This document shows, one piece after another, positions 1 through 64,000 of a DNA stretch of 64,000 nucleotides (its first letter is position 1; every line of letters starts with the position of its first letter). The notes beneath the pieces were generated by a model. That model was not told the DNA's origin and did no database searches. It was given only the letters and a program-made list of their open reading frames with translations. A program made the translations under genes and the position numbers. This stretch comes from Microbacterium mitrae (GTDB taxonomy: Bacteria; Actinomycetota; Actinomycetes; Actinomycetales; Microbacteriaceae), in NCBI RefSeq assembly GCF_008017445.1, contig NZ_VRSW01000002.1, positions 62,001 to 126,000 of the forward strand. Reading direction: 5' to 3'.

Positions 1-978
1 GGCGCGCAAGGTCTTGGCGATCGCTGCGGCGTCGATCGAGTCATCAAAATCGATCGTGGCGACGACGGGGGACCGGTGCTCGGGGTTTGACACGAACGGG
101 GTTGCGATGGCAGATGCCTCGGCCCAGTCGTAGAGCGCCCCGGAGCTTTCGCGCGTGCGCGCGTCTGCCCACGCGAGCCCACCGTTTGCGACGATCCAGT
201 CGAGTTGGCTGTTGAGCAGGTGCAGCGTCGTGAGCGCGGGTGTGTTGAGAGTTTGGTTCAGCCGCGAGTTATCCAGCGCTTGCTTCAGGCTCAAGAACTC
301 CGGAATGTAGCGGCCAGAAGCCGCGATGCGCTCGATGCGCTCAATAGCCGCGGGCGACACCACGGCAAACCACAGGCCGCCATCGGAGCCCAGGTTCTTC
401 TGCGGCGCGAAGTAATAAACGTCTGCCTCAGTGACGTCGAAGTCGATGCCGCCGGCAGCACTCGTCGCATCGACGACCGTCAGCGCGCCCTCGTCGCCGT
501 GCACGCGACGAATAGGAGCCGCCGCTCCCGTTGAGGTCTCATTGTGCGGGTAGGCGTAAACGTCAACGCCCGCCACCACCTCAGCCGCTGCAATGGTTCC
601 GGGCTCGGCATTGCGAACGTCTGGCGACTGCAGCCAGGGCGCCGCGGCAGCCTTGGCGAACTTGCCGCCAAACTCGCCGAAGACCAGGTTCTGCGCGCGG
701 TTTTCGATCAGCCCAAACGCCGCGGCATCCCAGAAGGCGGTCGAGCCGCCATTGCCGACGATGACTTCGTAGCCATCGGGCAGACGAAACAGCGTGCCCA
801 TCAGTTCGCGCACCGAACCAACCAGGTTCTTGACGGGAGCCTGACGGTGCGAGGTTCCCAGTAGCGAAAGACCGACCGACGCGAGCGACTGGATCTGCTC
901 CTCACGCACCTTGGAGGGGCCGCAACCAAAGCGGCCGTCAGCGGGAAGGAGGTCTCGGGGAATCTCAACTGTCGCCAT
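1..978 (-). CDS. serC: Phosphoserine aminotransferase SerC (C-terminus cut by window edge)
   Basis: PLP enzyme that converts 3-phosphohydroxypyruvate plus glutamate to phosphoserine in serine (and pyridoxine) synthesis. The reading frame is open from 978 down to base 1, 326 codons. The N-terminus has the family's 'FGCGPSKV' and 'LGTSHRQ' segments, later 'GNGGST', and the PLP-lysine region 'YYFAPQKNLG'. About 40-50 residues of the C-terminus should lie outside the window. The ATG at 978 is preceded, on its own strand, by TACACT six bases upstream, which fits a leaderless transcript. It is divergent from ideR. Confidence 0.93.
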   Translation of the reverse strand, partial: MATVEIPRDLLPADGRFGCGPSKVREEQIQSLASVGLSLLGTSHRQAPVKNLVGSVRELMGTLFRLPDGYEVIVGNGGSTAFWDAAAFGLIENRAQNLVFGEFGGKFAKAAAAPWLQSPDVRNAEPGTIAAAEVVAGVDVYAYPHNETSTGAAAPIRRVHGDEGALTVVDATSAAGGIDFDVTEADVYYFAPQKNLGSDGGLWFAVVSPAAIERIERIAASGRYIPEFLSLKQALDNSRLNQTLNTPALTTLHLLNSQLDWIVANGGLAWADARTRESSGALYDWAEASAIATPFVSNPEHRSPVVATIDFDDSIDAAAIAKTLRA

Positions 979-1073
979 GCGCTCAGTGTAGTTCGTCGGG
1001 CGCGGGCGTCCGGAGAGTGTGACGGTGAAAGTCGGTAGGCTAGAACCATTCCTTTTCTGAGCTGTGAGGCCTC

Positions 1074-1775
1074 ATGACCGACCTGATCGACACCACCGAA
1101 ATGTACCTCCGCACCATCCTGGAGCTGGAGGAGGAGAACATTACGCCGCTGCGTGCTCGCATCTCGGAGCGCCTCGGTCACTCTGGTCCGACGGTCTCGC
1201 AGACGGTCGGTCGCATGGAACGCGATGGTCTCGTCGTCGTCTCAGAAACTCGTACGCTCGAGCTCACCGAGCAGGGGCGCCAGAAGGCCGTTGACGTGAT
1301 GCGTAAGCACCGTCTGGCCGAGCGTCTGCTCTCGGATGTGATCGGCTTGGACTGGGCATACGTGCACGAAGAGGCGTGCCGCTGGGAGCACGTCATGAGC
1401 GAGCAGGTTGAGCGTCGCCTTGTCGAGCTTCTTGGCCACCCCACCGAATCGCCCTACGGCAACCCGATTCCTGGCCTTGACCAGGTCGGTGGCGAAACCA
1501 ATGCCACCTTCGAGCAGGGTGTCGTCGGCCTCGTGCAGCGACTGACCGACGCCGGTCGCCCCATCGAGGGCACCGTGCGCCGCCTCGCGGAACCCGCGCA
1601 GGTCGACCCGGAACTGCTGGAGCAGTTCCGGGACGCCGGCGTTGTGCCCGGCGCACGCGGCCAGTTCCGCTTCAACGAGGGATATGTGCTGGTGGAGATG
1701 GACGGCAACGAGTCTGGTCTCGAGCTGCCGGTCGAAGTGGCCGCGCACATCTTCCTTCTTGACGACCGCGCGTAA
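1074..1775 (+). CDS. ideR: Iron-dependent repressor IdeR/DtxR family
   Basis: Fe(II)-activated DNA-binding repressor of iron uptake and siderophore genes. The 233-residue protein has the full three-domain layout: an N-terminal winged helix (about 1-70, with 'SGPTVSQTVGRMERDGL'), a dimerisation/metal domain (about 71-140, with 'RKHRLAERLL' and 'EACRWEHVMS'), and a C-terminal SH3-like domain. Metal ligands known in the family are visible: Met10, the His/Glu of 'KHRLAE', and Cys-x-x-Glu-His in 'CRWEH'. Closeness to mycobacterial IdeR in the first 140 residues favours iron rather than manganese sensing (inference). A TAGGCT hexamer at about 1037 is a plausible -10, giving a short leader with a GTGAGG-like ribosome site. 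It stands alone, divergent from serC. Confidence 0.92.
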   Translation: MTDLIDTTEMYLRTILELEEENITPLRARISERLGHSGPTVSQTVGRMERDGLVVVSETRTLELTEQGRQKAVDVMRKHRLAERLLSDVIGLDWAYVHEEACRWEHVMSEQVERRLVELLGHPTESPYGNPIPGLDQVGGETNATFEQGVVGLVQRLTDAGRPIEGTVRRLAEPAQVDPELLEQFRDAGVVPGARGQFRFNEGYVLVEMDGNESGLELPVEVAAHIFLLDDRA

Positions 1776-1794
1776 CCCGTTATCGCCCGGGTTT
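1774..1794 (+). terminator. Possible weak terminator after ideR
   Basis: The stem AACCCG / CGGGTT overlaps the ideR stop codon and is followed by TT only. It is short, and its role is uncertain. Confidence 0.35.
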
Positions 1795-1989
1795 TGCCCC
1801 GGGTTCACGCGGAATTACGCGAATCGGCTCGGGCTGTGAGGTGTGCCACAACGGCCGCACTTCGCAGTTATGGATCATCTCCAAGATGAGAATTCTCGCG
1901 AATGTGCCGTCTCAGCGAGACAATATCGTTACATTCAGGTAGCCTTGCTCAAGTCCGAGGGCGAGAAGCTGGCCGGAGGACACCGTGGA

Positions 1990-2092
1990 AACTGCCTCGC
2001 TGGCTCGTCACTTCCGCGGGTCCCGATGCACAAAGTGCCCTGAGTAACAGAGTGCCGACGAGCCGCCACTGTCGTGGAGAGGCGCCCGGAGG
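1990..2092 (+). promoter_or_regulatory. Structured 5' leader of the M23 peptidase gene
   Basis: The 300 bases between ideR and the peptidase hold no gene. Close to the peptidase start an eight-base perfect helix can form between 2002-2009 (GGCTCGTC) and 2057-2064 (GACGAGCC), enclosing further pairing (CACTT/AAGTG). A second hairpin, CCAC-tgtc-GTGG at 2066-2077, lies just before the GGAGG ribosome site at 2088-2092. In actinobacteria, cell-wall hydrolase genes are often controlled by the c-di-AMP (ydaO) riboswitch, but I could not find that motif's conserved strings here, so no riboswitch class is assigned. Confidence 0.4.
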
Positions 2093-2098
2093 ATCAGC

Positions 2099-2992
2099 TT
2101 GTCGTCACAGAACGAATCGTTGAAGAGCGATACCGACACGTCGGTAACCCCATCTTCAGCCCCGCGAATTACCCGCCGCAGTGCAGAACAGACCAAGAAG
2201 AAGCCCGTCGCCCAGGCGCAGGCTCGCACCAAGCTCCGCCCCATTCGGGCGCTGGGCATCTTCGGTGCCGTCGCCGGTCTGATCGCCACTGTCGCACTTC
2301 CCGCCTACGCCGCGTTCCAGCCGGCGACGGAAGAATCCATCACCCTGCAGCAGGTTGCTGAAGACGGCGCCCAGACGATGGTTGTCGCGTCTGACGCCGA
2401 CACCACCAACCTGCCCGCCAACTCGTACGCTGCGACGACGATTGATGAGATCGAGCAGAAGAAGGCAGAAGAAGCTGCCGCGCAGCGCGCTAAGGAGCTC
2501 GCCGAGCAGGCCGCGGCCGCGGCAGCGTCCAGCTCTTCAACCTCGTCCAGCGCCTGGGCAGGCGCTGACCTCTCCATGGTTCCGGCTGGTTCCGGCGCCG
2601 TGATCTTCCCGCTGCAGAGCTATTCGTACATCGGTGACGGGTTCCGCTCGCGCGGCGGTGCACACGATGGTGTCGACATCTTGGCTCCGGCCATGACCCC
2701 GATCTACGCGGCAGCAGATGGCGTTGTCACCGTCTCGAGCGAGAGCTACTGGGGCTACGGCGTCGGTGTTGTCATCGACCACGTCATCGGCGGACAGCGC
2801 GTTTCAACGCTTTACGGACACATGACCTACGGCACCCGCCTCGTCAGCGTTGGCGACACGGTTTCGGTCGGCCAGCCCATCGGCGCTGTCGGCACGACCG
2901 GCCGTTCGACGGCTAACCACCTGCACTTCGAGGTAGAGGTTAACGGTTCGCTCGTCGATCCCATGGCCTGGCTCGAAGCGAACGTCGGCTAA
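2099..2992 (+). CDS. Exported M23 (LytM-type) peptidoglycan endopeptidase
   Basis: Zn-dependent peptidase expected to cut peptide cross-links in the cell wall. The 297-residue protein begins with a basic, Ser/Thr-rich cytoplasmic tail (1-48) and a membrane or signal segment (about 49-72, 'ALGIFGAVAGLIATVALPAYA'-like). An Ala/Glu-rich coiled stretch and a Ser-rich linker follow (about 115-150). The C-terminal M23 domain shows the Zn ligands in 'GAHDGVDI' (H-x3-D) and 'HLHFEVEV' (H-x-H). The start is a TTG at 2099, set by the strong GGAGG at 2088-2092; no ATG fits. It is a single-gene unit closed by the terminator at 3008-3044. Confidence 0.88.
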   Translation: MSSQNESLKSDTDTSVTPSSAPRITRRSAEQTKKKPVAQAQARTKLRPIRALGIFGAVAGLIATVALPAYAAFQPATEESITLQQVAEDGAQTMVVASDADTTNLPANSYAATTIDEIEQKKAEEAAAQRAKELAEQAAAAAASSSSTSSSAWAGADLSMVPAGSGAVIFPLQSYSYIGDGFRSRGGAHDGVDILAPAMTPIYAAADGVVTVSSESYWGYGVGVVIDHVIGGQRVSTLYGHMTYGTRLVSVGDTVSVGQPIGAVGTTGRSTANHLHFEVEVNGSLVDPMAWLEANVG

Positions 2993-3007
2993 CGATTCCC
3001 AAGAATT

Positions 3008-3044
3008 AACCCGCCAGTGACCAGAAAAGGTCGCTGGCGGGTTT
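3008..3044 (+). terminator. Rho-independent terminator of the M23 peptidase gene
   Basis: AACCCGCCAG at 3008-3017 pairs with CTGGCGGGTT at 3034-3043, extended inward by TGACC/GGTCG with one wobble, and is followed by T residues. It lies 16 bases after the peptidase stop. Confidence 0.85.
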
Positions 3045-3181
3045 ACTCTTTACCCGACGCGGAGAAAGCAGAGAGTGAGCACATGAACCGACGACCACGC
3101 ACCCAAACCATGGGTGCAGGAGGCCGAGACGTTCTGTTGCAATGCCTGCGACACGAAATGCATAGCCCTGCTGTGCGACTG

Positions 3182-3213
3182 AAAAGGTGCTGTCTGACAA
3201 GACAGCGCCTTTT
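3182..3213 (+). terminator. Strong intrinsic terminator with no annotated gene ending at it
   Basis: AAAAGGTGCTGTCT pairs with AGACAGCGCCTTTT across a four-base loop (GACA), with one wobble pair and T-rich flanks. It sits 90 bases before the HNH gene and 140 bases after the peptidase terminator, so it must end a transcript that starts in 3045-3181; a small RNA is the simplest reading. The inverted repeat GCACCCA/TGGGTGC at 3099-3117 could be part of that RNA. Confidence 0.75.
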
Positions 3214-3302
3214 GTCGTTTTCTGGCACTCTTTCTGCCGCCACCACGCCGCCACGCATCGAAGCGCCCAGCAGCCTGCCGGGCCCCATCGAGAGGACGAC
3301 GG

Positions 3303-3800
3303 ATGCGCACGTTGGTATTAAACGCCGGATATGAGCCGCTGGCCGTGGTCTCGTTCAAACGAGCCCTGCTGTTGGTAATGAATGACAGAGCGACGGTTCT
3401 GGAGTGCGTCGTCGATGACCCGGTGTGGACGGCGACGACGGTGTATGACCGCCCCGCCGTCATTGTTCTTACGCAGTACATTCGCCTTCCCAAGACGCGG
3501 CGCACGCCCGCAACGCGACGCGGAGTGCTACGTCGCGATGCGTTCCGGTGCGCGTACTGCGGCGGCACAGCATCAACGATCGATCATGTGCAGCCGCGAT
3601 CTCGCGGTGGCGATGGCTCCTGGGAGAACCTGGTGGCGTGCTGTCTTCGATGCAACAACATCAAGAGCGACCGCACACCGCAGGAGATGGGGTGGGAGCT
3701 GCGCATTACGCCGCGCGCACCACGAGGCGGAACCTGGGTGGTGCGCGGCGCGGAACGCGCAGAAGCGTCGTGGGAGCCGTATCTGGGGGTGGCGGCTTAG
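3303..3800 (+). CDS. HNH endonuclease family protein
   Basis: A 165-residue protein with a C-terminal HNH domain (about 75-135): paired Zn-binding cysteines in 'CAYCGG' and 'CLRCNN', and the ββα-metal core 'STIDHVQPRSRGG...WENLVACC' with its Asp-His and Asn. The N-terminal part ('RTLVLNAGYEPLAVV') matches a small chromosomal HNH family widespread in actinobacteria, usually without phage neighbours. The substrate is unknown; a stand-alone housekeeping nuclease is as likely as a mobile one. It faces the membrane-protein gene at 3822. Confidence 0.82.
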   Translation: MRTLVLNAGYEPLAVVSFKRALLLVMNDRATVLECVVDDPVWTATTVYDRPAVIVLTQYIRLPKTRRTPATRRGVLRRDAFRCAYCGGTASTIDHVQPRSRGGDGSWENLVACCLRCNNIKSDRTPQEMGWELRITPRAPRGGTWVVRGAERAEASWEPYLGVAA

Positions 3801-3821
3801 CCCACGACGCTTCTGGGTCGG

Positions 3822-4217
3822 TTACTTGGCTGCGCTCTTGGCGCCGTTAGCCTTTTCGCGCAGGAACAGGAGCGCCAGGATCCAGCCGCCGAGGGCGGTC
3901 ACGATCCAGACGACGAGCGGCGCGAGCACCCAGGCAACGGGCGACTCGATGCGCAGACCGCCAGGAAACAGGGTGGCGACAAAGAGGGCGAGGAGCGTCG
4001 TTACCAGCCCAATGCCGCCAAGAATGGCATCGGCATATTTGCGCGCCATGTTGAAGACAAACGGCCCCAGAATTGATTGCGCAATGGCAAAAACAGCCAC
4101 GGCAACGATAAAGCCACCCACTTCGAGCTTCACGTCGGGAATGAGCCAAGCGGCGACCAACAACCCGAGCGCTGCGGTCAGCAGGTTGATACCCACGCGG
4201 ATCAACATTCGAATCAT
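3822..4217 (-). CDS. Small membrane protein of the phage-holin-like (PF04020-type) family
   Basis: From the ATG at 4217, chosen because AAAGG lies eight bases before it, the protein is 131 residues with four predicted membrane helices (about 4-25, 30-52, 62-82, 92-118) and a Lys/Ala tail. The pattern resembles the 'phage holin family' proteins found in bacterial chromosomes, whose function is unknown. An upstream in-frame ATG at 4286 would add 23 Ser/Arg/Lys-rich residues ahead of the first helix. Nothing phage-like surrounds it, so a lysis role is not supported. Confidence 0.7.
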   Translation of the reverse strand: MIRMLIRVGINLLTAALGLLVAAWLIPDVKLEVGGFIVAVAVFAIAQSILGPFVFNMARKYADAILGGIGLVTTLLALFVATLFPGGLRIESPVAWVLAPLVVWIVTALGGWILALLFLREKANGAKSAAK

Positions 4218-4333
4218 CGCGAAACCTTTCTTACGGGTGCGCGCGCGCCCGCTGCTAGAAATTGAGCTGGCCGACGGCTGACTCATGCTCAGTATGGCAA
4301 ACCGCCACGCGGGCGGCTATGCACCCGCCTGCG

Positions 4334-5011
4334 TCATCCGGCCGGGGGCGATTCGTCGAGGCCGGGAAAGCTCCAGGTTCCATCGAGCACCTCGGCACGC
4401 GGGCGATAGAGGCGAACCAGATAGTTCCAACCCGGCATCACCGGAAGCACATTGGGATCACCATCACCGCCACCAAACGTGACGGTGAAGGTTCCGTCGT
4501 CATTGCGGGTGCCGACGATGTTGTCGATGCTGTAGGCGCCCAACGGGTTCTGCTCAAAGTAGCCGTCGGCGTTGTAGAGGGAGATTGACCAGAAGCCGTC
4601 AACCGGAACCTCGCCAATCGTGAGCGGGTAGCGGCCGACGGCGAGGTTGGGGCTGACCATGATGTACGACGCTTCGTGCTCGGGCAGCCCGCCCCACCCG
4701 AGCGCCGTGCCGATCAGGTGACGCACCGGGTCAACCGCGCTCTTGGTTCCGAAGCAGCGCTCCAGCCCGCCAAGGCCCGCACCCAGCTCCAACAGGGCGT
4801 TGCGCGTTGCGTCAAGCGACGCCTCGTCGTACGGCGGGAGCTCGAACGCCCGCGAAGACGCCGACGTCACCAGCAGCCGTCGTTGCAGGTCATTCACAAT
4901 CTCGATGTCGGCGGGGTCTTCGGGGTTCACCAGAATGCGCGCGGCGAGCATGACGTAATCGGTGTCGAACTCTGCAGTTGTCCAAAGCAACAGGTGGCGT
5001 TGCTTCTCAGG
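4334..5011 (-). pseudogene. 5'-truncated DUF1214 (DUF1254-type) protein gene
   Basis: The frame encodes only the C-terminal DUF1214 half of a DUF1254/DUF1214 protein: 'LLLWTTAEFDTDYV' through 'GEVPVDGFWSISLYNADGYF' and 'PVMPGWNYLVRLYRP' to the stop. Members usually have a longer N-terminal part, missing here. There is no ATG start; only TTG/CTG codons occur near 4990, with no ribosome site. Homologous sequence seems to stop at about 5010, exactly where the oppositely oriented SulP remnant begins, so both genes were probably cut by one deletion. Some DUF1214 proteins are short, so partial function cannot be excluded. Confidence 0.65.
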
Positions 5012-6022
5012 GTTGCCGATGTGCCGAACACCCTGCCGGGGCTGTCGCTCCCCGACATTTCGCTGATCCTGCCCCTCGTGCTGCCTGCGCTTTCTCTCGC
5101 TCTGGTCGCGCTCGTGCAGGGCGCCGCCATCAGTGGTTCCATTGCGAACCCCAACGGCCGCTACCCTGATCCGTCGGTGGACTTCAGCGGGCAGGGCTTC
5201 GCGAATATTGCGGCGGGGATGTTCCAGGGCATGCCGGTGGGCGGCTCAATGTCGGCCACCGCGCTCGTGCGGGCCGCGGGAGCGAAGAGTGCGCTCGCCA
5301 ACCTGATTGCCGCGGTCGTGATGGCGGCGACGATTCTGCTGCTGGGCTCGGTGATTGGCTACATCGCGATGCCCGCGCTCGCGGGATTGCTGATTCTCGT
5401 CGGGGTGCGCACGTTCAAGCTGCACGACGTGATGATGGTGTGGCGCACCGGCCCCATCCAAATCACCGTGCTCACGGTCACCTTCGTGCTGACGCTGCTC
5501 ATTCCGCTGCAGTACGCGGTGCTGAGTGGTGTGGGTCTCGCCGTCATCTTGCATGTCGCTCGGCAATCCAATCGCGTGACCGTCAAGCAGTGGGTGTTTG
5601 ACGAGGGCGAGGCGCTGCCCAACGAAATCGCGCCGCCAGCGGCCGTTGAAGCGGGCGCGGCGATCGTGTTGGTTCCATATGGCAGCCTATTTTTCGCCGC
5701 CGCGTCCGTGTTTGAGGCGCAACTGCCGGAGATCGCGAAAGATGCGCGGCGCGCGGTGGTGATCATCCGCTTGCGCGGCAAAGATGAATTGGGCAGCACC
5801 TTTATTCGCGTGCTGGCGCAGTACGCGACGCGCCTGCGCCGTTCTGGCGGCGCCCTGATGCTTGCCGGCGTGAGCGCAAAGGTCTACGAGCAACTCGCCG
5901 TGACCGGTGTGCTGTCGATCCTGGGCGCCGACAATGTGTTCATCGAACAACCCCGCGTCGGCATCGCGTTGCGTTCGGCGATGGATAAGGCGCAGCGCTG
6001 GCAGCGCGAAGGCGATGAGTAA
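5012..6022 (+). pseudogene. 5'-truncated SulP-family anion transporter gene
   Basis: Residues from 'VADVPNTLPGLSLPD' onward match the second half of SulP sulfate/bicarbonate transporters: the membrane segment with 'VQGAAISGSIANPNG', the 'FQGMPVGGSMSATALVRAAGAKS' region, three further helices, and a C-terminal STAS domain (about the last 115 residues). Full-length members have roughly 500-560 residues; some 200 N-terminal residues, including half the helices, are absent. The frame stays open upstream to 4676, but that part is the antisense of the DUF1214 remnant and resembles no transporter. No ribosome site precedes a start near 5012. Confidence 0.72.
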
Positions 6023-6082
6023 GCCGGGGTGGGGGAAGCTAACCTTAGGTCAGAATCGAAGCGAGCAGTTAGGGCGGCAGGT

Positions 6083-7240
6083 ATGGCGGCACTCGAGACC
6101 TCGGCCGATCGGGCTTCCACGTCATCGGAATCGCGGTCGCGGCTCGTCGCAAAGCGACTCGTGCTGCGTATCGTCTTCGCAGGCGTCGTCTTTGTCGGAT
6201 TGTGGCTGACCGTCACGCCTCCGGAAGGTGCCCGTGGACTACAGCTCCTGCTGGGAGTGGCTGCCATGCTTGCGGCCACGCTCAGTCATTGGGCCCCCGG
6301 CTCCGGTGTCCTGCTCGCGGTGGCCGCAACGACAACAGCCTGGGCGCTAAATTTGACAGCCGACCCGTTCCTTCTAGCTGGCGTCGGAGTGTTTACGAGT
6401 GCGGAGCGCCGCGGCACGCGCCGGTTTCCGTGGTGGTTGCTTGTCGCTGGGACGCTCCTGATGCTGGTCACTTTCGTGTTCGGTGGTCCGCCGAATTTGG
6501 GTGGATTCGAGGAGCGGATGCGCGGGGTTCTGCTCGGTGCGGTCGTGCTTGCGGTGTCATGGGTTTTGGGAGTTCGCACCCGTCAAGCGCAGCAGGTGGC
6601 TGAAGAACAAGTTCGAGCTGACGAGCGGTTACGGCTGGCCCGCGACGTACATGATGTTCTCTCGCACTCGCTCGGTGCTATTGGTGTGCGCGCGGGCGTG
6701 ACAGCGCACGTCGATGCGCTCGGCGAGCCAGAACTGCGGGAAGCGCTACGGGCGATCGAATCTCAGGCGCGGGATTCGCTGGCTGAATTGAAGCTACTGT
6801 TGCAACGCGAACGTGACGGCAAGCTCGAAACTGCCGCTGCCTCGTTGCCCCTCAGCGGCATTCTCCGCGATGTTTCCGCTACGGCGAAGCTGGCCGGGCT
6901 GGAAGTCGATCTCCACTACGACTCTGAAGTCGATCAGCTGCCCCCGTCGATCCGCACCACGGTGCATCGCGTCGCGCAGGAGGCGGTGACAAACGCCCTC
7001 CGTCACGCCGGAGCCACCCGGCTCACGCTCACTGTCACACACACTGCCACCGACGCGGTTGTTGCAGCGAGCGATGATGGCGTGGGTGTGTCTTCGGGCT
7101 TTTCGTACGGGCACGGTCTGACGGGGATGCGCGAGCGCGTCAGGCTGCTGGGAGGCGAACTCTGCATCGATTCCGGTCAGCCAGGGTTCCTCCTCACGGC
7201 GCGGATCCCGCTTCCGCAACACGAAGGAGCGGCACGATGA
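6083..7240 (+). CDS. NarL-type sensor histidine kinase
   Basis: Membrane sensor kinase of a two-component system. From the ATG at 6083, preceded by AGGGCGG, it has about 385 residues: a short cytoplasmic N-terminus, about five hydrophobic helices (roughly 25-170) with almost no extracellular domain, a HisKA_3 dimerisation helix with the phospho-acceptor His in 'RLARDVHDVLSHSLG', and an HATPase_c domain with 'VAQEAVTNALRHAGA' (N box), 'DDGVG' and 'GHGLTGMRERV'. A GTG at 6029 is an alternative start. Its stop overlaps the regulator start (ATGATG at 7237). Such sensors next to an ABC exporter usually sense cell-envelope stress or antibiotics (inference). Confidence 0.9.
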   Translation: MAALETSADRASTSSESRSRLVAKRLVLRIVFAGVVFVGLWLTVTPPEGARGLQLLLGVAAMLAATLSHWAPGSGVLLAVAATTTAWALNLTADPFLLAGVGVFTSAERRGTRRFPWWLLVAGTLLMLVTFVFGGPPNLGGFEERMRGVLLGAVVLAVSWVLGVRTRQAQQVAEEQVRADERLRLARDVHDVLSHSLGAIGVRAGVTAHVDALGEPELREALRAIESQARDSLAELKLLLQRERDGKLETAAASLPLSGILRDVSATAKLAGLEVDLHYDSEVDQLPPSIRTTVHRVAQEAVTNALRHAGATRLTLTVTHTATDAVVAASDDGVGVSSGFSYGHGLTGMRERVRLLGGELCIDSGQPGFLLTARIPLPQHEGAAR

Positions 7241-7890
7241 TGCCGATTCGGGTCCTGATCGCCGACGACGAAGCCGTGGTGCGCGACTCGCTGCGCCTAC
7301 TCATTGAACATGAGCCAGGGATGGTCGTGGTCGCGGAGGCCGCCGACGGCGTGGGCGCTGTCGAACGCGCCGCGGTCTCTCACCCCGATGTCGTGCTGAT
7401 GGATGTGCAGATGCCTATCATGACCGGCCTTGAAGCGACTCGGCAGTTGTGTAGAGAAGCCGCCGGGCCTCGCGTGATCGTGCTGACCACGTTCGATCTG
7501 GACGAATATGCGTTCGAGGCGCTTCAGGTCGGCGCATCGGGGTTCCTCCTCAAGAACAGCCCACCCAGCGACGTGCTGAGAGCCGTCCGGGTCGCCAGCG
7601 AAGGTGATGCGCTCCTCGCGCCCGAACTCACGCGCAGGTTGATCGACCGCTTCGTTCGCCCTGGAACCGCGCGGTTAGCAGATCCGCGAATAGAGAAGCT
7701 AACCGAGCGGGAGCGAGAGACGCTGACCCTGGTCGGGCGCGGCCTATCGAACGCTGAGATCGCTGCCAAGCTGTTCGTTACGCAGACCACGGCACGCACC
7801 TATGTCAGCCGGATCCTCTCGAAGCTGGGTGCGCGAGACCGCGCACAGCTCGTGGTCCTCGCCTACGAGACTCGACTGATCAGCGTCTAG
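7237..7890 (+). CDS. NarL/FixJ-family response regulator
   Basis: The 217-residue partner of the kinase, overlapping it by four bases. The receiver domain (1-120) has the acidic pair in 'IADDEAVVRD', the phospho-acceptor Asp in 'VVLMDVQMPIMTG', the conserved Thr in 'IVLTTFD', and the Lys in 'GFLLKNSPP'. The C-terminal LuxR-type helix-turn-helix (about 150-215) carries 'LTERERETLTLVGRGLSNAEIAAKLFV'-type sequence. It probably controls the ABC transporter genes that start 83 bases downstream. Confidence 0.92.
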   Translation: MMPIRVLIADDEAVVRDSLRLLIEHEPGMVVVAEAADGVGAVERAAVSHPDVVLMDVQMPIMTGLEATRQLCREAAGPRVIVLTTFDLDEYAFEALQVGASGFLLKNSPPSDVLRAVRVASEGDALLAPELTRRLIDRFVRPGTARLADPRIEKLTERERETLTLVGRGLSNAEIAAKLFVTQTTARTYVSRILSKLGARDRAQLVVLAYETRLISV

Positions 7891-7973
7891 GACAAGATGT
7901 CGCGGCTCCGCGCCGAGAGATTGTCGACACCCGCAGACTGACAACCTCGGGCGGTTTCGGTTGGCTAGTTGTC

Positions 7974-8723
7974 ATGATCGAAGTCACTCATCTTGTCAAA
8001 CGTCACGGCTCCAAGACCGTGGTGGACGACGTCAGTTTCACTGCGATGCCGGGTCGTGTCACTGGATTTCTCGGGCCCAACGGCGCCGGCAAATCGAGCA
8101 CGCTTCGCATCCTGCTTGGCCTGGATCGCCCTACCTCCGGCACGGCACTCGTCGATGGGGTGGCATATCGGTCGCTTGATCGTCCCCTGCAGCGTGTGGG
8201 GGCAATGCTCGACGGCCCTGGCGCGAACAAGGGGCGTACCGCCCGTGCTCACCTCCGCTGGGTCGCGCAATCCAATGCGATTCCCACCTCGCGCGTCGAG
8301 GAAGTGCTGGCCCTGACCGGACTGCAGGGAGCGGCTGGAAAGCGCATTGGCGCCTTCTCGCTCGGCATGGGGCAGCGACTCGGAATCGCCACGGCGCTAC
8401 TTGGCGACCCGGGCATCCTCGTGCTCGATGAGCCCACGAACGGGTTGGACCCTGACGGCATCCGCTGGATGCGAGGTTTCCTCCGCTCGCTTGCTGATGC
8501 CGGCAAGACAGTGCTCTTGTCGAGCCACTTGATGAGCGAGATGGAAGACACCGCAGACGACATTGTGGTGATCGTCCGGGGCCACGTTGTTGCTTCTGGT
8601 GCAGGCAGCGAGGTGCTGGGTGACCATGCCAGCTTGGAAGAAGCGTTTTTTGCGCTCACGGATGCGCGCACCGAGTATGGTGCCCGGGCCGAGCACCCGG
8701 ACCCCGAGGGGCGCGACCGATGA
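7974..8723 (+). CDS. ABC transporter ATP-binding protein
   Basis: 249-residue ATPase with Walker A 'GPNGAGKSS', signature 'FSLGMGQRLGIA', Walker B 'ILVLDEPTNGLD' and the switch His in 'LLSSHLMSE'. It belongs to the export-type family (CcmA/BcrA-like) that works with separate membrane proteins. It overlaps the first permease gene by four bases. The two-component system immediately upstream suggests a regulated efflux or resistance function; the substrate is not evident. Confidence 0.92.
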   Translation: MIEVTHLVKRHGSKTVVDDVSFTAMPGRVTGFLGPNGAGKSSTLRILLGLDRPTSGTALVDGVAYRSLDRPLQRVGAMLDGPGANKGRTARAHLRWVAQSNAIPTSRVEEVLALTGLQGAAGKRIGAFSLGMGQRLGIATALLGDPGILVLDEPTNGLDPDGIRWMRGFLRSLADAGKTVLLSSHLMSEMEDTADDIVVIVRGHVVASGAGSEVLGDHASLEEAFFALTDARTEYGARAEHPDPEGRDR

Positions 8724-9475
8724 TCGCGCTCGTCCGTTCCGAGGCCACCAAACTACTTACCACCAAAGCGGTCTGGATTCTCGCCATTGTCGCGGTTCTC
8801 GCGACCTGGCCCATGTCAATGACAAATTCGGCTACCCCACCCAACCTCCCCGCGGACAGTGAACTGCTGTTCAGCTCCGCACCGATCCCACTCGACTACC
8901 AGGGCTTCGAGATGGCCGGTTTTGGGTACGTGCTCGTTGTCGCAATCGCATCGTTATGGGCGGGAAGCGAATACGGCGGCGACGGTCAAATCCGTACGAC
9001 ACTGCTCGCCACCCCGAAGCGGCTTCGGGTATTTCTCGTCAAGATAGCGCTCTTGGCGTTCGTGGTCGCCGTGACAGGATTCTTGACGATGACTGGGGCG
9101 CTCGTCATTACCCATGCGGTCGGAGAAGCAGGAATTAATCCCTGGGCGCTGACGCCCGTGATTTGGGCGAATATTGGCGGCGTCGTGCTCGCATGGACGT
9201 TCACGGCGTTGATCGCCTTCGCCGTCGGCACCATAGCGCGCACCGCCATCCTGCCGCTCATCTTGATCTCACCGCTCGTGATCGGCGTCGGTGACTTCCT
9301 CGTCGGGCTCTGGCCCGGCGCGAAGGCCCTCCCCACCACTGCAGGAGCCTCGCTATATAGCGATCCCGCGACAGGACTGTTCCTTGAACCTGCCTTGGGT
9401 GGCCTCATCCAAGCAACATGGGCAGCCGTTCTGGTCGCCATTGCGGCGGTTACGTTTACCCGTCGAGACCTGTGA
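8720..9475 (+). CDS. ABC transporter permease (ABC-2 type), first copy
   Basis: 251-residue membrane protein with six predicted helices. Helix 1 ('AVWILAIVAVLATWPM') is followed by a short extracytoplasmic loop, then 'GYVLVVAIASLWAGSEYGGDGQIRTTLLATP', a hallmark of ABC-2 permeases in bacitracin/lantibiotic-type exporters. It is coupled to the ATPase gene by an ATGA overlap. The next gene encodes a homologue with the same motif, so the exporter probably uses a heterodimeric permease. Confidence 0.87.
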   Translation: MIALVRSEATKLLTTKAVWILAIVAVLATWPMSMTNSATPPNLPADSELLFSSAPIPLDYQGFEMAGFGYVLVVAIASLWAGSEYGGDGQIRTTLLATPKRLRVFLVKIALLAFVVAVTGFLTMTGALVITHAVGEAGINPWALTPVIWANIGGVVLAWTFTALIAFAVGTIARTAILPLILISPLVIGVGDFLVGLWPGAKALPTTAGASLYSDPATGLFLEPALGGLIQATWAAVLVAIAAVTFTRRDL

Positions 9476-9486
9476 GAGGCGACATC

Positions 9487-10239
9487 ATGGCCCGCGCCCA
9501 CTTCAGAGACACCCTGCGTGCCGAGTTCACGAAGGCCCTTTCTCTCCGCAGTATTCAGGCGACGATCGCAGCAGCGCTCGTTGTCCCCGGACTGCTCGCG
9601 CTGGCGTCGGGTTTCGCGTTCGATCCAGATCGGCGTGCACAGTTCCCGCTCGAATCGCAGGGCTTCGAGACCGCAGGGTTCGGGCAACCTCTGGTCATAC
9701 TCCTCGCCGCCCTCATCGTCGGTACGGAGTATCTCGACGGACAATTGCGCACCACGCTCATCGCGACCCCGAATCGAGGGCGTGTGCTCAGCGCAAAAGT
9801 TTTCATCATCGCCGTTCTCTCGGCGGGGATTGGCTTGATATCGATCAGCCTGTCCGTGCTCATGAAGCATGCAGCGCTCGGCGAATACGGCATGACATTT
9901 AACGAAGTCAGCGCCGGGATGATCTGGAACCTGGTAGGCGTCGCCGTGAACTACATGCTAATCGCGCTAATTGCCGCGAGTATCACGTTGCTCGCTCGTA
10001 CGTTCATCGTGACCCTGGCGGTGCTGATTCCCATGGTGCTAGGCGTCACCGTTTCACTCGTCAGCCTCATCCCGCTGCTCAAATTTCTGCCCGACCTCGC
10101 AGGGATCCAGCTTCTGATGGAATACCCCGGCCTTGACGTTCTCGACCCACTCCCTGGAGCCGCAGTGATGACAATCTGGACGTTTGCGCTCTGCGGGACA
10201 GCCTGGTTCCGCTTCCGCAGTAGGGACACGCTCTCATGA
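9487..10239 (+). CDS. ABC transporter permease (ABC-2 type), second copy
   Basis: Paralogue of the preceding permease, 250 residues, with the shared 'QGFETAGFGQPLVILLAALIVGTEYLDGQLRTTLIATP' region and six helices. The ATG at 9487 is chosen because it begins the conserved basic N-terminus ('MARAHFRDTLRAEFTKAL'); upstream in-frame ATG codons fall inside the first permease gene. The two copies are about equally long and probably arose by tandem duplication. The gene ends 13 bases before tRNA-Arg, which lies on the other strand. Confidence 0.87.
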   Translation: MARAHFRDTLRAEFTKALSLRSIQATIAAALVVPGLLALASGFAFDPDRRAQFPLESQGFETAGFGQPLVILLAALIVGTEYLDGQLRTTLIATPNRGRVLSAKVFIIAVLSAGIGLISISLSVLMKHAALGEYGMTFNEVSAGMIWNLVGVAVNYMLIALIAASITLLARTFIVTLAVLIPMVLGVTVSLVSLIPLLKFLPDLAGIQLLMEYPGLDVLDPLPGAAVMTIWTFALCGTAWFRFRSRDTLS

Positions 10240-10252
10240 GTTGGATGCAGGG

Positions 10253-10325
10253 TGCCCCCGACTGGACTCGAACCAGCGACGCACGGTTTAGGAAACCGAC
10301 GCTCTATCCACTGAGCTACGGGGGC
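10253..10325 (-). tRNA. tRNA-Arg (anticodon CCT)
   Basis: Reading the minus strand: acceptor GCCCCCG/CGGGGGC, D-arm GCTC...GAGC, anticodon loop TTCCTAA with CCT at the centre, T-arm GCTGG-TTCGAGT-CCAGT. The T-loop and acceptor stem are intact, and the anticodon stem has a T-T mismatch at its base. CCA is not encoded. It decodes the rare AGG codon. Confidence 0.95.
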
Positions 10326-10384
10326 GTACCTCTAGCCTAATCGGCGGTTCGACCCTCGCGTGACAGGGGGGCGCCGGGGCTCCT

Positions 10385-10909
10385 TTACGCGGTGGCGGCT
10401 GCCGCGAGCGCTTCTCGTTCTAGCTGGATCAGAAAGCGTTTGGTCTCGGGGGAGGAGCCGTATTCGCCAACGGAACCATCGGAGCGGATCACGCGGTGCA
10501 CGGGAACCACGAGGGAGAAGGGGGTGGTGCGGCAGGCGGAGCCTACGGCGCGTGCAGCCCGTGGCCTGCCCGCGAGCGCGGCGATTTCGCCGTAGCTCGC
10601 CGTCTCGCCGTAAGGGATCTCGGTGATCGCCTGCAGCGCCTGCGCGGCAAAACCGGTGCCCGCGAGCCGCCAATCAAGCGGGAGGTCAAATGACCGTCGC
10701 CTGCCGTCGAAGTACTCGTCGGCCTGGCGGGCGAGTTCACGTGCCGCACCCGGCTCATGAACGGGGGTTTCAAAGAGCAGCCGTGCGACGCGTTCCACCT
10801 CCCACAGCGGGTCGGTTTCTGTGACGTCGACGCTCACGAGCGCCTCGCCGGCGAAGACAGCAACAAGCAGGCCGATCGGTGTAGGGGCGGCATCCCAGGT
10901 ATATGACAT
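10385..10909 (-). CDS. O6-alkylguanine-DNA alkyltransferase homologue lacking the acceptor cysteine
   Basis: The protein follows the Ogt/MGMT fold: an N-terminal RNase H-like part, then the DNA-binding domain with 'IPYGETASYGEIAALAGRPRAARAVGSA' and the active-site region. The universal PCHRV motif, whose Cys accepts the alkyl group, reads PVHRV (about residue 141); the codon is GTG. The protein therefore should not perform the self-methylating repair reaction. It may act like alkyltransferase-like (ATL) proteins, which bind damaged guanine and recruit excision repair; those usually carry Trp or another residue at this position. The ATG at 10909 follows an AGGATGAAG ribosome site; an ATG at 10933 is possible. 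Confidence 0.82.
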   Translation of the reverse strand: MSYTWDAAPTPIGLLVAVFAGEALVSVDVTETDPLWEVERVARLLFETPVHEPGAARELARQADEYFDGRRRSFDLPLDWRLAGTGFAAQALQAITEIPYGETASYGEIAALAGRPRAARAVGSACRTTPFSLVVPVHRVIRSDGSVGEYGSSPETKRFLIQLEREALAAAATA

Positions 10910-11100
10910 GGCTTCATCCTGTGCGCCTCGCATGGTTCCAGAATGACACGTTCACGCACTGGGGAGAACAGGCGTTGTTCTTGTCTCGGTGGAGGAGCCA
11001 ATTTGCCGCGATTTCTCGGTCAAACTGCGCGAGGGATACCGAGAATCACGCGCGAGGCGACCTACTGTGGTAAATGTCGGCAACAGGAGGGCGTCTCTTC

Positions 11101-14100
11101 ATGAACGAAGATCGCGAATTCGCGCAGGCGGTGCAGCCTGGAATGGTCGGCGACCTCGCTCCCGGTGTGGTGGCCGCGCACATTGCGCAACCCGCGCGCG
11201 ATCGAATCGTCGCCGAAAGCGCCGACCTTGGCGGGGCGTCGCCGCTTCTTCGCTATCACGATGTTCCGGAAGCCGGCATCGAAATCACGAAGGCGCACCC
11301 CGGTAGCCTGCCGCAGTTCATTACCGGACGATCCACGCTGCTTTCTGGGCTCTTTCGCGATGAGGTGGCGTTGCGCACCGCGCGCATTGCCGCGGAGCGG
11401 ATCACCGCCAAGAACGTTGAGCTGCGTGCCGTTCGCGGCATCGACGCCGTGCATCTGGCCACCGGTCTTGCCTCGTGGCGCATCGGCGGCGTGGAATACA
11501 CGGCCCCGGTGCTGCTGCGCCCGCTTGCCATTCGCCGGCACTACACCGACTTTGAGCTGAAGCTGCATGGCGCCATGATCGTGAACCCGGAGCTGGTTCG
11601 CGCGATGCGTGAGCACTACGGCATCACGATCGACGGCACCCGCCTGGCGGTGCTGGCGCACGAGGGCGGCGTCTTCAAGCCGCAGCGCGTGATTGACGAA
11701 TTGCGACGCATCACCACCCGCATCGACACGTTCGCGGTGCACCCGCGCCTGATCGTTTCGACCTTCGCCGACGTCGCAGCACACATGAGTGCCGATGGCG
11801 GGCTGGACCACCCCATTCTTAACGCGCTCGCCGGCCACGCCGATGACCGCGACTACCTCAAAAAACAGCGGCCGATCGCGGCATGGGCCGGTCCTGATGA
11901 CCGCTCTCCCGCCGCCGACACACTGTTGCTGGACGCCGATGCCGAGCAGGAGCGCGTGCTGTCGCGCATCATCGCCGGCCAATCGCTCGCGGTTGCGACT
12001 CTGCCCGGCACCGGCGGCACGCAGACCATCATCAACGCCGTCGGTGCGCTCGTGCAGGCAGGCAAGCGCGTTCTTGTCGTTAGCGCACGCCGCTCAACCC
12101 TTGACGGGTTCCGTCACCGCCTGGTGGGCATCGGTCTCGATGGATTGGCCGTGAGCCCCACCAGCCTGCAAAAAGATCTCATCCGCGCCATTAGTCGCAA
12201 CGAGAAGGCAACGCAGCCAGCAGCCGCGGAGGTCGACGAGGCTCTGGTGAGTCTGCGCGCCGTACTGCGTGACTATCGCGCCGCCCTCACGCAAAAGCAC
12301 CCCGCGTTTGGCGTGAGCGCGCTCGACGCGACGCGCGAGCTTGCGAAGATCGCGCAGCACCCGGAACCACCCAACACGCAGGCGCGACTGGATGCTCGCG
12401 CGCTCGCCGCGTTGTCATCGAGCCGCACCGCCGCCGCCGAGAAACTGACGCTGGCCGCCAAGCTTGGTGAGTTTGAGTTCGGCCCCGACGATTCACCCTG
12501 GTACGGCGCGGCGTTCGAGTCGACGGCAGCAGCACAGGCCGCTCACGAGCTGGCAGGCAAGCTTCACAAGACCGACGTGCCCAGCCTGCTTGAGCGTGGC
12601 TATGCCCTCATTTCACAGACGCGCATGCGTCCGTTCCTCACCGTGGACGAGCTGGGGGAGTACCTCAAGCTGCTCCAGGGCATCCTCGAATCGCTCGACA
12701 AGTTCAGCCCCACCGTGTTTGAGCGACCACTGACCGATCTGATCGCCGCCCACGCGACGCGGCGCGATGCCGTGCAGATGTCGAGTGCGCAGCGCCGACG
12801 TCTGAAGACCGTCGCGCGCGAATATGTGCGCCCCGGCGTGCACGTGCAAGACATGTATGACTCGCTGGTGCGCATTCAAAAGCAGCGCACCGCCTGGCAG
12901 CGCTACGTCGACCAGGGTGTGGTTCCGGAGATTCCCGCGGGCCTGCAAGATGTCGCGGTCGCCTGGCAGCGCGTTCACGCCGACCTCGCCTCGCTCGATA
13001 AGCCCCTGGGCCGCGCGGGCGCCGCGAAACTCTCAGCGCTTCCCGTCGCACAGCTCGTGCGCACGCTGGCTGGCCTCGCCGCCGAATCCACGTTCTTCGA
13101 CAACCTCATTGAGCGCAGCAAGCTTCGCGTGGAGTTGGCGCGGATGGGGTTGGAACCATTGCTGTCGGATCTCTCCGAACGTCACGTTCCGGAGCATCGC
13201 GTTGCGGTGGAGCTGGAGAGCGCCTGGTGGCTGTCGGCGATCGAACACTTGCTGCAGACTGACGAAGCACTCCTCGGCGCGCAGACCGCCGTCGTTGATC
13301 GACTGGAGCGCGACTTCCGCCTCGTTGACGAGGCACATAACGCCAACTCCGGGCCGCTTCTTGCCTGGCGTCTGGCGACCGATTGGCGCATTGCGCTGAT
13401 CGATCAGCCGGCTGAGGCACAGGCGCTTCGCGGTGCGATCACGCGCGGCGCGCCCACCCCGGCCACGCTGCGAGCCGCAGCGCCCGCGCTGACGCGAGTC
13501 TTGGTTCCGGTGTGGGTCGCTTCGCCGTACGAAGTTCCGTTGATTCCCGACACCGATTTTGACGTGGTGTTGATCGCCGATGCTGGCGCCATCAACACCA
13601 CCGAGGCTGCGCCCGCGATTCGTCGCGCCCGCCAGGTCGTGCTGTTTGGCGACCCGGTCACGCAGGCGCCGACGCCGTTCTCCATCGCAACTGCAACGTC
13701 GGGGGAGTGGGAAACGGAGAATCCGTTCGACACGACTAGTGTTTTCGAGCGGGTGGCTGACCTGGTTCCGGTCGAAACGCTCACCCGCAGCTACCGCGCG
13801 GGTGGCGAAGACCTCGCCGAGCTCGTGAACGACGCGTTCTACGGCGGCGAGATTGTCTCGATGCCGTGGGCGGGCTCGTACCTGGGTCGCGGCAGTCTTA
13901 CCGTCGATTACGTCGAGGGCGGCATCGGCACGCCCGACCCGATCTCGGGCGCCGTGGAGAGCCCCGAGGCCGAAGTGCAGCGCGTGGTGACGGTGGTTGT
14001 CGAGCATGCCGTCAACCGCCCCAAGGAATCGCTCATGGTGGTGACCGCGAGCAGGCGCCACGCCGAGCGCGTGCGCACGGCCGTCGCGCACGCCTTTGCC

Positions 14101-14772
14101 GGCCGCGCCGACGTTGCCGACTTTGTCTCACGCGACAACGGTGAGCCGTTTGCGGTGTTGACGCTCGAAGAATCGGTCGCCGAAAGCCGCGACCGCGTGA
14201 TTTTCTCCCTCGGCTTTGGCCTGACCCGTCACGGCCGCGTGCTCAGCGACTTTGGTGACCTATCGACCCCCGACGGCGAGCGCCTGCTGACCGTCGGCAT
14301 GACGCGCGCCCGCCGTTCGATGACGATCGTGTCGTCGATTCGGCCCTCGGCGTTCACCGACGATCGCCTCGAGCACGGCGCCGCGACGCTCATGTCGATT
14401 CTTGCGGGCGTCGCAGAGCGCTCGCGCGAACAGCACCTTGAAGATCTCGCCGACCCGCTTGTGCTCCAGCTGGCACGCGAGTTGCGGGCACTCGGTGTCA
14501 CATTGAACGTGAACTACCGCGGGGTGCTGCCGCTCGTCGCGCAACACAACGGTCGCGCCGTCGTCGTCGAAAGTGACCCCGAAATCTACGGCGACTCGCT
14601 GCGTGAGTCGCTGCGCCTTCGCCCTCAGGCGTTGCGCAAGCTCGGGTGGCACTATGTTCGCGTGCACTCTTTTGACCTCTATAGCGATCCGGCACGTGTC
14701 GCCGCGCGCATTGCCTCGCTGCTCGGCGTCATGCCGTTCGCCGAGACTGAGGCGGCCGAGACCGCATCATGA
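11101..14772 (+). CDS. Large SF1-helicase-like protein with C-terminal Vsr-like nuclease domain; degenerate ATPase motifs
   Basis: About 1,223 residues. An N-terminal region of some 280 residues of unknown fold leads into a UvrD/SMUBP2-type helicase core (about 290-1090). The C-terminal ~100 residues ('VVVESDPEIYGDSLRESLRLRPQAL', 'GWHYVRVHSFDLY') match the MTES_1575/Vsr-like nuclease often fused to such helicases. Motif I reads GTGGTQT, without the Walker Lys, and motif II reads 'LIADAGA' instead of DEA(S/Q), while motif III (GDPVTQ) and motif VI (GMTRARRSM) remain. ATP hydrolysis is therefore doubtful. The ATG at 11101 is chosen for its AGGAGG at 11086-11091; an ATG at 11074 is in frame. The stop overlaps the next small gene. 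Confidence 0.82.
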   Translation: MNEDREFAQAVQPGMVGDLAPGVVAAHIAQPARDRIVAESADLGGASPLLRYHDVPEAGIEITKAHPGSLPQFITGRSTLLSGLFRDEVALRTARIAAERITAKNVELRAVRGIDAVHLATGLASWRIGGVEYTAPVLLRPLAIRRHYTDFELKLHGAMIVNPELVRAMREHYGITIDGTRLAVLAHEGGVFKPQRVIDELRRITTRIDTFAVHPRLIVSTFADVAAHMSADGGLDHPILNALAGHADDRDYLKKQRPIAAWAGPDDRSPAADTLLLDADAEQERVLSRIIAGQSLAVATLPGTGGTQTIINAVGALVQAGKRVLVVSARRSTLDGFRHRLVGIGLDGLAVSPTSLQKDLIRAISRNEKATQPAAAEVDEALVSLRAVLRDYRAALTQKHPAFGVSALDATRELAKIAQHPEPPNTQARLDARALAALSSSRTAAAEKLTLAAKLGEFEFGPDDSPWYGAAFESTAAAQAAHELAGKLHKTDVPSLLERGYALISQTRMRPFLTVDELGEYLKLLQGILESLDKFSPTVFERPLTDLIAAHATRRDAVQMSSAQRRRLKTVAREYVRPGVHVQDMYDSLVRIQKQRTAWQRYVDQGVVPEIPAGLQDVAVAWQRVHADLASLDKPLGRAGAAKLSALPVAQLVRTLAGLAAESTFFDNLIERSKLRVELARMGLEPLLSDLSERHVPEHRVAVELESAWWLSAIEHLLQTDEALLGAQTAVVDRLERDFRLVDEAHNANSGPLLAWRLATDWRIALIDQPAEAQALRGAITRGAPTPATLRAAAPALTRVLVPVWVASPYEVPLIPDTDFDVVLIADAGAINTTEAAPAIRRARQVVLFGDPVTQAPTPFSIATATSGEWETENPFDTTSVFERVADLVPVETLTRSYRAGGEDLAELVNDAFYGGEIVSMPWAGSYLGRGSLTVDYVEGGIGTPDPISGAVESPEAEVQRVVTVVVEHAVNRPKESLMVVTASRRHAERVRTAVAHAFAGRADVADFVSRDNGEPFAVLTLEESVAESRDRVIFSLGFGLTRHGRVLSDFGDLSTPDGERLLTVGMTRARRSMTIVSSIRPSAFTDDRLEHGAATLMSILAGVAERSREQHLEDLADPLVLQLARELRALGVTLNVNYRGVLPLVAQHNGRAVVVESDPEIYGDSLRESLRLRPQALRKLGWHYVRVHSFDLYSDPARVAARIASLLGVMPFAETEAAETAS

Positions 14773-14951
14773 GCGATGAGCGACAGCACGTGGTGCGTGT
14801 CGCGGGATCGCGGCGCGCGCGGCTAACGCCTGCTCCCGGAACCACGGGGGAGCCGGAGACGACGACGGATTTCGCGAATGTGGAAGCGGAACCAGCAGGT
14901 TCTGGCCCCAACGACGAGCGGATGCGCCGCGAGGTTCCGCCTCACTACTGA
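14769..14951 (+). CDS. Small hypothetical protein coupled to the helicase-like gene
   Basis: A 60-residue, highly polar and charged protein ('SDERQHVVRVAGSRRARLTP...'), overlapping the helicase-like gene by four bases (ATGA), which implies translational coupling. It has no membrane segment and no motif I recognise, and is probably disordered. The overlap is the main evidence that it is real. Confidence 0.55.
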   Translation: MSDERQHVVRVAGSRRARLTPAPGTTGEPETTTDFANVEAEPAGSGPNDERMRREVPPHY

Positions 14952-15022
14952 CGGCTTGTCGTTTCGTCTCGGGCGCTGCGCGTCCTCGCTCAACGGGCGG
15001 GGTGGATGGGCTGGTGAGAAGC

Positions 15023-15055
15023 AGGAAGGCGCCTCCCGTTGGGCGGCGCCTTCCT
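15023..15055 (-). terminator. Terminator of mscL
   Basis: Perfect 11-base inverted repeat AGGAAGGCGCC / GGCGCCTTCCT around an 11-base loop, starting 18 bases after the mscL stop on the minus strand. Confidence 0.75.
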
Positions 15056-15072
15056 GTGCGAATGGTGGCGAA

Positions 15073-15465
15073 CTACGCCTTCTTCTGCTCGGTGAGCAGG
15101 TCGCGAATCTGAATGAGCAGGTCAGTCTCGGAGAGGGTGGCCTCTTCTTCGGTGACGCCAGCCTTCGCGGCCTGGATTTCCTTGAACTTGTTCATCGGCA
15201 CGACCATGACGAAGTACACGACGGCTGCGATCGAGACGAACTTGATGAGCGCGGCAAGAATCATGCCCCAAGCGATGTGCCAGTTACCGATCGAGAAAAC
15301 CGCCTCGGCGATCGATCCGGTCGGCGTCGTGGCGGCGATGAGCGGCGTGATGAAGCCGTCAACGATCGCGGTGACCACAGCGGTGAAGGCCGCGCCAATG
15401 ACGACGGCAACGGCGAGGTCAATAACGTTGCCTCGCAGGATGAAATCTCTGAAACCCTTAAGCAC
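15073..15465 (-). CDS. mscL: Large-conductance mechanosensitive channel MscL
   Basis: Homopentameric inner-membrane channel that opens under membrane tension to release solutes in osmotic down-shock. 130 residues, the usual length. The N-terminal amphipathic helix and TM1 carry the pore-lining signature 'FILRGNVIDLAVAVVIGAAFTAVV'; TM2 follows the loop ('AALIKFVSIAAVVYFVMVVPMNKF'), and there is a C-terminal helical bundle. It is a single gene with its own terminator, downstream of the fmdB-like gene on the same strand. Confidence 0.96.
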   Translation of the reverse strand: MLKGFRDFILRGNVIDLAVAVVIGAAFTAVVTAIVDGFITPLIAATTPTGSIAEAVFSIGNWHIAWGMILAALIKFVSIAAVVYFVMVVPMNKFKEIQAAKAGVTEEEATLSETDLLIQIRDLLTEQKKA

Positions 15466-15490
15466 GGTGTGCCCCTTTGCCTGAATTCTG

Positions 15491-15775
15491 CTACGACGCG
15501 GTGGTCGCGGAGGAGGTTCCTCCAGAAGTAGATGATGGCGCAGAAGTCCCGGTCGCGCCAGAAGACGCGCTGGAATCGGCGGAACCTTTTGTTGCAGAGG
15601 CGCGCGAATCGGTGCGATAAAAACCGCCGCCGTTGAACGTCACACCAATTGATCCGTACTGCTTGCGTAGTGCGCCGCCGCACTCTGGGCACACCGTGAG
15701 GGAGGCTTCGCTGAAGGATTGAACGGCATCAAAGGCGTGGCCGCACTGCGTGCAGGCATAGGCGTAGGTAGGCAT
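15491..15775 (-). CDS. FmdB-family zinc-ribbon protein
   Basis: The N-terminal 40-residue zinc ribbon has two knuckles: 'YACTQCGHAFD' and 'TVCPECGGALRK'. A conserved 'YGSIGVTFNGGGFYRTDSR' element follows, then a low-complexity Ser/Ala/Gly/Thr tail of about 40 residues. The ATG at 15775 begins the canonical 'MPTYAYACTQC'; the frame stays open upstream but without family similarity. The family is named after a putative formamidase-operon regulator, but its function is unproven. It lies 22 bases after the cyclo-ligase gene and is likely co-transcribed. Confidence 0.88.
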   Translation of the reverse strand: MPTYAYACTQCGHAFDAVQSFSEASLTVCPECGGALRKQYGSIGVTFNGGGFYRTDSRASATKGSADSSASSGATGTSAPSSTSGGTSSATTAS

Positions 15776-15797
15776 GGGTTCTTTCTGAAATGAAGCG

Positions 15798-16388
15798 TTA
15801 GTGCGCGGCAAAGGTGACGATGCGCGTGGGAGTGACGACGCCGCTGACAGGCTGGTCGTGCGGTTCCGCCGGAACCTCGTCAAGGAGTTCGGAGTCGAAG
15901 ATCACCGCATAGACGGGTGGGCACTTCTGCATTGAACCGATGGTCTTATCGAAGTAGCCTCGGCCCCAGCCCAAACGCATGCCAGACTCGTCGACCGCGG
16001 CAGCAGGAATCAGCAGCAGATCAACCTCGTCAACCGCAATCGGTCCGAGCAACTCGCCCACCGGTTCCGGAACCCCCAGCGGGCCATCCGTCTCGTCGCC
16101 GTCGACGGTCGCGACGACCCAGTCGAGGAGCCCGTCGGCGCGGGTGCTCGGCAGCAGCACGCGGAGCCCCCGCTCAATCGCCTGATTCACGAACGTTCGT
16201 GTGCCGGGTTCGAGAGTCGTGGAGAGGTAGCACGAAATCGACGTCGCGCCGGTGGCGTCGACGAGGTTCCACAACTGCTCGGTGAGCGATTCTTCGGCGT
16301 GCTCTTGCTGAATAGGGGAGAGCATGTGGCGGCGCTGCCGCAAGTCTGCACGCAAAGCCTGCTTGACGTGCTCGATATCTTCGGGCAT
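15798..16388 (-). CDS. 5-formyltetrahydrofolate cyclo-ligase
   Basis: ATP-dependent enzyme that converts 5-formyl-THF to 5,10-methenyl-THF, returning stored folate to one-carbon metabolism. 196 residues with the N-terminal Lys/Arg nucleotide-binding region ('RADLRQRRHML') and the C-terminal signature 'GMRLGWGRGYFDKT'. A TAGAAT hexamer at 16395-16400 (minus strand) lies six bases before the ATG, so the transcript is probably leaderless. Divergent from galU; its -10 and that of galU are about 30 bases apart. Confidence 0.93.
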   Translation of the reverse strand: MPEDIEHVKQALRADLRQRRHMLSPIQQEHAEESLTEQLWNLVDATGATSISCYLSTTLEPGTRTFVNQAIERGLRVLLPSTRADGLLDWVVATVDGDETDGPLGVPEPVGELLGPIAVDEVDLLLIPAAAVDESGMRLGWGRGYFDKTIGSMQKCPPVYAVIFDSELLDEVPAEPHDQPVSGVVTPTRIVTFAAH

Positions 16389-16394
16389 GACACG

Positions 16395-16431
16395 ATTCTA
16401 TGCGGGGAATCAGATTCAGGCCGACTAGGCT
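16395..16431. promoter_or_regulatory. Divergent leaderless promoters for the cyclo-ligase gene and galU
   Basis: Two -10 hexamers point outward: TAGAAT on the minus strand (16395-16400) six bases from the cyclo-ligase ATG, and TAGGCT on the plus strand (16426-16431) six bases from the galU ATG. This spacing puts transcription start at or next to the start codon. The -35 regions would overlap the opposite -10s, so the two promoters may interfere with each other. Confidence 0.6.
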
Positions 16432-16437
16432 GGGGCA

Positions 16438-17325
16438 ATGCCAGAAATACGCATGAAGGCCGTCATTCCAGCTGCCGGCCTCGGCACTCGCTTCCTCCCC
16501 GCGACGAAGGCGATGCCCAAGGAGATGCTGCCGGTTGTTGACAAGCCGGCCATTCAGTACGTGGTCGAAGAAGCGGTGCAAGCCGGGATCGAAGATGTTC
16601 TCGTCATCATCGGCCGCAACAAGAACTCGATCAGCGACCACTTCGACGCGATGCCGGAGTTGGAGACGAAGCTCATCGACAAGGGCGATGACGCTCGCCT
16701 GCGGCGTGTGCAGCACTCGTCTGATCTCGCTGACATCCACTTTGTTCGTCAGGGCGAGCCCAAGGGTCTCGGTCACGCGGTGCTGCGGGCCAAGGCTCAC
16801 GTTGGTAACTCCTCGTTCGCGGTGCTGCTGGGCGATGACCTCATTGACGAGCACAACCCGCTTCTGCCGTCGATGATCGCCGAGCACGAAAGCCGTGGCG
16901 CGAGCGTCATTGCGTTGATGGAGGTCGACCCCGACCACATCCACCTGTATGGCGCGGCCGCCGTTGAGCCCACCGACAACCCCGACGTGGTCAAGATCAC
17001 GGGCCTCGTTGAGAAGCCTGCGAAGGAAGAAGCGCCGTCGAACCTCGCGGTGATCGGTCGCTACGTGCTGAGCCCCGAGATTTTCGACATTCTTGAGGTC
17101 ACCGAGCCCGGTAAGGGCAATGAGATTCAGCTCACCGACGCGCTTCAGGTGCTGGCCACCGACGCCGACGGCCCGGGTGTCTACGGCGTGATCTTGCGCG
17201 GACGCCGCTACGACACCGGTGACCGCGTTGACTACATCAAGGCGATCGTTCAGCTTGCCGCTGACCGCGCCGATCTCGGCCCTGAGCTACGCCCGTGGCT
17301 CAAAGAATTCGCAGCAGACCTGTAG
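16438..17325 (+). CDS. galU: UTP-glucose-1-phosphate uridylyltransferase
   Basis: Makes UDP-glucose from UTP and glucose-1-phosphate for cell-wall and glycan synthesis. 295 residues. Nucleotide-binding N-terminus 'AVIPAAGLGTRFLPATKAMPKEMLP', sugar-phosphate region 'PKGLGHAVL', metal Asp in 'LLGDDLI', and 'VEKPAKEEAPSNLAVIGRYVLSP' match GalU closely. Probably leaderless (TAGGCT at 16426). The acetyltransferase gene starts seven bases after its stop. Confidence 0.95.
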   Translation: MPEIRMKAVIPAAGLGTRFLPATKAMPKEMLPVVDKPAIQYVVEEAVQAGIEDVLVIIGRNKNSISDHFDAMPELETKLIDKGDDARLRRVQHSSDLADIHFVRQGEPKGLGHAVLRAKAHVGNSSFAVLLGDDLIDEHNPLLPSMIAEHESRGASVIALMEVDPDHIHLYGAAAVEPTDNPDVVKITGLVEKPAKEEAPSNLAVIGRYVLSPEIFDILEVTEPGKGNEIQLTDALQVLATDADGPGVYGVILRGRRYDTGDRVDYIKAIVQLAADRADLGPELRPWLKEFAADL

Positions 17326-17331
17326 GCCGAA

Positions 17332-17940
17332 GTGGAGCCTCAGATCACGAGCCATCACGGCCCGATCACGCTCCGCTTGGTAAAACCCAAGGACGCCCGA
17401 GCGCTACAACACGAGCTCATGTCTAATCGGGCGTGGCTTTCCCCGTGGGAAGCCACGATCCCGGGCATGACATCGTCGTTTGACATGCGCTTGGGTGTTC
17501 GCCGTCTGCTGCAGCAATATCGCGACGGTCTGAGCGTTCCGTTCGTCATGGAATACAACGGTGAAATTGCCGGGCAGCTCAACATTTGGGGCGTCGCCCG
17601 CGGCTCGCTCTCCTCGGCCACGATCGGCTACTGGGTGTCAAAGCAGTTCGCAGGCAAGGGCGTCACCCCGACGTGTGTGGCGATGGCGACCGACATCGCG
17701 TTTCAGCAGTTGCGCCTACACCGCATGGAGATCTGCATCCGCCCCGAGAACAAGCCGAGCCTGCGCGTGGTGCAAAAGCTGGGGTTCCGCTACGAGGGCA
17801 TGCGCAAAAACTACATTCACATTGACGGTGACTGGCGCGATCACTACGCCTTCGCCCTCACCGCCGATGAGGTACCAGAAGGCGTGCTTCGTCGCTGGGT
17901 TTCTGGGCGCGCCCCCGAGTCAGCCGCCGCCATCGTTTAG
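17332..17940 (+). CDS. GNAT-family acetyltransferase (RimJ-like)
   Basis: 202 residues with the GNAT fold: 'ITLRLVKPKDARAL' at the start, acetyl-CoA loop region 'ISKQFAGKGVTPT'-like sequence ('GYWVSKQFAGKGVTP'), and 'NKPSLRVVQKLGFRYEGMRKNYIHIDG', typical of RimJ/RimL N-terminal alanine acetyltransferases of ribosomal proteins. The start is GTG at 17332, seven bases after the galU stop, so it is probably co-transcribed. The true substrate is unknown. Confidence 0.88.
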   Translation: MEPQITSHHGPITLRLVKPKDARALQHELMSNRAWLSPWEATIPGMTSSFDMRLGVRRLLQQYRDGLSVPFVMEYNGEIAGQLNIWGVARGSLSSATIGYWVSKQFAGKGVTPTCVAMATDIAFQQLRLHRMEICIRPENKPSLRVVQKLGFRYEGMRKNYIHIDGDWRDHYAFALTADEVPEGVLRRWVSGRAPESAAAIV

Positions 17941-18342
17941 CGGCGTTGCGGTTACCGGCGTTTTCGGCTCTTCGCGGCCGCGCGCCGACGTGAGAGCCGG
18001 AGATTCACGCCGGAGCAGGAGATTTTCGGGCAATCTCGCCTTCCGCGGTCGCAATCTCCTTCTCTCGCGTGCTGGTGCGGTGGGCCCGGGGGCGGAACGC
18101 GCGGGGCACCGAAGCGGAACGCGCGGGGGTGGAACCGGCATTCGGGGTTGGAAACACGAATCAGGCGGCAGGCGCGGGGCGGCAGTCATGGTTCCGGAAC
18201 CAGGGTTGCGGCCACGAAACTGGCCTGCGAAACGCCGTCGCGGAGCGTTTTTGACACCCGGAGCTTGAATCTGAGCTTGAACCTTCACGTTTGCGCGTGT
18301 TCGATGCGGGAATAGCGGCGATGTTCGCATACCGTAGTGCGC
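17941..18342. other. Intergenic region with a dispersed repeat and GGAACC-rich stretch
   Basis: No gene seen in about 400 bases. It holds one copy of the dyad repeat also found three times at 26.7-27.4 kb (17988-18072), followed by a G-rich stretch with repeated GGAAC(G/C) words. At the right end TACCGT (18330-18335) lies seven bases before the ATG at 18343 and is the likely -10 of that gene. Confidence 0.6.
17988..18072. repeat. Copy of the GGAGATT-CGCCG dyad repeat
   Basis: The order CGTGAG, GGAGATT..CGCCG, GGGCAATCTCG, GCGG..GCAATCTCC, CTCGCG parallels the hairpin repeats at 26757, 27028 and 27287 (CGTGAG, GGAGATTACGCCG, GGGCGATATCG, CGGCGTGATCTCC, GCCGCG). It is more diverged than those three are from one another. 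All four copies are followed by GGAACCAGGG-type words. Confidence 0.5.
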
Positions 18343-19362
18343 ATGGAGGGCCAAGTTCTTGGGGGAGGCGTCGTCGTACTGATTGCGGCGGCGCTGTGGT
18401 TGGTGTACCTCCTGCCCAGCTGGTACTCGCGTCATCAGTACAACGCGACCGAACGCAACGCCGTTCGCCTGAGTCAGGCGCTGCGCATTCTGGCCGAGAC
18501 GAGTGACCAGCCCGAAGAGCTTCGCGTAGACCTGCGTACGCGGTCCGCGCGCCGCCAGACCAAGCTGGCACGACAGGCTGAGGCCGAGCGTCAGAGCCTC
18601 GAAGAGGTAGCCGCGCGCGCCGAGGCCGACCGTGTGCGTGAAGAGGTTGAGTTCGAGAAGGAACGCGTGCGCAACAGCGCGCTTGAAGCTCGCGAGCAGC
18701 GCCGGGCCGATGAGGTCGCTCAGCGCGAACTCGCCAAGGCGCGCGCCGAAGCACAGCGCGCCCGCGCTAGCGCTGACGCCGCGGCCGAACACCAACGCCT
18801 TCGTGCCGAACTCCTGGCCGCGCGTAACGCCCCCGCTGTCATCGCCGCGCGTCAGGCGCGTGCCCGTCGCTCGGTTCGTCTCGCTGCGCTGAGCATCGTC
18901 GTGATCGGCATCGCAGCGCTGACCTTCGGCATCGTTTTCACGCAGGTCATGCTTGCCGTCGTCGGTGTATTGGCTGGCGTCGTTGGCGTTGCCGTGCTGC
19001 AGCGCATGTCGCGCGTTGCGCGTCGTGCCTTGCCGACGGTGGTGGCACCCGTTGTGGTTGAGGCCCCGCGCAAGCGCGTGTCGGTGCTGCACGATGAGCC
19101 GGCCCCGAAGTGGACGCCGCGCACCTTGCCGCAACCGTTGACCACGGTCGCCGGCTCCCGCGCCGCCGCGGCACAAGACGCGCAGGACGCCCGCGAGGCG
19201 CTCCGCCGTGCCGCCCTTGAAGAGGCTGCACGACAGAAGGCGGCCGAGCAGGCGCCGGTGCGAATCGACACCGCACGCCCGGCGGCAGCGGCCCCCGCGA
19301 TGGACGACGCCGCCATCGAGGCACACGTTCGTCAGCTACTCGCCAGCCGCGCCGCAAGCTGA
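18343..19362 (+). CDS. Hypothetical membrane protein with long charged coiled-coil region
   Basis: About 339 residues. A membrane helix near the N-terminus (about 5-22, 'GGGVVVLIAAALWLVYLLPSW') is followed by a motif conserved in actinobacterial homologues ('YNATERNAVRLSQALRILAET') and by about 110 residues of Glu/Arg/Ala-rich coiled coil. A two-helix membrane hairpin (about 180-225) and an Ala-rich tail follow. The topology suggests a cytoplasmic coiled coil held between membrane anchors. The function is unknown. The ATG at 18343 follows a -10-like TACCGT by seven bases; a GTG at 18337 is also in frame. Confidence 0.72.
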   Translation: MEGQVLGGGVVVLIAAALWLVYLLPSWYSRHQYNATERNAVRLSQALRILAETSDQPEELRVDLRTRSARRQTKLARQAEAERQSLEEVAARAEADRVREEVEFEKERVRNSALEAREQRRADEVAQRELAKARAEAQRARASADAAAEHQRLRAELLAARNAPAVIAARQARARRSVRLAALSIVVIGIAALTFGIVFTQVMLAVVGVLAGVVGVAVLQRMSRVARRALPTVVAPVVVEAPRKRVSVLHDEPAPKWTPRTLPQPLTTVAGSRAAAAQDAQDAREALRRAALEEAARQKAAEQAPVRIDTARPAAAAPAMDDAAIEAHVRQLLASRAAS

Positions 19363-19435
19363 ACCGCTCATCGGCGAGCGCCCCGCGCTTCATGGTTCCG
19401 CCCACCGCGTGCAGAGGATAGGGTTGGTGCAGTCA

Positions 19436-19508
19436 GGGCCTGTAGCGCAGTTGGTAGCGCGCCTCGTTCGCATCGAGGAGGTCAGGGGTTCGATTCCCCT
19501 CAGGTCCA
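19436..19508 (+). tRNA. tRNA-Ala (anticodon CGC)
   Basis: Full cloverleaf: acceptor GGGCCTG/CAGGTCC, D-arm GCGC...GCGC, anticodon stem CCTCG/CGAGG around TTCGCAT (anticodon CGC), T-arm AGGGG-TTCGATT-CCCCT. CCA is encoded directly after the discriminator A (19509-19511). Confidence 0.97.
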
Positions 19509-19526
19509 CCACCTACGCAGGGGGCG

Positions 19527-20180
19527 ATGATGGTGAATGAAATGTGGCCTGGGGTTATCGATACCACCCAGCTCAGTGGGACTCACGTTGCCGCCGTCAA
19601 CCGCATGTCTGACGCGGCGAAGAGCGGAACCTGGGGCGAGGTTGTTGAGATCATCAACTCATCGTCCTGGATCTCCGCCAACCAATGGCGAATCGAAGGC
19701 CGTTCGTGGTTTGCGCCGCTGCATCAGGCGGCGTGGCACGGCGCACCCGTCGAGGTCGCGAGCCGCCTGATTGAGCTCGGCGGCTGGCGGTCGTTGCGAG
19801 ATGCGGAGGGCAAACGCCCCATCGACATTGCCGAAGAACGTGGTCACACTCATCTTCGTGAGGTGCTTGCCGTGGCCGATCCGACTCCAGTGGAGCAACT
19901 CCGGTATGCGGCCTGGGATCAACACCTGAGTGAGCTGATTGCCTCGCGCACGCAGTTGATGGATCCGGTAGCGATCAGGCCCGTGCAGACCGAGGTGATC
20001 GTCGCCGAAAACCTTGACCTGCTGTCGTTCTTGTATCCCGGTATGTACGGCGGTTTCACGATGTCGGTGCACCGCCTCCGCCTCTTTGTCGAGAGCTCGA
20101 GCCGCGTGGCCGGAGGTTCGGGTCAGGCGCACGTCATCACTGAGGGTGGCTGCGTGCTCGTCGAAGAAGGTTTCGTTTAG
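19527..20180 (+). CDS. Ankyrin-repeat protein
   Basis: 217 residues. Two ankyrin-like repeats are visible at about 60-115 ('FAPLHQAAWHGAPVEVASRLIELGGWRSLRDAEGKRPIDIAEERGHTHLREVL'-type pattern). A C-terminal domain ('QTEVIVAENLDLLSFLYPGMYGGFTMSVHRLRLFVESSSRVAGG') without a known name follows. There is no signal peptide. The gene starts 16 bases after tRNA-Ala and may share its transcript. Ankyrin proteins bind other proteins; the partner is unknown. Confidence 0.78.
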   Translation: MMVNEMWPGVIDTTQLSGTHVAAVNRMSDAAKSGTWGEVVEIINSSSWISANQWRIEGRSWFAPLHQAAWHGAPVEVASRLIELGGWRSLRDAEGKRPIDIAEERGHTHLREVLAVADPTPVEQLRYAAWDQHLSELIASRTQLMDPVAIRPVQTEVIVAENLDLLSFLYPGMYGGFTMSVHRLRLFVESSSRVAGGSGQAHVITEGGCVLVEEGFV

Positions 20181-20261
20181 CCCCGACGTCACGGCATACA
20201 AGGGCCCAGACGCCACACATTGGGCCGCTTCGTGACGGGCGACCCAACGTGTGATCACGCC

Positions 20262-20843
20262 TTACGCGGCCTTCGCCACCTGGGCGTCGAGCTTGGCGAT
20301 GAGAGCCTCGCCGAGCGCGCGAACGGCGTCGCCATCGCGGGCAACGACCGCGTCTGCATCGCCGAGCGACCACTCGGGGGTGTAGTCGGTCTGCTTGATC
20401 GTGAATGACACGTCGGTGTCGATCAGGTCGTTGCCGATGAACTTCAGCACCTGGCGGAGCTGCGCGGCCGAAGCCAAACCGCCGTGGCCGCCGTAGCTGA
20501 TGATTGCGCTCGGACGGTTCTTCCACTCGGCGTAGATGTAGTCGATTGCGTTTTTCAGCGCGGCCGGGTAGCCGGCGTTGTACTGCGGTGTGACGAAGAC
20601 GACAGCGTCGCTGTCGGCGATCATCTTCGCCCACGCAATCGTGTGTGCGTTTTGGTACTGATTCATACCGGCCATCAAAGGCTCATCCAGCATGGGCAGA
20701 GCGATTTCGGCGAGATCGAGAATCTGAACGTCGGCGTGCGTGCTGTCACGCAACACGGTGGCCACAGAGTCGGCGATTTGTCGGCCAATGCGAACGGGGC
20801 GCGCGCTGCCGACGATGATGCTGATGACGGGGGTGGTAGACAA
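20262..20843 (-). CDS. NADPH-dependent FMN reductase family protein
   Basis: 193-residue flavodoxin-fold flavoprotein. The phosphate-binding loop 'GSARPVRIGRQIADSV' binds FMN, and 'TPQYNAGYPAALKNAIDYIYAEWKNRP' is the conserved dimer/flavin segment. 'ISYGGHGGLASAAQLRQVL' is also typical. Members reduce FMN, quinones, azo dyes or chromate with NADPH; the physiological substrate cannot be told from sequence. It stands alone, with a likely ribosome site GAAAGGGAAG just upstream. Confidence 0.9.
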   Translation of the reverse strand: MSTTPVISIIVGSARPVRIGRQIADSVATVLRDSTHADVQILDLAEIALPMLDEPLMAGMNQYQNAHTIAWAKMIADSDAVVFVTPQYNAGYPAALKNAIDYIYAEWKNRPSAIISYGGHGGLASAAQLRQVLKFIGNDLIDTDVSFTIKQTDYTPEWSLGDADAVVARDGDAVRALGEALIAKLDAQVAKAA

Positions 20844-20985
20844 GGCTTCCCTTTCGTGAGTGTATTCACGTGCACGAAACCGAGGGGTGCCGCGAAGTAT
20901 TCCCGCGTCTGCTGCGTCCTATCCATCAGTTGTTTGCGGAGGGTGTGTATGCGTTCGGCGAGGCCGCTGCGACCACGCGAGGCCG

Positions 20986-21378
20986 TTACGACAGCGCGAT
21001 ACCAATCCCCAGTGCGATAACGCCGAGTAGCGGAACCACGCCCTGCTTGAGTGCTGCGCTGCGCTTGGAGGGGCTGGATGCGAAGAGAACGAGCGCAGCG
21101 GCCGCCATGGAGCCAGCCCCGGTGAAGACAAGCGTCGCACCGACAGCAGTGTTTCCGAGAGCCATGAAGACAATGCCCGCGGCGACGGCAATCGCGAGAA
21201 ACAGATTGTAGAAGCCCTGGTTAAACGCCAGCGGTTGCGTGACCTTCGCCTCTTCTGCGGTGGTTCCGAAGGTGGCACGTGCCGCCTTGCCCGTCCAGGC
21301 GACGGACTCCAGGTAGAAGATGTAGACGTGAAGGAGCGCCGCCAACCCGGCAAGCACGAGACCCGCAATAATCACCAT
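20986..21378 (-). CDS. DUF1304 family membrane protein
   Basis: 130 residues and four predicted membrane helices. The start 'MVIIAGLVLAGLAALLHVYIFYLESVAW' is the DUF1304 signature, followed by 'TQPLAFNQGFYNLFLAI'. The ATG at 21378 has GGAACGGAG upstream and gives the family length; an in-frame ATG at 21435 would add 19 non-conserved residues. The function is unknown. Confidence 0.85.
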   Translation of the reverse strand: MVIIAGLVLAGLAALLHVYIFYLESVAWTGKAARATFGTTAEEAKVTQPLAFNQGFYNLFLAIAVAAGIVFMALGNTAVGATLVFTGAGSMAAAALVLFASSPSKRSAALKQGVVPLLGVIALGIGIALS

Positions 21379-21477
21379 GAACTCCGTTCCGGGCGCCCGC
21401 ATCAATGTGGCGTTGGTCGAATCATACCGGAGCACGGCCCCGAGGCCGCGAGCAACCGTGTAGGCGGCGCGGTGGTG

Positions 21478-21771
21478 TTAGGCGCGGGACGGATCCGTCG
21501 CCGCGCCATCCAGCCACAGGGTGTCGCTCGCGTCGGCGTGGGTTCCGCCGCTACCCACGTGCTTGGAGCTGATTCGCGGCCCCTTCGTGATCACGTGAAC
21601 AATCGCCATGCCATGGCCGCGACCCAAGCCGTAGTCTTCGGCCAGCCACGCGAGAATCGGGGTTGCCTTGGTCTCGGGGCCGAAACCTCGTTCATTCGCC
21701 AGCGTGATCAACTGGCGCGGCGTGAGGCCGGTTTTCGTCTCGACCGCGTCAAGATATGCCTGAAATGACAT
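21478..21771 (-). CDS. DUF4287 domain protein
   Basis: 97 residues. It begins with 'MSFQAYLDAVETKTGLTPRQL' and continues with 'ILAWLAEDYGLGRGHGMAIVHVI', matching the small DUF4287 family, sometimes fused to DUF5655. The start is the ATG at 21771, which lies inside the end of the upstream membrane-protein gene (23-base overlap), so the two are probably co-translated. The tail 'KHVGSGGTHADASDTLWLDG' is typical. The biochemical role is unknown. Confidence 0.82.
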   Translation of the reverse strand: MSFQAYLDAVETKTGLTPRQLITLANERGFGPETKATPILAWLAEDYGLGRGHGMAIVHVITKGPRISSKHVGSGGTHADASDTLWLDGAATDPSRA

Positions 21772-22414
21772 GCGACTCCTTGGGCTCGCGAATGGGTGGC
21801 GAATCGACCGTCGGCTCGTTGTGAACGGCGAGGACGGCGGCGAGGGCGATGGCGAGCATACCAAACACCGTGATCGTCCAGGCAGACGCTGTGATGAGCC
21901 AGAACGTGGGATTGACGAACTCGGGGGAGAGGATCGGCGTTGACATCACAATCAGCTCAACCACCCGGCTGACGATGATGGCCGTTACAGCGGCGACGAT
22001 CACATTGCGGTAGGCGCGGCCAATGCGCCGGCTGCGGCTCACCGCCCACGCCAAAGCGGCAAGGCCGATGAGTGTCGCGGCCTCGAACAAGAACGTTGCC
22101 GCAGTAAACCAGGCGGGTGGCGGCAGCACGATGAACTGCGCCCACACGGTTTGCCCGATGACGCCGATGGCAATAAGCGCCGCTCCTGCCCACGCCGCCT
22201 GCCGGTCGGCCAGCATGGCGCGCGGTTCACCAGCGTCACGAACAAAGAGGATGATCGCCGCGATCACCAGCACATCTACGATGACGGGGAACCAGGCAAA
22301 GCCGGTGAATAGTCGGAGTTGCGAGTCGGCGGCAGACAGCATTGCCGCGCACGCGAGTGCGGTGCCGCCCCACACCCAGCGGTCACGAGATATGGTCAAA
22401 ATACGTGGTTCCAT
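21749..22414 (-). CDS. Hypothetical six-helix membrane protein
   Basis: 221 residues with six hydrophobic helices spread evenly (about 13-30, 41-58, 74-92, 106-124, 139-158, 172-195) and a short polar C-terminus. It has no motif I can assign. Its 3' end overlaps the DUF4287 gene, which suggests a two-gene operon. Confidence 0.68.
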   Translation of the reverse strand: MEPRILTISRDRWVWGGTALACAAMLSAADSQLRLFTGFAWFPVIVDVLVIAAIILFVRDAGEPRAMLADRQAAWAGAALIAIGVIGQTVWAQFIVLPPPAWFTAATFLFEAATLIGLAALAWAVSRSRRIGRAYRNVIVAAVTAIIVSRVVELIVMSTPILSPEFVNPTFWLITASAWTITVFGMLAIALAAVLAVHNEPTVDSPPIREPKESHVISGIS

Positions 22415-22561
22415 GGCTACCCTCCTGCACCTGGATCGCTGTTGTCAGCGCCTCGCATATTGCTCAGTATCCTTTCATAGGCCGCTCCGCCTGGCTAGTG
22501 CCCTCGCCGCCGCGCCCCAATCCCACGTGCCGTCTCGAACCGAAGGCGATAGCGTAGGCGC

Positions 22562-23548
22562 ATGCGATTCGGTGCGTTTGTTCCTCAGGGTTGGCGATTC
22601 GATCTGGTTGGCATCGCGCCCGCCCAGCAGTGGCAGGCGATGAGCGACGTTGCCACTCACCTCGATGGCGGCGCGTGGGAGTCGCTCTGGGTGTACGACC
22701 ACTTTCACACGACCCCCGTGGCAAGTCACGAAGCAACGCACGAGGCGTGGACCCTCATGAGCGCGTTCGCGGCGTCGACCAGTCGCATCCGGCTCGGCCA
22801 GATGTGCACGTGCATGGGCTACCGCAATCCGGCCTACCTCGCCAAGGTTGCCGCGACCGTCGATATCATCTCCGGCGGCCGCACCGAGATGGGCATTGGT
22901 GGCGGCTGGTACGAGCACGAGTGGCGCGCGTACGGATACGGGTTTCCCGAGATTCCGCAGCGGCTGGGCATGCTGCGCGAGGGCGTCGACATCATGAGCC
23001 AGGCCTGGCGCACGGGTTCCGCGACGCTGAGCGGTAAGTACTTTCAGGTCGATGGGGCGATTGTTGAGCCGCGACCGTTGCAGGCGGGCGGAATTCCGCT
23101 GTGGATTGCCGGCGGTGGCGAGAAGGTGACGCTGAAGATTGCCGCCCGGGTCGCTCAGTACACAAATTTCACCGGCACGCTGGAGGAGTTTGATCACAAG
23201 AGCACTGTGCTTCGTCAGCACTGCGACGCGATTGGGCGTCCCTTCGAGCAGATCACCCGTTCGTCGAACTTCAACACCATCGTCGGTGAGACCGAGGGCG
23301 AGGCCGCCGAGCGACTCGACACGGTGATGGCCCGGCTCACCCCGCATGTCGGCGAGGCGCGTGCCGAGCGGATCCGCGCTGAGTACGAAAATTCCCCGGG
23401 CTACGGAACCATTGAGCAGGTTGCTGAGCGTCTCGCCGAGCGCCAGGCGCACGGCTTGGGCTACGCCATCCACTACTTTCCGGAAATGGCATACGACCGA
23501 TCCGGCGTCGAGCTGTTCGAGCGTTCCGTGATGCGTGAACTGAGCTAG
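22562..23548 (+). CDS. LLM-class F420-dependent oxidoreductase
   Basis: 328-residue luciferase-like monooxygenase-fold protein. It starts 'MRFGAFVPQGWRFDL' and contains 'WESLWVYDHFHT', 'STSRIRLGQMCTCMGYRNPAYLAKVAATVDIISGGR' and 'GIGGGWYEHEWRAYGYGFP', the pattern of actinobacterial TIGR-type F420-dependent enzymes. The substrate is unknown. Probably leaderless: TAGCGT (22550-22555) ends six bases before the ATG. Confidence 0.9.
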   Translation: MRFGAFVPQGWRFDLVGIAPAQQWQAMSDVATHLDGGAWESLWVYDHFHTTPVASHEATHEAWTLMSAFAASTSRIRLGQMCTCMGYRNPAYLAKVAATVDIISGGRTEMGIGGGWYEHEWRAYGYGFPEIPQRLGMLREGVDIMSQAWRTGSATLSGKYFQVDGAIVEPRPLQAGGIPLWIAGGGEKVTLKIAARVAQYTNFTGTLEEFDHKSTVLRQHCDAIGRPFEQITRSSNFNTIVGETEGEAAERLDTVMARLTPHVGEARAERIRAEYENSPGYGTIEQVAERLAERQAHGLGYAIHYFPEMAYDRSGVELFERSVMRELS

Positions 23549-23595
23549 GCGGACTCCCAGGCAATACCCGGGGGAGGTATCCCTAGGATGGGGTC

Positions 23596-24228
23596 ATGGC
23601 TCGATCCTCACGTGTACTGCTGACCGCCTTTCTCGCCATGGTGACGGCCGTGTCTCTCACGGCTTGCGCACCCGCCACCGAGAGCGTCGGAGAGGGTGCG
23701 GCGCCGAGTTCTGCGCCGACGGCCGACGCGAGCCCAAACATTGAACCGGCCGACACCTTTCTCGAACGACACGGGCTCGCGGGTCTCAGCGCCACCGACG
23801 TGATTGAGACGCTTGAGGCGATGCCGGTCGCCGAGCGCCCCGCGAACCTCCTCGCCTCGGTGCGCCCGGATGAGGTGGTACTCACCGATGACGAGAACAA
23901 CCAGGCGAGCATGCCGCTCCCAGACGATCAGTTCTACGTCTCCATCGCGCCCTACGCGTCACAGACTCATGATTGCTTCTTTCACAGCCTGACCACGTGC
24001 CGTGGCGAGCTCGCGAACGAATCCGTGCAGATCACCATCACCGCCGCTGACGGCACCGAACTTGCCGCCGGAACCTACACGACCAACGACAACGGATTCG
24101 TCGGACTGTGGTTGCCGCGCGATATCGCCGGAACCATCACGATCACCGCGGGAGAGCGCACGGTCTCAGCACCGATCGCCACCGGAGTGGACGATCCGAC
24201 CTGCATCACCACGTTGCAGCTGACCTAG
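23596..24228 (+). CDS. cueP: CueP-family copper-binding lipoprotein
   Basis: 210 residues. The lipoprotein signal peptide ends in the lipobox 'LTAC' (Cys about 23), followed by a Ser/Ala-rich linker. The CueP domain shows 'FLERHGLAGLSATDVIETL', 'ASVRPDEVVLTDDEN', 'FYVSIAPYASQTHDCFFHSLTTCRGEL' and 'NGFVGLWLPRD', with a third conserved Cys near the end ('DDPTC'). In Salmonella, CueP is the periplasmic copper store that supports copper tolerance and delivers copper to SodC; here it would be anchored outside the membrane. Leaderless: TAGGAT (23584-23589) lies six bases before the ATG. No copper pump is adjacent. Confidence 0.9.
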   Translation: MARSSRVLLTAFLAMVTAVSLTACAPATESVGEGAAPSSAPTADASPNIEPADTFLERHGLAGLSATDVIETLEAMPVAERPANLLASVRPDEVVLTDDENNQASMPLPDDQFYVSIAPYASQTHDCFFHSLTTCRGELANESVQITITAADGTELAAGTYTTNDNGFVGLWLPRDIAGTITITAGERTVSAPIATGVDDPTCITTLQLT

Positions 24229-24295
24229 CGCGACCGCCGGCTTGCGCAAGTCACGACCGGAGCGCCGCCCGTAGCGATACCCGGTCGCCCGCGGG

Positions 24296-25234
24296 CTATG
24301 CCCGATCGGCCTTGCTAACCGCGTCGGTCAGCGCCTGCACCTGTGCGCGGAGTGCCGCGAGCTCCCGCATCACCTCAGACTCACCAAACGTGACGTGATG
24401 GGAGTGTTCGTGCCTCTCGCTGGGCACAATGCCTTCACCCGCCGCCATTCCGTTTGCGGCTGCGGACGCGCCCGCCACAGCCGTGGTTCCGCGGCGCTCG
24501 GCGTCATGCTCCTCGGCGGCGTGTTCGTTGCTGGCGTCGAGCCCCTGCATCGCATCGACGATGACGGCTATAAAGAGGTTGAGCACCGTGAGGGCGCTGA
24601 TGAGCACGAACGGAACGAAGAACGCCGGCGCCCACGGGTCAACGGTCATGATCCTGCGCACCTGATCAGACCAGCCATCGAGCGTCATGATTTGAAAGAG
24701 CGAGAACAGGGTCGAGCCCAGATCACCGTACTCGGCCGGGAAGTTCTTACCGAACAGCATCGTCGCCATGACCGCGCCGACGTAGAAAATGATGCCCAGC
24801 AGCGCGGCGATCGAAGCGATGCCGGGTACGGCCCGAACCAATGCATCGACGACGCGGCGCAGCGACGGCACGATCGAAATCAGGCGCAACACGCGCAACA
24901 CGCGCAGTGCGCGCAACACTGCGAGGCCATCCGCCCCGGGAATCAGGGCGATGCCGACGATCACGAAGTCGAACACGTTCCACGCGCTGCGGAAGAAGCC
25001 GAGCCCCTGGCCATACAGCTTGAGGGCGATTTCGACGATAAAGATCCACAGGCAGATCTTGTCGAGGAGGTGCAGTGTCGCCCCATAGTTCTGCATGAGG
25101 GAGTGCACCGTCTCCAAGCCGAGCACGATGGCGTTGATGACGATCACCACAAGGATCACGTTTTGAACGGTTTTCGATGTCACAAAGTCGTTGACTGACT
25201 TGCGGCTGTACCACGGCGCGCGTGATGACGTCAT
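24296..25234 (-). CDS. Voltage-gated cation channel (BacNav/Cav type) with TLDGWSD filter
   Basis: 312 residues, one six-helix subunit of a tetrameric channel. S1-S3 occupy about 20-105. S4 carries regularly spaced arginines ('LRALRVLRVLRLISIVPSLRR'), followed by the S4-S5 linker and S5. The pore helix and filter read 'FQIMTLDGWSD', and S6 is 'ISALTVLNLFIAVIVDAMQ'. The C-terminus has a His-rich linker ('ERHEHSHHV') and a short coiled coil ('ELAALRAQVQALTDAV') as in NaChBac relatives. The filter differs from the sodium-type TLESWS by Asp-Gly plus a following Asp, which favours calcium (see findings). Confidence 0.9.
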   Translation of the reverse strand: MTSSRAPWYSRKSVNDFVTSKTVQNVILVVIVINAIVLGLETVHSLMQNYGATLHLLDKICLWIFIVEIALKLYGQGLGFFRSAWNVFDFVIVGIALIPGADGLAVLRALRVLRVLRLISIVPSLRRVVDALVRAVPGIASIAALLGIIFYVGAVMATMLFGKNFPAEYGDLGSTLFSLFQIMTLDGWSDQVRRIMTVDPWAPAFFVPFVLISALTVLNLFIAVIVDAMQGLDASNEHAAEEHDAERRGTTAVAGASAAANGMAAGEGIVPSERHEHSHHVTFGESEVMRELAALRAQVQALTDAVSKADRA

Positions 25235-25438
25235 GTGCTCGTTGGCCTTACTGCGATGGATTGGTCACGAGGCAATGCTGCTCCCACAGCAGCGGTCCCC
25301 GTGTTCGATATTAGGGAGATGCCGTGCCGGTGGCTACTCGCGCGGTACAGGTTGCGATGGCGGTGTCATACAGTGGTGGCAACCGAATCAGTGATTCGCG
25401 CAACGAAAATCAGTGATTCGCGCAACGAAAGGTCGCTG
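25235..25438. other. Intergenic region between channel and methyltransferase genes
   Basis: About 200 bases. They hold a small hairpin (TGCTGCT..AGCAGC, around 25277-25293) and, just before the methyltransferase start, a 22-base tandem duplication (annotated separately). No convincing gene was found. Confidence 0.5.
25388..25430. repeat. 22-base tandem duplication directly upstream of the methyltransferase start
   Basis: Two adjacent copies (25388-25409 and 25410-25430) of a unit beginning TCAGTGATTCGCG and ending CAACGAAA. The second copy ends eight bases before the ATG at 25439, so the duplication lies where the promoter or leader should be and doubles any operator it contains. Confidence 0.85.
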
Positions 25439-26239
25439 ATGCAGCACGCCTACGCCCACGGACACCACGCCAGTGTGGTCAACTCTCACGCCGATCGCAC
25501 GGCGGCGAACTCCGCAGCGCACCTGGTTCCGCTCATCCAGGAGGGCATGAGCATTTTGGACGTCGGATGCGGCCCCGGAACCATTACGGCTGATTTGGCG
25601 CAGCTGACGGGCAGCGGGCGGGTCGTTGGCGTCGACTACTCGGAGGCCGTGATTGTGCAGGCGCGCGAGCGCGCCGCGGCGCGGGGACTCACGAACGTGT
25701 CGTTTGAAACCGGCGACGCGTATGCGCTCGCGGCGGCGGGCGACTCGTTCGATATTGTGACCGCGCACCAGGTTTTGCATCACCTGCAGCGGCCGGTTGA
25801 TGCGCTGCGGGAGTTTCGTCGGGTGGTTAGACCCCGCGGCATCGTGGCGCTGCGCGAAGTCGACTACGGCGCCGTGTTTTGGTATCCGCTGCTACCCGCG
25901 CTCGATAACTGGCTGCGCATCATGCTGGCAACGGGCGACGCGCTGGGCGCGCAATTTAGTGCGGGGCGACGCGTTGGCACTTGGGCGCGCGAGGCCGGCT
26001 TCAGCGACGTGACGGTGACGGGCTCTCAGTGGACGTACGCGAACGAAGAACGCGTACGGTGGTGGGGTGAAGGGTGGGCTGAGCGCGCTCTCGCCTCATC
26101 TTTTGCCACACAGGCTCTTGAGCTCGGGCTCGCCACACAATCTGATCTGATGGAGATTTCTGAAGCGTGGCTCGAGTGGTCGCGCACGCCGGGCGCGTTC
26201 ATGCAATTGCCGCACGGCGAAGTGATTGCGAGGGGATGA
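25439..26239 (+). CDS. Class I SAM-dependent methyltransferase (UbiE/Methyltransf_11 type)
   Basis: About 266 residues. SAM-binding motif I 'ILDVGCGPGTITADLA', the acidic residue in 'VVGVDYSEAV', 'FETGDAYALA' (motif II region) and 'VTAHQVLHHLQRPVDALREFRRVVRPRGIVALREVDY' define the fold. The C-terminal third ('NWLRIMLATGDALGAQFSAGRRVGTWAREAGF') is typical of actinobacterial small-molecule methyltransferases. The start at 25439 fits the His-rich 'MQHAYAHGHHASVVNSH' N-terminus seen in relatives. The substrate is unknown. The deacylase gene follows with no gap. Confidence 0.87.
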   Translation: MQHAYAHGHHASVVNSHADRTAANSAAHLVPLIQEGMSILDVGCGPGTITADLAQLTGSGRVVGVDYSEAVIVQARERAAARGLTNVSFETGDAYALAAAGDSFDIVTAHQVLHHLQRPVDALREFRRVVRPRGIVALREVDYGAVFWYPLLPALDNWLRIMLATGDALGAQFSAGRRVGTWAREAGFSDVTVTGSQWTYANEERVRWWGEGWAERALASSFATQALELGLATQSDLMEISEAWLEWSRTPGAFMQLPHGEVIARG

Positions 26240-26240
26240 C

Positions 26241-26714
26241 ATGACCGACCTCTCCGCGCGCAGCCAGCGCGTTGCCGACCAGCTTCGCGCCGCCGGCGTC
26301 ACCTCAAATATCGTCACCCTGCCCGACTCTGCTGCCACCGCGGCGCTCGCCGCCGCAGCACTCGGTACCGAGGTGGGAGCCATCGCCAACAGCCTCGTTT
26401 TCGTGGCCGACGACCAGCCGCTGCTGGTGATGACCAGCGGCGCACACCGGGTCGACACCGCTCTGCTGGCCGAACGCCTCGGCAAGCAACGCATCGTGCG
26501 GGCGCGGCCAGAACAGGTGGTAGCCGCGACCGGTCAGGTCATTGGTGGGGTTGCTCCCGTGGGTCATCCATCGCACATCGAGACCGTCATTGACGAGACG
26601 CTCGCGCAGTTCGACGAACTGTGGGCGGCGGACGGCACCGCGCACACCGTCTTTCCGCTCACTTTCGACGAACTCGTCGCCGTGACCGGTGGTTCCGTTC
26701 TCGCCGTGAGCTAG
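26241..26714 (+). CDS. YbaK/ProX-type aminoacyl-tRNA deacylase
   Basis: 157 residues. The YbaK/INS fold is shown by 'GTEVGAIANSLVFVADDQPLLVMTSGAHRVDTALLAERLG' with the conserved Lys region 'GKQRIVRARPEQV', then 'TGQVIGGVAPVGHP' and the terminal 'HTVFPLTFDELVAVTGGSVLAVS'. Such proteins hydrolyse mis-charged Cys- or Ala-tRNA(Pro). The start follows the methyltransferase gene by one base. Its last ~26 codons and the following 3' flank are repeated twice more downstream without the rest of the gene. Confidence 0.88.
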   Translation: MTDLSARSQRVADQLRAAGVTSNIVTLPDSAATAALAAAALGTEVGAIANSLVFVADDQPLLVMTSGAHRVDTALLAERLGKQRIVRARPEQVVAATGQVIGGVAPVGHPSHIETVIDETLAQFDELWAADGTAHTVFPLTFDELVAVTGGSVLAVS

Positions 26715-26756
26715 TCGGTGGTGCGGTTCGGCGCTTCCGGCCGCCACGTGAGGGAA

Positions 26757-26816
26757 GGAGATTACGCCGAGGAACGGATAATTGGGCGATATCGTCCTGC
26801 TGTCGGCGTGATCTCC
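26757..26816. repeat. Hairpin of tandem unit 1
   Basis: GGAGATTACGCCG pairs with CGGCGTGATCTCC (one wobble) around an inner region. It follows the deacylase stop by about 45 bases and could act as a transcription stop or mRNA-protecting structure. Confidence 0.7.
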
Positions 26817-27027
26817 TGCTGCCGCGTTTGGTTCGCACGCCGGGTAGGGGCGAGCTGGGCGTTTGGAACCAGGGGTGCGGAACCGGGGGTGTGGAACCGT
26901 GCACACCGCTTTCCGCTCACGTTCGACGAACTCGTCACCGTCGCCGGTGGTTCCGTTCTCGCCGTGAAACAGTCGGTGACGCGGTTCGGTGACGCGCTTC
27001 GACGCTTCTGGCCAACACGCGAGGGAA

Positions 27028-27087
27028 GGAGATTACGCCGAGGGACGGAGAATTGGGCGATACCGTCCTGCTGCCGGCGTAATCTCC
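27028..27087. repeat. Hairpin of tandem unit 2 (perfect outer stem)
   Basis: GGAGATTACGCCG pairs perfectly with CGGCGTAATCTCC, and an inner GGACGG/CCGTCC stem is also perfect. Compared with unit 1, one arm has changed from GTGATC to GTAATC, which restores a Watson-Crick pair. Confidence 0.72.
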
Positions 27088-27286
27088 TGCTGCCGCGTTG
27101 GGTTCGCACGCCGGGGAGGGGCGAGCTGCGGGTATGGAACTGGGGGTGCGGAACCTGGTGCGTGAAACCGCATGCACCGCTGTTCCGCTCACTTTCGACG
27201 AACTCGTCGCCGTGACCGGTGGTTCCGTTCTCGCCGTGAACTAGTCGGTGACGCGGTTCGGGGCTTCTGGCCGCCACGTGAGGGAA

Positions 27287-27346
27287 GGAGATTACGCCGG
27301 GGGACGGAATCCTGGGCGATATCGCCCTGCTGTCGGCGTGATCTCC
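27287..27346. repeat. Hairpin of tandem unit 3
   Basis: GGAGATTACGCCG / CGGCGTGATCTCC with an inner GGGACGG..CGCCC region; the outer stem is as in unit 1. Confidence 0.7.
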
Positions 27347-27436
27347 TGCTGCCGCGTTTGGTTCGCACGCCGGGTAGGGGCGAGCTGGGGGTATGGAACC
27401 AGGGTGCGGAACCTCGTGTGCGGAACCAGGGTGTTG

Positions 27437-28198
27437 CTAGCGCAGGCGGGTGGCAAGCGTGGCTGCCGCCTCGGTAACCGCGACGGTGATGCGGGCGGTG
27501 TCGATGGTTCCGAAGTCGCTCCAGGTGGTTGCGACCGCGGCGACCGGCCAACCGGTGTGATCGCGAACGGCGACGGCGACGGAGCGCATGCCTGCCGTGA
27601 CCTCCCCGTCTTCTGAGGCGACGCCTGCCGCGCGTGTTTCGCGCAGCAACACGCGCAGCTGCGACAGTGAGCGCGGCCCACGCCCGGTGCGATCCGCAAA
27701 GGCGGAAGCATCGGGGTAGAGGGCCCGCACCTGTTCGGCGGGGAGCGCGGCGAGCATCGCACGACCCGTTGCGGTGAGGTGCGCGGGCAGGCGCACTCCA
27801 ACGTCGGTGACCAGAGCGGGGCGGCGGGCAGCACGCTCTTCGACGATGTAGACCACATCGCGCCCGCTCATCACCGCGACGTGGGTCGATTCGCCAATGC
27901 GGTCGGTGAGCGAGGCGAGCAGCGGGCGGCCCAGGCGTGCGATTGGTTCTTGACGCGCGTAGCCGCCAGCGAGTTCAAACGCCGCGGTGCCGAGGCCCCA
28001 GGTGCGCGATTCGGGAACGTGAACGACAAAACCGTTGACCTGCAGGGTGTCTAGCAGTTGATAGACCGTGGAGCGCGGAATGTTGAGCGCCGCGGCAATC
28101 ACGCTGGCGGCGAGCGGCCCGCGGGCGCGCGACATCATGGTGAGGATCCGCAACGTCTGATCGGCGGCGGGAACAATGCGCGCTGGTTTGTCTGACAT
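27437..28198 (-). CDS. IclR-family transcriptional regulator, probable hut regulator
   Basis: About 253 residues. An N-terminal winged helix ('LRILTMMSRARGPLAASVIAAALNIPRSTVYQLLDTL') precedes the C-terminal IclR effector domain ('STHVAVMSGRDVVYIVEERA', 'LPAHLTATGRAMLAAL'). It is divergent from hutH with 60 bases between them, which makes it the likely regulator of histidine degradation (inference from context). The ATG at 28198 is preferred; a GTG at 28207 is in frame. A palindrome overlaps the start (28189-28206) and may serve autoregulation. Confidence 0.88.
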   Translation of the reverse strand: MSDKPARIVPAADQTLRILTMMSRARGPLAASVIAAALNIPRSTVYQLLDTLQVNGFVVHVPESRTWGLGTAAFELAGGYARQEPIARLGRPLLASLTDRIGESTHVAVMSGRDVVYIVEERAARRPALVTDVGVRLPAHLTATGRAMLAALPAEQVRALYPDASAFADRTGRGPRSLSQLRVLLRETRAAGVASEDGEVTAGMRSVAVAVRDHTGWPVAAVATTWSDFGTIDTARITVAVTEAAATLATRLR

Positions 28199-28206
28199 AT
28201 CAGACA
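28189..28206. promoter_or_regulatory. Palindrome over the regulator start, possible operator
   Basis: TGTCTGACATATCAGACA: perfect TGTCTGA/TCAGACA arms around CATA, spanning the IclR-gene start and lying within the divergent hutH promoter region. Regulators of this family bind palindromes of similar length. Part of the repeat is coding (Ser-Asp-Met-Ser-Asp), so coincidence is possible. Confidence 0.45.
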
Positions 28207-28259
28207 CATTGTGCCATGAAGCCCTGTCGCCGACCGCGCCGCGGGTGTGAAATCAGAGT

Positions 28260-29795
28260 ATGAGCGCACAGCAGACTGTTACTGTCGGCCGTCGCGGGTT
28301 GACCCCCGCCGAGGTCGTCGCCGTGGCCCGCCACGGTGCCCCCGTCACCATTGACACGGAAGCCCTCGCCGGGGTTGCCCAATCGCGCGCACGAATCGAG
28401 GCGCTCGCCGATGACTCCGTGCCGCACTACGGCGTCTCCACCGGGTTTGGTGCGCTCGCCACCACCTTCATTTCCCCCGACCGTCGCGCGCAGCTGCAGG
28501 CCAGCCTGATCCGTTCACACGCCGCCGGAACCGGGGCTGAGGTCGAGATCGAAGTGGTGCGCGCCCTGCACCTACTGCGGCTTCGCACCCTCGTTTCTGG
28601 TCGCACGGGCGTTCGCCCGATCGTCGTTGAGACGTACGCCGCAATGCTGAACGCCGGGATCACCCCGATCGTGCGCGAGTACGGCTCGCTGGGTTGCTCC
28701 GGCGACCTCGCCCCACTGTCGCACATTGCGCTCGCCGCCATGGGCGAAGGCGACGTGCGCGTTGCCGGCGTCAAGCTCACGGCCGCCGAAGCGCTCAACG
28801 CCGCGGGCATCGAGCCGCTCGTGCTGCGCGAAAAGGAGGGCCTGGCCCTCATCAACGGCACCGACGGCATGCTCGGCATGCTCGTGTTGGCGCTGCACGA
28901 TCTGGAGAACCTGCTCGAGGTTGCCGACCTGTCGGCCGCAATCTCGATCGAATCGCAGCTCGGCACCGATGCCGTCTTCGCCCAAGACCTGATGGATCTT
29001 CGCCCGCAGCTCGGCCAGAGCCAGTCGGCCGCCAACCTGCGCACCTACCTCAACCCGTCTCCCATGGTGCAAAGCCACAAGGGGCCAGAAGACACCCGCG
29101 TGCAGGACGCGTACTCGCTGCGCTGCTCGCCGCAGGTGCACGGCGCCGCCCGCGATACGGCCACCCACGCCGCCCTGATTGCCGGGCGTGAGCTGCAATC
29201 CGTCGTTGACAACCCCGTCGTCACGCTCGACGGTCGCGTCGAGTCCAACGGAAACTTTCACGGTGCCCCCGTTGCCTACGTGCTCGACTTCTTGGCTATC
29301 GCGATCGCGGATCTGGCCTCCATTTCGGAGCGCCGCACCGACCGCGCGCTCGACAAGGCTCGTAGCCATGGCCTGCCGCCCTTCCTCGCGGACGAGGTCG
29401 GCGTCGACTCGGGCCTCATGATCGCGCAGTACGCCGCGGCCGGCATCGTGTCCGAGCTCAAGCGCCTCGCGGTTCCCGCGTCTGTCGACTCCATTCCCTC
29501 CTCGGCCATGCAAGAAGACCACGTCTCGATGGGTTGGGCCGCCGCCCGCAAGCTCCGTCGCGGCATTGACGGCCTGGCACGTGTGCTTGCCATTGAGCTG
29601 CTTACCGGAACGCGCGCGCTTGATCTGCGCGCGCCGCTGCAGCCCGGACCCGCAACGGGCGCCGTGCGCGAGCTGATTCGCACCGAGGTTGCCGGGCCCG
29701 GCCCCGACCGATTCCTCTCGCCAGACATGGAGGCCATCACCGAGATGGTGATTTCTGGCCAGGTACTTGCCGCTGCCCGCGGCGCCATCAACTAA
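28260..29795 (+). CDS. hutH: Histidine ammonia-lyase
   Basis: First step of histidine degradation: L-histidine to trans-urocanate and ammonia. 511 residues, the normal length. '[11 protein letters not shown]' and '[29 protein letters not shown]'-type active-site segments are present ('[15 protein letters not shown]'). The tripeptide that forms the MIO cofactor reads Cys-Ser-Gly ('[12 protein letters not shown]') instead of the usual Ala-Ser-Gly; the Ser and Gly needed for cyclisation are kept. First gene of hutHUI. Confidence 0.95.
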
Positions 29796-29843
29796 GCACT
29801 GCGCCACACAGCGCATAACTAAGCACTGCGCCACACAGCGCAC
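29790..29843. repeat. 27-base tandem duplication between hutH and hutU
   Basis: Two adjacent copies (29790-29816, 29817-29843), identical except the last base, of a unit starting AACTAAGCACTGCG and ending CACACAGCGCA. The first copy contains the hutH stop codon. It is followed by CGCAACGAAAAGGAG, the hutU ribosome site, so the duplication lengthens the intercistronic spacer. Confidence 0.9.
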
Positions 29844-29862
29844 GCAACGAAAAGGAGTGAGC

Positions 29863-31521
29863 ATGACGACGACGCCACGCACCATCCGCGCCACCCGCGG
29901 AGCCGAACGCACCGCCCAGAGCTGGGGGGCAGAAGCCGCCAAGCGCATGCTGATGAACAACCTCGACCCCGAGGTCGCAGAGCACCCCGAAGACCTCGTG
30001 GTGTACGGCGGCACGGGCCGCGCCGCGCGTTCGTGGGCTGCCTACGACGCCATCATCCGCACGCTCGATGAGATGGCGCCGGATGAAACGCTGCTCGTGC
30101 AGTCCGGAAAGCCGGTCGGTGTGTTTCGCACGCACGACTGGGCGCCGCGCGTGCTCATCGCCAACTCCAACCTGGTTGGCGACTGGGCAACCTGGCCCGA
30201 GTTTCGCAAGCTGGAAGACCTCGGTCTCACCATGTACGGCCAGATGACGGCAGGCTCGTGGATTTACATTGGCACGCAGGGCATCTTGCAGGGAACCTAT
30301 GAGACCTTCGCGGCCGTCGCACGCTCGCTCGGACGCGAGAGCCTCGCTGGAACGCTCACGCTCACCGGCGGCGCCGGCGGAATGGGTGGCGCGCAGCCGC
30401 TCGCGGTGACCTTCAATGGCGGCGCCGTGCTGATCGTCGACGTCGATGAGAGCCGCCTGGCGCGCCGCGTCGACCACGGCTACCTCGACGAGTACACCAC
30501 CGATCTCGACGCCGCCGTCGAGCGCGTCGTTGCGGCCAAGAACGCGGGCGAGGCGCTGTCTGTTGGCGTTGTCGGCAACGCGGCCGAGGTCTTCCCTGAG
30601 CTGCTTCGCCGCGGCACGCCGATCGACATCGTCACCGACCAGACCAGCGCCCACGACCCGCTGGCATACCTTCCTATTGGCGTCTCCGTCGCCGATTGGA
30701 AGGCCGAGGCCGCACGCGACCCCGAAGGCTTCACCGAGCGCTCGCGCGCCGCGATGGCTGCCCACGTGAAGGCAATGGTCGAATTTCAAGATGCCGGCGC
30801 CGCGGTGTTCGACTACGGCAACTCGATTCGTGCCGAAGCTCAATTGGGCGGCTACGACCGCGCTTTCGAGTTTCCCGGCTTCGTGCCCGCCTACATTCGC
30901 CCCCAATTTGAAGAGGGGCGTGGCCCGTTCCGCTGGGTGGCGCTCTCGGGAGACCCGGAAGACATTCGCAAGACCGACCGTGCCATTGCCGAACTCTTCC
31001 CCAACGACGCCGCGCTTCACCGCTGGCTGGAGCAGGCAGGCGAGAAGGTTCACTTCGAGGGACTGCCAGCCCGCATTTGCTGGCTGGGGTACAAGGAACG
31101 CCACCTCGCGGGCCTCAAGTTCAACGAAATGGTTGCTTCGGGCGAGCTCTCTGCGCCCATCGTGATCGGGCGCGACCACCTCGACTCTGGTTCCGTCGCC
31201 AGCCCCTACCGCGAGACCGAATCGATGAAGGACGGCTCCGACGCCATCGCAGACTGGCCGTTGCTGAACGCCCTGCTCAACACGGCATCTGGCGCCTCGT
31301 GGGTATCCATCCACCATGGCGGCGGTGTCGGCATTGGCCGCTCCATCCACGCCGGTCAGGTCACCGTTGCCGACGGTTCGGCGCTCGCCGCCGAGAAGAT
31401 CGAGCGCGTGCTCACCAACGACCCGGGCACCGGCGTGATGCGTCACGTCGACGCGGGCTATGACCACGCCGCCGACATCGCTCGCGAGCGTGGCCTGACC
31501 ATTCCGATGATGGACGCGTAA
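29863..31521 (+). CDS. hutU: Urocanate hydratase (urocanase)
   Basis: Second step: urocanate plus water to imidazolone propionate, with NAD+ as a tightly bound electrophile. 552 residues. '[17 protein letters not shown]' at the N-terminus, NAD-binding '[21 protein letters not shown]', and '[15 protein letters not shown]' plus '[22 protein letters not shown]' are family signatures. The start ATG at 29863 follows AAAGGAGTGAGC. It overlaps hutI by one base (TAATG). Confidence 0.96.
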
Positions 31522-32666
31522 TGGCAACCCTGGTTACCGGTATCGGCGAGCTCACCACCAACGTTGAGATCGACGGCGACAAGTGCGGCACGCTGCACGG
31601 CGCCGCCGTGCGCATCGAAGACGGCAAGATCGCATGGGTCGGCGAGGCGCGGTACGCGGAACCAGCAGAGACCGTTGTTGATGTTGAAGGTGCCGCGGTC
31701 ATCCCGGGGTTCGTCGACAGCCACACGCACCTGGTGTTCGGCGGCGACCGTTCCGAGGAGTTCGCCGCGCGCATGACGGGAACCCCGTATGCCGCTGGCG
31801 GAATCCGCACCACCGTCGCCGCCACGCGTGCCGCCTCGGATGCGGCGCTGCGTACCCGGCTTCATGGTTTTGTTGCCGAGTGCTTAAGTCAGGGAACCAC
31901 AACGCTGGAAATTAAGACCGGTTACGGTCTCGATGTGGCCTCGGAGACGAAGCTTGCGCGCCTGGCGCGGGAGATCACCAACGAGGTGACCTTCTTGGGG
32001 GCGCACGTGGTTCCGGCAGAATACGCCGACAACCGCGAGGGGTATGTCGAGCTGGTGTGCGGCGAGATGCTGCAGGCCGTGCGGCCATATGCGAAGTGGA
32101 TCGACGTGTTCTGCGAGCGCGGCGCCTTTGACGTTGATGAGTCCCGCGCCGTTCTTGAGGCTGGCGTTGCTGCCGGGTTGCAACCGCGCGTGCACGGAAA
32201 CCAGCTGGGCGAGGGCGGCGGTGTGGCGCTTGCCGTGGAAATGAACGCGGCGAGCGTGGATCACTGCACCTACCTCACCGATAACGACGTTGAGCTGCTG
32301 GCATCGTCTGACACCGTTGCGACCCTGCTGCCCGGCGTCGAGTTCTCCACCAAGCATCCGTACCCGAGCGCGCGCCGGTTGATCGACGCCGGGGTCACGG
32401 TGGCGCTCGCGAGCGATTGCAATCCGGGCACCAGCTTCACCACCTCGATGCCGCTCATGATCGCCTTCGCCGTGCGCGAGATGGGAATGTCACCGGCCGA
32501 AGCCGTGTGGGCAGCAACTGCAGGCGGAGCCGCGGCCCTGCGCCGCACCGACGTCGGAACGCTTGCCGTTGGTTCCGCCGCTCACCTTGCCGTTTTGCGC
32601 GCGCCATCACGCATTCACCTGGCATACCGGCCAGGTGTTCCGATGATCGAGCGGGTATTTAGCTAA
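31521..32666 (+). CDS. hutI: Imidazolonepropionase
   Basis: Third step: imidazolone propionate to N-formimino-L-glutamate. 381 residues, an amidohydrolase-fold metalloenzyme. Metal ligands are visible in '[16 protein letters not shown]' (H-x-H), '[17 protein letters not shown]', 'SVDHCTYL' and '[18 protein letters not shown]'. Last gene of hutHUI; it faces the sixA-hutG pair. Confidence 0.95.
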
Positions 32667-32678
32667 CCCGCGTCGGCG

Positions 32679-32708
32679 TTCCGCGCGATCAGGCGGTGTC
32701 GCGCGGAA
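32679..32708. terminator. Bidirectional hairpin between hutI and the phosphatase gene
   Basis: TTCCGCGCGA / TCGCGCGGAA, a perfect ten-base stem whose loop holds the stop codon of the convergent phosphatase gene (32689-32691). It has no T-run. Confidence 0.5.
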
Positions 32709-33165
32709 TGTCGTACTGCACCCGTGCTGGTGGGGTGCGAAGCGCTTCGCGCCACGAGTTCGCCGGCCAGGTGAACCAGGCGACGGCGCACGTTGGCATA
32801 TGCGGAATTTGCGGACTGAAATGGCGCGCCAAGATGCTGAGTGTCGGGTCGTGCGCGACCACGGCAACATTGTCTTCTTCGCGGGCGGCAACCAGATCGG
32901 CGACGCGTCGCGGGTCGGCGTTGTAAAGCTGATCGAAAAACTCGATCTCACAGTCGAGGGCATCGGCAAAATACTGTGCCGTGCTGGCCGCGCGCACCGC
33001 TGTCGATGAGAGGATCACATCGATTTGCTGTTTGCGGCCCGCGACGAGCTGCGCCATGACCGGGGCGTCGCGGAGTCCACGCCGATCGAGAGGACGGTCA
33101 AAATCGCTCAGATCAGGGTCGTCCCAAGAACTCTTGGCATGGCGAATCAGCGTGAGCTGCATCAC
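32689..33165 (-). CDS. SixA-type phosphohistidine phosphatase
   Basis: 158-residue histidine-phosphatase-superfamily protein. The catalytic 'LIRHAKSSWDDPDLSDFDRPLDRRG' (RHG-type) is at the N-terminus, followed by 'ILSSTAVRAASTAQYFA' and the second His in 'VAVVAHDPTLS'. SixA removes phosphate from histidine on proteins such as HPt domains; actinobacterial relatives are often of unknown substrate. It overlaps hutG by four bases, so it is co-translated with a histidine-catabolism gene, though no mechanistic link is known. Confidence 0.88.
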   Translation of the reverse strand: MMQLTLIRHAKSSWDDPDLSDFDRPLDRRGLRDAPVMAQLVAGRKQQIDVILSSTAVRAASTAQYFADALDCEIEFFDQLYNADPRRVADLVAAREEDNVAVVAHDPTLSILARHFSPQIPHMPTCAVAWFTWPANSWREALRTPPARVQYDIPRDTA

Positions 33166-34049
33166 ACGCGCTCCGAGACTCCGGCGATCAACTCGAGCAA
33201 GCAGAGCGCGGCGAGGCGCACCGTGCGACCGTCTTCGGCATCGGCGGTGGCATCGACCTCGGTGATGTCAGCTGAGGCGATGGTGGTTGAGCGGGCGATG
33301 CCGCGAACCAGAGCGCGCAGCTCCCATGCGGCAAGGCCTCCGGGAACGCTCGCCGGGCACCCGGGTGCGACCGAACGATCGACCACATCAACGTCGATAT
33401 CGAAGTGCACGGGCCCGGCGCCAGCGATATCGAGCGCCTGCGCGACCACATCGTCGATGCCGCGCCCGCGAACCTCATCAATGCCGATCACGGTAATGCC
33501 GTAGTCGCGCACTCGTTCGGCATAGGCAACCGAGTTTGCGAAGTCGGCGATTCCGATCTGCACGATCTTTTTCGGGTCGAGCCCAGACTCCACGAGCCGG
33601 CGCACGGGGGAGCCATTGGAAACGCCATCGCGCACATCGTAGTGAGCGTCGAGCGTGATGAGGCCGCTGGCGTGTGCGCCGCGTGCCGCAGCATACGTCA
33701 CACTGTTGTCGCCGCCGAGCGCCACAACAAGTCGAGATGCTCGCGCAAGCTCGCTGACGTGCGCCATCGTGCGCTCTTCGCCCTCGGGGCTATCGGGGTC
33801 GGCAACATCACCGGCATCTCGCACGTTGAGTTCAGCCAGATCGACGATGCGATTGCCGGTTACGAGCGCGGGGGAGAAGCGCTGGATGGCTTCTCGAATC
33901 GCCGCGGGCGTCGCATGCGCTCCGGTCGGTGAGAGCGAGGTTAGGTGTGCCGGAACGCCGAGCACGGCAACATCGGCCGCGCCATCAAGAGCGGGCCAGC
34001 CGCCCGCACGCGGCCACAGAGGATCAAACGAGAGTGCCACGTCGTTCAC
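33162..34049 (-). CDS. hutG: Formimidoylglutamase (arginase family)
   Basis: Final step: N-formimino-L-glutamate to glutamate and formamide. About 295 residues from the GTG at 34049; an upstream start at 34106 would add 19 non-conserved residues. Mn-binding motifs: 'ALGGDNSVT', 'LDAHYDVRDG' and 'FDIDVDVVDRSVAPG'. The first motif has Asn where arginases have the Mn-ligand His (GGDH); the DAHxD and DxDxxD ligands are intact. Identification as hutG rests on the hut context together with the fold. Confidence 0.85.
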   Translation of the reverse strand: MNDVALSFDPLWPRAGGWPALDGAADVAVLGVPAHLTSLSPTGAHATPAAIREAIQRFSPALVTGNRIVDLAELNVRDAGDVADPDSPEGEERTMAHVSELARASRLVVALGGDNSVTYAAARGAHASGLITLDAHYDVRDGVSNGSPVRRLVESGLDPKKIVQIGIADFANSVAYAERVRDYGITVIGIDEVRGRGIDDVVAQALDIAGAGPVHFDIDVDVVDRSVAPGCPASVPGGLAAWELRALVRGIARSTTIASADITEVDATADAEDGRTVRLAALCLLELIAGVSERV

Positions 34050-34224
34050 ACTATCGCCGCTGGGCACCGCCGTCGAGAATCCACGGTGCTTTCTCAATGA
34101 GCGCAACGTTTCGACGCCTCAACACCGCGCACATTGCGAAAATGGTGCCTACCCGTTTGATCGATGATGCCCTTTCCGCGCTGCAATCGCCGTGGCCGCC
34201 GCTGGGCAACATACGATGGGAGCC

Positions 34225-35031
34225 ATGACCATCGCGACTCCCTACGAGGATCTGCTGCGCGACGTGCTGGCCAATGGCACGCACAAGACGGATCGCACCG
34301 GCACCGGAACCACGAGCGTCTTCGGTCGGCAGCTGCGGTTTGACTTGGCGAACGACGTCTTTCCGCTAATCACCACCAAGCGTGTGCACTTCAAGTCGGT
34401 CGCGCTCGAGTTGCTGTGGTTTTTACGCGGCGAATCGAATGTGTCGTGGCTGCAAGAAAACGGCGTGCGCATCTGGAACGAATGGGCAGACGAAGGCGGC
34501 GAGCTTGGTCCGGTGTACGGCGTGCAGTGGCGGTCATGGCCGACGCCCGACGGGCAACACATCGACCAGATCGCGCAGGTCATCGACCAGCTGAAGACCA
34601 ACCCGGACTCGCGTCGCATTATCGTCTCGGCGTGGAACGTTGCCGAGATCGAGAACATGGCGCTGCCGCCGTGCCACGCGTTCTTTCAGTTCTACGTCGC
34701 CGACGGCAAACTTTCATGCCAGCTGTATCAGCGTTCCGCCGACATGTTTCTCGGGGTTCCGTTCAACATTGCCTCCTACGCGCTGCTGACGCGAATGATC
34801 GCGCAGCAGGTGGGTCTGGAACCCGGTGAATTCGTGTGGACGGGCGGTGACGTGCACATTTACGACAACCATCTCGAACAGGTTCGTACTCAGCTTGAGC
34901 GTGAGCCCTTCCCGTCGCCCACGCTCACCTTCACGCGCAAGCCGGAGTCGATCTTTGACTACTCGTTCGACGATTTCGCGGTGCACGACTACCAGCACCA
35001 CGCGCAGATCTCCGCTCCGGTAGCGGTGTAA
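34225..35031 (+). CDS. thyA: Thymidylate synthase
   Basis: dUMP plus methylene-THF to dTMP plus dihydrofolate. 268 residues. Phosphate-binding Arg in '[15 protein letters not shown]', the catalytic Cys in '[18 protein letters not shown]', then '[20 protein letters not shown]' and 'GDVHIYDNH'. Leaderless: TACGAT (34212-34217) lies seven bases before the ATG at 34225. dfrA follows two bases later, recycling the dihydrofolate produced. Confidence 0.97.
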
Positions 35032-35033
35032 TC

Positions 35034-35600
35034 ATGACCGACGCGATGAACTTGCCACCATTGCCGGATCAAGCCGTTGGCATGATTTGGGCACAGACCC
35101 GTGACGGCGTGATCGGGCGCGCGGGCGACATGCCGTGGAATGCACCAGAAGACATGGCGCACTTCAAGGCGACGACCATGGGGCACCCCGTCGTGATGGG
35201 GCGGCGCACGTGGCAATCGATTCCGGAGCGGTTTCGACCGTTCGCGGGGCGCACGAACGTCGTGTTGACCCGAGACCCCGAGGTCACCGCCGAGGCAGAA
35301 GCGGCGGGAGCGCTCGTGTTCACTGACCTGGACGAGGCGCTCGCGGCCGCAACCGATGCGCCGGGTGGCGAACTGGTTTGGATCGTTGGGGGTGGCTCGC
35401 TCTACGCCGCCGCCGCCGACCGCGCCGATGTTGCCGTCATCACGGTGCTTGATCTTGAGGTTACCGACGGCGATACCTTCGCCCCCGCCCTGCCGCCGGG
35501 ATTCATCAATGTCGCATCGGTGCCGGCGGAGGGCTTTACGCCGTCAGATCGCGGCCCCGCCTACCGCTTCGAAACCTGGGTCGCGGGCGACGACCTGTAA
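35034..35600 (+). CDS. dfrA: Dihydrofolate reductase
   Basis: NADPH-dependent reduction of dihydrofolate to THF; antifolate target. 188 residues. 'MIWAQTRDGVIGRAGDMPWNAPEDMAHFKATTMGHPVVMGRRTWQSIP' carries the substrate-binding Asp (in 'PEDMAHFK') and Trp, followed by 'TNVVLTRDP' and the NADPH-binding 'WIVGGGSLYA'. In an operon with thyA (two-base gap), the usual arrangement. Confidence 0.95.
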   Translation: MTDAMNLPPLPDQAVGMIWAQTRDGVIGRAGDMPWNAPEDMAHFKATTMGHPVVMGRRTWQSIPERFRPFAGRTNVVLTRDPEVTAEAEAAGALVFTDLDEALAAATDAPGGELVWIVGGGSLYAAAADRADVAVITVLDLEVTDGDTFAPALPPGFINVASVPAEGFTPSDRGPAYRFETWVAGDDL

Positions 35601-35614
35601 CACCGCGGCGTGGC

Positions 35615-35965
35615 TCACCTCGTGCTGGCGTCACGGACGACGCCGACGAGATGCTGCCATGGCCCGGTCACGTACTCGTCGGGGAGCGTGATTGATCGCT
35701 CGTCGTGGCGGATCACCGCGACGATGCGCCACATAAAGTCATCAGCCCGTGAGGCGTGGTCATCGTAGCCGACGGCCTCCTCCCACGGGCAGTCTTCGAT
35801 GGCGGCAACCCACTGAGCTTCATCGCCTCGGGGTGCCTCCGCCTGCCAGCGGCGCGTAATTCCCGCAACCCCACCAGAACGGCTAATGCGCACTGCCACG
35901 TGGGGGTGACCGGCTGCCCGCCGCTGCCTACTCGGCGGCGGGGTCTCGTCGTTCTGGTTCGTCAT
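35615..35965 (-). CDS. Emfourin-type inhibitor of the M4 protease
   Basis: About 116 residues, cytoplasmic and without signal peptide. 'HVAVRISRSGGVAGITRRWQ' near the start resembles emfourin (M4in), the small protein encoded next to protealysin in Serratia that tightly inhibits it. The ATG at 35965 lies inside the protease gene (38-base overlap), so the two are co-translated. The conserved cluster in the middle ('WVAAIEDCPWEE') and the length support the call, but the identification rests partly on position next to a protealysin-like gene. Confidence 0.72.
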   Translation of the reverse strand: MTNQNDETPPPSRQRRAAGHPHVAVRISRSGGVAGITRRWQAEAPRGDEAQWVAAIEDCPWEEAVGYDDHASRADDFMWRIVAVIRHDERSITLPDEYVTGPWQHLVGVVRDASTR

Positions 35966-37019
35966 AGACGCCAACCGCGCGCCAGGCCCGCTCAACGGCG
36001 CGCACCTCCTCTGAAGCATTACCGTACTCCGCCTGGGCGGCAGAAACAGTAGCGTCGGCAAACTCCGTGAAGGTGGCCGTGGCGGACAGAGTGCCCGTCA
36101 GCGCGTGATACCAGATCACGCCGGCACGCTCCCACGCAAAGCCGCCGAGATCGAGCGCGAGCAGTGCGAACGCACGGTTAGGAATACCGGAGTTGACGTG
36201 AACGCCGCCGTTGTCTTCGGTCATCGTGACGAAGTCGCGCATATGGCCGGGCTGCGGGTCAGTGCCCAACACATCGTCGTGGTACGCGGTTCCAGGCTCC
36301 AGCATGTTGCGGAGCGCCACACCCTGAACGGCGTCGGTAAAGATTTCGGAACCAATGAGCCAGCTGGCGGCATCAGCCGTCTGCTCGGCGAGGTACTGCT
36401 CGGTGAGCGCCCCGAAGACATCCGAAATGGACTCGTTCAGCGCGCCGGACTGATTGCGATACACCAGGTTTGCGGTGTGCTGAATGACGCCGTGCGCCAA
36501 TTCATGCCCAATCACGCTGACGGAGTTTGCGAAGCCGCTGAACACTTCTCCGTCGCCATCGCCGAACACCATTCGCTCGCCATCCCAGAACGCGTTGTCG
36601 TAGTCTTCGCCGTAGTGCACCGTGGCGTGCAGCGCGGCGCCGGCGCCATCGAGAGAATTGCGTTCAAACGCCGCCAACAGCAGGTCATACGTTGCACCCA
36701 GGCCGTCGTAGGCGGCGTTTACGGTCTCATCGGCGGTCGGCTCTTCGCCCTCCTCGCGAACGATGAGTCCGGGCAAAGAACGGGCGTTCTGAGCATCGAA
36801 AATGGTGCGGTTGGGCGCATCTGTCAGCTCGATGACGAGCGAACCGGTGTCGTCCACCGAAAGATCGATCTGACCGCGATGGCGAAACGGCGGGCGCCCG
36901 ACGGCAAGTGTCTTGCGTGCGGCAGCGGCCGCCACAGGATATTGCTCGGCGCCGTCGTCAGCCAGCTTGCTCAGCAGGTACGGCGGAATGATTCCTCGGA
37001 TATCTGCGTGTGTCCCCAT
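35928..37019 (-). CDS. Protealysin-like M4 metallopeptidase
   Basis: 363 residues, thermolysin fold. There is no signal peptide; instead the N-terminus has the short propeptide with the 'RGIIPPYLLSKLA' motif typical of protealysin precursors (about 8-20). Zn ligands: 'VIGHELAHGVIQHTANLVY' (HExxH) and the distal Glu in 'QSGALNESISDVFG'; the catalytic His region is 'DNGGVHVNSGIPNRAF'. Protealysins work inside or are released from the cell, some in host-cell invasion. It is paired with an inhibitor gene. Leaderless: TAGCCT six bases before the ATG. Confidence 0.92.
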   Translation of the reverse strand: MGTHADIRGIIPPYLLSKLADDGAEQYPVAAAAARKTLAVGRPPFRHRGQIDLSVDDTGSLVIELTDAPNRTIFDAQNARSLPGLIVREEGEEPTADETVNAAYDGLGATYDLLLAAFERNSLDGAGAALHATVHYGEDYDNAFWDGERMVFGDGDGEVFSGFANSVSVIGHELAHGVIQHTANLVYRNQSGALNESISDVFGALTEQYLAEQTADAASWLIGSEIFTDAVQGVALRNMLEPGTAYHDDVLGTDPQPGHMRDFVTMTEDNGGVHVNSGIPNRAFALLALDLGGFAWERAGVIWYHALTGTLSATATFTEFADATVSAAQAEYGNASEEVRAVERAWRAVGVYDEPERRDPAAE

Positions 37020-37100
37020 GAGGGGAGGCTACGCCCGATCACCGACACTGTCGCCACGGTCGACATGAATCGACGCGGAGAAGAAACGCACGCCGCGCGG

Positions 37101-38375
37101 TCACGCGCCCAGTAGCGCGTGCGCAATCGTGTATATCGCAACCCCGGCGAGCGCGCCGACGATGGTTCCGTTGAGGCGAATGAACTGCAGGTCTTTGCCG
37201 ACCATCAACTCGATCTTCTCGGTGGTCTCGCTGGCATCCCAGCGCTCCACCGTGTCGGTGATGATGCTGGCGATATCGTGCTTGTACCGCTCCACCACGA
37301 ACACCGCGGCCTGAGTGATCCAGGCATCGAGTCGCTGCTGCAACGCCTCATCGCGCACCAAGCGCTGACCGAAATCGAAGATCGCCGCATCGATGCGGGC
37401 GCGCAACGTGCTGGCCGGATTCTCCAACGACTCCAGCAGGCCGTTCTTGACCGTGTTCCAGGCCTCACCCGCAAGCTCTCGCACCCTCGGGCTGTCAAAT
37501 ACTGCCGACTTCGCATCTTCCAACTTCGCCATCGTGGCCGGATCGTGCTGCAGGTTGTCGGCAAGTTTGGCAAGGTAGGCGTCAATGGCGCGCCGCGCCT
37601 GGTGGTTCTTGTCGGCCTGTACGGCGCTAACGAACTTGACCGCCTCCTTGTAGGCGGTGTCATCCACCAAACGATGCGCCAGCGATGGCACCCACGACGG
37701 CAGGCGCTTGGAGAGGAGCCCCGTGAAGTAGCTCTGGTTGTTGGCAAGCCAGGTGGCAATGCTGTCGACGGCGAGGTCAACGGCGCCGTGATGCGCATTG
37801 GAATCGACCACCTTGCCGAGCCAGGTACCCGCAGGCGGACCCCACTGCGGGTTCAGAAGATGATCGCGTGCCAGATCGCCAATGAGATCTTGCACGTCAT
37901 CATCGCTGAGCGCACGCAGCACGTTCGCCGCCATGGTGGCAGCCTCCGAGCCCACCCGCCGCGCGTGATCCGGTTCGCTCAGCCAGGTTCCGAGTTTCTG
38001 AGCCATCGCCGTCGTGCTCAGCTTTTGCTGCACAATTTCGCCGGAGAGAAAGTTGGTCTCGACAAATTCGCCCAGCGAGCGTCCGATCTCGTCTTTGCGC
38101 TTAGGGATGATCGCGGTGTGCGGAATCGGAATGCCCATCGGGTGCCGAAACAGCGCCGTCACGGCGAACCAGTCGGCCAGCGCGCCGACCATGCCACCCT
38201 CAGCGGCGGCCCGCACATAACCCCACGCGGGAATGTCGCGCTGCAGCACAAACGCGATGCAGAACAGCACCGCCATGCCGATCAGCGCGCCAAGGGCCAC
38301 ACCCTTCATGGTGCGAAGCGCACGGCGACGCTCTTGATCGGCGGGAGAAAGCAGGGCTGTTGGTGTGCGAACCAT
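37101..38375 (-). CDS. DUF445 family membrane protein
   Basis: 424 residues. A membrane hairpin near the N-terminus (about 28-75, 'GALIGMAVLFCIAFVLQ', 'EGGMVGALADWFAVTALFRHPMGIPIPHTAIIPKRKDEIGRSLGEFVETNFL') carries the DUF445 signature, then a long soluble helical region, and a final C-terminal membrane segment ('VGALAGVAIYTIAHALL'). The function is unknown. Divergent from the CsoR-type regulator, with a GAAAGGATG ribosome site. Confidence 0.88.
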   Translation of the reverse strand: MVRTPTALLSPADQERRRALRTMKGVALGALIGMAVLFCIAFVLQRDIPAWGYVRAAAEGGMVGALADWFAVTALFRHPMGIPIPHTAIIPKRKDEIGRSLGEFVETNFLSGEIVQQKLSTTAMAQKLGTWLSEPDHARRVGSEAATMAANVLRALSDDDVQDLIGDLARDHLLNPQWGPPAGTWLGKVVDSNAHHGAVDLAVDSIATWLANNQSYFTGLLSKRLPSWVPSLAHRLVDDTAYKEAVKFVSAVQADKNHQARRAIDAYLAKLADNLQHDPATMAKLEDAKSAVFDSPRVRELAGEAWNTVKNGLLESLENPASTLRARIDAAIFDFGQRLVRDEALQQRLDAWITQAAVFVVERYKHDIASIITDTVERWDASETTEKIELMVGKDLQFIRLNGTIVGALAGVAIYTIAHALLGA

Positions 38376-38409
38376 GCCGCCATCCTTTCACCAGGAGTAG
38401 GCTTCGAGC

Positions 38410-38682
38410 GTGATCGAAGACATCAAAAAACGTGCACTGCACCGAACCAGCATTCTGGAAGGGCAAATGCGCGGCCTCGCGAAGATGATCGACAACGAGG
38501 ACTACTGCATGGACATCATCACGCAGTCACGCGCCATTCAGCGCTCGCTCGAGTCGCTCAACAAGCTTCTCCTCGAAAACCACCTGCGCGAGCACGTGAG
38601 CCACATGATGGAGCATGGTGGCGACCAGCGCGAGCAGGCGATCGCCGAAATGCTGAAGGCTTTCGAGGTGTCGGGCAAGTAG
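38410..38682 (+). CDS. CsoR/RcnR-family metal-sensing repressor
   Basis: 90 residues, all-helical DUF156 fold. Metal-site positions are Cys33, His58 and His62 ('NEDYCMDII', 'LLENHLREHV'). Copper-sensing CsoR has Cys-His-Cys; here the third ligand is His, as in the nickel/cobalt sensor RcnR, but the N-terminal His3 of RcnR is missing. The metal or other signal is therefore open. The GTG start at 38410 is six bases after TAGGCT (38398-38403), so the transcript is probably leaderless. No transporter is adjacent. Confidence 0.88.
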   Translation: MIEDIKKRALHRTSILEGQMRGLAKMIDNEDYCMDIITQSRAIQRSLESLNKLLLENHLREHVSHMMEHGGDQREQAIAEMLKAFEVSGK

Positions 38683-39201
38683 CTAGCGCCGGAACCAGCG
38701 CCGCCGCTTGGCGGGTTCGTCACGTTCGACGGCTGGCTGCGATTGCGGGGCGGCTTGGCGCTCTCGCCACGCCGCAATCTCCGCCTCGATGTCGCGTAGT
38801 GGCGTAACGACGGGTGGCCCACCGTTGAGTTGACGTCGGGCTTCGACAACGCGCCGGTTGAAGTCCTCCAGATGCTCTCGCGCCTCCGCCTCGCGCCGAA
38901 ACGCGTCAAGAGTGTCGTGCAACTGGCGATCTTCGACTCGCAGCGTCAGCGCCGCAGGTCCCAGACCCTCGAGCTTCTCGGTCTGAATTTTGCGACGAAT
39001 CCACCAGTCGGGGTCGTGGTGCGTGCCAAGATCGGGCAACGGTTTGCCTGCGCCCGGAAGGTCGTCAAAGGCTCCCTGGCGCATCGCCTGCTGAATGGCC
39101 CACTCGACCACCGCAGCGCGCTCAGCCTCCGTCTTCCACGAGGTTCCGCTGGGCTGATGCCCCGGCTGGGGCGGCTCATCATGCTGTCGCTCATCGGCCA
39201 T
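38683..39201 (-). CDS. DUF1992 (DnaJ-C28-like) protein
   Basis: 172 residues. The domain is recognised by 'AIQQAMRQGAFDDLPGAGKPLPDLGTHHDPDWWIRRKIQTEKL', followed by an Arg/Glu-rich helical region and a basic tail. The function is unknown. Its stop directly abuts the stop of the regulator on the other strand. It lies two bases after the acyl-CoA dehydrogenase-type gene, probably in one transcript. Confidence 0.87.
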   Translation of the reverse strand: MADERQHDEPPQPGHQPSGTSWKTEAERAAVVEWAIQQAMRQGAFDDLPGAGKPLPDLGTHHDPDWWIRRKIQTEKLEGLGPAALTLRVEDRQLHDTLDAFRREAEAREHLEDFNRRVVEARRQLNGGPPVVTPLRDIEAEIAAWRERQAAPQSQPAVERDEPAKRRRWFRR

Positions 39202-39203
39202 GA

Positions 39204-40358
39204 TTACTCCTCGGCGGCGCCAAGCCAGGCGGTAGCCATCGTGGCGTGTGCTGACTCTGGGTCAGACGGATGGAACATGCCGGCCAGCACATCGCGGTAC
39301 AGACGCTGAAGCTCACTGCGCGCAAAGTAGCTGCTGCCACCGCCGGTGAGCATCGCCTCATCGACGACGTGCTTCGCCATCACCACGGCGCGGTGCTTGA
39401 GGCCGGAGAGCTTCGCAAACCACAGCGCACCATGGTCGACGAGGTCATCGACATCGCGCGAGATCATCGCGATTTGGGGGAGCAGCGCGTCGTACGCCAG
39501 CCCCACCTCGGCGATACGCCAGCGAATGTCAGCATCGCTCGCATACGACTTGCCCGTCTTCTTAGAACGGCGCTTGCCCACCGTCTCGACCGCCACATCG
39601 ATCGCGCGGCGAGCGATGCCGGTATAGACCGATGCCAACAGAATCTCGAACGCGGCGAAGATGCCAAACATGATGGGATCGGTTTCGCCCAGCGGAACCA
39701 CGCGCGCAACGCGAGCGGGGGCGGCGACGGCACCGTGCAGTTCCGTTGTGCGGCTCTGCGTGCCGCGCATGCCGATGGTGTTCCAGTCGTCGCGGGTCAC
39801 GACCGCGTCGGTGCGGTCGATGAACGCGTACACCAGGCGCGGGTTCTCTGGGTCTGTGGTGTCGAGGCCGTGCAGGCCAAGCTGGGTCCACACCGGGGCA
39901 AGCGACGTGAAGATTTTCGTGCCGGTGAACGTGTACCCGCCATCGGCGGTGGGGCTCGCTATGGTGTCAGACCCGCCGAGCACGAGGTCGTTGCCCGCCT
40001 CTGAGATTCCGAACGCGAAGACATCACCGCGGGCGGCGCCGTCCTGCACGAACGCGAGATCGTCAAAGCCGCGGTCGCGCATGATTTTCGCAACCCCGGT
40101 CCACACCAGGTGCATGTTGATGGCGAGTGCCGTCGCAGGCGCTGCGGTCGCCAAGCGCTGTTGCAGCACGGCCGCCTGCTCGAGGGTGAGCCCGGCGCCG
40201 CCGCGATCGGTCGGCACCAAAATCTTCAGATACCCGGCTGCGCGAAGCTCCGCCAAGTCTTCATCAGGAAACCGATTCTCGGCATCAATCAGTGGCGCTC
40301 GCTCACGAATTCGAGCAATCAGATCGTCGGGCAAATACGCTTTGGCATCGAACGTCAT
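39204..40358 (-). CDS. Acyl-CoA dehydrogenase family flavoprotein
   Basis: 384 residues. N-terminal helical domain ('ELRAAGYLKILVPTDRGGAGLTLEQAAVLQQRLA'), middle beta domain ('FAFGISEAGNDLVLGGSDTIASP', 'GGYTFTGTKIFTSLAPVW') and C-terminal helical bundle. FAD binding is expected. The substrate is unclear: the group also contains flavin monooxygenases related to DszC, so a role in fatty-acid oxidation is not certain. First gene of a pair with DUF1992. Confidence 0.88.
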   Translation of the reverse strand: MTFDAKAYLPDDLIARIRERAPLIDAENRFPDEDLAELRAAGYLKILVPTDRGGAGLTLEQAAVLQQRLATAAPATALAINMHLVWTGVAKIMRDRGFDDLAFVQDGAARGDVFAFGISEAGNDLVLGGSDTIASPTADGGYTFTGTKIFTSLAPVWTQLGLHGLDTTDPENPRLVYAFIDRTDAVVTRDDWNTIGMRGTQSRTTELHGAVAAPARVARVVPLGETDPIMFGIFAAFEILLASVYTGIARRAIDVAVETVGKRRSKKTGKSYASDADIRWRIAEVGLAYDALLPQIAMISRDVDDLVDHGALWFAKLSGLKHRAVVMAKHVVDEAMLTGGGSSYFARSELQRLYRDVLAGMFHPSDPESAHATMATAWLGAAEE

Positions 40359-40395
40359 GGTGCCATTCTCTCGCGTCTGCTTGGTGCGGGCTCGG

Positions 40396-41154
40396 CTACT
40401 GGCCGATCGCCTCGGCTAGCTGCTCGACGTACGCCGTCGGCTTGTCGCGGTGGGGTGAGTGTCCAGCGCCCGGAACGACGGTCATTGTGATCACCGGGTT
40501 CGCCAGCACTTCGGCGGCAAGGTCGCCGGTGAAGATGGAGTAGACGGACGGGTCAGCACCGATGATGTGGGTCGGCACGCCCAGACGTGCCGCCTCCGCG
40601 CGCACATCCCACGTCTCCTCGTTCTGCTCAAGGGTTTGCTCAATCGCCCAGTGGCTGGATTGCGCCACCGACAGCGCCTTCAGCTCGTGATCTTGCTGGT
40701 GCCAGTTCGGGTGCTCGGCCATCGATGCCTCAACGGAACCATCGGCAAAGGACCGCTGCTGGCTGGCAAGAATGATGCGATGGTCCCGCCCGGCAAGACG
40801 GATGGCCGGGTCGATGAGGATGAGCCGTCTTGTCCACGTCGCGTCGTTCGCGGCGGCCCAGGTTGCCGCCGCTCCGCCGAGCGAATGCGCCACGACCAGA
40901 TCCCACGGCCCGTCGTCGTTGCGGGTGTGCTGTAGGTCGGTGCCGTAGGCGGCAATCGTGTAGTCGAGCGCACGCGGGGCCGTGCCGTGCCCGCGCAAGT
41001 CAACGGCGTCCGCGCGCCATCCCAGCTCGCTCAGCATGGTTCCGGTGCGCCACATCAGCGCGCCATTTGACCCCAGCCCATGCACCAACAGTGCGCGCAG
41101 CGGCGCCGTGGCAGATCCCCAAGTGGTCAGCGGCAGAATCACAGGAGTGGTCAT
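40396..41154 (-). CDS. Alpha/beta hydrolase
   Basis: 252 residues. 'RALLVHGLGSNGALMW' forms the oxyanion-hole region, the nucleophile Ser is in 'VVAHSLGGAAATW', the acid is probably the Asp near 'HIIGADPSVY', and the catalytic His is in 'VPGAGHSPHRDKP'. No signal peptide. The substrate is unknown. Confidence 0.9.
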   Translation of the reverse strand: MTTPVILPLTTWGSATAPLRALLVHGLGSNGALMWRTGTMLSELGWRADAVDLRGHGTAPRALDYTIAAYGTDLQHTRNDDGPWDLVVAHSLGGAAATWAAANDATWTRRLILIDPAIRLAGRDHRIILASQQRSFADGSVEASMAEHPNWHQQDHELKALSVAQSSHWAIEQTLEQNEETWDVRAEAARLGVPTHIIGADPSVYSIFTGDLAAEVLANPVITMTVVPGAGHSPHRDKPTAYVEQLAEAIGQ

Positions 41155-41227
41155 GCCGACAGCCTACGGTTTTGTGGTTCGTCGTGCAGGAAGGGCTGCG
41201 GAACCACGCAGCGCGGTGTGGAGAGGG

Positions 41228-42478
41228 TTAGATGACGGTGCGAATGGGCGCCGTGTCGGGGAGCGGTGAGGCGTCACGGAAGCGTAGGTCGGGGAAGCCC
41301 CGCACGGCGAGAACCGCGATGATCAGGCCCAGCCCGGCGAAGCCTGCGGCAGCGATGTATGCGCCGCTCGGGCCGATGCCGTCAATGAGAAAGCCTGCGA
41401 CCGCGGAGCCGGCTGCCGCGCCAATGAGCTGGCCGGTTGCCACCCAGCCAAACGCCTCGGCAGTGTCGGAGAACTTCACGCTCGCGGTTGTCATCGCAAA
41501 GATGACGGCGAGGGCGGGAGCAACACCCAATCCGGCGATCGTGAGTGCGGCGCCGATGGCGTAGGGCTGACCCGCCCACGACGGGTTCACGAAGAAGGGG
41601 ATGACAGCAAGGCCCGCGGTCACGATCAGCAGGCGGCGTGCCATCGCCCACTGCGAAATGGCGAGGCGACCGGAGAAGAGTCCGCCAATGAGGGAGCCAA
41701 CGGAGAAGACGGCGAGCACCAGCCCTGCTTCGAGGCCGCCGCCGTGACCGCCATCTTCCGAGTGGCCGAACGTTGCGATCACGCCCGCCTCGACCGCTGC
41801 GCACGCGCCAATCAGCAGGAAGCCCATGATCGTCGCAAGCAACACCGCGGGCCTGGTCAGCACCTTGCCGAGGGCGCGACGGCTCTGCGGAATGCGCACC
41901 CGTCCGACCTCGGGCGAGTAGATAAACCAGAGTCCACCGAGCACCAGAATCGTGACGATCACCCAGAGGCCGATGGTGGTCGAAATCTGCATCACGATAA
42001 AGGTGATCAGCACCGGGGCGATGATCCAGATGATCTCCTGCAGCGAAGCATCCAGCGCGAACAGCGGGTTGAGCTGCTTTGCGGTCACCATCTTCGGGTA
42101 GATGGTGCGTACCGCCGACTGAATGGGCGGGTTGGAGATTCCCGCGATGAATCCGAAGGTGATGTAAAGCGGCATGCTCGCGGGTGACAGCGCGATCGCG
42201 GAGATTGCAAGCGCGCAAATCACCATCGAGATGAGGAGCACCGGGCGCATGCCCCATTTGCCCATCCATCGACTGATCACGGGGCCGGAGATGGCCTGCC
42301 CAATGGAGGTGACGGCGAGCACGAGTCCGGCGTTGCCGTATGAGCCCGTTGCCTGCTCAACGTGCATGAGAATCGCCAGCGAAACCATGCCGTTGGGGAA
42401 ACGCGCAATGAGCTGCGCCGCGATGATACGCCCGACGCCAGGAGTGTTGAGTAGGTCCTTGTATCCCGCTGATGCCAC
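41228..42478 (-). CDS. MFS transporter
   Basis: About 416 residues with twelve membrane helices in two halves; loop 2-3 'SRWMGKWGMRPVLLISM' is the MFS signature. The start is taken as GTG at 42478 (TTAGGACTC upstream, 'ASAGYKDLLNTPGVGRII'); the frame is open to 42598, but that part resembles no transporter and lies in the nrd control region. The overall pattern is that of small-molecule efflux MFS proteins; the substrate is unknown. Confidence 0.88.
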   Translation of the reverse strand: MASAGYKDLLNTPGVGRIIAAQLIARFPNGMVSLAILMHVEQATGSYGNAGLVLAVTSIGQAISGPVISRWMGKWGMRPVLLISMVICALAISAIALSPASMPLYITFGFIAGISNPPIQSAVRTIYPKMVTAKQLNPLFALDASLQEIIWIIAPVLITFIVMQISTTIGLWVIVTILVLGGLWFIYSPEVGRVRIPQSRRALGKVLTRPAVLLATIMGFLLIGACAAVEAGVIATFGHSEDGGHGGGLEAGLVLAVFSVGSLIGGLFSGRLAISQWAMARRLLIVTAGLAVIPFFVNPSWAGQPYAIGAALTIAGLGVAPALAVIFAMTTASVKFSDTAEAFGWVATGQLIGAAAGSAVAGFLIDGIGPSGAYIAAAGFAGLGLIIAVLAVRGFPDLRFRDASPLPDTAPIRTVI

Positions 42479-42619
42479 GAGTCCTAAGAATACCGTCTCG
42501 TCGGTGCAGTTCGGTGTCAAGATTCTTGCCACCGGGGCAAAAATGGTGTTGCAGATTGTCGCCGAATGTGCGTGGTCTGAAGGGGTCGATATCGACACGC
42601 CGCGACACGCCGACGGTAG

Positions 42620-42795
42620 TTGTCCACAGCAATTCGGTCTGCGAAACGCGCCGCTTCGGCTGTTCCTGTGGATGGATCAATCCGGCCGTTCAGCGAAGCG
42701 CGAGAACATGCGGTTTTTGAGGGTGCTACGAGGTGCTCTGGTTGTGGATGAAACGGTGGACAAATTGTGTTGTATTAGGGGAGAGCGGTGGATAA
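42620..42795. promoter_or_regulatory. Cluster of five DnaA-box-like sites
   Basis: TTGTCCACA at 42620-42628 (plus strand); on the minus strand CCATCCACA (42667-42675), TCATCCACA (42743-42751), TTGTCCACC (42755-42763) and TTATCCACC (42787-42795). The reference is TT(A/G)TCCACA: one site is exact, three have one mismatch and one has two. In E. coli, DnaA bound at the nrdAB promoter ties nucleotide supply to replication; a similar role is inferred here. Confidence 0.65.
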
Positions 42796-42809
42796 CTACA
42801 AGAATGTAA

Positions 42810-42857
42810 CTACTAGTTCTTGTGGTCAGCCTCAATGTCGGTACCTATATGTAGTAT
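42810..42857. promoter_or_regulatory. NrdR box pair upstream of nrdH
   Basis: Two NrdR-box-like sites start 32 bases apart, the spacing NrdR requires. Box 1 (42810-42825) keeps ACTA and TTGTG; box 2 (42842-42857) keeps CTATAT and TAGT of the consensus ACACTATATATAGTGT. The TACCTATATGTAGTA core of box 2 recurs upstream of nrdF with one base changed. Confidence 0.75.
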
Positions 42858-42919
42858 TGAGTGACCGGCGGGGGATCGCCGGGCAAAATCAGAATTTACG
42901 AGGGAAAGACGGTCAAAAT

Positions 42920-43153
42920 ATGTCGGTCACGGTCTACACCAAGCCCTCCTGCGTACAGTGCAATGCGACCTACCGCGCACTCGACGCCAAGGGCATTGAA
43001 TACGAAATTCTCGACGTCTCGCAGAACGAGGCGGCGCTTGAGCAGGTCAAGGCTCTGGGCTACATGCAGGCTCCGGTCGTCATCACGGATGAAGACCACT
43101 GGTCGGGCTTTCGTCCCGACAAGATCGACGAGCTCGCCTCGCGCCTGGCCTGA
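42920..43153 (+). CDS. nrdH: Glutaredoxin-like protein NrdH
   Basis: 77-residue redoxin that supplies electrons to the class Ib reductase from thioredoxin reductase. The redox motif is CVQC ('YTKPSCVQCNATYRALD'), with 'QAPVVITDEDHWSGFRPDKI' typical of NrdH. First gene of nrdHIE. Confidence 0.96.
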   Translation: MSVTVYTKPSCVQCNATYRALDAKGIEYEILDVSQNEAALEQVKALGYMQAPVVITDEDHWSGFRPDKIDELASRLA

Positions 43154-43168
43154 CCCCGGAGGGGTGTC

Positions 43169-43615
43169 ATGTCGGTTGCGGCCGTCGCTGCCGAACGTCG
43201 ACAGCTCCACGATGTTCCGCTCATCGTGTACTTCTCAAGCGTGTCTGGCAACACGGCGCGTTTTGTTGAGAAGCTCGGTGCGCGGGCTGAGCGCATTCCG
43301 CTACACCGCACCGATGAGCCCCTCGTGGTCAATGAGCCGTACGTTCTCGTCACACCCACCTACGGTGGGGGAGACGGCCACGGCGCGGTTCCCAAGCAAG
43401 TCATTCGGTTTCTCAATGACGAGCAGAACCGAAGCAATATCCGGGGCGTCATTGCAGCCGGCAACTCAAATTTCGGCGAGGCCTACTGCCTTGCCGGAGA
43501 CATCATTAGCCGCAAGTGCCACGTGCCGCACTTGTACCGAGTAGAGCTATTTGGCACGAGCGAAGATGTCGATCGCGTCAGCGACGGATTGGAACGATGG
43601 TGGAAGCTGCAGTGA
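43169..43615 (+). CDS. nrdI: Flavodoxin-like protein NrdI
   Basis: 148 residues. It delivers the oxidant (superoxide/peroxide) for building the Mn(III)2-tyrosyl radical in NrdF. The FMN phosphate loop is '[17 protein letters not shown]', with '[24 protein letters not shown]' and '[16 protein letters not shown]' characteristic of NrdI. It overlaps nrdE by 19 bases. Confidence 0.96.
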
Positions 43616-45756
43616 AGGAAGATAAGACCTTCAAGAACAACCCCGCATACGAGGGTATGGACTATCACTCGCTGAACGCGATGCTGAATCTCTACGACGC
43701 CGAGGGCAAGATTCAGTTCGACGCCGACCGCCGGGCTGCTCGCGAGTACTTCCTGCAGCACGTCAACCAGAACACGGTTTTCTTCCACTCCCTGCAGGAG
43801 CGACTCGACTACCTGGTGGAGAAGGAGTATTACGAGCCGCGGGTCATCAACATGTACCCGATCGAGTTCATTCAGTCGCTGAACGACCGCGCGTACGCGG
43901 CGAAGTTCCGCTTTGACACCTTCCTCGGTGCGTTCAAGTACTACACCAGCTACACGCTGAAGACGTTTGATGGCAAGCGCTACCTCGAGCGTTTCGAAGA
44001 CCGCGTCGTGATGACCGCGCTGGCCCTCGCCGACGGCGACCAGAAGGTTGCCGAGCAGATCGTCGATGAGATCACCTCTGGTCGCTTCCAGCCGGCAACG
44101 CCCACGTTCCTCAACGCCGGAAAGGCGCAGCGCGGCGAGCTCGTTAGCTGCTTCCTGCTGCGCATTGAAGACAACATGGAGTCGATCGCCCGCGGCATCA
44201 ACTCGGCGCTTCAGCTGAGCAAGCGCGGCGGCGGTGTGGCACTGTTGCTGTCAAACATCCGCGAGTCGGGTGCGCCGATCAAGCAGATCGAAAACCAGTC
44301 GTCGGGCATCATCCCGGTCATGAAGCTGCTCGAAGACAGCTTCAGCTACGCCAACCAGCTGGGCGCTCGTCAGGGCGCGGGTGCGGTTTACCTCAACGCG
44401 CACCACCCCGACATCATGCGATTCCTCGACACCAAGCGTGAAAACGCTGACGAGAAGATCCGCATCAAGACCCTCTCGCTCGGTGTCGTGGTTCCAGACA
44501 TCACCTTCGAACTCGCGAAGAAGGGCGAAGACATGTACCTGTTCTCGCCGTACGACGTCGAGAAGGTGTACGGGGTTCCGTTCGGCGACATTTCGGTCAC
44601 CGAGAAGTACCACGAGATGGTTGATGACGCGCGCATCAAGAAGACCAAGATTGACGCTCGCGAGTTCTTCCAGACGCTCGCCGAGATTCAGTTTGAGTCT
44701 GGTTACCCGTACATCATGTTTGAAGACACGGTGAATGCGGCAAACCCGATCAAGGGTCGCATCAACATGTCGAACCTGTGCTCGGAGATTCTGCAGGTCA
44801 ACACCCCGACCACGTACAACGCCGACCTGTCGTACGACGTCATCGGCAAAGACATCTCGTGCAACCTGGGCTCGATGAACATTGCGCTGGCGATGGATGG
44901 CGGCAACCTCGGCGGAACCGTCGACACCGCGATCCGCGCGCTCACGGCGGTATCGAACCAGAGCCACATTGAGTCGGTTCGCTCGATCGAAGACGGCAAC
45001 GACCGTTCACACGCCATTGGCCTCGGCCAGATGAACCTGCACGGTTACCTTGCCCGCGAGCACGTGTACTACGGCTCTGAAGAGTCGATCGACTTCACCA
45101 ACGTGTACTTTGCAACCGTGCTGTTCCACGCGCTGACCGCGTCGAACAAGCTCGCAATCGAGCGCGGCGAATCGTTTGACGGCTTCGCCGACTCAAAGTA
45201 CGCAAGCGGTGAGTTCTTCGACAAGTACCTGGAAAATGACTTCCTGCCGGTGACGGACAAGGCAAAAGAACTGTTTGCCGGACACGCCCTGCCGTCCCGC
45301 GAAGACTGGGCGGCGCTCAAGGCTTCTGTGCAGCAGCACGGTATCTACAACCAGAACCTGCAGGCCGTTCCGCCGACCGGCTCGATCTCCTACATCAACA
45401 ACTCGACGTCGTCGATTCACCCGATCGCGTCGAAGATTGAGATCCGCAAGGAAGGCAAGATCGGTCGCGTCTACTACCCGGCACCGTTCATGACGAACGA
45501 CAACCTGGAGTACTACCAAGACGCATACGAGGTCGGTTACGAGAAGGTCATCGACGTCTACGCTGCGGCAACCCAGCACGTTGACCAGGGCCTGTCGCTG
45601 ACGCTGTTCTTCAAAGACACCGCGACCACGCGTGACATCAACCGTGCGCAGATCTACGCATGGCGCAAGGGCATCAAGACGATCTACTACATCCGCCTGC
45701 GTCAGATGGCGCTGGAAGGAACCGAGATCGAGGGCTGCGTCAGCTGCATGCTGTAA
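43597..45756 (+). CDS. nrdE: Class Ib ribonucleoside-diphosphate reductase alpha subunit
   Basis: Catalytic subunit that reduces NDPs to dNDPs. 719 residues, normal length. Substrate and active-site cysteines: '[18 protein letters not shown]', '[10 protein letters not shown]', and the C-terminal electron-shuttle pair 'EGCVSCML'. No N-terminal ATP cone, as expected for class Ib. The ATG at 43597 lies within the end of nrdI; the frame extends further upstream but without family similarity. A strong terminator follows. Confidence 0.97.
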
Positions 45757-45766
45757 CGCCAACCTG

Positions 45767-45804
45767 AACGAAGGGGGTGCACCGATTGGTGCACCCCCTT
45801 CGTT
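45767..45804 (+). terminator. Terminator after nrdE
   Basis: Perfect 17-base inverted repeat (AACGAAGGGGGTGCACC and its complement) around GATT, 11 bases after the nrdE stop. It separates nrdHIE from the next gene and from nrdF, so nrdF needs its own promoter. Confidence 0.88.
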
Positions 45805-45918
45805 GCGTTTATCGCGACCCGCTGTTGCGTTCGGAGGGGGAGCGGCTCGGGTGTGCGGCACGCGATCATGCTCGGGCGCCGGTCGCGTCGCCGAGTCGCG
45901 TCGCCCTATGCTGGCGTG

Positions 45919-46929
45919 GTGCACGCAGACACCACCGGGCAGCCTTCGACCGTCATGCGGCCGGTGCGCTGGGCGCTCGCTGCTACCGCGGTCGTCGTGG
46001 TGTTGCTACTCGGTGCCGGTGCCCTCATTCAGCAGCAGTTCGAACCAGACTTCCTGCCGTTTCTGATGAGCATCGTTGCCGGCGCCGTGCTGGGCGTCAC
46101 GGTGACGTCGCTATTGAGGCTGCTACCGTCACGCGTCGGCCCGGTTGTGCATCTGGCCGTGACGCTGGGTGGTTGGGCCGGCGTCTGGTGGATGACGCAG
46201 GCTGACATGTACGCCGCCCTGCCCGCCAGCGCGCATGGAACGGCTTATGCCGTGATGCTCGCACTCCCGCCCGCGTTGGCGTGGTTATCACTCACCCTCA
46301 TCGGCTGGATTTCTGCGCTCGCTCGGCGCCCAGCAGTTCAGCTCATTAACCCGGAGTGGGTGCACGAGCCGCGTCGTGCCACCATTAGCTTTGCCGCGGT
46401 GGAGACGACGCTGCGCACTCTCACAATCTGGATTGTTGCCGTCGTGCTCATTGGCGGTCTGGGTATCGCCGCGCTCCTGATCGCCACTGGCGACGCGGCG
46501 CTCATGTTCGGGCCCCGCTTCATGCTGGTGCTGCTCGCCGTCGTTTTTGGCATTCCCGCCTATGTCGGTCTGGTTGCTGTGCTGCGCCGCAGGCAGGCGG
46601 ACTATCAAATTCAGTTCGGCATGGATCGCGTAGAGGTGCACTCCAAGCGCGGAGATCGCACAGTGCGGTACGAACAGATTCGCGATCTGTGGTGGGGTGG
46701 CGGGGGCGAATACTCGCGGCTGAGGGTTCGCACCACGTCGGGGGAACGGCTGGAAATTGTCGCTGGTCTCGCCAAATTGCCGCGTGGTCGTGGCGCCGTG
46801 CTCCCGCCGCTGCCGCGAGTCGTGCAGACGAGGTTGGAGAACGCGGGGCTCGTCAACCGATCGAAACGACGCGGCGGAGCGGGCCAGGGAGCCATGCTTT
46901 TCGTGAGGCAGGGTCAACACACCATCTAG
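45919..46929 (+). CDS. Hypothetical membrane protein between nrdE and nrdF
   Basis: About 336 residues. Six predicted membrane helices in the first ~240 residues, then a cytoplasmic beta-rich domain ('MDRVEVHSKRGDRTVRYEQIRDLWWGGGGEYSRLRVRTTSG') that resembles a small PH-like domain. The GTG at 45919 is preferred because TATGCT (45907-45912) ends six bases before it; an upstream GTG at 45853 is in frame. The function is unknown, and a link to deoxynucleotide synthesis is not implied. Its 3' end holds half of the nrdF NrdR-box pair. Confidence 0.7.
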   Translation: MHADTTGQPSTVMRPVRWALAATAVVVVLLLGAGALIQQQFEPDFLPFLMSIVAGAVLGVTVTSLLRLLPSRVGPVVHLAVTLGGWAGVWWMTQADMYAALPASAHGTAYAVMLALPPALAWLSLTLIGWISALARRPAVQLINPEWVHEPRRATISFAAVETTLRTLTIWIVAVVLIGGLGIAALLIATGDAALMFGPRFMLVLLAVVFGIPAYVGLVAVLRRRQADYQIQFGMDRVEVHSKRGDRTVRYEQIRDLWWGGGGEYSRLRVRTTSGERLEIVAGLAKLPRGRGAVLPPLPRVVQTRLENAGLVNRSKRRGGAGQGAMLFVRQGQHTI

Positions 46930-46964
46930 CGTCCGGGTGCGGTGTCGGTACCTACATGTAGTAT
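46917..46964. promoter_or_regulatory. NrdR box pair upstream of nrdF
   Basis: Box 2 (46949-46964) has the perfect palindromic core CTACATGTAG inside TACCTACATGTAGTA, nearly identical to the nrdH box 2. A weaker box 1 (46917-46932: ACAC ... TAGCGT) starts 32 bases upstream, inside the end of the membrane-protein gene. This links nrdF to the same repressor as nrdHIE although the genes are 2 kb apart. Confidence 0.72.
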
Positions 46965-47009
46965 TTGAAGAAGGCCTCAGGGAGCAACTTTTGGCCGAAA
47001 ATCCCTTAA

Positions 47010-48008
<999 letters not shown>

Positions 48009-48027
48009 CCCACCCCTTGAACATCAC

Positions 48028-48067
48028 AACGGCCCGGCTCTGCGAATACTCGCGGAGCCGGGCCGTT
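48028..48067 (+). terminator. Terminator after nrdF
   Basis: AACGGCCCGGCTC pairs with GAGCCGGGCCGTT, with GCG/CGC inside; a very stable stem 20 bases after the nrdF stop. Confidence 0.85.
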
Positions 48068-48141
48068 GTCGTTCCGCTCCTCAAGACGTCATGCCCAAAG
48101 TTGCGCCGTCGGACGAGCGGAACCATGGGCTGAGTTGCGCG

Positions 48142-48378
48142 CTATGCGCCGTCGAAGAGGCGCAGAATGTGCATCGGGATGACGTAGGCGAAGGCGCACG
48201 AGACGATGCCGGCGGCGAACACCCAAAACTCGGCGCCGGTGACGCTTACGGAGCGGCCAAGCAAGAACATGCCGCCGATGAAGAACGCGAAGGCGATCAC
48301 AAAACTCACGACGGTCACAACCTCTCCGCCGTTGCTTGACTGCGTTGATGTCGATTGTGGTGCGCGTGTCGTGGTCAT
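48142..48378 (-). CDS. Small two-helix membrane protein
   Basis: 78 residues from the ATG at 48378 (GAGGAGAAGGATC upstream). A Thr/Ser/Gln-rich N-terminus is followed by two membrane helices ('VVTVVSFVIAFAFFIGGMFLLG' and 'FWVFAAGIVSCAFAYVIPMHIL'). No known domain. Divergent from the rhodanese gene, with a shared 110-base promoter region. Confidence 0.68.
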   Translation of the reverse strand: MTTTRAPQSTSTQSSNGGEVVTVVSFVIAFAFFIGGMFLLGRSVSVTGAEFWVFAAGIVSCAFAYVIPMHILRLFDGA

Positions 48379-48453
48379 GATGATCCTTCTCCTCAATTTG
48401 TGCCCAAATCATTCGTACACAAAGTATTCTAGCAGTGAGAGTTGAAATACTCA

Positions 48454-48472
48454 CGCTTGAAAATCTCAAGCG
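48454..48472. promoter_or_regulatory. Palindrome upstream of the rhodanese gene, possible operator
   Basis: CGCTTGA-AAATC-TCAAGCG, perfect seven-base arms, 17 bases before the sulfurtransferase start and within an AT-rich stretch. A second dyad (AGTATT...AATACT) lies just upstream (48423-48451). No regulator gene is adjacent. Confidence 0.5.
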
Positions 48473-48489
48473 AAACATGAGGAGCACCG

Positions 48490-49368
48490 ATGACACTGCC
48501 CGCCGACCCCGCCGCTGAACTTCAGGACTACGCGCACCCGGAGCGACTCGTGACGGCGCCGTGGTTGATCGCTCATCGACACCACCCCGACCTGGTCGTG
48601 TTGGAGTCGAATGAAGACGTCTTGCTCTACGAAACCGGCCACATTCCCGGTGCACGCAAGATCGATTGGCACACCGACCTTAACGACCCCGTGATGCGCG
48701 ACTTCGTTGATGGTTCCGCCTTTCAGGCGCTCGTGCAGCGGCTAGGCATCACACCCGAAACGACGGTCGTCATTTATGGTGACCGCAACAACTGGTGGGC
48801 AGCCTATGCGCTGTGGGTATTCACGCTCTTTGGCCACGCAGACGTTCGCCTCCTGAACGGCGGGCGCGACTACTGGGTGTCGCAGGAATTGCCGCTGACG
48901 ACAGACCTACCAGAGCGGACCACGCCGAGCGCCTATCCGTTCGCCGAGCGCGATGACCACACCGTGCGGGCGTTCGCCAGCGATGTGCTCGTGCACGAGG
49001 GCAACCCGCTGATCGATGTGCGCTCGCCGGCGGAATACAGCGGTGAGGTGACCTTCATGCCGGGCTACCCGCTCGAGGGCACGCTCCGCGGCGGGCATGT
49101 TCCTGGTTCCGTCAACATTCCGTGGGCCAGTGCCGGGAGGCCGGACGGCCAGTTTCGTGGGCGTGACGAGCTCGACGGCATCTACACCGGCGCCCTGAAC
49201 CTCTCACCCAACGACGATGTCATCGTGTACTGCCGCATCGGTGAGCGGTCAGCGCACACCTGGTTCGTGCTGACGCACCTGCTCGGCATGCAGAACGTAC
49301 GCAACTACGACGGCTCCTGGGCGGAGTGGGGCAATCTCGTGCGGGTGCCGATCGAACGCACGGCTTAA
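48490..49368 (+). CDS. Thiosulfate sulfurtransferase (tandem rhodanese)
   Basis: 292 residues, two rhodanese domains. The first (about 20-135, '[28 protein letters not shown]') lacks a catalytic Cys. The second (about 155-290) has the active-site loop '[13 protein letters not shown]' with Cys, the CRxGxRS pattern of thiosulfate sulfurtransferases. It moves sulfane sulfur from thiosulfate to cyanide or other thiols. The start is the ATG at 48490 with ATGAGGAG upstream. Confidence 0.92.
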
Positions 49369-49373
49369 GCGGG

Positions 49374-49790
49374 TCAGGGAGCAGGGGGTAGATCGAACAC
49401 TCGACCAGAAACGCTGACCGGAGTGATCTTCACCCACCTGTCCTTTTCTTCTGGAGCCCACGGCTGCACTCCCAGGCTTTCCGCTGCCGTCACCTCGGCG
49501 CCCCGGTCGAATTCTTCCGCGGTGCCCTTGACGACCACGCTGAAGGCCTCGACATCGTCGTAGCCGTCAATCTCGAACGCGATCGAACTGCGGATCGTGA
49601 GCTCGAGCAGCTTGGTTCCGGCCGCGGTGCGAAAGACAACGGCGCGCCCATCGACCTTGTGGTTAACGGGGAAAATATCGATCTCCCCGGCGGCAGTGGC
49701 GGCGATCCGTCCGTACGGTGCGCGGGAGAGACGCTCCCAGCACTCGTCTTCGGTGAGGTGCCGCGTTGGCGGGCGGTCTGGCTCGGTCAT
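49374..49790 (-). CDS. Pyridoxamine 5'-phosphate oxidase-like flavin-binding protein
   Basis: 138 residues. The split-barrel fold is shown by 'RHLTEDECWERLSRAPYGRIAATAAGEIDIFPVNHKVDGRAVVFRTAAGTKL', typical of small actinobacterial PNPOx-like proteins that bind FMN, F420 or haem. The start is the ATG at 49790; an in-frame upstream extension is not conserved. It converges on the rhodanese gene. Confidence 0.87.
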   Translation of the reverse strand: MTEPDRPPTRHLTEDECWERLSRAPYGRIAATAAGEIDIFPVNHKVDGRAVVFRTAAGTKLLELTIRSSIAFEIDGYDDVEAFSVVVKGTAEEFDRGAEVTAAESLGVQPWAPEEKDRWVKITPVSVSGRVFDLPPAP

Positions 49791-50006
49791 GATGGCTCCC
49801 GTCCTGAGGCCTCCGCCTCTGCTGACATCATACGTCTGCTCCCGCCCGATAGCAGTGCCCCGGAATCTTCCGTGCCCGCTCGGCATGCGCATCGGCGAAC
49901 CCTCTAGCCAGTTGAAGGTCCTGTATCAACCAGACGAGAGGAGGGTGTCGCGCGTTGTCAAACCAGACGCATTCGTCAATACTGGCGAGAGAAGCTCTCT
50001 TTGACG
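49791..50006. promoter_or_regulatory. Promoter region of the BLUF operon
   Basis: A -35-like TTGTCA at 49955-49960 and -10-like AATACT at 49978-49983 are separated by 17 bases, which would start transcription about 15-20 bases before the ATG at 50007. Immediately after the -10 lies a small dyad AGAGA-AGC-TCTCT (49988-50000). Nothing else was recognised in this stretch. Confidence 0.5.
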
Positions 50007-50291
50007 ATGAACGAGGTTTGTGTGCCTGAGGATCCAGCCAGCGCTAATGATCGAGGCGCGCTCACCTGGGCATGTGTGGAAGACGGGTTCTACGTCGCAA
50101 GTGATAGCAGCGGCTTCGTCGGCTTCATCGACCGAATCAAGCCCGAGGCGTTTCAGGTCTTTAACGCGTTCTCTCAGCAGGTGGGGTACTTTCGGAACCT
50201 CGACTCGGCAATGCGCTGCCTGGTTGAGTCGCGAGACGCCAACCCACAGAACCAAGCGCCAACGACCGAGCAAGGGAGTGTGAACCCGTGA
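50007..50291 (+). CDS. Small hypothetical protein coupled to the BLUF photoreceptor
   Basis: 94 residues from the ATG at 50007 (a TTG at 50001 is also possible). Soluble, acidic, with 'TWACVEDGFYVASDSSGFVGFIDRI' and 'FQVFNAFSQQVGYFRNLDSAMRCLVE', which suggests a compact alpha/beta domain; I do not recognise the family. Its stop overlaps the GTG start of the BLUF gene (GTGA), implying translational coupling and possibly a protein partner of the light sensor. This is inference from gene order only. Confidence 0.62.
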   Translation: MNEVCVPEDPASANDRGALTWACVEDGFYVASDSSGFVGFIDRIKPEAFQVFNAFSQQVGYFRNLDSAMRCLVESRDANPQNQAPTTEQGSVNP

Positions 50292-50731
50292 GCGATACCG
50301 CTGCCCTTTTCACTCTCGTCTACACAAGCGAGGCCACCGGCGACACCGCCGAGCTGGCGTTGATCGCGCTTTTGGAGCAGGCGCGCGCGAAGAACGATCG
50401 CCTCAACATCACCGGCATCTTGCTATACCGCGATGGCCGGTTCGTGCAGTGCCTCGAGGGCGCAGAAGACGACGTCAGGGCTCTGTACCGTTCCATCAGC
50501 GCCGATACGCGCCACACGAATCTGCGCGTGCTGCTGGAAATGCCCATCACCGCGCGGCGGTTCGCCTCCTGGACGATGGGATACGAGCCATTGCGGCAAG
50601 CTCCAGCGGCCTTGCCGACGGGCTTTCGCAGCACGTTCGACGACCTCGAACGCAGTGATGATCCGGCTCAGGTGCTACGCGCGCTCAGCGAGTTGACCCT
50701 GTGGTTCCACGTGCGCACCGCACGCGCCTAG
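50288..50731 (+). CDS. BLUF-domain blue-light photoreceptor
   Basis: 147 residues. The BLUF domain fills residues 7-100. Flavin-pocket residues are present: Tyr12 in 'LVYTSEA', Asn40 in 'NITGILLY', Gln54 in 'FVQCLEG', and the Trp95/Met97 pair in 'SWTMGY'. The ~45-residue C-terminal tail is helical and has no output domain, so signalling must go through another protein. GTG start overlapping the preceding gene; the cytochrome P450 gene begins 11 bases after the stop, so sensor and P450 are likely in one transcript. Confidence 0.92.
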   Translation: MSDTAALFTLVYTSEATGDTAELALIALLEQARAKNDRLNITGILLYRDGRFVQCLEGAEDDVRALYRSISADTRHTNLRVLLEMPITARRFASWTMGYEPLRQAPAALPTGFRSTFDDLERSDDPAQVLRALSELTLWFHVRTARA

Positions 50732-50741
50732 GCAGCCACCC

Positions 50742-51899
50742 GTGCCGCGCCGCGACCGCACCACGGTGGGAGCCGCCCGCGCTGTCGTCGCTCTGACGCG
50801 GCTGAAACCGAGCCAGGAACTGCTGCGCGCGAAGGGCGCGACCACTCAGGCCGGGTTCACCGCGGAGCGGATTCCGGCTCGTCTCTTTGCGCGGCGTCCG
50901 ATACTGATCGATGACGGACCCGATCATGATGAGCACCGCAAGCAACTCGTGCGATTTTTCAGCCCCCGCGCGCTCGAAGAACGCCACCGTTCGAGCATCG
51001 AGGCGACGGCCGAAACGTTGGTCGCCGAGGCGCGCAGTGCGGGTAGCGCGCGCCTCGATGACCTTGCCCTGTTGTTCTCGGTGAGAGTTGCCTCCGACAT
51101 TGTCGGGTTGACGGCGAGCGACACCGGCGCCCTCGCGCGCCGACTCGAGGCCTTCTTCCGTCAGCCGCCCGTCGATCACACTCGTGACGATCATGGCCGC
51201 AGCCGCAATGACTGGGCGCGTGCTGCCCGCGACGCCCTGGTTCCGCTTGCCAGCTTCTACTGGCGCGACGTGCGCCCGGCGATCCGCGCACGCCGCAAAC
51301 GGCCCGCCGACGACATCATCAGCCACCTCCTTGAGCGCGGCTACCGCCCCCGCGAGATTCTGATGGAGTGTCTCACCTATGGAACGGCAGGCATGGTGAC
51401 CACCCGCGAATTCATCAGCATGGTGATGCTGCGGTTACATGAGGCTCCCGCGCTTCTGGCGCGGTATCGCATCGCAGAAGCCGCCGAGCGAACCGCCATT
51501 CTCAGCGAGATTATCCGGCTCAATCCACCCGTTGCGCACCTCTACCGTCGGGTGCAGCAGCAAGCGCCGGGGTGCCCGTATTCGGCCGAAACTCTTGTCG
51601 ACATCGACGTGCACGCGAGCAATCGAGACGCCGAGGTGTTCGCCCCAGACCCGGAGAGCGTATGCCCCGAGCGGAACCTCGCGGCGGCGGAGCGCAGCGG
51701 ATTGAGTTTTGGAGATGGCGCACATCGCTGCCCGGGCTCGCACCTCGCACTCCTGGAGACCGATATTTTGGTCAGCGCCCTGTTGCGGGCGGGAGCCGCG
51801 GTTGAAAAGCTGCCGCGCCGCGAGTTTGACACCCTGGTGCAGGGCTATCAGCTACGTGACTTCAGGATTTCTTTTTCCGCCCAGGCCGCCGCGCCATAA
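50742..51899 (+). CDS. Cytochrome P450, candidate carotenoid ring hydroxylase
   Basis: 385 residues, soluble bacterial P450. Haem-binding 'FGDGAHRCPGSHLA' supplies the Cys ligand, and the ExxR motif is 'EIIRLNPP'. The I-helix reads 'GTAGMVTTRE', so the usual acidic residue of AGxDTT is Val, which may change proton delivery. The gene ends 38 bases inside the 3' end of crtU (convergent). In Brevibacterium linens, a P450 near the isorenieratene genes has been proposed to make 3-hydroxy and 3,3'-dihydroxy derivatives; the same role is inferred here. GTG or ATG starts nearby are ambiguous; GTG at 50742 is used. Confidence 0.85.
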   Translation: MPRRDRTTVGAARAVVALTRLKPSQELLRAKGATTQAGFTAERIPARLFARRPILIDDGPDHDEHRKQLVRFFSPRALEERHRSSIEATAETLVAEARSAGSARLDDLALLFSVRVASDIVGLTASDTGALARRLEAFFRQPPVDHTRDDHGRSRNDWARAARDALVPLASFYWRDVRPAIRARRKRPADDIISHLLERGYRPREILMECLTYGTAGMVTTREFISMVMLRLHEAPALLARYRIAEAAERTAILSEIIRLNPPVAHLYRRVQQQAPGCPYSAETLVDIDVHASNRDAEVFAPDPESVCPERNLAAAERSGLSFGDGAHRCPGSHLALLETDILVSALLRAGAAVEKLPRREFDTLVQGYQLRDFRISFSAQAAAP

Positions 51900-53445
51900 G
51901 TGTCCGGGCAACTTTCGGCCACCGCTGTCTAGCCTGGGTGGGAACGCTCCACAGCGTGTGCCCTGCGACGCCCCATCCCGCCAGCAGCTCGTTTGCCGCC
52001 ATCCAGCCCGTCGTCGCAGCACGCTCCATCAACGCAATGGGCAGGTCGCAACGCACCCAGTCCCCGGCGATCACGAGGCCAGGGTCGGGCGTCTGCACCT
52101 CTGGACGGTCATCCCAAGCGCCGGTACCCAACAGTGCGCAATCCTGTTCGATCAGAAGCTCTTCGGCCAGCACCGTGAGCTCTCTTGTCTCGGGAAAAAC
52201 GCGTTCCAGTTGCCGGCGAAGCTCGCTGGCAAGCTCCTGCTGGCGTGCGCCATCCGTGGCATACTCTGGCGACACCGCGTACGCGTGAAGCTCAACAACA
52301 CTGCCACCGGTTTGCTCGGCCCATTGCGCCGCGCCCCGCTCGAAGCGGTTGAGCACGCTGATGTTATCGAGCGGCCCGAAGGCCGCGGTTCCCAAGAATG
52401 ATGGCCGCTCCGGCAATACCGGGCCATCAAACCACAGTCGCAGCACCGCAAACGGCGGAGCCAGCTTCACCGCAGCCATGCGCTCCCGCCAGTCGGTGGT
52501 TCCGATGTTGCCAGAGGCCGCAACGATGTCTCGTGTGCCGCCGGGACCCGCCGCCAACACGACGGCGTCCGCCGCCACTTGTTGGCCGTCGGCACCGTCT
52601 CCCGTGCTGTACTCCACGACCCAACCGTCGTCGCCCCGCTCCAGGCGCGTTACACGCCCCGCGACGCGACGCACGCCGTTGCGTTCCAGCGCGGAACCCA
52701 GGGGTCGCCACAGCGCGGTGTCGAAGTCGTCGCGCGCAACGTCGAAGAGCAGCCCCTCGGCCGAACCGAGGAAGTACGAATGAAACATGGCGACCAGCTC
52801 GCCGGCCGAGAAATCCTCCGGGTCGGCGAAGAAACTGCGGGCGAAAACCTCGAGCGCTAAATGTCGCGCGCGATCCGGAAAACGTAGCCGGTCAAGAAAC
52901 TCGGCCGCGCTCACGTTTTCGAGCTCGCGGTAGGTCTCAGGGAAAGAGACATCCAGGAGCGAAAGAGCGGTATCAACGTCAACGCGAGTTAAGTCGCGCG
53001 CCGTGAAGGTGGGGCTTTGCGCCACAAAAGACATGAAATTCCACGGCGGCGTGCGCGGAATCTTCGTGAACGAATCGCGGTCACCGCGCGCACTGACGAC
53101 GGGGTAGTCATCGACTGCAACCAACAGATCATCGACGTCACCGGCACGCGAAAGCAAGGCACGCAGGTTGTAGTACTGCCGAAAGAACGCGTGAAAGCCG
53201 CGGCTCATCATGACATCACCCGCCGGTGACGTCACCGGCCATGCCCGCACGCGTCCGCCCAACTGGGCTTCCGGTTCGATGAGCACGACGTCAACGCCAC
53301 GCTCGGCGAGGCCGCAGGCGGCAGCCAGCCCGGCAATACCACCACCCACCACGGCAACCGTGCGCGGCTGGCTCGATTGCGCGTCGCCGGTCGGCGCCGG
53401 AATCTCCCTGGCACGCCGGTCACGACCCGGAACCTGTCTAGCCAC
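51862..53445 (-). CDS. crtU: Carotene desaturase/methyltransferase (isorenieratene synthase) CrtU
   Basis: 527 residues. It converts beta-ionone rings of beta-carotene to aromatic phi rings, moving one methyl group. N-terminal FAD motif 'VAVVGGGIAGLAAACGLAERGVDVVLIE', then 'MMSRGFHAFFRQYYNLRALLSRAG', highly typical of CrtU, and C-terminal 'GLVIAGDWVRCDLPIALMERAATTG'. The GTG at 53445 is chosen since CGGAGCG lies eight bases upstream; it starts one base after the crtYd stop. The frame is open further, to 53508, without similarity. Confidence 0.87.
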   Translation of the reverse strand: MARQVPGRDRRAREIPAPTGDAQSSQPRTVAVVGGGIAGLAAACGLAERGVDVVLIEPEAQLGGRVRAWPVTSPAGDVMMSRGFHAFFRQYYNLRALLSRAGDVDDLLVAVDDYPVVSARGDRDSFTKIPRTPPWNFMSFVAQSPTFTARDLTRVDVDTALSLLDVSFPETYRELENVSAAEFLDRLRFPDRARHLALEVFARSFFADPEDFSAGELVAMFHSYFLGSAEGLLFDVARDDFDTALWRPLGSALERNGVRRVAGRVTRLERGDDGWVVEYSTGDGADGQQVAADAVVLAAGPGGTRDIVAASGNIGTTDWRERMAAVKLAPPFAVLRLWFDGPVLPERPSFLGTAAFGPLDNISVLNRFERGAAQWAEQTGGSVVELHAYAVSPEYATDGARQQELASELRRQLERVFPETRELTVLAEELLIEQDCALLGTGAWDDRPEVQTPDPGLVIAGDWVRCDLPIALMERAATTGWMAANELLAGWGVAGHTLWSVPTQARQRWPKVARTLMARRPGRKKKS

Positions 53446-53446
53446 C

Positions 53447-53836
53447 TCAGCGCTCCGTTCGTGAACCGCGCTGCCGCGCACCTGGTTCCGTCGCGCGCTG
53501 CCGCGCACCTGGTTCCGTCGCGCTGCGCCTGCGCCCCAGCGCCTTCCACACGATGATGGTGAGCGTCAGCATGGCAAAACCAAAACCGAAGTCTTCGATG
53601 GGAATGTCCCACGGAAACCGCAACCCCAGCGTGGTCTCTGGGTTGTACATCACGATGGGATCAGACAGTTTCGTCAGCCACCCATCCACCGGCACCTGAA
53701 ATGCGAACATGATCGCCATCGCGACCCAATACTGCGCGCTACGAAAGACACCGGTTCGCAGCCACAGCACCTCGATCAGCACGACGGCGAGCATGGTCAG
53801 CAGGGTGGCCACCGGGTACGCGGCAAACGGATTCAT
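53447..53836 (-). CDS. crtYd: Lycopene beta-cyclase subunit CrtYd
   Basis: 129 residues. Three membrane helices with the catalytic motif 'PIEDFGFGFAMLTLTIIVW' at the C-terminal part. It works with CrtYc as a heterodimeric lycopene cyclase. The C-terminal tail contains a nine-residue repeat (ATEPGARQR twice) from a 27-base tandem duplication. It overlaps crtYc by four bases. Confidence 0.9.
   Translation of the reverse strand: MNPFAAYPVATLLTMLAVVLIEVLWLRTGVFRSAQYWVAMAIMFAFQVPVDGWLTKLSDPIVMYNPETTLGLRFPWDIPIEDFGFGFAMLTLTIIVWKALGRRRSATEPGARQRATEPGARQRGSRTER
53469..53522. repeat. 27-base tandem duplication inside the 3' end of crtYd
   Basis: Two identical copies (53469-53495, 53496-53522) of a unit starting CGCTGCCGCG and containing CTGGTTCCG. 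The copies keep the reading frame and add nine residues to the cytoplasmic tail of CrtYd. Confidence 0.92.
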
Positions 53837-54201
53837 GACCGACCACCTGTCGTCGTCCGACCTCGTCTGGCCAGCGCCCGCACCAGCTGAAAAACGCGAC
53901 CGACCGCTTCATATGTGAGAATCGCGCAAATGGGGATAACGATGAAGAAGATGATCTCCTCCAACGGCAGCCCAAACGGCAACATGATGCCGCTGGTGAA
54001 CCGCTCGCTATAGCTCCACATTCCCGCACCGATGGCGATCACGTCCCAGATCGAGAACACCAGCAGGGTCACGAGCAACGTCTGCACGAGCCGCAGCGGG
54101 CGCCGGTACACGCGCGCGCCGAAGAGAAACTCCAGCGGCAAAGTGAGCACCAGGCACGCCGCCATCAGCGCAATGTATTGCAACGAATCAGGAATGAGCA
54201 T
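53833..54201 (-). CDS. crtYc: Lycopene beta-cyclase subunit CrtYc
   Basis: 122 residues, three membrane helices. The motif 'LPFGLPLEEIIFFIVIPICAILTYE' is the CrtYc/CarR-type active-site signature. The ATG at 54201 begins 'MLIPDSLQYIALMAACLV', with AAAGGACC upstream, inside the last bases of crtI. It acts with CrtYd. Confidence 0.9.
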   Translation of the reverse strand: MLIPDSLQYIALMAACLVLTLPLEFLFGARVYRRPLRLVQTLLVTLLVFSIWDVIAIGAGMWSYSERFTSGIMLPFGLPLEEIIFFIVIPICAILTYEAVGRVFQLVRALARRGRTTTGGRS

Positions 54202-55801
54202 GAACCGGTTGGTCCTTTCGCGCGCCGGAACCACGTGAGGCCGTGGTGCGGCCGGGGGAGTGATCGCCGCGAATTCGCTTTAAGACGAGCTCGGCGCTAA
54301 TCAGGCACATGGGTACGCCAACGCCCGGTGCTGTCGTGGCGCCCGCGTAGTACAGGCCGGCCACGCGACGTGATGCATTCTGTGCTCGGAACATTGCGCT
54401 CTGGCGCAGAATATGGGACGGTCCGAGCATGCCGCCGCGCCACGAGTTGTAGTCGCTTTCGAAGTCGGCTGGGCCGATGGTTTCGCGCACCACGATGCGC
54501 TCGCGCAGATCGGGAATCCCTGCCCACTGTGCAACCTGCTCGATCGCGCGATCGGCAGTTGCTTCGACCTCGGCGCTGCCCGAGCCATCGACGCCGCCGC
54601 GGCCGATCGCCACGTCGGCGGGCACCGGAACCAGGATGAAGAGGTTCTCTGAGCCATCGGGGGAGACGTTCGCATCGGTCGCGCTGGGCTTGCAGACGTA
54701 AAGCGATGCGGGCTGCGGAACCACGGGGGAGGGGCCGAAGATCGCATCGAAGTTCGCATCCCAATCGGCCGTGAAGAACAACGAGTGGTGAGGCAACTGC
54801 GGCAATTCGCCCTCAACACCGAGGAGCACCAGCACGGCGCCGGGGCCGCTTTCGCGACGCTGCCACCACGCTTCTGGGTAGCTTTGCGCATGCGGGGGAA
54901 GCAGCGCCGTCTCGGTGTGATGAAGGTCGGCGGCGGAGACGACGATGTCGGCCGTCTCCACGTGTTCGACGTTCGCCGCGTCTCGCCAGCGAACCCCGGC
55001 AGCACGCCACCGGCCATCGTCCGGTTGCGTGAGAATTTCCGTGACCTCGGCGCCGGTGATAATCGTCACGCCCGCGTCGCGCGCCAGCACTTCGAGTCGT
55101 TGCACGATGGCCCAGAATCCGCCGAGGGGGTATTGCACGCCGTCGTCCAGATCGAGCGCGCTCATCAGGTGGTAAATGGCTGGCGCGCGACGCGGGTCGG
55201 TTCCCAAAAAGACGGCCGGGTATTTCAACACCTGGCGCAGTGCGGGGTGGCGGAACCGGCGATGCACGAAGCGCTGAAGGGAGTTCGTCAGCAGGGTGGT
55301 GAGCCGCGGCAGCGATCGTACGATGTCGCCGCGCAGAAGCGACCGCACCCGCGTGAACGGGTTGTAGAGGAAGTACCTCTCAGCCATATCGGAGGCAGAT
55401 CGTGCCGATCGAAGATAGCGGCGCAATCTGCGCGAGCTTGCTGGTTCCAATTCGTCGAATGTCGCCATGACTCGTTCGACGCCAGCGGGAATCACCACGC
55501 TGCCGGCATCTTCGCCCTTCGCTGGCTCTGTGAACAGGCGATAGCCCGGGTCGAGCGTGCAGAGGTCGAGTTGCTCCGCGGTACTCGTGCCGAGCAGGTC
55601 AAAAAAGTGGTCAAAAACTCCCGGCATGAGATACCACGAGGGTCCGGTGTCAAACCGAAACCCGCCCCGCTCAACGGTGCCCGCGCGACCGCCGACGCGC
55701 TCACCACGCTCCAAGACCGTGACCTCGTGACCTTCGCGCGCCAGGAGTGCTGCGGTCGCGAGTCCGGCGATGCCGGCGCCGACAACGATGGTGCGAGTCA
55801 T
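54188..55801 (-). CDS. crtI: Phytoene desaturase
   Basis: FAD enzyme that takes phytoene through four desaturations to lycopene. 537 residues. N-terminal dinucleotide motif 'IVVGAGIAGLATAALLAREGHEVTVLER' and 'GGRAGTVERGGFRFDTGPSWYLMP'; C-terminal 'GLYYAGATTAPGVGVPMCLISAELV'. The ATG at 55801 overlaps the crtB stop by four bases. Upstream frame extension is not conserved. Confidence 0.95.
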   Translation of the reverse strand: MTRTIVVGAGIAGLATAALLAREGHEVTVLERGERVGGRAGTVERGGFRFDTGPSWYLMPGVFDHFFDLLGTSTAEQLDLCTLDPGYRLFTEPAKGEDAGSVVIPAGVERVMATFDELEPASSRRLRRYLRSARSASDMAERYFLYNPFTRVRSLLRGDIVRSLPRLTTLLTNSLQRFVHRRFRHPALRQVLKYPAVFLGTDPRRAPAIYHLMSALDLDDGVQYPLGGFWAIVQRLEVLARDAGVTIITGAEVTEILTQPDDGRWRAAGVRWRDAANVEHVETADIVVSAADLHHTETALLPPHAQSYPEAWWQRRESGPGAVLVLLGVEGELPQLPHHSLFFTADWDANFDAIFGPSPVVPQPASLYVCKPSATDANVSPDGSENLFILVPVPADVAIGRGGVDGSGSAEVEATADRAIEQVAQWAGIPDLRERIVVRETIGPADFESDYNSWRGGMLGPSHILRQSAMFRAQNASRRVAGLYYAGATTAPGVGVPMCLISAELVLKRIRGDHSPGRTTASRGSGARKDQPVHAHS

Positions 55802-56769
55802 GACGCTCCTCGCGCGGTGAGAGCCTGAGCGATCAACACCAGCTTGCCGGGTTGTGAAACGCGCACCCGTTGCTGCATGATCTGTGCCACCGTCCGCTCG
55901 GCAATGCGATCGTTCAGCCTGGAGAACAGACGCCGGGCGCAATCCACCGCAACGCGGGCATCGCGGGGAAGCAGGGGCAGAACGGCCTCAGCTTCTGCAA
56001 GCTGAAGGCGAATCGTTGCGACCCACTGTGCCTTGCAATCTTCGGTGATGACATCGTCTGGGCTCAAGTAGCTGCGATCGAGCCGCTCGGTGTCATCGGC
56101 GAGATCCCGCAGAAAGTTGACGTTCTGAAAGGCCGCGCCAAGGCTACGGGCGCCCTGCTCCAGCGTGTGGGTTTGCTCGACGGTGAGCGATTCGTCGCGC
56201 ACGAACACGCGCAGGCACATCAGGCCGACAACCTCGGCTGAACCGTAGACGTAGCTGGCATGCGCCTGCGCATCAAACCGGTGGCCGCCGGCGGTAGCAA
56301 CCCCAACTGGCTCGGCAGCGGAGGCCGCTCTCGCTGGCACGAGTGCTGGTTCCGGCGCCTGCGCGGTGACCGAAATCGGATCAAGGTCGGTGCGCATGGA
56401 GGCGAAAAATGGAGCGGTCAGCGTCGCGTCAATGCCGGCGATGCGTGCCGTGCTGGCGAAGGCCTGCACAATGGGGTTGCTGCTGTAGCCGGTACGCACC
56501 GCATTGTTGGTTTCGGTCTCCAGCGCGTTCAAACGTGCGAGCTGTTCAATGCTCGCGAGATGTGCCCCGGCGGCGACGCCGTCGACGAGTTCGTCTGCGA
56601 CGCGCACCAGCGCGTAGATGTTGCGGACGTGTCGGCGGTGGCGCGCGCCGAGCAGGCGCGTTGCCGCGCCAAAGGAGCTGGAATATGCGCGAATCACCTG
56701 GTCGGCGGCGCGCTCTGACGCGACAATGTACCGCTCGAGAGGGTCAAGGTCGTGCAGCTCTCGCATCAT
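55798..56769 (-). CDS. crtB: Phytoene synthase
   Basis: Condenses two GGPP to phytoene. 323 residues. First Asp-rich motif 'VRVADELVDG', second 'NFLRDLADDTERLDRSYL'; also 'YAYGSAEVVGLMC'-like sequence ('YVYGSAEVVGLMCLRVF'). ATG at 56769 overlaps the crtE stop by four bases. An Ala/Pro-rich insertion (about 180-200) between the two motifs is unusual but keeps the frame. Confidence 0.95.
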   Translation of the reverse strand: MMRELHDLDPLERYIVASERAADQVIRAYSSSFGAATRLLGARHRRHVRNIYALVRVADELVDGVAAGAHLASIEQLARLNALETETNNAVRTGYSSNPIVQAFASTARIAGIDATLTAPFFASMRTDLDPISVTAQAPEPALVPARAASAAEPVGVATAGGHRFDAQAHASYVYGSAEVVGLMCLRVFVRDESLTVEQTHTLEQGARSLGAAFQNVNFLRDLADDTERLDRSYLSPDDVITEDCKAQWVATIRLQLAEAEAVLPLLPRDARVAVDCARRLFSRLNDRIAERTVAQIMQQRVRVSQPGKLVLIAQALTARGAS

Positions 56770-57872
56770 GCCCGCCTCCCGCGAAGCTGTTCCATCACGT
56801 CGAGAAGAAAATCGGCCGCGGCTGGCGGAATCGACGTTGCATCGGCGACCAGCAGGCCGCGTGCGATGTCGAGCTGGTCTTGCACGATCGCCTCGACAGC
56901 TGCCCGTGCGCCGCACGATTCGAGTAGCCGCTGCAGAGCGCGCCCCGCGCTCGCCGACAGGTCGCCGGCCTGTAGGAGTCGTTCAACGTGGGGCCACTCA
57001 CTGGTGAGGCGCGCACATGCGATCAGGGCCGTCTCTTTGCCCTCGCGAAAGTCTGAGAACAGGTCTTTTCCGTGCGCCGCCGTCGCGTCAAATGCAGACA
57101 GTAGATCGTCTTGCAGCTGAAACGCGACTCCGAGATGGCGGCCGATATCGCCCAGGCGCTGCTCGACAGCATGCTCCGCGCCCGCCATGATTGCCGCGAG
57201 CCGCAGCGGTAGCTCAAACGTGTAGGTGGCCGTCTTCATGCGAGTCATCTCGAGAACGAGCGTGAGTGTCGGCGCGATTTGTGCATCAGAAAGTCCGACG
57301 TCAACGTATTCGCCGGCAACGGTCTCGGTCACGGCGGTGTCGAGAACGTCGAGCGCGCGAAGCCGTGCCGCCTCCGCCACACCCACCCGAGCGAACATCT
57401 GGTGCGCGATCGTCAGCATCAGATCTCCCGCAAGCAACGCACTGCTTCGCGCCCAGTGCAGGCGTGCGACATCGACGGAACCATTACTCGCGTTGAGCGC
57501 GCCAACTCCGGCGAGTCGGCCGATGAGGTTGGGAACCCCGCGCCGCACCAGGTCTTCGTCGATCAGGTCGTCGTGGAGCAGGAAGGAGAAGTGCAGGAGC
57601 TCGACCGCAGCCGCCAAGTCAATTGCGGCGGTGCGTGCCGCCGGATCGGCGTGTTCAGGAGCCCGGAGTGCGTCGAACAATCCGAGCAGAAGTCGAGGGC
57701 GCAGCAGCTTGCCGCCCTGAGCGCACTGGGAGGCGACGTGCCAGAATTCGGCGAAATCGGTTCCGTGTGCGGCGGCTTGTGTCGCGCGTAGCGCCATCAC
57801 CGCGGCGAGGCGGTTGCTGATTTCGGCTGCCAAGGCGGTCGCGGACTGCGGGCGTGTGCGTGTGCTGGTCAT
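56766..57872 (-). CDS. crtE: Geranylgeranyl diphosphate synthase
   Basis: Makes GGPP from IPP and allylic precursors. 368 residues. First Asp-rich motif 'HDDLIDEDLVRRG', second 'FQLQDDLLSAFD'; 'GGKLLRPRLLLGLFDAL' binds IPP. The ATG at 57872 overlaps idi by four bases. Supplies CrtB. Confidence 0.94.
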   Translation of the reverse strand: MTSTRTRPQSATALAAEISNRLAAVMALRATQAAAHGTDFAEFWHVASQCAQGGKLLRPRLLLGLFDALRAPEHADPAARTAAIDLAAAVELLHFSFLLHDDLIDEDLVRRGVPNLIGRLAGVGALNASNGSVDVARLHWARSSALLAGDLMLTIAHQMFARVGVAEAARLRALDVLDTAVTETVAGEYVDVGLSDAQIAPTLTLVLEMTRMKTATYTFELPLRLAAIMAGAEHAVEQRLGDIGRHLGVAFQLQDDLLSAFDATAAHGKDLFSDFREGKETALIACARLTSEWPHVERLLQAGDLSASAGRALQRLLESCGARAAVEAIVQDQLDIARGLLVADATSIPPAAADFLLDVMEQLRGRRA

Positions 57873-58420
57873 GACGCGACCGCGGGAGCAAATGTTCCGG
57901 CGGCGAGCAGGAGCGGTAGTTGCTCACGAAGCCACGGGCTGAACACAAAGGGCGCCGAGTCGATGGCGGTGGCGAGGTCGACCGGCCTCACCCATTCCCA
58001 CTCGCTGACTTCGCTCGGCGCGGGTGAAACACCGGCAACAAGCGTCGCGCTGAAGACGGGGCAGACTTCGTTTTCCACGATGCCTGATGCGTCGACGGCA
58101 CGATAACGAAAGCCCGCGACTTGCAGTCGCAGATCGGCGATTTCAGCACCGAGCTCCTCGCGAGCCCGACGCACGATCGCCTGTTCCATGTCTTCGCCGG
58201 GCCCGGGATGACCGCAGAAGCTGTTCGTCCACACGCCCGGCCAGGTTTGCTTGGAGAGGGCGCGGCGGGTGACAAGAAGACGACCATGCTCGTCGGTGAG
58301 ATAGCACGAGAACGCGAGGTGCAGGGGAGTGTTGTGCCCGTGCACCTCACTCTTCAGCGCAGATCCGATCGCCGTGCCATCATCGGCCAGCAGAACCACC
58401 TGTTCCGACGGTGACGTCAT
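57869..58420 (-). CDS. idi: Isopentenyl-diphosphate isomerase, type 1
   Basis: Interconverts IPP and DMAPP. 183 residues, Nudix fold: 'PLHLAFSCYLTDEHGRLLVTRRALSKQTWPGVWTNSFCGHPGPGE' contains the catalytic Cys (NSFCGHP) and metal ligands; the catalytic Glu is in 'EVSEWEWVRP'. The ATG at 58420 follows GGAGGCGAC; earlier codons run into the promoter. First gene of the seven-gene carotenoid operon. Confidence 0.95.
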   Translation of the reverse strand: MTSPSEQVVLLADDGTAIGSALKSEVHGHNTPLHLAFSCYLTDEHGRLLVTRRALSKQTWPGVWTNSFCGHPGPGEDMEQAIVRRAREELGAEIADLRLQVAGFRYRAVDASGIVENEVCPVFSATLVAGVSPAPSEVSEWEWVRPVDLATAIDSAPFVFSPWLREQLPLLLAAGTFAPAVAS

Positions 58421-58463
58421 GTCGCCTCCCAGGATTCGTGACCAAAAAAGTAGCCTTAGCGAT

Positions 58464-58485
58464 ATAGTAAACCATAGGAAACTAT
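58464..58485. promoter_or_regulatory. Imperfect palindrome in the idi-marR intergenic region, candidate operator
   Basis: ATAGTAAAC at 58464-58472 faces GGAAACTAT at 58477-58485, nearly symmetric arms with outer ATAGT/ACTAT perfect. It lies in the AT-rich 96 bases between the divergent idi operon and the MarR gene and could be bound by that MarR protein to control both. Confidence 0.5.
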
Positions 58486-58516
58486 TTTTGAGGTTTCGGA
58501 TTCCGGGGGTGTGCCA

Positions 58517-59131
58517 ATGAAAGCACGCGAGTCGGCTGCGGCCAGAGCCGCCATCATGCTCGGGCACGACGACCTTGTGCATGCCTCAGCAGAGAGCGCC
58601 ACCATCAATGCCCCCGATGTGTCTGACGGTGATCGTGACGGCATCACGATGGTGATGAATGCGCTTGCTCGACTGCGCGACGCAGAACGCGAGTTGGCCG
58701 AGGCTTCTCGCGAAGCGATGGCGCTGAGTGTGCCGGAGATGAAGGCACTGCGGCACCTGGTGGTCGCCACTCGTGCCGGTGAGCCGGTGACACCAAAGAT
58801 GCTAGCTCAGCACCTTCAGATGTCAGCCGCCTCGATGACAAAGCTCCTCAATCGATTGGAACGCGGAGGTCATGTCGTGCGGGCACTGCACCCCGATGAT
58901 CGCCGCGCCCTTCGCATCGATGTCACCCCGCGAACGGAGGCGCTTATTCGGCGCGTCGTGGGTAGGCAACAGGCACGAAGGTTCTATGCGGCCGAGAAGC
59001 TCACCGCTGACCAGCGGGAGGTGGTCACCGCGTTTCTCGATGACATGACGAGCGCCATGACCGCTGACCACGAGACCTGGGCGACTCAGCAACAGCCCGG
59101 GCAACATTCTGAGCGCACCGCCGAGGAGTGA
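58517..59131 (+). CDS. MarR-family transcriptional regulator of the carotenoid cluster
   Basis: 204 residues. An N-terminal extension of ~40 residues precedes the MarR winged helix: 'MKALRHLVVATRAGEPVTPKMLAQHLQMSAASMTKLLNRLERGGHVVRALHPDDRRALRIDVTPR' with the 'DDRR' wing. The C-terminal helices form the dimer interface. Divergent from idi, so it is the likely local regulator; many microbacterial carotenoid clusters have a MarR gene in this position. ATG at 58517 after GGGGGT; GTG at 58511 is in frame. The next gene starts one base after its stop. Confidence 0.9.
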   Translation: MKARESAAARAAIMLGHDDLVHASAESATINAPDVSDGDRDGITMVMNALARLRDAERELAEASREAMALSVPEMKALRHLVVATRAGEPVTPKMLAQHLQMSAASMTKLLNRLERGGHVVRALHPDDRRALRIDVTPRTEALIRRVVGRQQARRFYAAEKLTADQREVVTAFLDDMTSAMTADHETWATQQQPGQHSERTAEE

Positions 59132-59132
59132 C

Positions 59133-60704
59133 ATGACGACCACTGGCAACCGAGAGCGAGACGATGGGGTGGATCTCAGCTTTCCCACCGGGCGTGAACG
59201 CGCGCTTCGCGCCAGGCATCACAACGGCTCCCCGGCGCCGCGCGTGCTCGTGTTGGGTGGCACCGGCTACGTTGGTGGGCGGCTCATTCCTCGGCTGCTC
59301 GCCGGAGGCTACCGGGTACGAGTGCTCACCCGGTCGCGCCCGCGAGTAGAAGCCCTCGCCTGGGGAAGCGCCGTTGACGTCGTGACGGGAGATGCCCGCG
59401 ACACCACGGCGATTAGTGAGGCGCTGCATGATGTTGACATCGTCTACTACCTCCTGCATTCGATGACGGCGGGCCGAGGGTTCGCACAGGCCGACAGGCA
59501 GATCGCCGAAGCTGTCGCCGCCGAGAGCGCCCGCGCAGGTGTCACGCGCATTGTGTACCTGGGAGGGTTGCACCCCGACGGCGTCACGCTCTCCGCTCAC
59601 CTCGCCTCGCGGCGCGAGGTCGGCGACGTGTTACTTGCCTCCGGCGTGCCGACCCTGGTGCTGCAGGCGGGCGTCATCATTGGTTCCGGATCCGCTTCTT
59701 TTGAGATGGTGCGCCACCTCACCGAGGTGTTGCCCTATATGCCGGCGCCACGGTGGGTGCGCAATTTCATTCAGCCGATCGCGATCCGCGATGTTCTGTA
59801 TTACCTGTTGGCGGCACCGCTCGTGCCAGCCACGCTCAATCGCGCCTTCGACATTGGCGGACCGGACGTGTTGCGTTACGGGCAAATGATGAATGGGTAC
59901 GCCGTTGAGGCGGGGCTTCCGCAGCGAGGAATCGCGGCACTGCCGGTGTTTACCCCGAAGCTGGCCTCGCACTGGGTGGGGCTGGTGACGCCCGTTCCAC
60001 GGTCAATCGCTCGCCCGCTCGTCGAGTCTTTGCAACACGACTGCATCATGAAAAACCACGACATCGATGCGGTCATCGCCCCGCCGCCCGGTGGGCTCAC
60101 CTCGTATCGGCAGGCTGTGCGGCTGGCGATTGGTCGTATGGAACGCGACGATGTAGAAACCAGTTGGGTCGACGCGCGGGTGCCCCTGGCGCCCAGTGCA
60201 CCAATGCCGAGCGACCCGGAATGGGCGGGCCGCACCGTCTTCACCGACGAACGAAGCCGACGAACGCACGCGACACCTGCGGCCGTGTGGACCGTTGTCA
60301 CGCAGATTGGCGGCCGCAATGGCTGGTACTCAGCGGCCGTGTTGTGGTCGATGCGCGGATTGATCGATCGGGTCATGGGTGGGGTCGGTATGACTCGCGG
60401 AAGACGATCGCGCCGCAGGCTTGCCGTGGGCGATGCGTTGGATGTGTGGCGCGTTGAACACCTCGAACCGGAACGCATCGTGCGGCTGCGCGCGGAGATG
60501 CAGGTGCCAGGGGAGGCCTGGCTGGAATTGCGAGTTGAGCCACAGCCAGACGGTGCCGTCTACCGGCAGCGGGCCGTCTTCTTCCCGCGCGGGCTCTCCG
60601 GGCGCCTCTACTGGCTAGCGATGCTGCCGTTTCATGGGCTGATCTTTAGCGGCATGGTGAACCGCATCGTCGCCGCCGCAGAGACCTCGAAGCGCACACC
60701 GTAG
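59133..60704 (+). CDS. NAD(P)-binding protein with C-terminal DUF2867 domain
   Basis: 523 residues. N-terminal NmrA/SDR-like Rossmann domain ('VLVLGGTGYVGGRLIPRLLAGGYRVRVLTRS', about 35-330), then a C-terminal DUF2867 domain ('WYSAAVLWSMRGLIDRVMGGVGMTRGRR', 'DVWRVEHLEPERIVRLRAEMQVPGEAWLEL'), related to SRPBCC-type lipid-binding folds. It may bind a hydrophobic ligand, perhaps a carotenoid or quinone; the link to carotenoids is only by position, immediately after marR and in the same transcript. Confidence 0.85.
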   Translation: MTTTGNRERDDGVDLSFPTGRERALRARHHNGSPAPRVLVLGGTGYVGGRLIPRLLAGGYRVRVLTRSRPRVEALAWGSAVDVVTGDARDTTAISEALHDVDIVYYLLHSMTAGRGFAQADRQIAEAVAAESARAGVTRIVYLGGLHPDGVTLSAHLASRREVGDVLLASGVPTLVLQAGVIIGSGSASFEMVRHLTEVLPYMPAPRWVRNFIQPIAIRDVLYYLLAAPLVPATLNRAFDIGGPDVLRYGQMMNGYAVEAGLPQRGIAALPVFTPKLASHWVGLVTPVPRSIARPLVESLQHDCIMKNHDIDAVIAPPPGGLTSYRQAVRLAIGRMERDDVETSWVDARVPLAPSAPMPSDPEWAGRTVFTDERSRRTHATPAAVWTVVTQIGGRNGWYSAAVLWSMRGLIDRVMGGVGMTRGRRSRRRLAVGDALDVWRVEHLEPERIVRLRAEMQVPGEAWLELRVEPQPDGAVYRQRAVFFPRGLSGRLYWLAMLPFHGLIFSGMVNRIVAAAETSKRTP

Positions 60705-60731
60705 ACCGGGACTCCGTGCCAGGGCTACTCA

Positions 60732-60756
60732 AGCACCGCGTTACTCCTGCGGTGCT
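60732..60756. terminator. Bidirectional hairpin between the DUF2867 and AI-2E genes
   Basis: AGCACCGC / GCGGTGCT with the AI-2E-family gene's stop codon (60741-60743) in the loop. The layout matches the hutI/phosphatase hairpin. There is no T-run. Confidence 0.5.
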
Positions 60757-61898
60757 GGCGCCGTGACATGCTTTCGCGCCCACACCGCCGGGGTGTTGGG
60801 GCCATCCCACACCTGAATGATGCCCCATGCGACGGCAGCGATCGGAACCGCGAGCACCGCACCGAGCACGCCACCGAGCAGCGTGCCAACGGCCAACGCG
60901 ATCAGAATCACGAGGGAGTGCAACTTGAGCGAGCGCCCCATGAGCACCGGCTGCAAGAAGTTGCCCTCGATCTGGTTGACGCCGATCACCACGGCAACGA
61001 CGACGAGCGCGATAAAGGGTCCGTTGGCGACGAGCGCGACGAGCGCCGCGAGAATGCCGGCGACCGTCGCACCGACCAGCGGAATGAAGGCCAGCAGAAA
61101 CACCAGTACGGCAAGTGGCAGGGCCAGCGGAACCTGCAGGATGAACAGGCAAATGCCAATGCCGATCGCGTCAACGGCGGCCACCGCTGCCGTGCCGCGA
61201 ACGTAAGATCCGAGCGTCTCAACAGTCTTGGTTCCGACCCGACGTGCGCGCTGCTCGTGCGTGCCGCGGAACGGGCGCAGCAAGAACTCCCAAATCGCTC
61301 GACCGTCACGCAAGAAGTAGAACAGCACCACGATCAGCAGCACGAGGCCGGTGAAGAAGCTCGCTACCGCGCCAACACCCGCGAGGGCGCCGGAACCAAA
61401 CTGCGCGCTGGTGAGAAAATCGCCAACCTGACTAAGCCACTGGTCGATCTGATCTTGGTCGATAACGAACGGGAGTTCGAGGTGGGTGGCCCAATCGACC
61501 AACAGTGCCCAGCCGGCCGCGGCCTTCTCTGCGAGCATCGGCCACTGCGTTCGTACCTGCCACACGATGAGCCAGACGACGCCGCCCAACACAACAACGC
61601 TGCCGAGCATCGCGATGATGGTTGCCCACAGCGAAGAGAAGCCGCGAGCGCGCAGCCACCGCATGACCGGCGCAAATGCCGAGGCGAAGATGAGGGCAAG
61701 AATCACCGGGATCACCACGACGTTCAGCACCCGCATGGCAATAATGACGCCCGCCGTGAGCGCGATCACAATAATCACCTGTAGCGAGCGGGTGGCGAGC
61801 TTGCCGAAGCTATCGGCCCAGAACGACGGGCGCGGGGGATCGGTGAGCGTCACCGGAACGGGCGCTGGCGGCTGGTTGTGACGGCGGAAGAAACCCAT
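60741..61898 (-). CDS. AI-2E family transporter
   Basis: 385 residues, PF01594-type membrane protein with about eight helices; characteristic segments 'VVIPVILALIFASAFAPVMRWLRARGFSSLWATI' and 'FIPLVGATVAGILAALVAL', and 'GNFLQPVLMGRSLKLHSLVILIALAVGTLLGGVLGAVLAVP'. The family includes TqsA and Na+/H+-antiporter-like members; the substrate here is unknown. Leaderless: TACCGT six bases before the ATG. Confidence 0.9.
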   Translation of the reverse strand: MGFFRRHNQPPAPVPVTLTDPPRPSFWADSFGKLATRSLQVIIVIALTAGVIIAMRVLNVVVIPVILALIFASAFAPVMRWLRARGFSSLWATIIAMLGSVVVLGGVVWLIVWQVRTQWPMLAEKAAAGWALLVDWATHLELPFVIDQDQIDQWLSQVGDFLTSAQFGSGALAGVGAVASFFTGLVLLIVVLFYFLRDGRAIWEFLLRPFRGTHEQRARRVGTKTVETLGSYVRGTAAVAAVDAIGIGICLFILQVPLALPLAVLVFLLAFIPLVGATVAGILAALVALVANGPFIALVVVAVVIGVNQIEGNFLQPVLMGRSLKLHSLVILIALAVGTLLGGVLGAVLAVPIAAVAWGIIQVWDGPNTPAVWARKHVTAPAPQE

Positions 61899-61970
61899 GC
61901 TTTGACGGTACGGGGTTCACGCTGAAAAGTCGCGCAATCCTGCTGTTCGCCGCGTAATTTCGTCGCGCAA

Positions 61971-62696
61971 TTAGGAGGCTGAATGGCCGCCGGTGCCGGG
62001 TTGATCAAGGTTCGTGGCGAGTGCTGTCGCGCCGGCGACCGCGACGGGCATCGCGACCACGCCGGCGAACGGGATCAGAATCGTGAGGTTGGCGGCGATA
62101 CCAAAGCCGGTGATGCGGGCGCGGTTGGCGGCGATAACCGTGTCGTCGGAGACCGTGGAGCGCACCAGATCTTCGCCAAGTTCGCGCCCGGCAGCGACGG
62201 CGGCAACGATCCAGCCCAGCACGAAGCCGACCACCGGAATGAGCGACAACAGCAGCACGGCAATCGCGAGCGGAATGCCGGTGAAGAAGCCTAGGATCGT
62301 GCTTGCAAACAGCCTGCTGGTGCTCTCGCGGCGAGGCTGCAGCTTCGAGTGGGCGTGCTCGGCCACCGCGCGACGCAATCGTACGTAGGCGAACTCGCCG
62401 ACGGTGGCGACCAGGCCGCGATATAGCCGGGTCGACAGGTAGATCACGGCGCCGAAGAGTCCGAATGAGACGCCAACGCGAAAGACCGCGGCCCAGATCG
62501 CGTTCCAGTCATTGGCGAAAGGCGTGACAGCGATCGCGATTTGTGGCAAGTAGACCAAAAACGCAACGACCGCGGCGGCAAGAACCACCCACACCACGGC
62601 CGCGGGGATGAGCGCCGTTTGCATCGCCTTGGGGGTGCGGCGGAACCACGCAAAGGAGTCTCCGAAGTCGGCAATGCCCCGCATGAAATCCCGCAC
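61971..62696 (-). CDS. EI24-domain (CysZ-like) membrane protein
   Basis: About 241 residues with four or five membrane helices. 'RDFMRGIADFGDSFAWFRRTPKAMQTALIPAAVVWVV' and 'GFVLGWIVAAVAAGRELGEDLV' match the EI24 family, which contains the sulfate transporter CysZ; most actinobacterial members are uncharacterised. Start is uncertain: GTG at 62696 begins the conserved region, ATG at 62684 and an upstream frame to 62750 are alternatives. Confidence 0.78.
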   Translation of the reverse strand: MRDFMRGIADFGDSFAWFRRTPKAMQTALIPAAVVWVVLAAAVVAFLVYLPQIAIAVTPFANDWNAIWAAVFRVGVSFGLFGAVIYLSTRLYRGLVATVGEFAYVRLRRAVAEHAHSKLQPRRESTSRLFASTILGFFTGIPLAIAVLLLSLIPVVGFVLGWIVAAVAAGRELGEDLVRSTVSDDTVIAANRARITGFGIAANLTILIPFAGVVAMPVAVAGATALATNLDQPGTGGHSAS

Positions 62697-62823
62697 GCGT
62701 TTAGCATAGCCGCCCCGTGGTTCCGCGCTGGAGGAAAAGCTTACCGACACTGTGTCGGCAAACTTTCAGTCAACGGAACTATGCTTACGAGGGCGAAAAT
62801 CGCCGCCGTTTTCAAGGAGAACC

Positions 62824-63288
62824 GTGTTCCGCGCACCCAAGACGCTGTTTCGCACTCTGGCTATCGCCGAGGTCATCACCTGGACGATTCTGATCGCCGC
62901 CCTCATTGCCCGCGCCGTTGGTGCCCCAGGCATTGTGGTCACCATCGGCGGCGCCATTCACGGTTTCGTGTTCTTGTCGTATGGCGCCACCGCCATTCTG
63001 GTCGCCATGAACCAGCGCTGGAAGGTGGGCCCGACCATTCTGGCCATTGCTGCCGCCGTGATTCCGTACGCGACGGTTCCCGTTGAAATGGGCTTGCAGC
63101 GTCGCGGCATGCTGGAGGGCGCATGGCGCTTGGAACAGAGTGATGACCCCCGCGACCAGCGCTGGTACGACCGCTGGATGCGGTTCTTCCTGAACCGGCC
63201 GTGGGCGCTCGCGCTGATCATCGTGGTCGCCATTGTTGCGCTGTACACCGTACTTCTGCTTGTTGGCCCTCCCGGCGGCAGCAAGTAA
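62824..63288 (+). CDS. DUF3817 family membrane protein
   Basis: 154 residues, four predicted helices. 'RTLAIAEVITWTILI' with 'HGFVFLSYGATAILVA' is the DUF3817 signature, followed by 'PYATVPVEMGLQRRGML'; the last helix is an extra C-terminal addition after 'RWMRFFLNRPW'. GTG at 62824 with AAGGAGA upstream. The function is unknown. Confidence 0.83.
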   Translation: MFRAPKTLFRTLAIAEVITWTILIAALIARAVGAPGIVVTIGGAIHGFVFLSYGATAILVAMNQRWKVGPTILAIAAAVIPYATVPVEMGLQRRGMLEGAWRLEQSDDPRDQRWYDRWMRFFLNRPWALALIIVVAIVALYTVLLLVGPPGGSK

Positions 63289-63356
63289 CGCCGCATTCGG
63301 TAACACACCATGACCGCGCGTTTGCCGCGGCTCGGCAGGTGTGGTGACATAGAAAC

Positions 63357-64000
63357 GTGAGCAATGCCGAGCAGCAGTACGCCCAGTTTCGTGCCGACCG
63401 CATTGCGGAGGTCACCGCTCAGCGCGGCGCGCTCTCCCTGGTGCTAACCCACTGGGATCAGCCGGGTGAGCCGGCCGCTAGCGAGGCCACCGCGCTCGCC
63501 GATTTTCCCGATACCGCGGTGCTCACGCGCCTCAGCCGGCCGCACATCGACACCGGCGAGATGCAGCACGGCTATCGCGTCTGGCAGTCGGATTCGCCGG
63601 CGGCACAGGCCTTCGAAGGCATTGATGCCTACCCGTACGACCCGGCGTGGGTCGTCACCGGGCGGTTCGAATTTGTCGACGCCGACCGCGTGGTTCCGTT
63701 TGAGCACCTCCGCGACGGTGGCGCGCTTCGCCGCCATGCCGTCTCCGGTGACCTTGTGTTCACGCATGACGGCACCGAATATCGTGTGGAAGCACTGGAC
63801 ACCGAGCTGCCGACGGGGCCTGGCCTGCAATTGGTCTTTGCCGACACGACAAATGGCGCCGAGACGTATGGCGCCGGACGCTTTCTTTACGTGCCGCTGC
63901 CGGACCTCGGGCGGGCGCTCAAGCCCGGCGACGTCTTGCCCGTCACGCTCAACTTCAACACGGCAGAGATTCCGCCGTGCGGCTTCTCCAACCAGATGAA
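63357..64000 (+). CDS. DUF1684 family protein (C-terminus cut by window edge)
   Basis: 214 codons visible, open at the right edge. 'QYAQFRADRIAEVTAQRGALSLVLTHWD' opens the domain, and 'GAGRFLYVPLPD' with 'LNFNTAEIPPCGFSN' is the conserved C-terminal part, so only a short piece is missing. The GTG at 63357 is the likely start. The function is unknown. Confidence 0.85.
   Translation, partial: MSNAEQQYAQFRADRIAEVTAQRGALSLVLTHWDQPGEPAASEATALADFPDTAVLTRLSRPHIDTGEMQHGYRVWQSDSPAAQAFEGIDAYPYDPAWVVTGRFEFVDADRVVPFEHLRDGGALRRHAVSGDLVFTHDGTEYRVEALDTELPTGPGLQLVFADTTNGAETYGAGRFLYVPLPDLGRALKPGDVLPVTLNFNTAEIPPCGFSNQM

Follow-up and report, generated by a model that had tools for sequence, protein, structure and literature searches.

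CavMr of Meiothermus ruber has been called 'the only identified prokaryotic Cav' in a 2026 paper (PMC12919392). Its selectivity filter, TLEGWVD, gives a PCa/PNa of 218, and the glycine at position 4 (Gly4) is a tested determinant of this preference. The CavMr mutants G4S, G4D, V6T and D7M have PCa/PNa values of 11.9, 7.7, 40.1 and 144, respectively, and both G4S and V6T allow K+ and Cs+ to permeate (PMC7041947). NavPp, with the filter TLEDWTD, has a PCa/PNa of only 0.31 that rises to 41.4 in its D4G mutant (PMC7041947). The filter TLEGWTD has therefore been recorded on two backbones, as CavMr-V6T and as NavPp-D4G, with PK/PNa values of 0.69 and 0.81 (PMC7041947 Table 1). NavPp carrying TLEDWSD remains blocked by Ca2+, and in the excerpts of that study used here exchanging the filters of CavMr and NavAb gives no current in either direction (PMC7041947).

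The same glycine does not have this effect in NavAb. The S178G mutant, which combines Gly4 with Glu3 and Met7, has a PCa/PNa below 0.01 and prefers Li+ (PLi/PNa 2.18), and M181A mutants are non-selective with approximately 10-fold Ca2+ selectivity (PMC12919392). A natural Asp at position 3 occurs in NsvBa of Bacillus alcalophilus (TLDSWGSG), a non-selective channel that is 61% identical to NaChBac and becomes Na+-selective through D186E alone; an LDDWADG filter placed in NsvBa reaches a PCa/PNa of only about 30, and monovalent ions still permeate (PMC4225499). Engineered CavAb and CaChBac carry TLDDW(S/A)D, and the filters of CatSper3 and CatSper4 are TVDGWTD and TQDGWVD (PMC7041947). A 2023 classification predicts that one-domain channels with Gly4 and Asp or Glu at position 3 are Ca2+-selective, and in the excerpts consulted it describes a disulfide-bearing extension of the P2-S6 loop for CavMr only (PMC10120453).

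The window, which is the whole 64,000-nucleotide stretch of Microbacterium mitrae DNA that was analyzed, encodes a single-domain voltage-gated-type cation channel with a related filter. Its reading frame begins with ATG, contains no internal stop and has the following features.

24296-25234, minus strand: voltage-gated cation channel, 312 aa (ORF, Pfam Ion_trans, NavMs phmmer match, Foldseek)
24872-24922, minus strand: S4 voltage-sensor helix, residues 105-121, with Arg108/111/114/117 (alignment, model)
24686-24721, minus strand: P1 pore helix, residues 172-183, LGSTLFSLFQIM (AlphaFold2 model)
24665-24685, minus strand: selectivity filter TLDGWSD, residues 184-190 (translation, alignments)
24641-24673, minus strand: P2 helix, residues 188-198, WSDQVRRIMTV (AlphaFold2 model, alignment)
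24539-24631, minus strand: S6 pore-lining helix, residues 202-232, which runs on into the neck helix (AlphaFold2 model)
24302-24382, minus strand: C-terminal helix, residues 285-311, a presumed tetramerizing coiled coil (AlphaFold2)

The original prediction, made from sequence, placed a voltage-gated channel with a TLDGWSD filter at 24652-24720, and the reading frame, the filter position and the Ion_trans match all agree with it. The Pfam profile Ion_trans (PF00520) matches with E = 6e-45 and 153.8 bits (cut-off 25), and residues 22-232 cover nearly the whole profile. NavMs is the best PDB sequence match (phmmer E = 2e-72, 247 bits), and wild-type NavAb and the CavAb entries score about 203 and 208 bits. 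An AlphaFold2 model from 49 aligned sequences (mean pLDDT 87.4, pTM 0.65) shows the six transmembrane segments, P1, P2, a long S6-neck and the C terminus as helices; pLDDT is mostly below 50 over residues 265-282, and block means over residues 281-312 are 67, 93, 92 and 80. Among the best 50 of 557 Foldseek matches (E <= 10), the titles are those of NavMs, NavAb and CavAb entries with four exceptions, a single entry called just 'HypoPP mutant' and three that mention only the Ca2+ selectivity of a calcium channel. NavMs and NavAb are thus the closest solved single-domain channels by both sequence and fold, and the profile, model and fold matches agree on a single Ion_trans domain with an S1-S4 sensor and an S5-P-S6 pore. 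As in BacNavs, S4 has an Arg at every third residue, with acidic counter-charges in S2 and S3 (E68, D89). R108, R114, R117, E68 and D89 are invariant and R111 is nearly so in the 49 aligned rows, which include the window channel. By analogy with BacNavs, the C-terminal helix would form a coiled coil. The genome has one copy of this channel in a protein search; a genome profile search also finds a second, weaker Ion_trans gene on another contig (G000:C4:49126-49416, L140; 39.6 bits) that covers the pore half only.

The filter consists of T184, L185, D186, G187, W188, S189 and D190. As described in the original prediction, it departs from TLESWS/A at D186, G187 and D190. Residues 184-187 sit between the P1 and P2 helices in the model, as in BacNavs, and P2 begins at Trp188, so that Asp190 lies at Trp+2, the position of Asp7 in CavMr. 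The segment after Trp is one residue shorter than in NavAb, NavMs and NaChBac, and the Gly of TLESWxxG is absent. This short form occurs in most relatives with Asp3 (L004, L008 and L044 are exceptions), in the AnclNav-like L126 and L128, and in 87 of the 109 rows of our wider tree. The window sequence TLDGWSD-Q is therefore altered from TLESWxxG at positions 3, 4 and 7 and lacks Gly8, which argues against a Na+-channel label and not against a BacNav scaffold. Neither TLDGWSD nor any of TGDGWSD, TGDDWAN, TLDNWSV, TLDNWSI, TTENWPD and TLDSWSD was found in PMC full text under CC0, CC BY or CC BY-SA licences, a search that reaches filters in text and passes over those printed only in figures.

Among described channels, NavMs and NavAb share the single-domain six-helix scaffold with the window channel and differ from it in having TLESWSM and the Gly after position 7. 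CavMr shares the acid at position 3, Gly4 and Asp7 (here D186, G187 and D190). The original prediction saw the filter as the outer Asp of CavAb joined to the Gly of CavMr. The role of this Gly in CavMr is borne out by the Gly4 mutants (PMC7041947), but the combination is not as described, since TLEGWVD already contains the outer Asp and CavMr-D7M remains strongly Ca2+-selective (PMC7041947). What sets TLDGWSD apart from the CavMr filter is Asp rather than Glu at position 3 and Ser rather than Val at position 6, and V6T lowers the PCa/PNa of CavMr from 218 to 40 (PMC7041947). The disulfide-bearing loop extension is also absent, with Cys61 the sole cysteine in the sequence and a three-residue linker joining P2 to S6 in the model. 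CavAb and CaChBac share Asp3 and Asp7, and CavAb is also built on a NavAb-type scaffold, whereas the window channel is native and has Gly4 in place of Asp4. NsvBa likewise has a natural Asp3 in a BacNav, but it has Ser4, lacks an acid at position 7 and retains Gly8. CatSper3 and CatSper4, compared by filter motif alone, share the pattern xxDGWxD and are subunits of a eukaryotic heterotetramer.

Two trees, both with the filter columns excluded, place the window channel among sodium-channel relatives. The first has 69 rows (IQ-TREE, LG+C20+F+G4), and the second has 109 rows from a quick search with SH-aLRT support only. In the first tree its sister is L002 (support 100/99), which has the filter TLDNWSV and is 72% identical to it over 217 tree columns. 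Both fall within a 23-row actinobacterial clade (98/98) with the filters TLESWSM, TLESWSA, TLDSWxx, TLSSWET, TLDNWSx and TLDGWSD. A 54-row group (98/91) unites this clade with NavAb and NavMs and leaves NaChBac outside. In the second tree the window channel and this actinobacterial clade again group with NavAb and NavMs (33 rows, SH-aLRT 97).

These positions bear on whether the window channel is an AnclNav like CavMr. In the trees CavMr and NavPp are represented by AnclNav-like stand-ins chosen by filter, L126 (TLEGWIE) and L128 (TLEDWVD), which in the first tree are separated from the window channel by NaChBac; a clade uniting them with it is rejected (p-AU = 7e-37). L128 scores higher with NaChBac (179 bits) than with NavMs (141 bits), in agreement with the placement of AnclNavs near the Bacillus group (PMC7041947). 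No chain named CavMr occurs among the 60 best PDB matches for L128, a weak check given the generic molecule names there. An AnclNav origin is therefore rejected on tree position with these stand-ins, and the window channel is NavAb-like as far as the trees reach.

The combination of Gly4 with an acid at position 7 appears in 12 of the 69 rows of the first tree with at least 6 changes. In the second tree it appears in 20 of the 109 rows with at least 14 changes, and DGWSD appears in 5 of the 109 with at least 4; these counts are soft, as support is below 80 on 41 of the 106 inner branches. The AU tests compare the window channel with three Gly4/acid7 groups that were named by filter and chosen after seeing the tree, and they reject its union with a seven-row xxDGWxD/E clade (p = 0.0045), with the TLEGWSD channel of Pseudovibrio (L092, p = 0.0002) and, in the second tree, with four TGDGWSD rows (p-AU = 0.0003); rows such as L070, L124, L143, L169 and L172 lie outside these groups. 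The actinomycete TGDGWSD channels (e.g., L141, L145, L150 and L151) have an identical D-G-W-S-D and belong to a separate 51-row group in the second tree (SH-aLRT 96). A single origin of all DGWxD filters is thus not supported by these tests, and related bacteria seem to have acquired such filters several times. We conclude from the trees that Gly4 and Asp7 of the window channel arose separately, on the scaffold of a Na+ channel. The TLDNWSV filter of the sister channel shows that this pair is not old in the window lineage, or else that it was lost in L002. The filters within the clade may be seen as a series that runs from TLESWSM (Na+-selective) through TLDSW and TLDNW (predicted non-selective) to TLDGWSD (predicted Ca2+-preferring), a reading built from sequence and published mutants rather than from reconstructed ancestral states.

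Homologues were surveyed in overlapping, non-additive samples, with cut-offs of E = 1e-10 for family and genus, 1e-20 for order and phylum, and 1e-30 for class. Matches occur in 23 of 299 family genomes at 25 places, and the filter could be read in 24; Trp5 is present in 15 of these, with TLESWSM in 7 and Gly4 plus acid7 in 4, including the window channel. Only 2 of 99 genus genomes match, one of them the window's own. The other match (L026) has the filter NGDGWGE and belongs to a different clade. The order, phylum and class searches scored at most five candidates per genome, so that their counts are lower bounds. At least 19 of 396 order genomes match, and all 19 filters read contain Trp, with one TLESWSM and five Gly4 plus acid7, including the window channel. 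At least 15 of 396 phylum genomes match, and the 15 filters read include five with Trp and two with Gly4 plus acid7, the window channel again counted. The class sample has matches in at least 77 of 394 actinomycete genomes at 100 places, with all 100 filters read: Trp5 occurs in 68, Gly4 in 23 and Gly4 with Asp or Glu at position 7 in 16, of which 13 also have Asp3. DGWSD accounts for 8 of the 100 (seven TGDGWSD and the window channel), and TLESWSM for none. Other filters in this sample are TTENWPD (12), TGDDWAN (7), TTEDWPD (5) and TVENWPQ (4).

Rarity of native prokaryotic Ca2+ channels, a part of the original prediction, holds for characterized channels, where the excerpted 2026 text names CavMr alone (PMC12919392), but not for sequence, since 16 of the 68 Trp-bearing class homologues have Gly4 with an acid at position 7. 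Cav-like filters are not rare in genomes; 'rare' fits recordings. The actinobacterial filter survey that had been proposed as a check also yields a set of actinomycete candidates with Cav-like filters for expression and recording. The window channel is a good candidate for a native Ca2+ channel by its filter, without being alone in sequence or near CavMr by descent within the reach of the tree.

Other searches return further relatives. In a scan of GTDB contigs, 73 of the best 80 named loci have a TLESWSM channel and are mostly alphaproteobacterial. Named relatives with Asp3 are Cryobacterium sp. ACE_ACT10 (TLDNWSV, on the contig of the sister L002), Occultella glacieicola (TLDNWSI) and Xylanimonas oleitrophica (TLDSWTS). 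Matches occur in 1 of 8 genomes from the genus of the closest relative and in 10 of 24 from the family of the TLDNWS channels, all ten at loci that the survey already contained. Plasmid records match in 33 of 72,556 cases, none covering more than 80% of the query; one is L232, of Nonomuraea gerenzanensis. L232 has TGDDWGN, as do L149 and L168, and the similar TGDDWAN occurs in L163, L174, L182, L187 and L189. These native filters share Asp3 and Asp4 with engineered CavAb, whose exact filter is TLDDWSN.

Several arrangements of channel genes came to light in the survey. Pseudovibrio ascidiaceicola (L092) has adjacent paralogues at 5001-5822 and 6295-7155 with the filters TLEGWSD and TLESWSM; they are tree sisters (100/98) and 68% identical over 266 aligned positions, a filter swap made by nature. 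The metagenome-assembled Actinophytocola sp. isolate Dino_bin25 (L067, 4992-7431) has three head-to-tail channel genes separated by a few to about 20 bases, two with the filter TGEAWPD and one with an unusual T-QGWPP, and their products might assemble into a heteromeric channel. A set of six grouped channels (L161, L165, L167, L173, L178 and L184) has the filter (T/I)GDGGLGD, with a residue inserted and no Trp5. All 23 class-sample genomes with two matches fall in one family (f105), where TGDxWxx or TADxWxx is often paired with a TTENWPD- or TVENWPQ-like filter. One of the 16 Gly4 plus acid7 channels (L148) has an in-frame TGA.

By its sequence, the window channel joins a Cav-like filter to the scaffold of a Na+ channel, and the reading that we favor, with about even confidence, is a depolarization-activated, Ca2+-preferring and moderately selective channel, for which analogy with recorded channels predicts a PCa/PNa of about 10-50 and weak Na+/K+ discrimination. 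It would be a homotetramer on the NavAb/NavMs scaffold, in which S1-S4 sense voltage by the four S4 arginines and the pore is built from the S5-P1-filter-P2-S6 segments of all four subunits. Gly187 would remove the Ser side chain from the filter mouth, widening it and exposing the ring of Asp186 at the high-field-strength site, and Asp190 would replace the Met that sorts monovalent from divalent ions in NavAb and add a second acidic ring. Together, the widening and the Asp190 ring may shift the filter from Na+-selective to Ca2+-preferring. Asp3, Gly4, Asp7, the lack of a Met181 equivalent and the short entry to P2 make a Ca2+-preferring channel with poor Na+/K+ discrimination the simplest prediction. 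TLEGWTD, with a PCa/PNa of about 40 on two backbones, is two conservative changes from TLDGWSD, the CatSper3 and CatSper4 filters are also close, and the length after Trp matches the AnclNav-like L126 and L128 and not NavAb. Against the Ca2+-preferring reading, NavPp with TLEDWSD, which likewise has Ser6 and Asp7, stays Ca2+-blocked (PMC7041947), the CavMr loop extension is missing, and the sister L002 has neither Gly4 nor Asp7. The low PCa/PNa of NavAb S178G and the currentless CavMr/NavAb swaps indicate that filter effects do not transfer simply across backbones, so that a non-selective channel stays a serious rival. In this tentative alternative, to which we give clearly less weight, Asp3 relaxes selectivity for Na+, K+ and Ca2+ as in NsvBa, without Gly4 and Asp7 bringing it back in this scaffold. 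NsvBa combines Asp3 with Ser4, is non-selective and is converted to Na+ selectivity by D186E alone (PMC4225499). Asp3 is common to the nearest kin of the window channel with TLDSW and TLDNW filters, and K+ and Cs+ pass through two CavMr mutants (PMC7041947). However, NsvBa lacks both Gly4 and a position-7 acid, and all four Gly4 plus Asp7 constructs with measurements in the excerpts of PMC7041947 (CavMr, CavMr-V6T, NavPp-Mr and NavPp-D4G) prefer Ca2+, with PCa/PNa values of 40-218.

It is improbable that the window channel conducts Na+ and is blocked by external Ca2+ like NavPp, whose three filter acids and PCa/PNa of 0.31 show that an acid-rich filter does not guarantee Ca2+ permeation (PMC7041947). 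NavPp has Asp4, its D4G mutant prefers Ca2+ (PMC7041947), and the window channel has Gly4. There is a very slight chance that the gene is relaxed or degenerating, sporadic and perhaps recently acquired, with a filter that drifts without function. The two genus matches (E = 1e-10), in different clades, are consistent with such a history, but the intact 312-aa frame, the sensor charges and pore residues conserved over 49 rows and the predicted C-terminal helix argue against it. The channel bears on why one glycine makes CavMr but not NavAb Ca2+-selective, and it comes with natural controls: a NavAb-like backbone that carries Gly4 and Asp7, a TLDNWSV sister and TLESWSM cousins. A broader reading, possible although we lean against it, is that actinomycetes repeatedly made native Ca2+ channels from a Na+-channel scaffold. 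The window channel would be one independent case, since TLESWSM, the Asp3 filters TLDSW and TLDNW, and TLDGWSD all occur in its clade, and the TGDGWSD, TGDDWAN/TGDDWGN and xxDGWxD channels would be others. Native prokaryotic Cavs would then be common and overlooked because recordings exist for just one.

Five of the six proteins flanking the channel could be assigned to families (luciferase-like monooxygenase, CueP copper-binding protein, methyltransferase, aminoacyl-tRNA editing domain and IclR regulator) and one has none in the family search. No calcium link is present among the six, and gene neighborhood was consequently dropped as a functional clue. The CueP-like periplasmic copper-binding protein (23596-24228, plus strand, E = 9.5e-54) is convergent with the channel gene. 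Beside the tRNA-editing-domain gene, positions 26637-27404 hold a 238-bp unit with 26-bp subrepeats in three direct copies; relative to the first, the other two show 67% and 92% identity.
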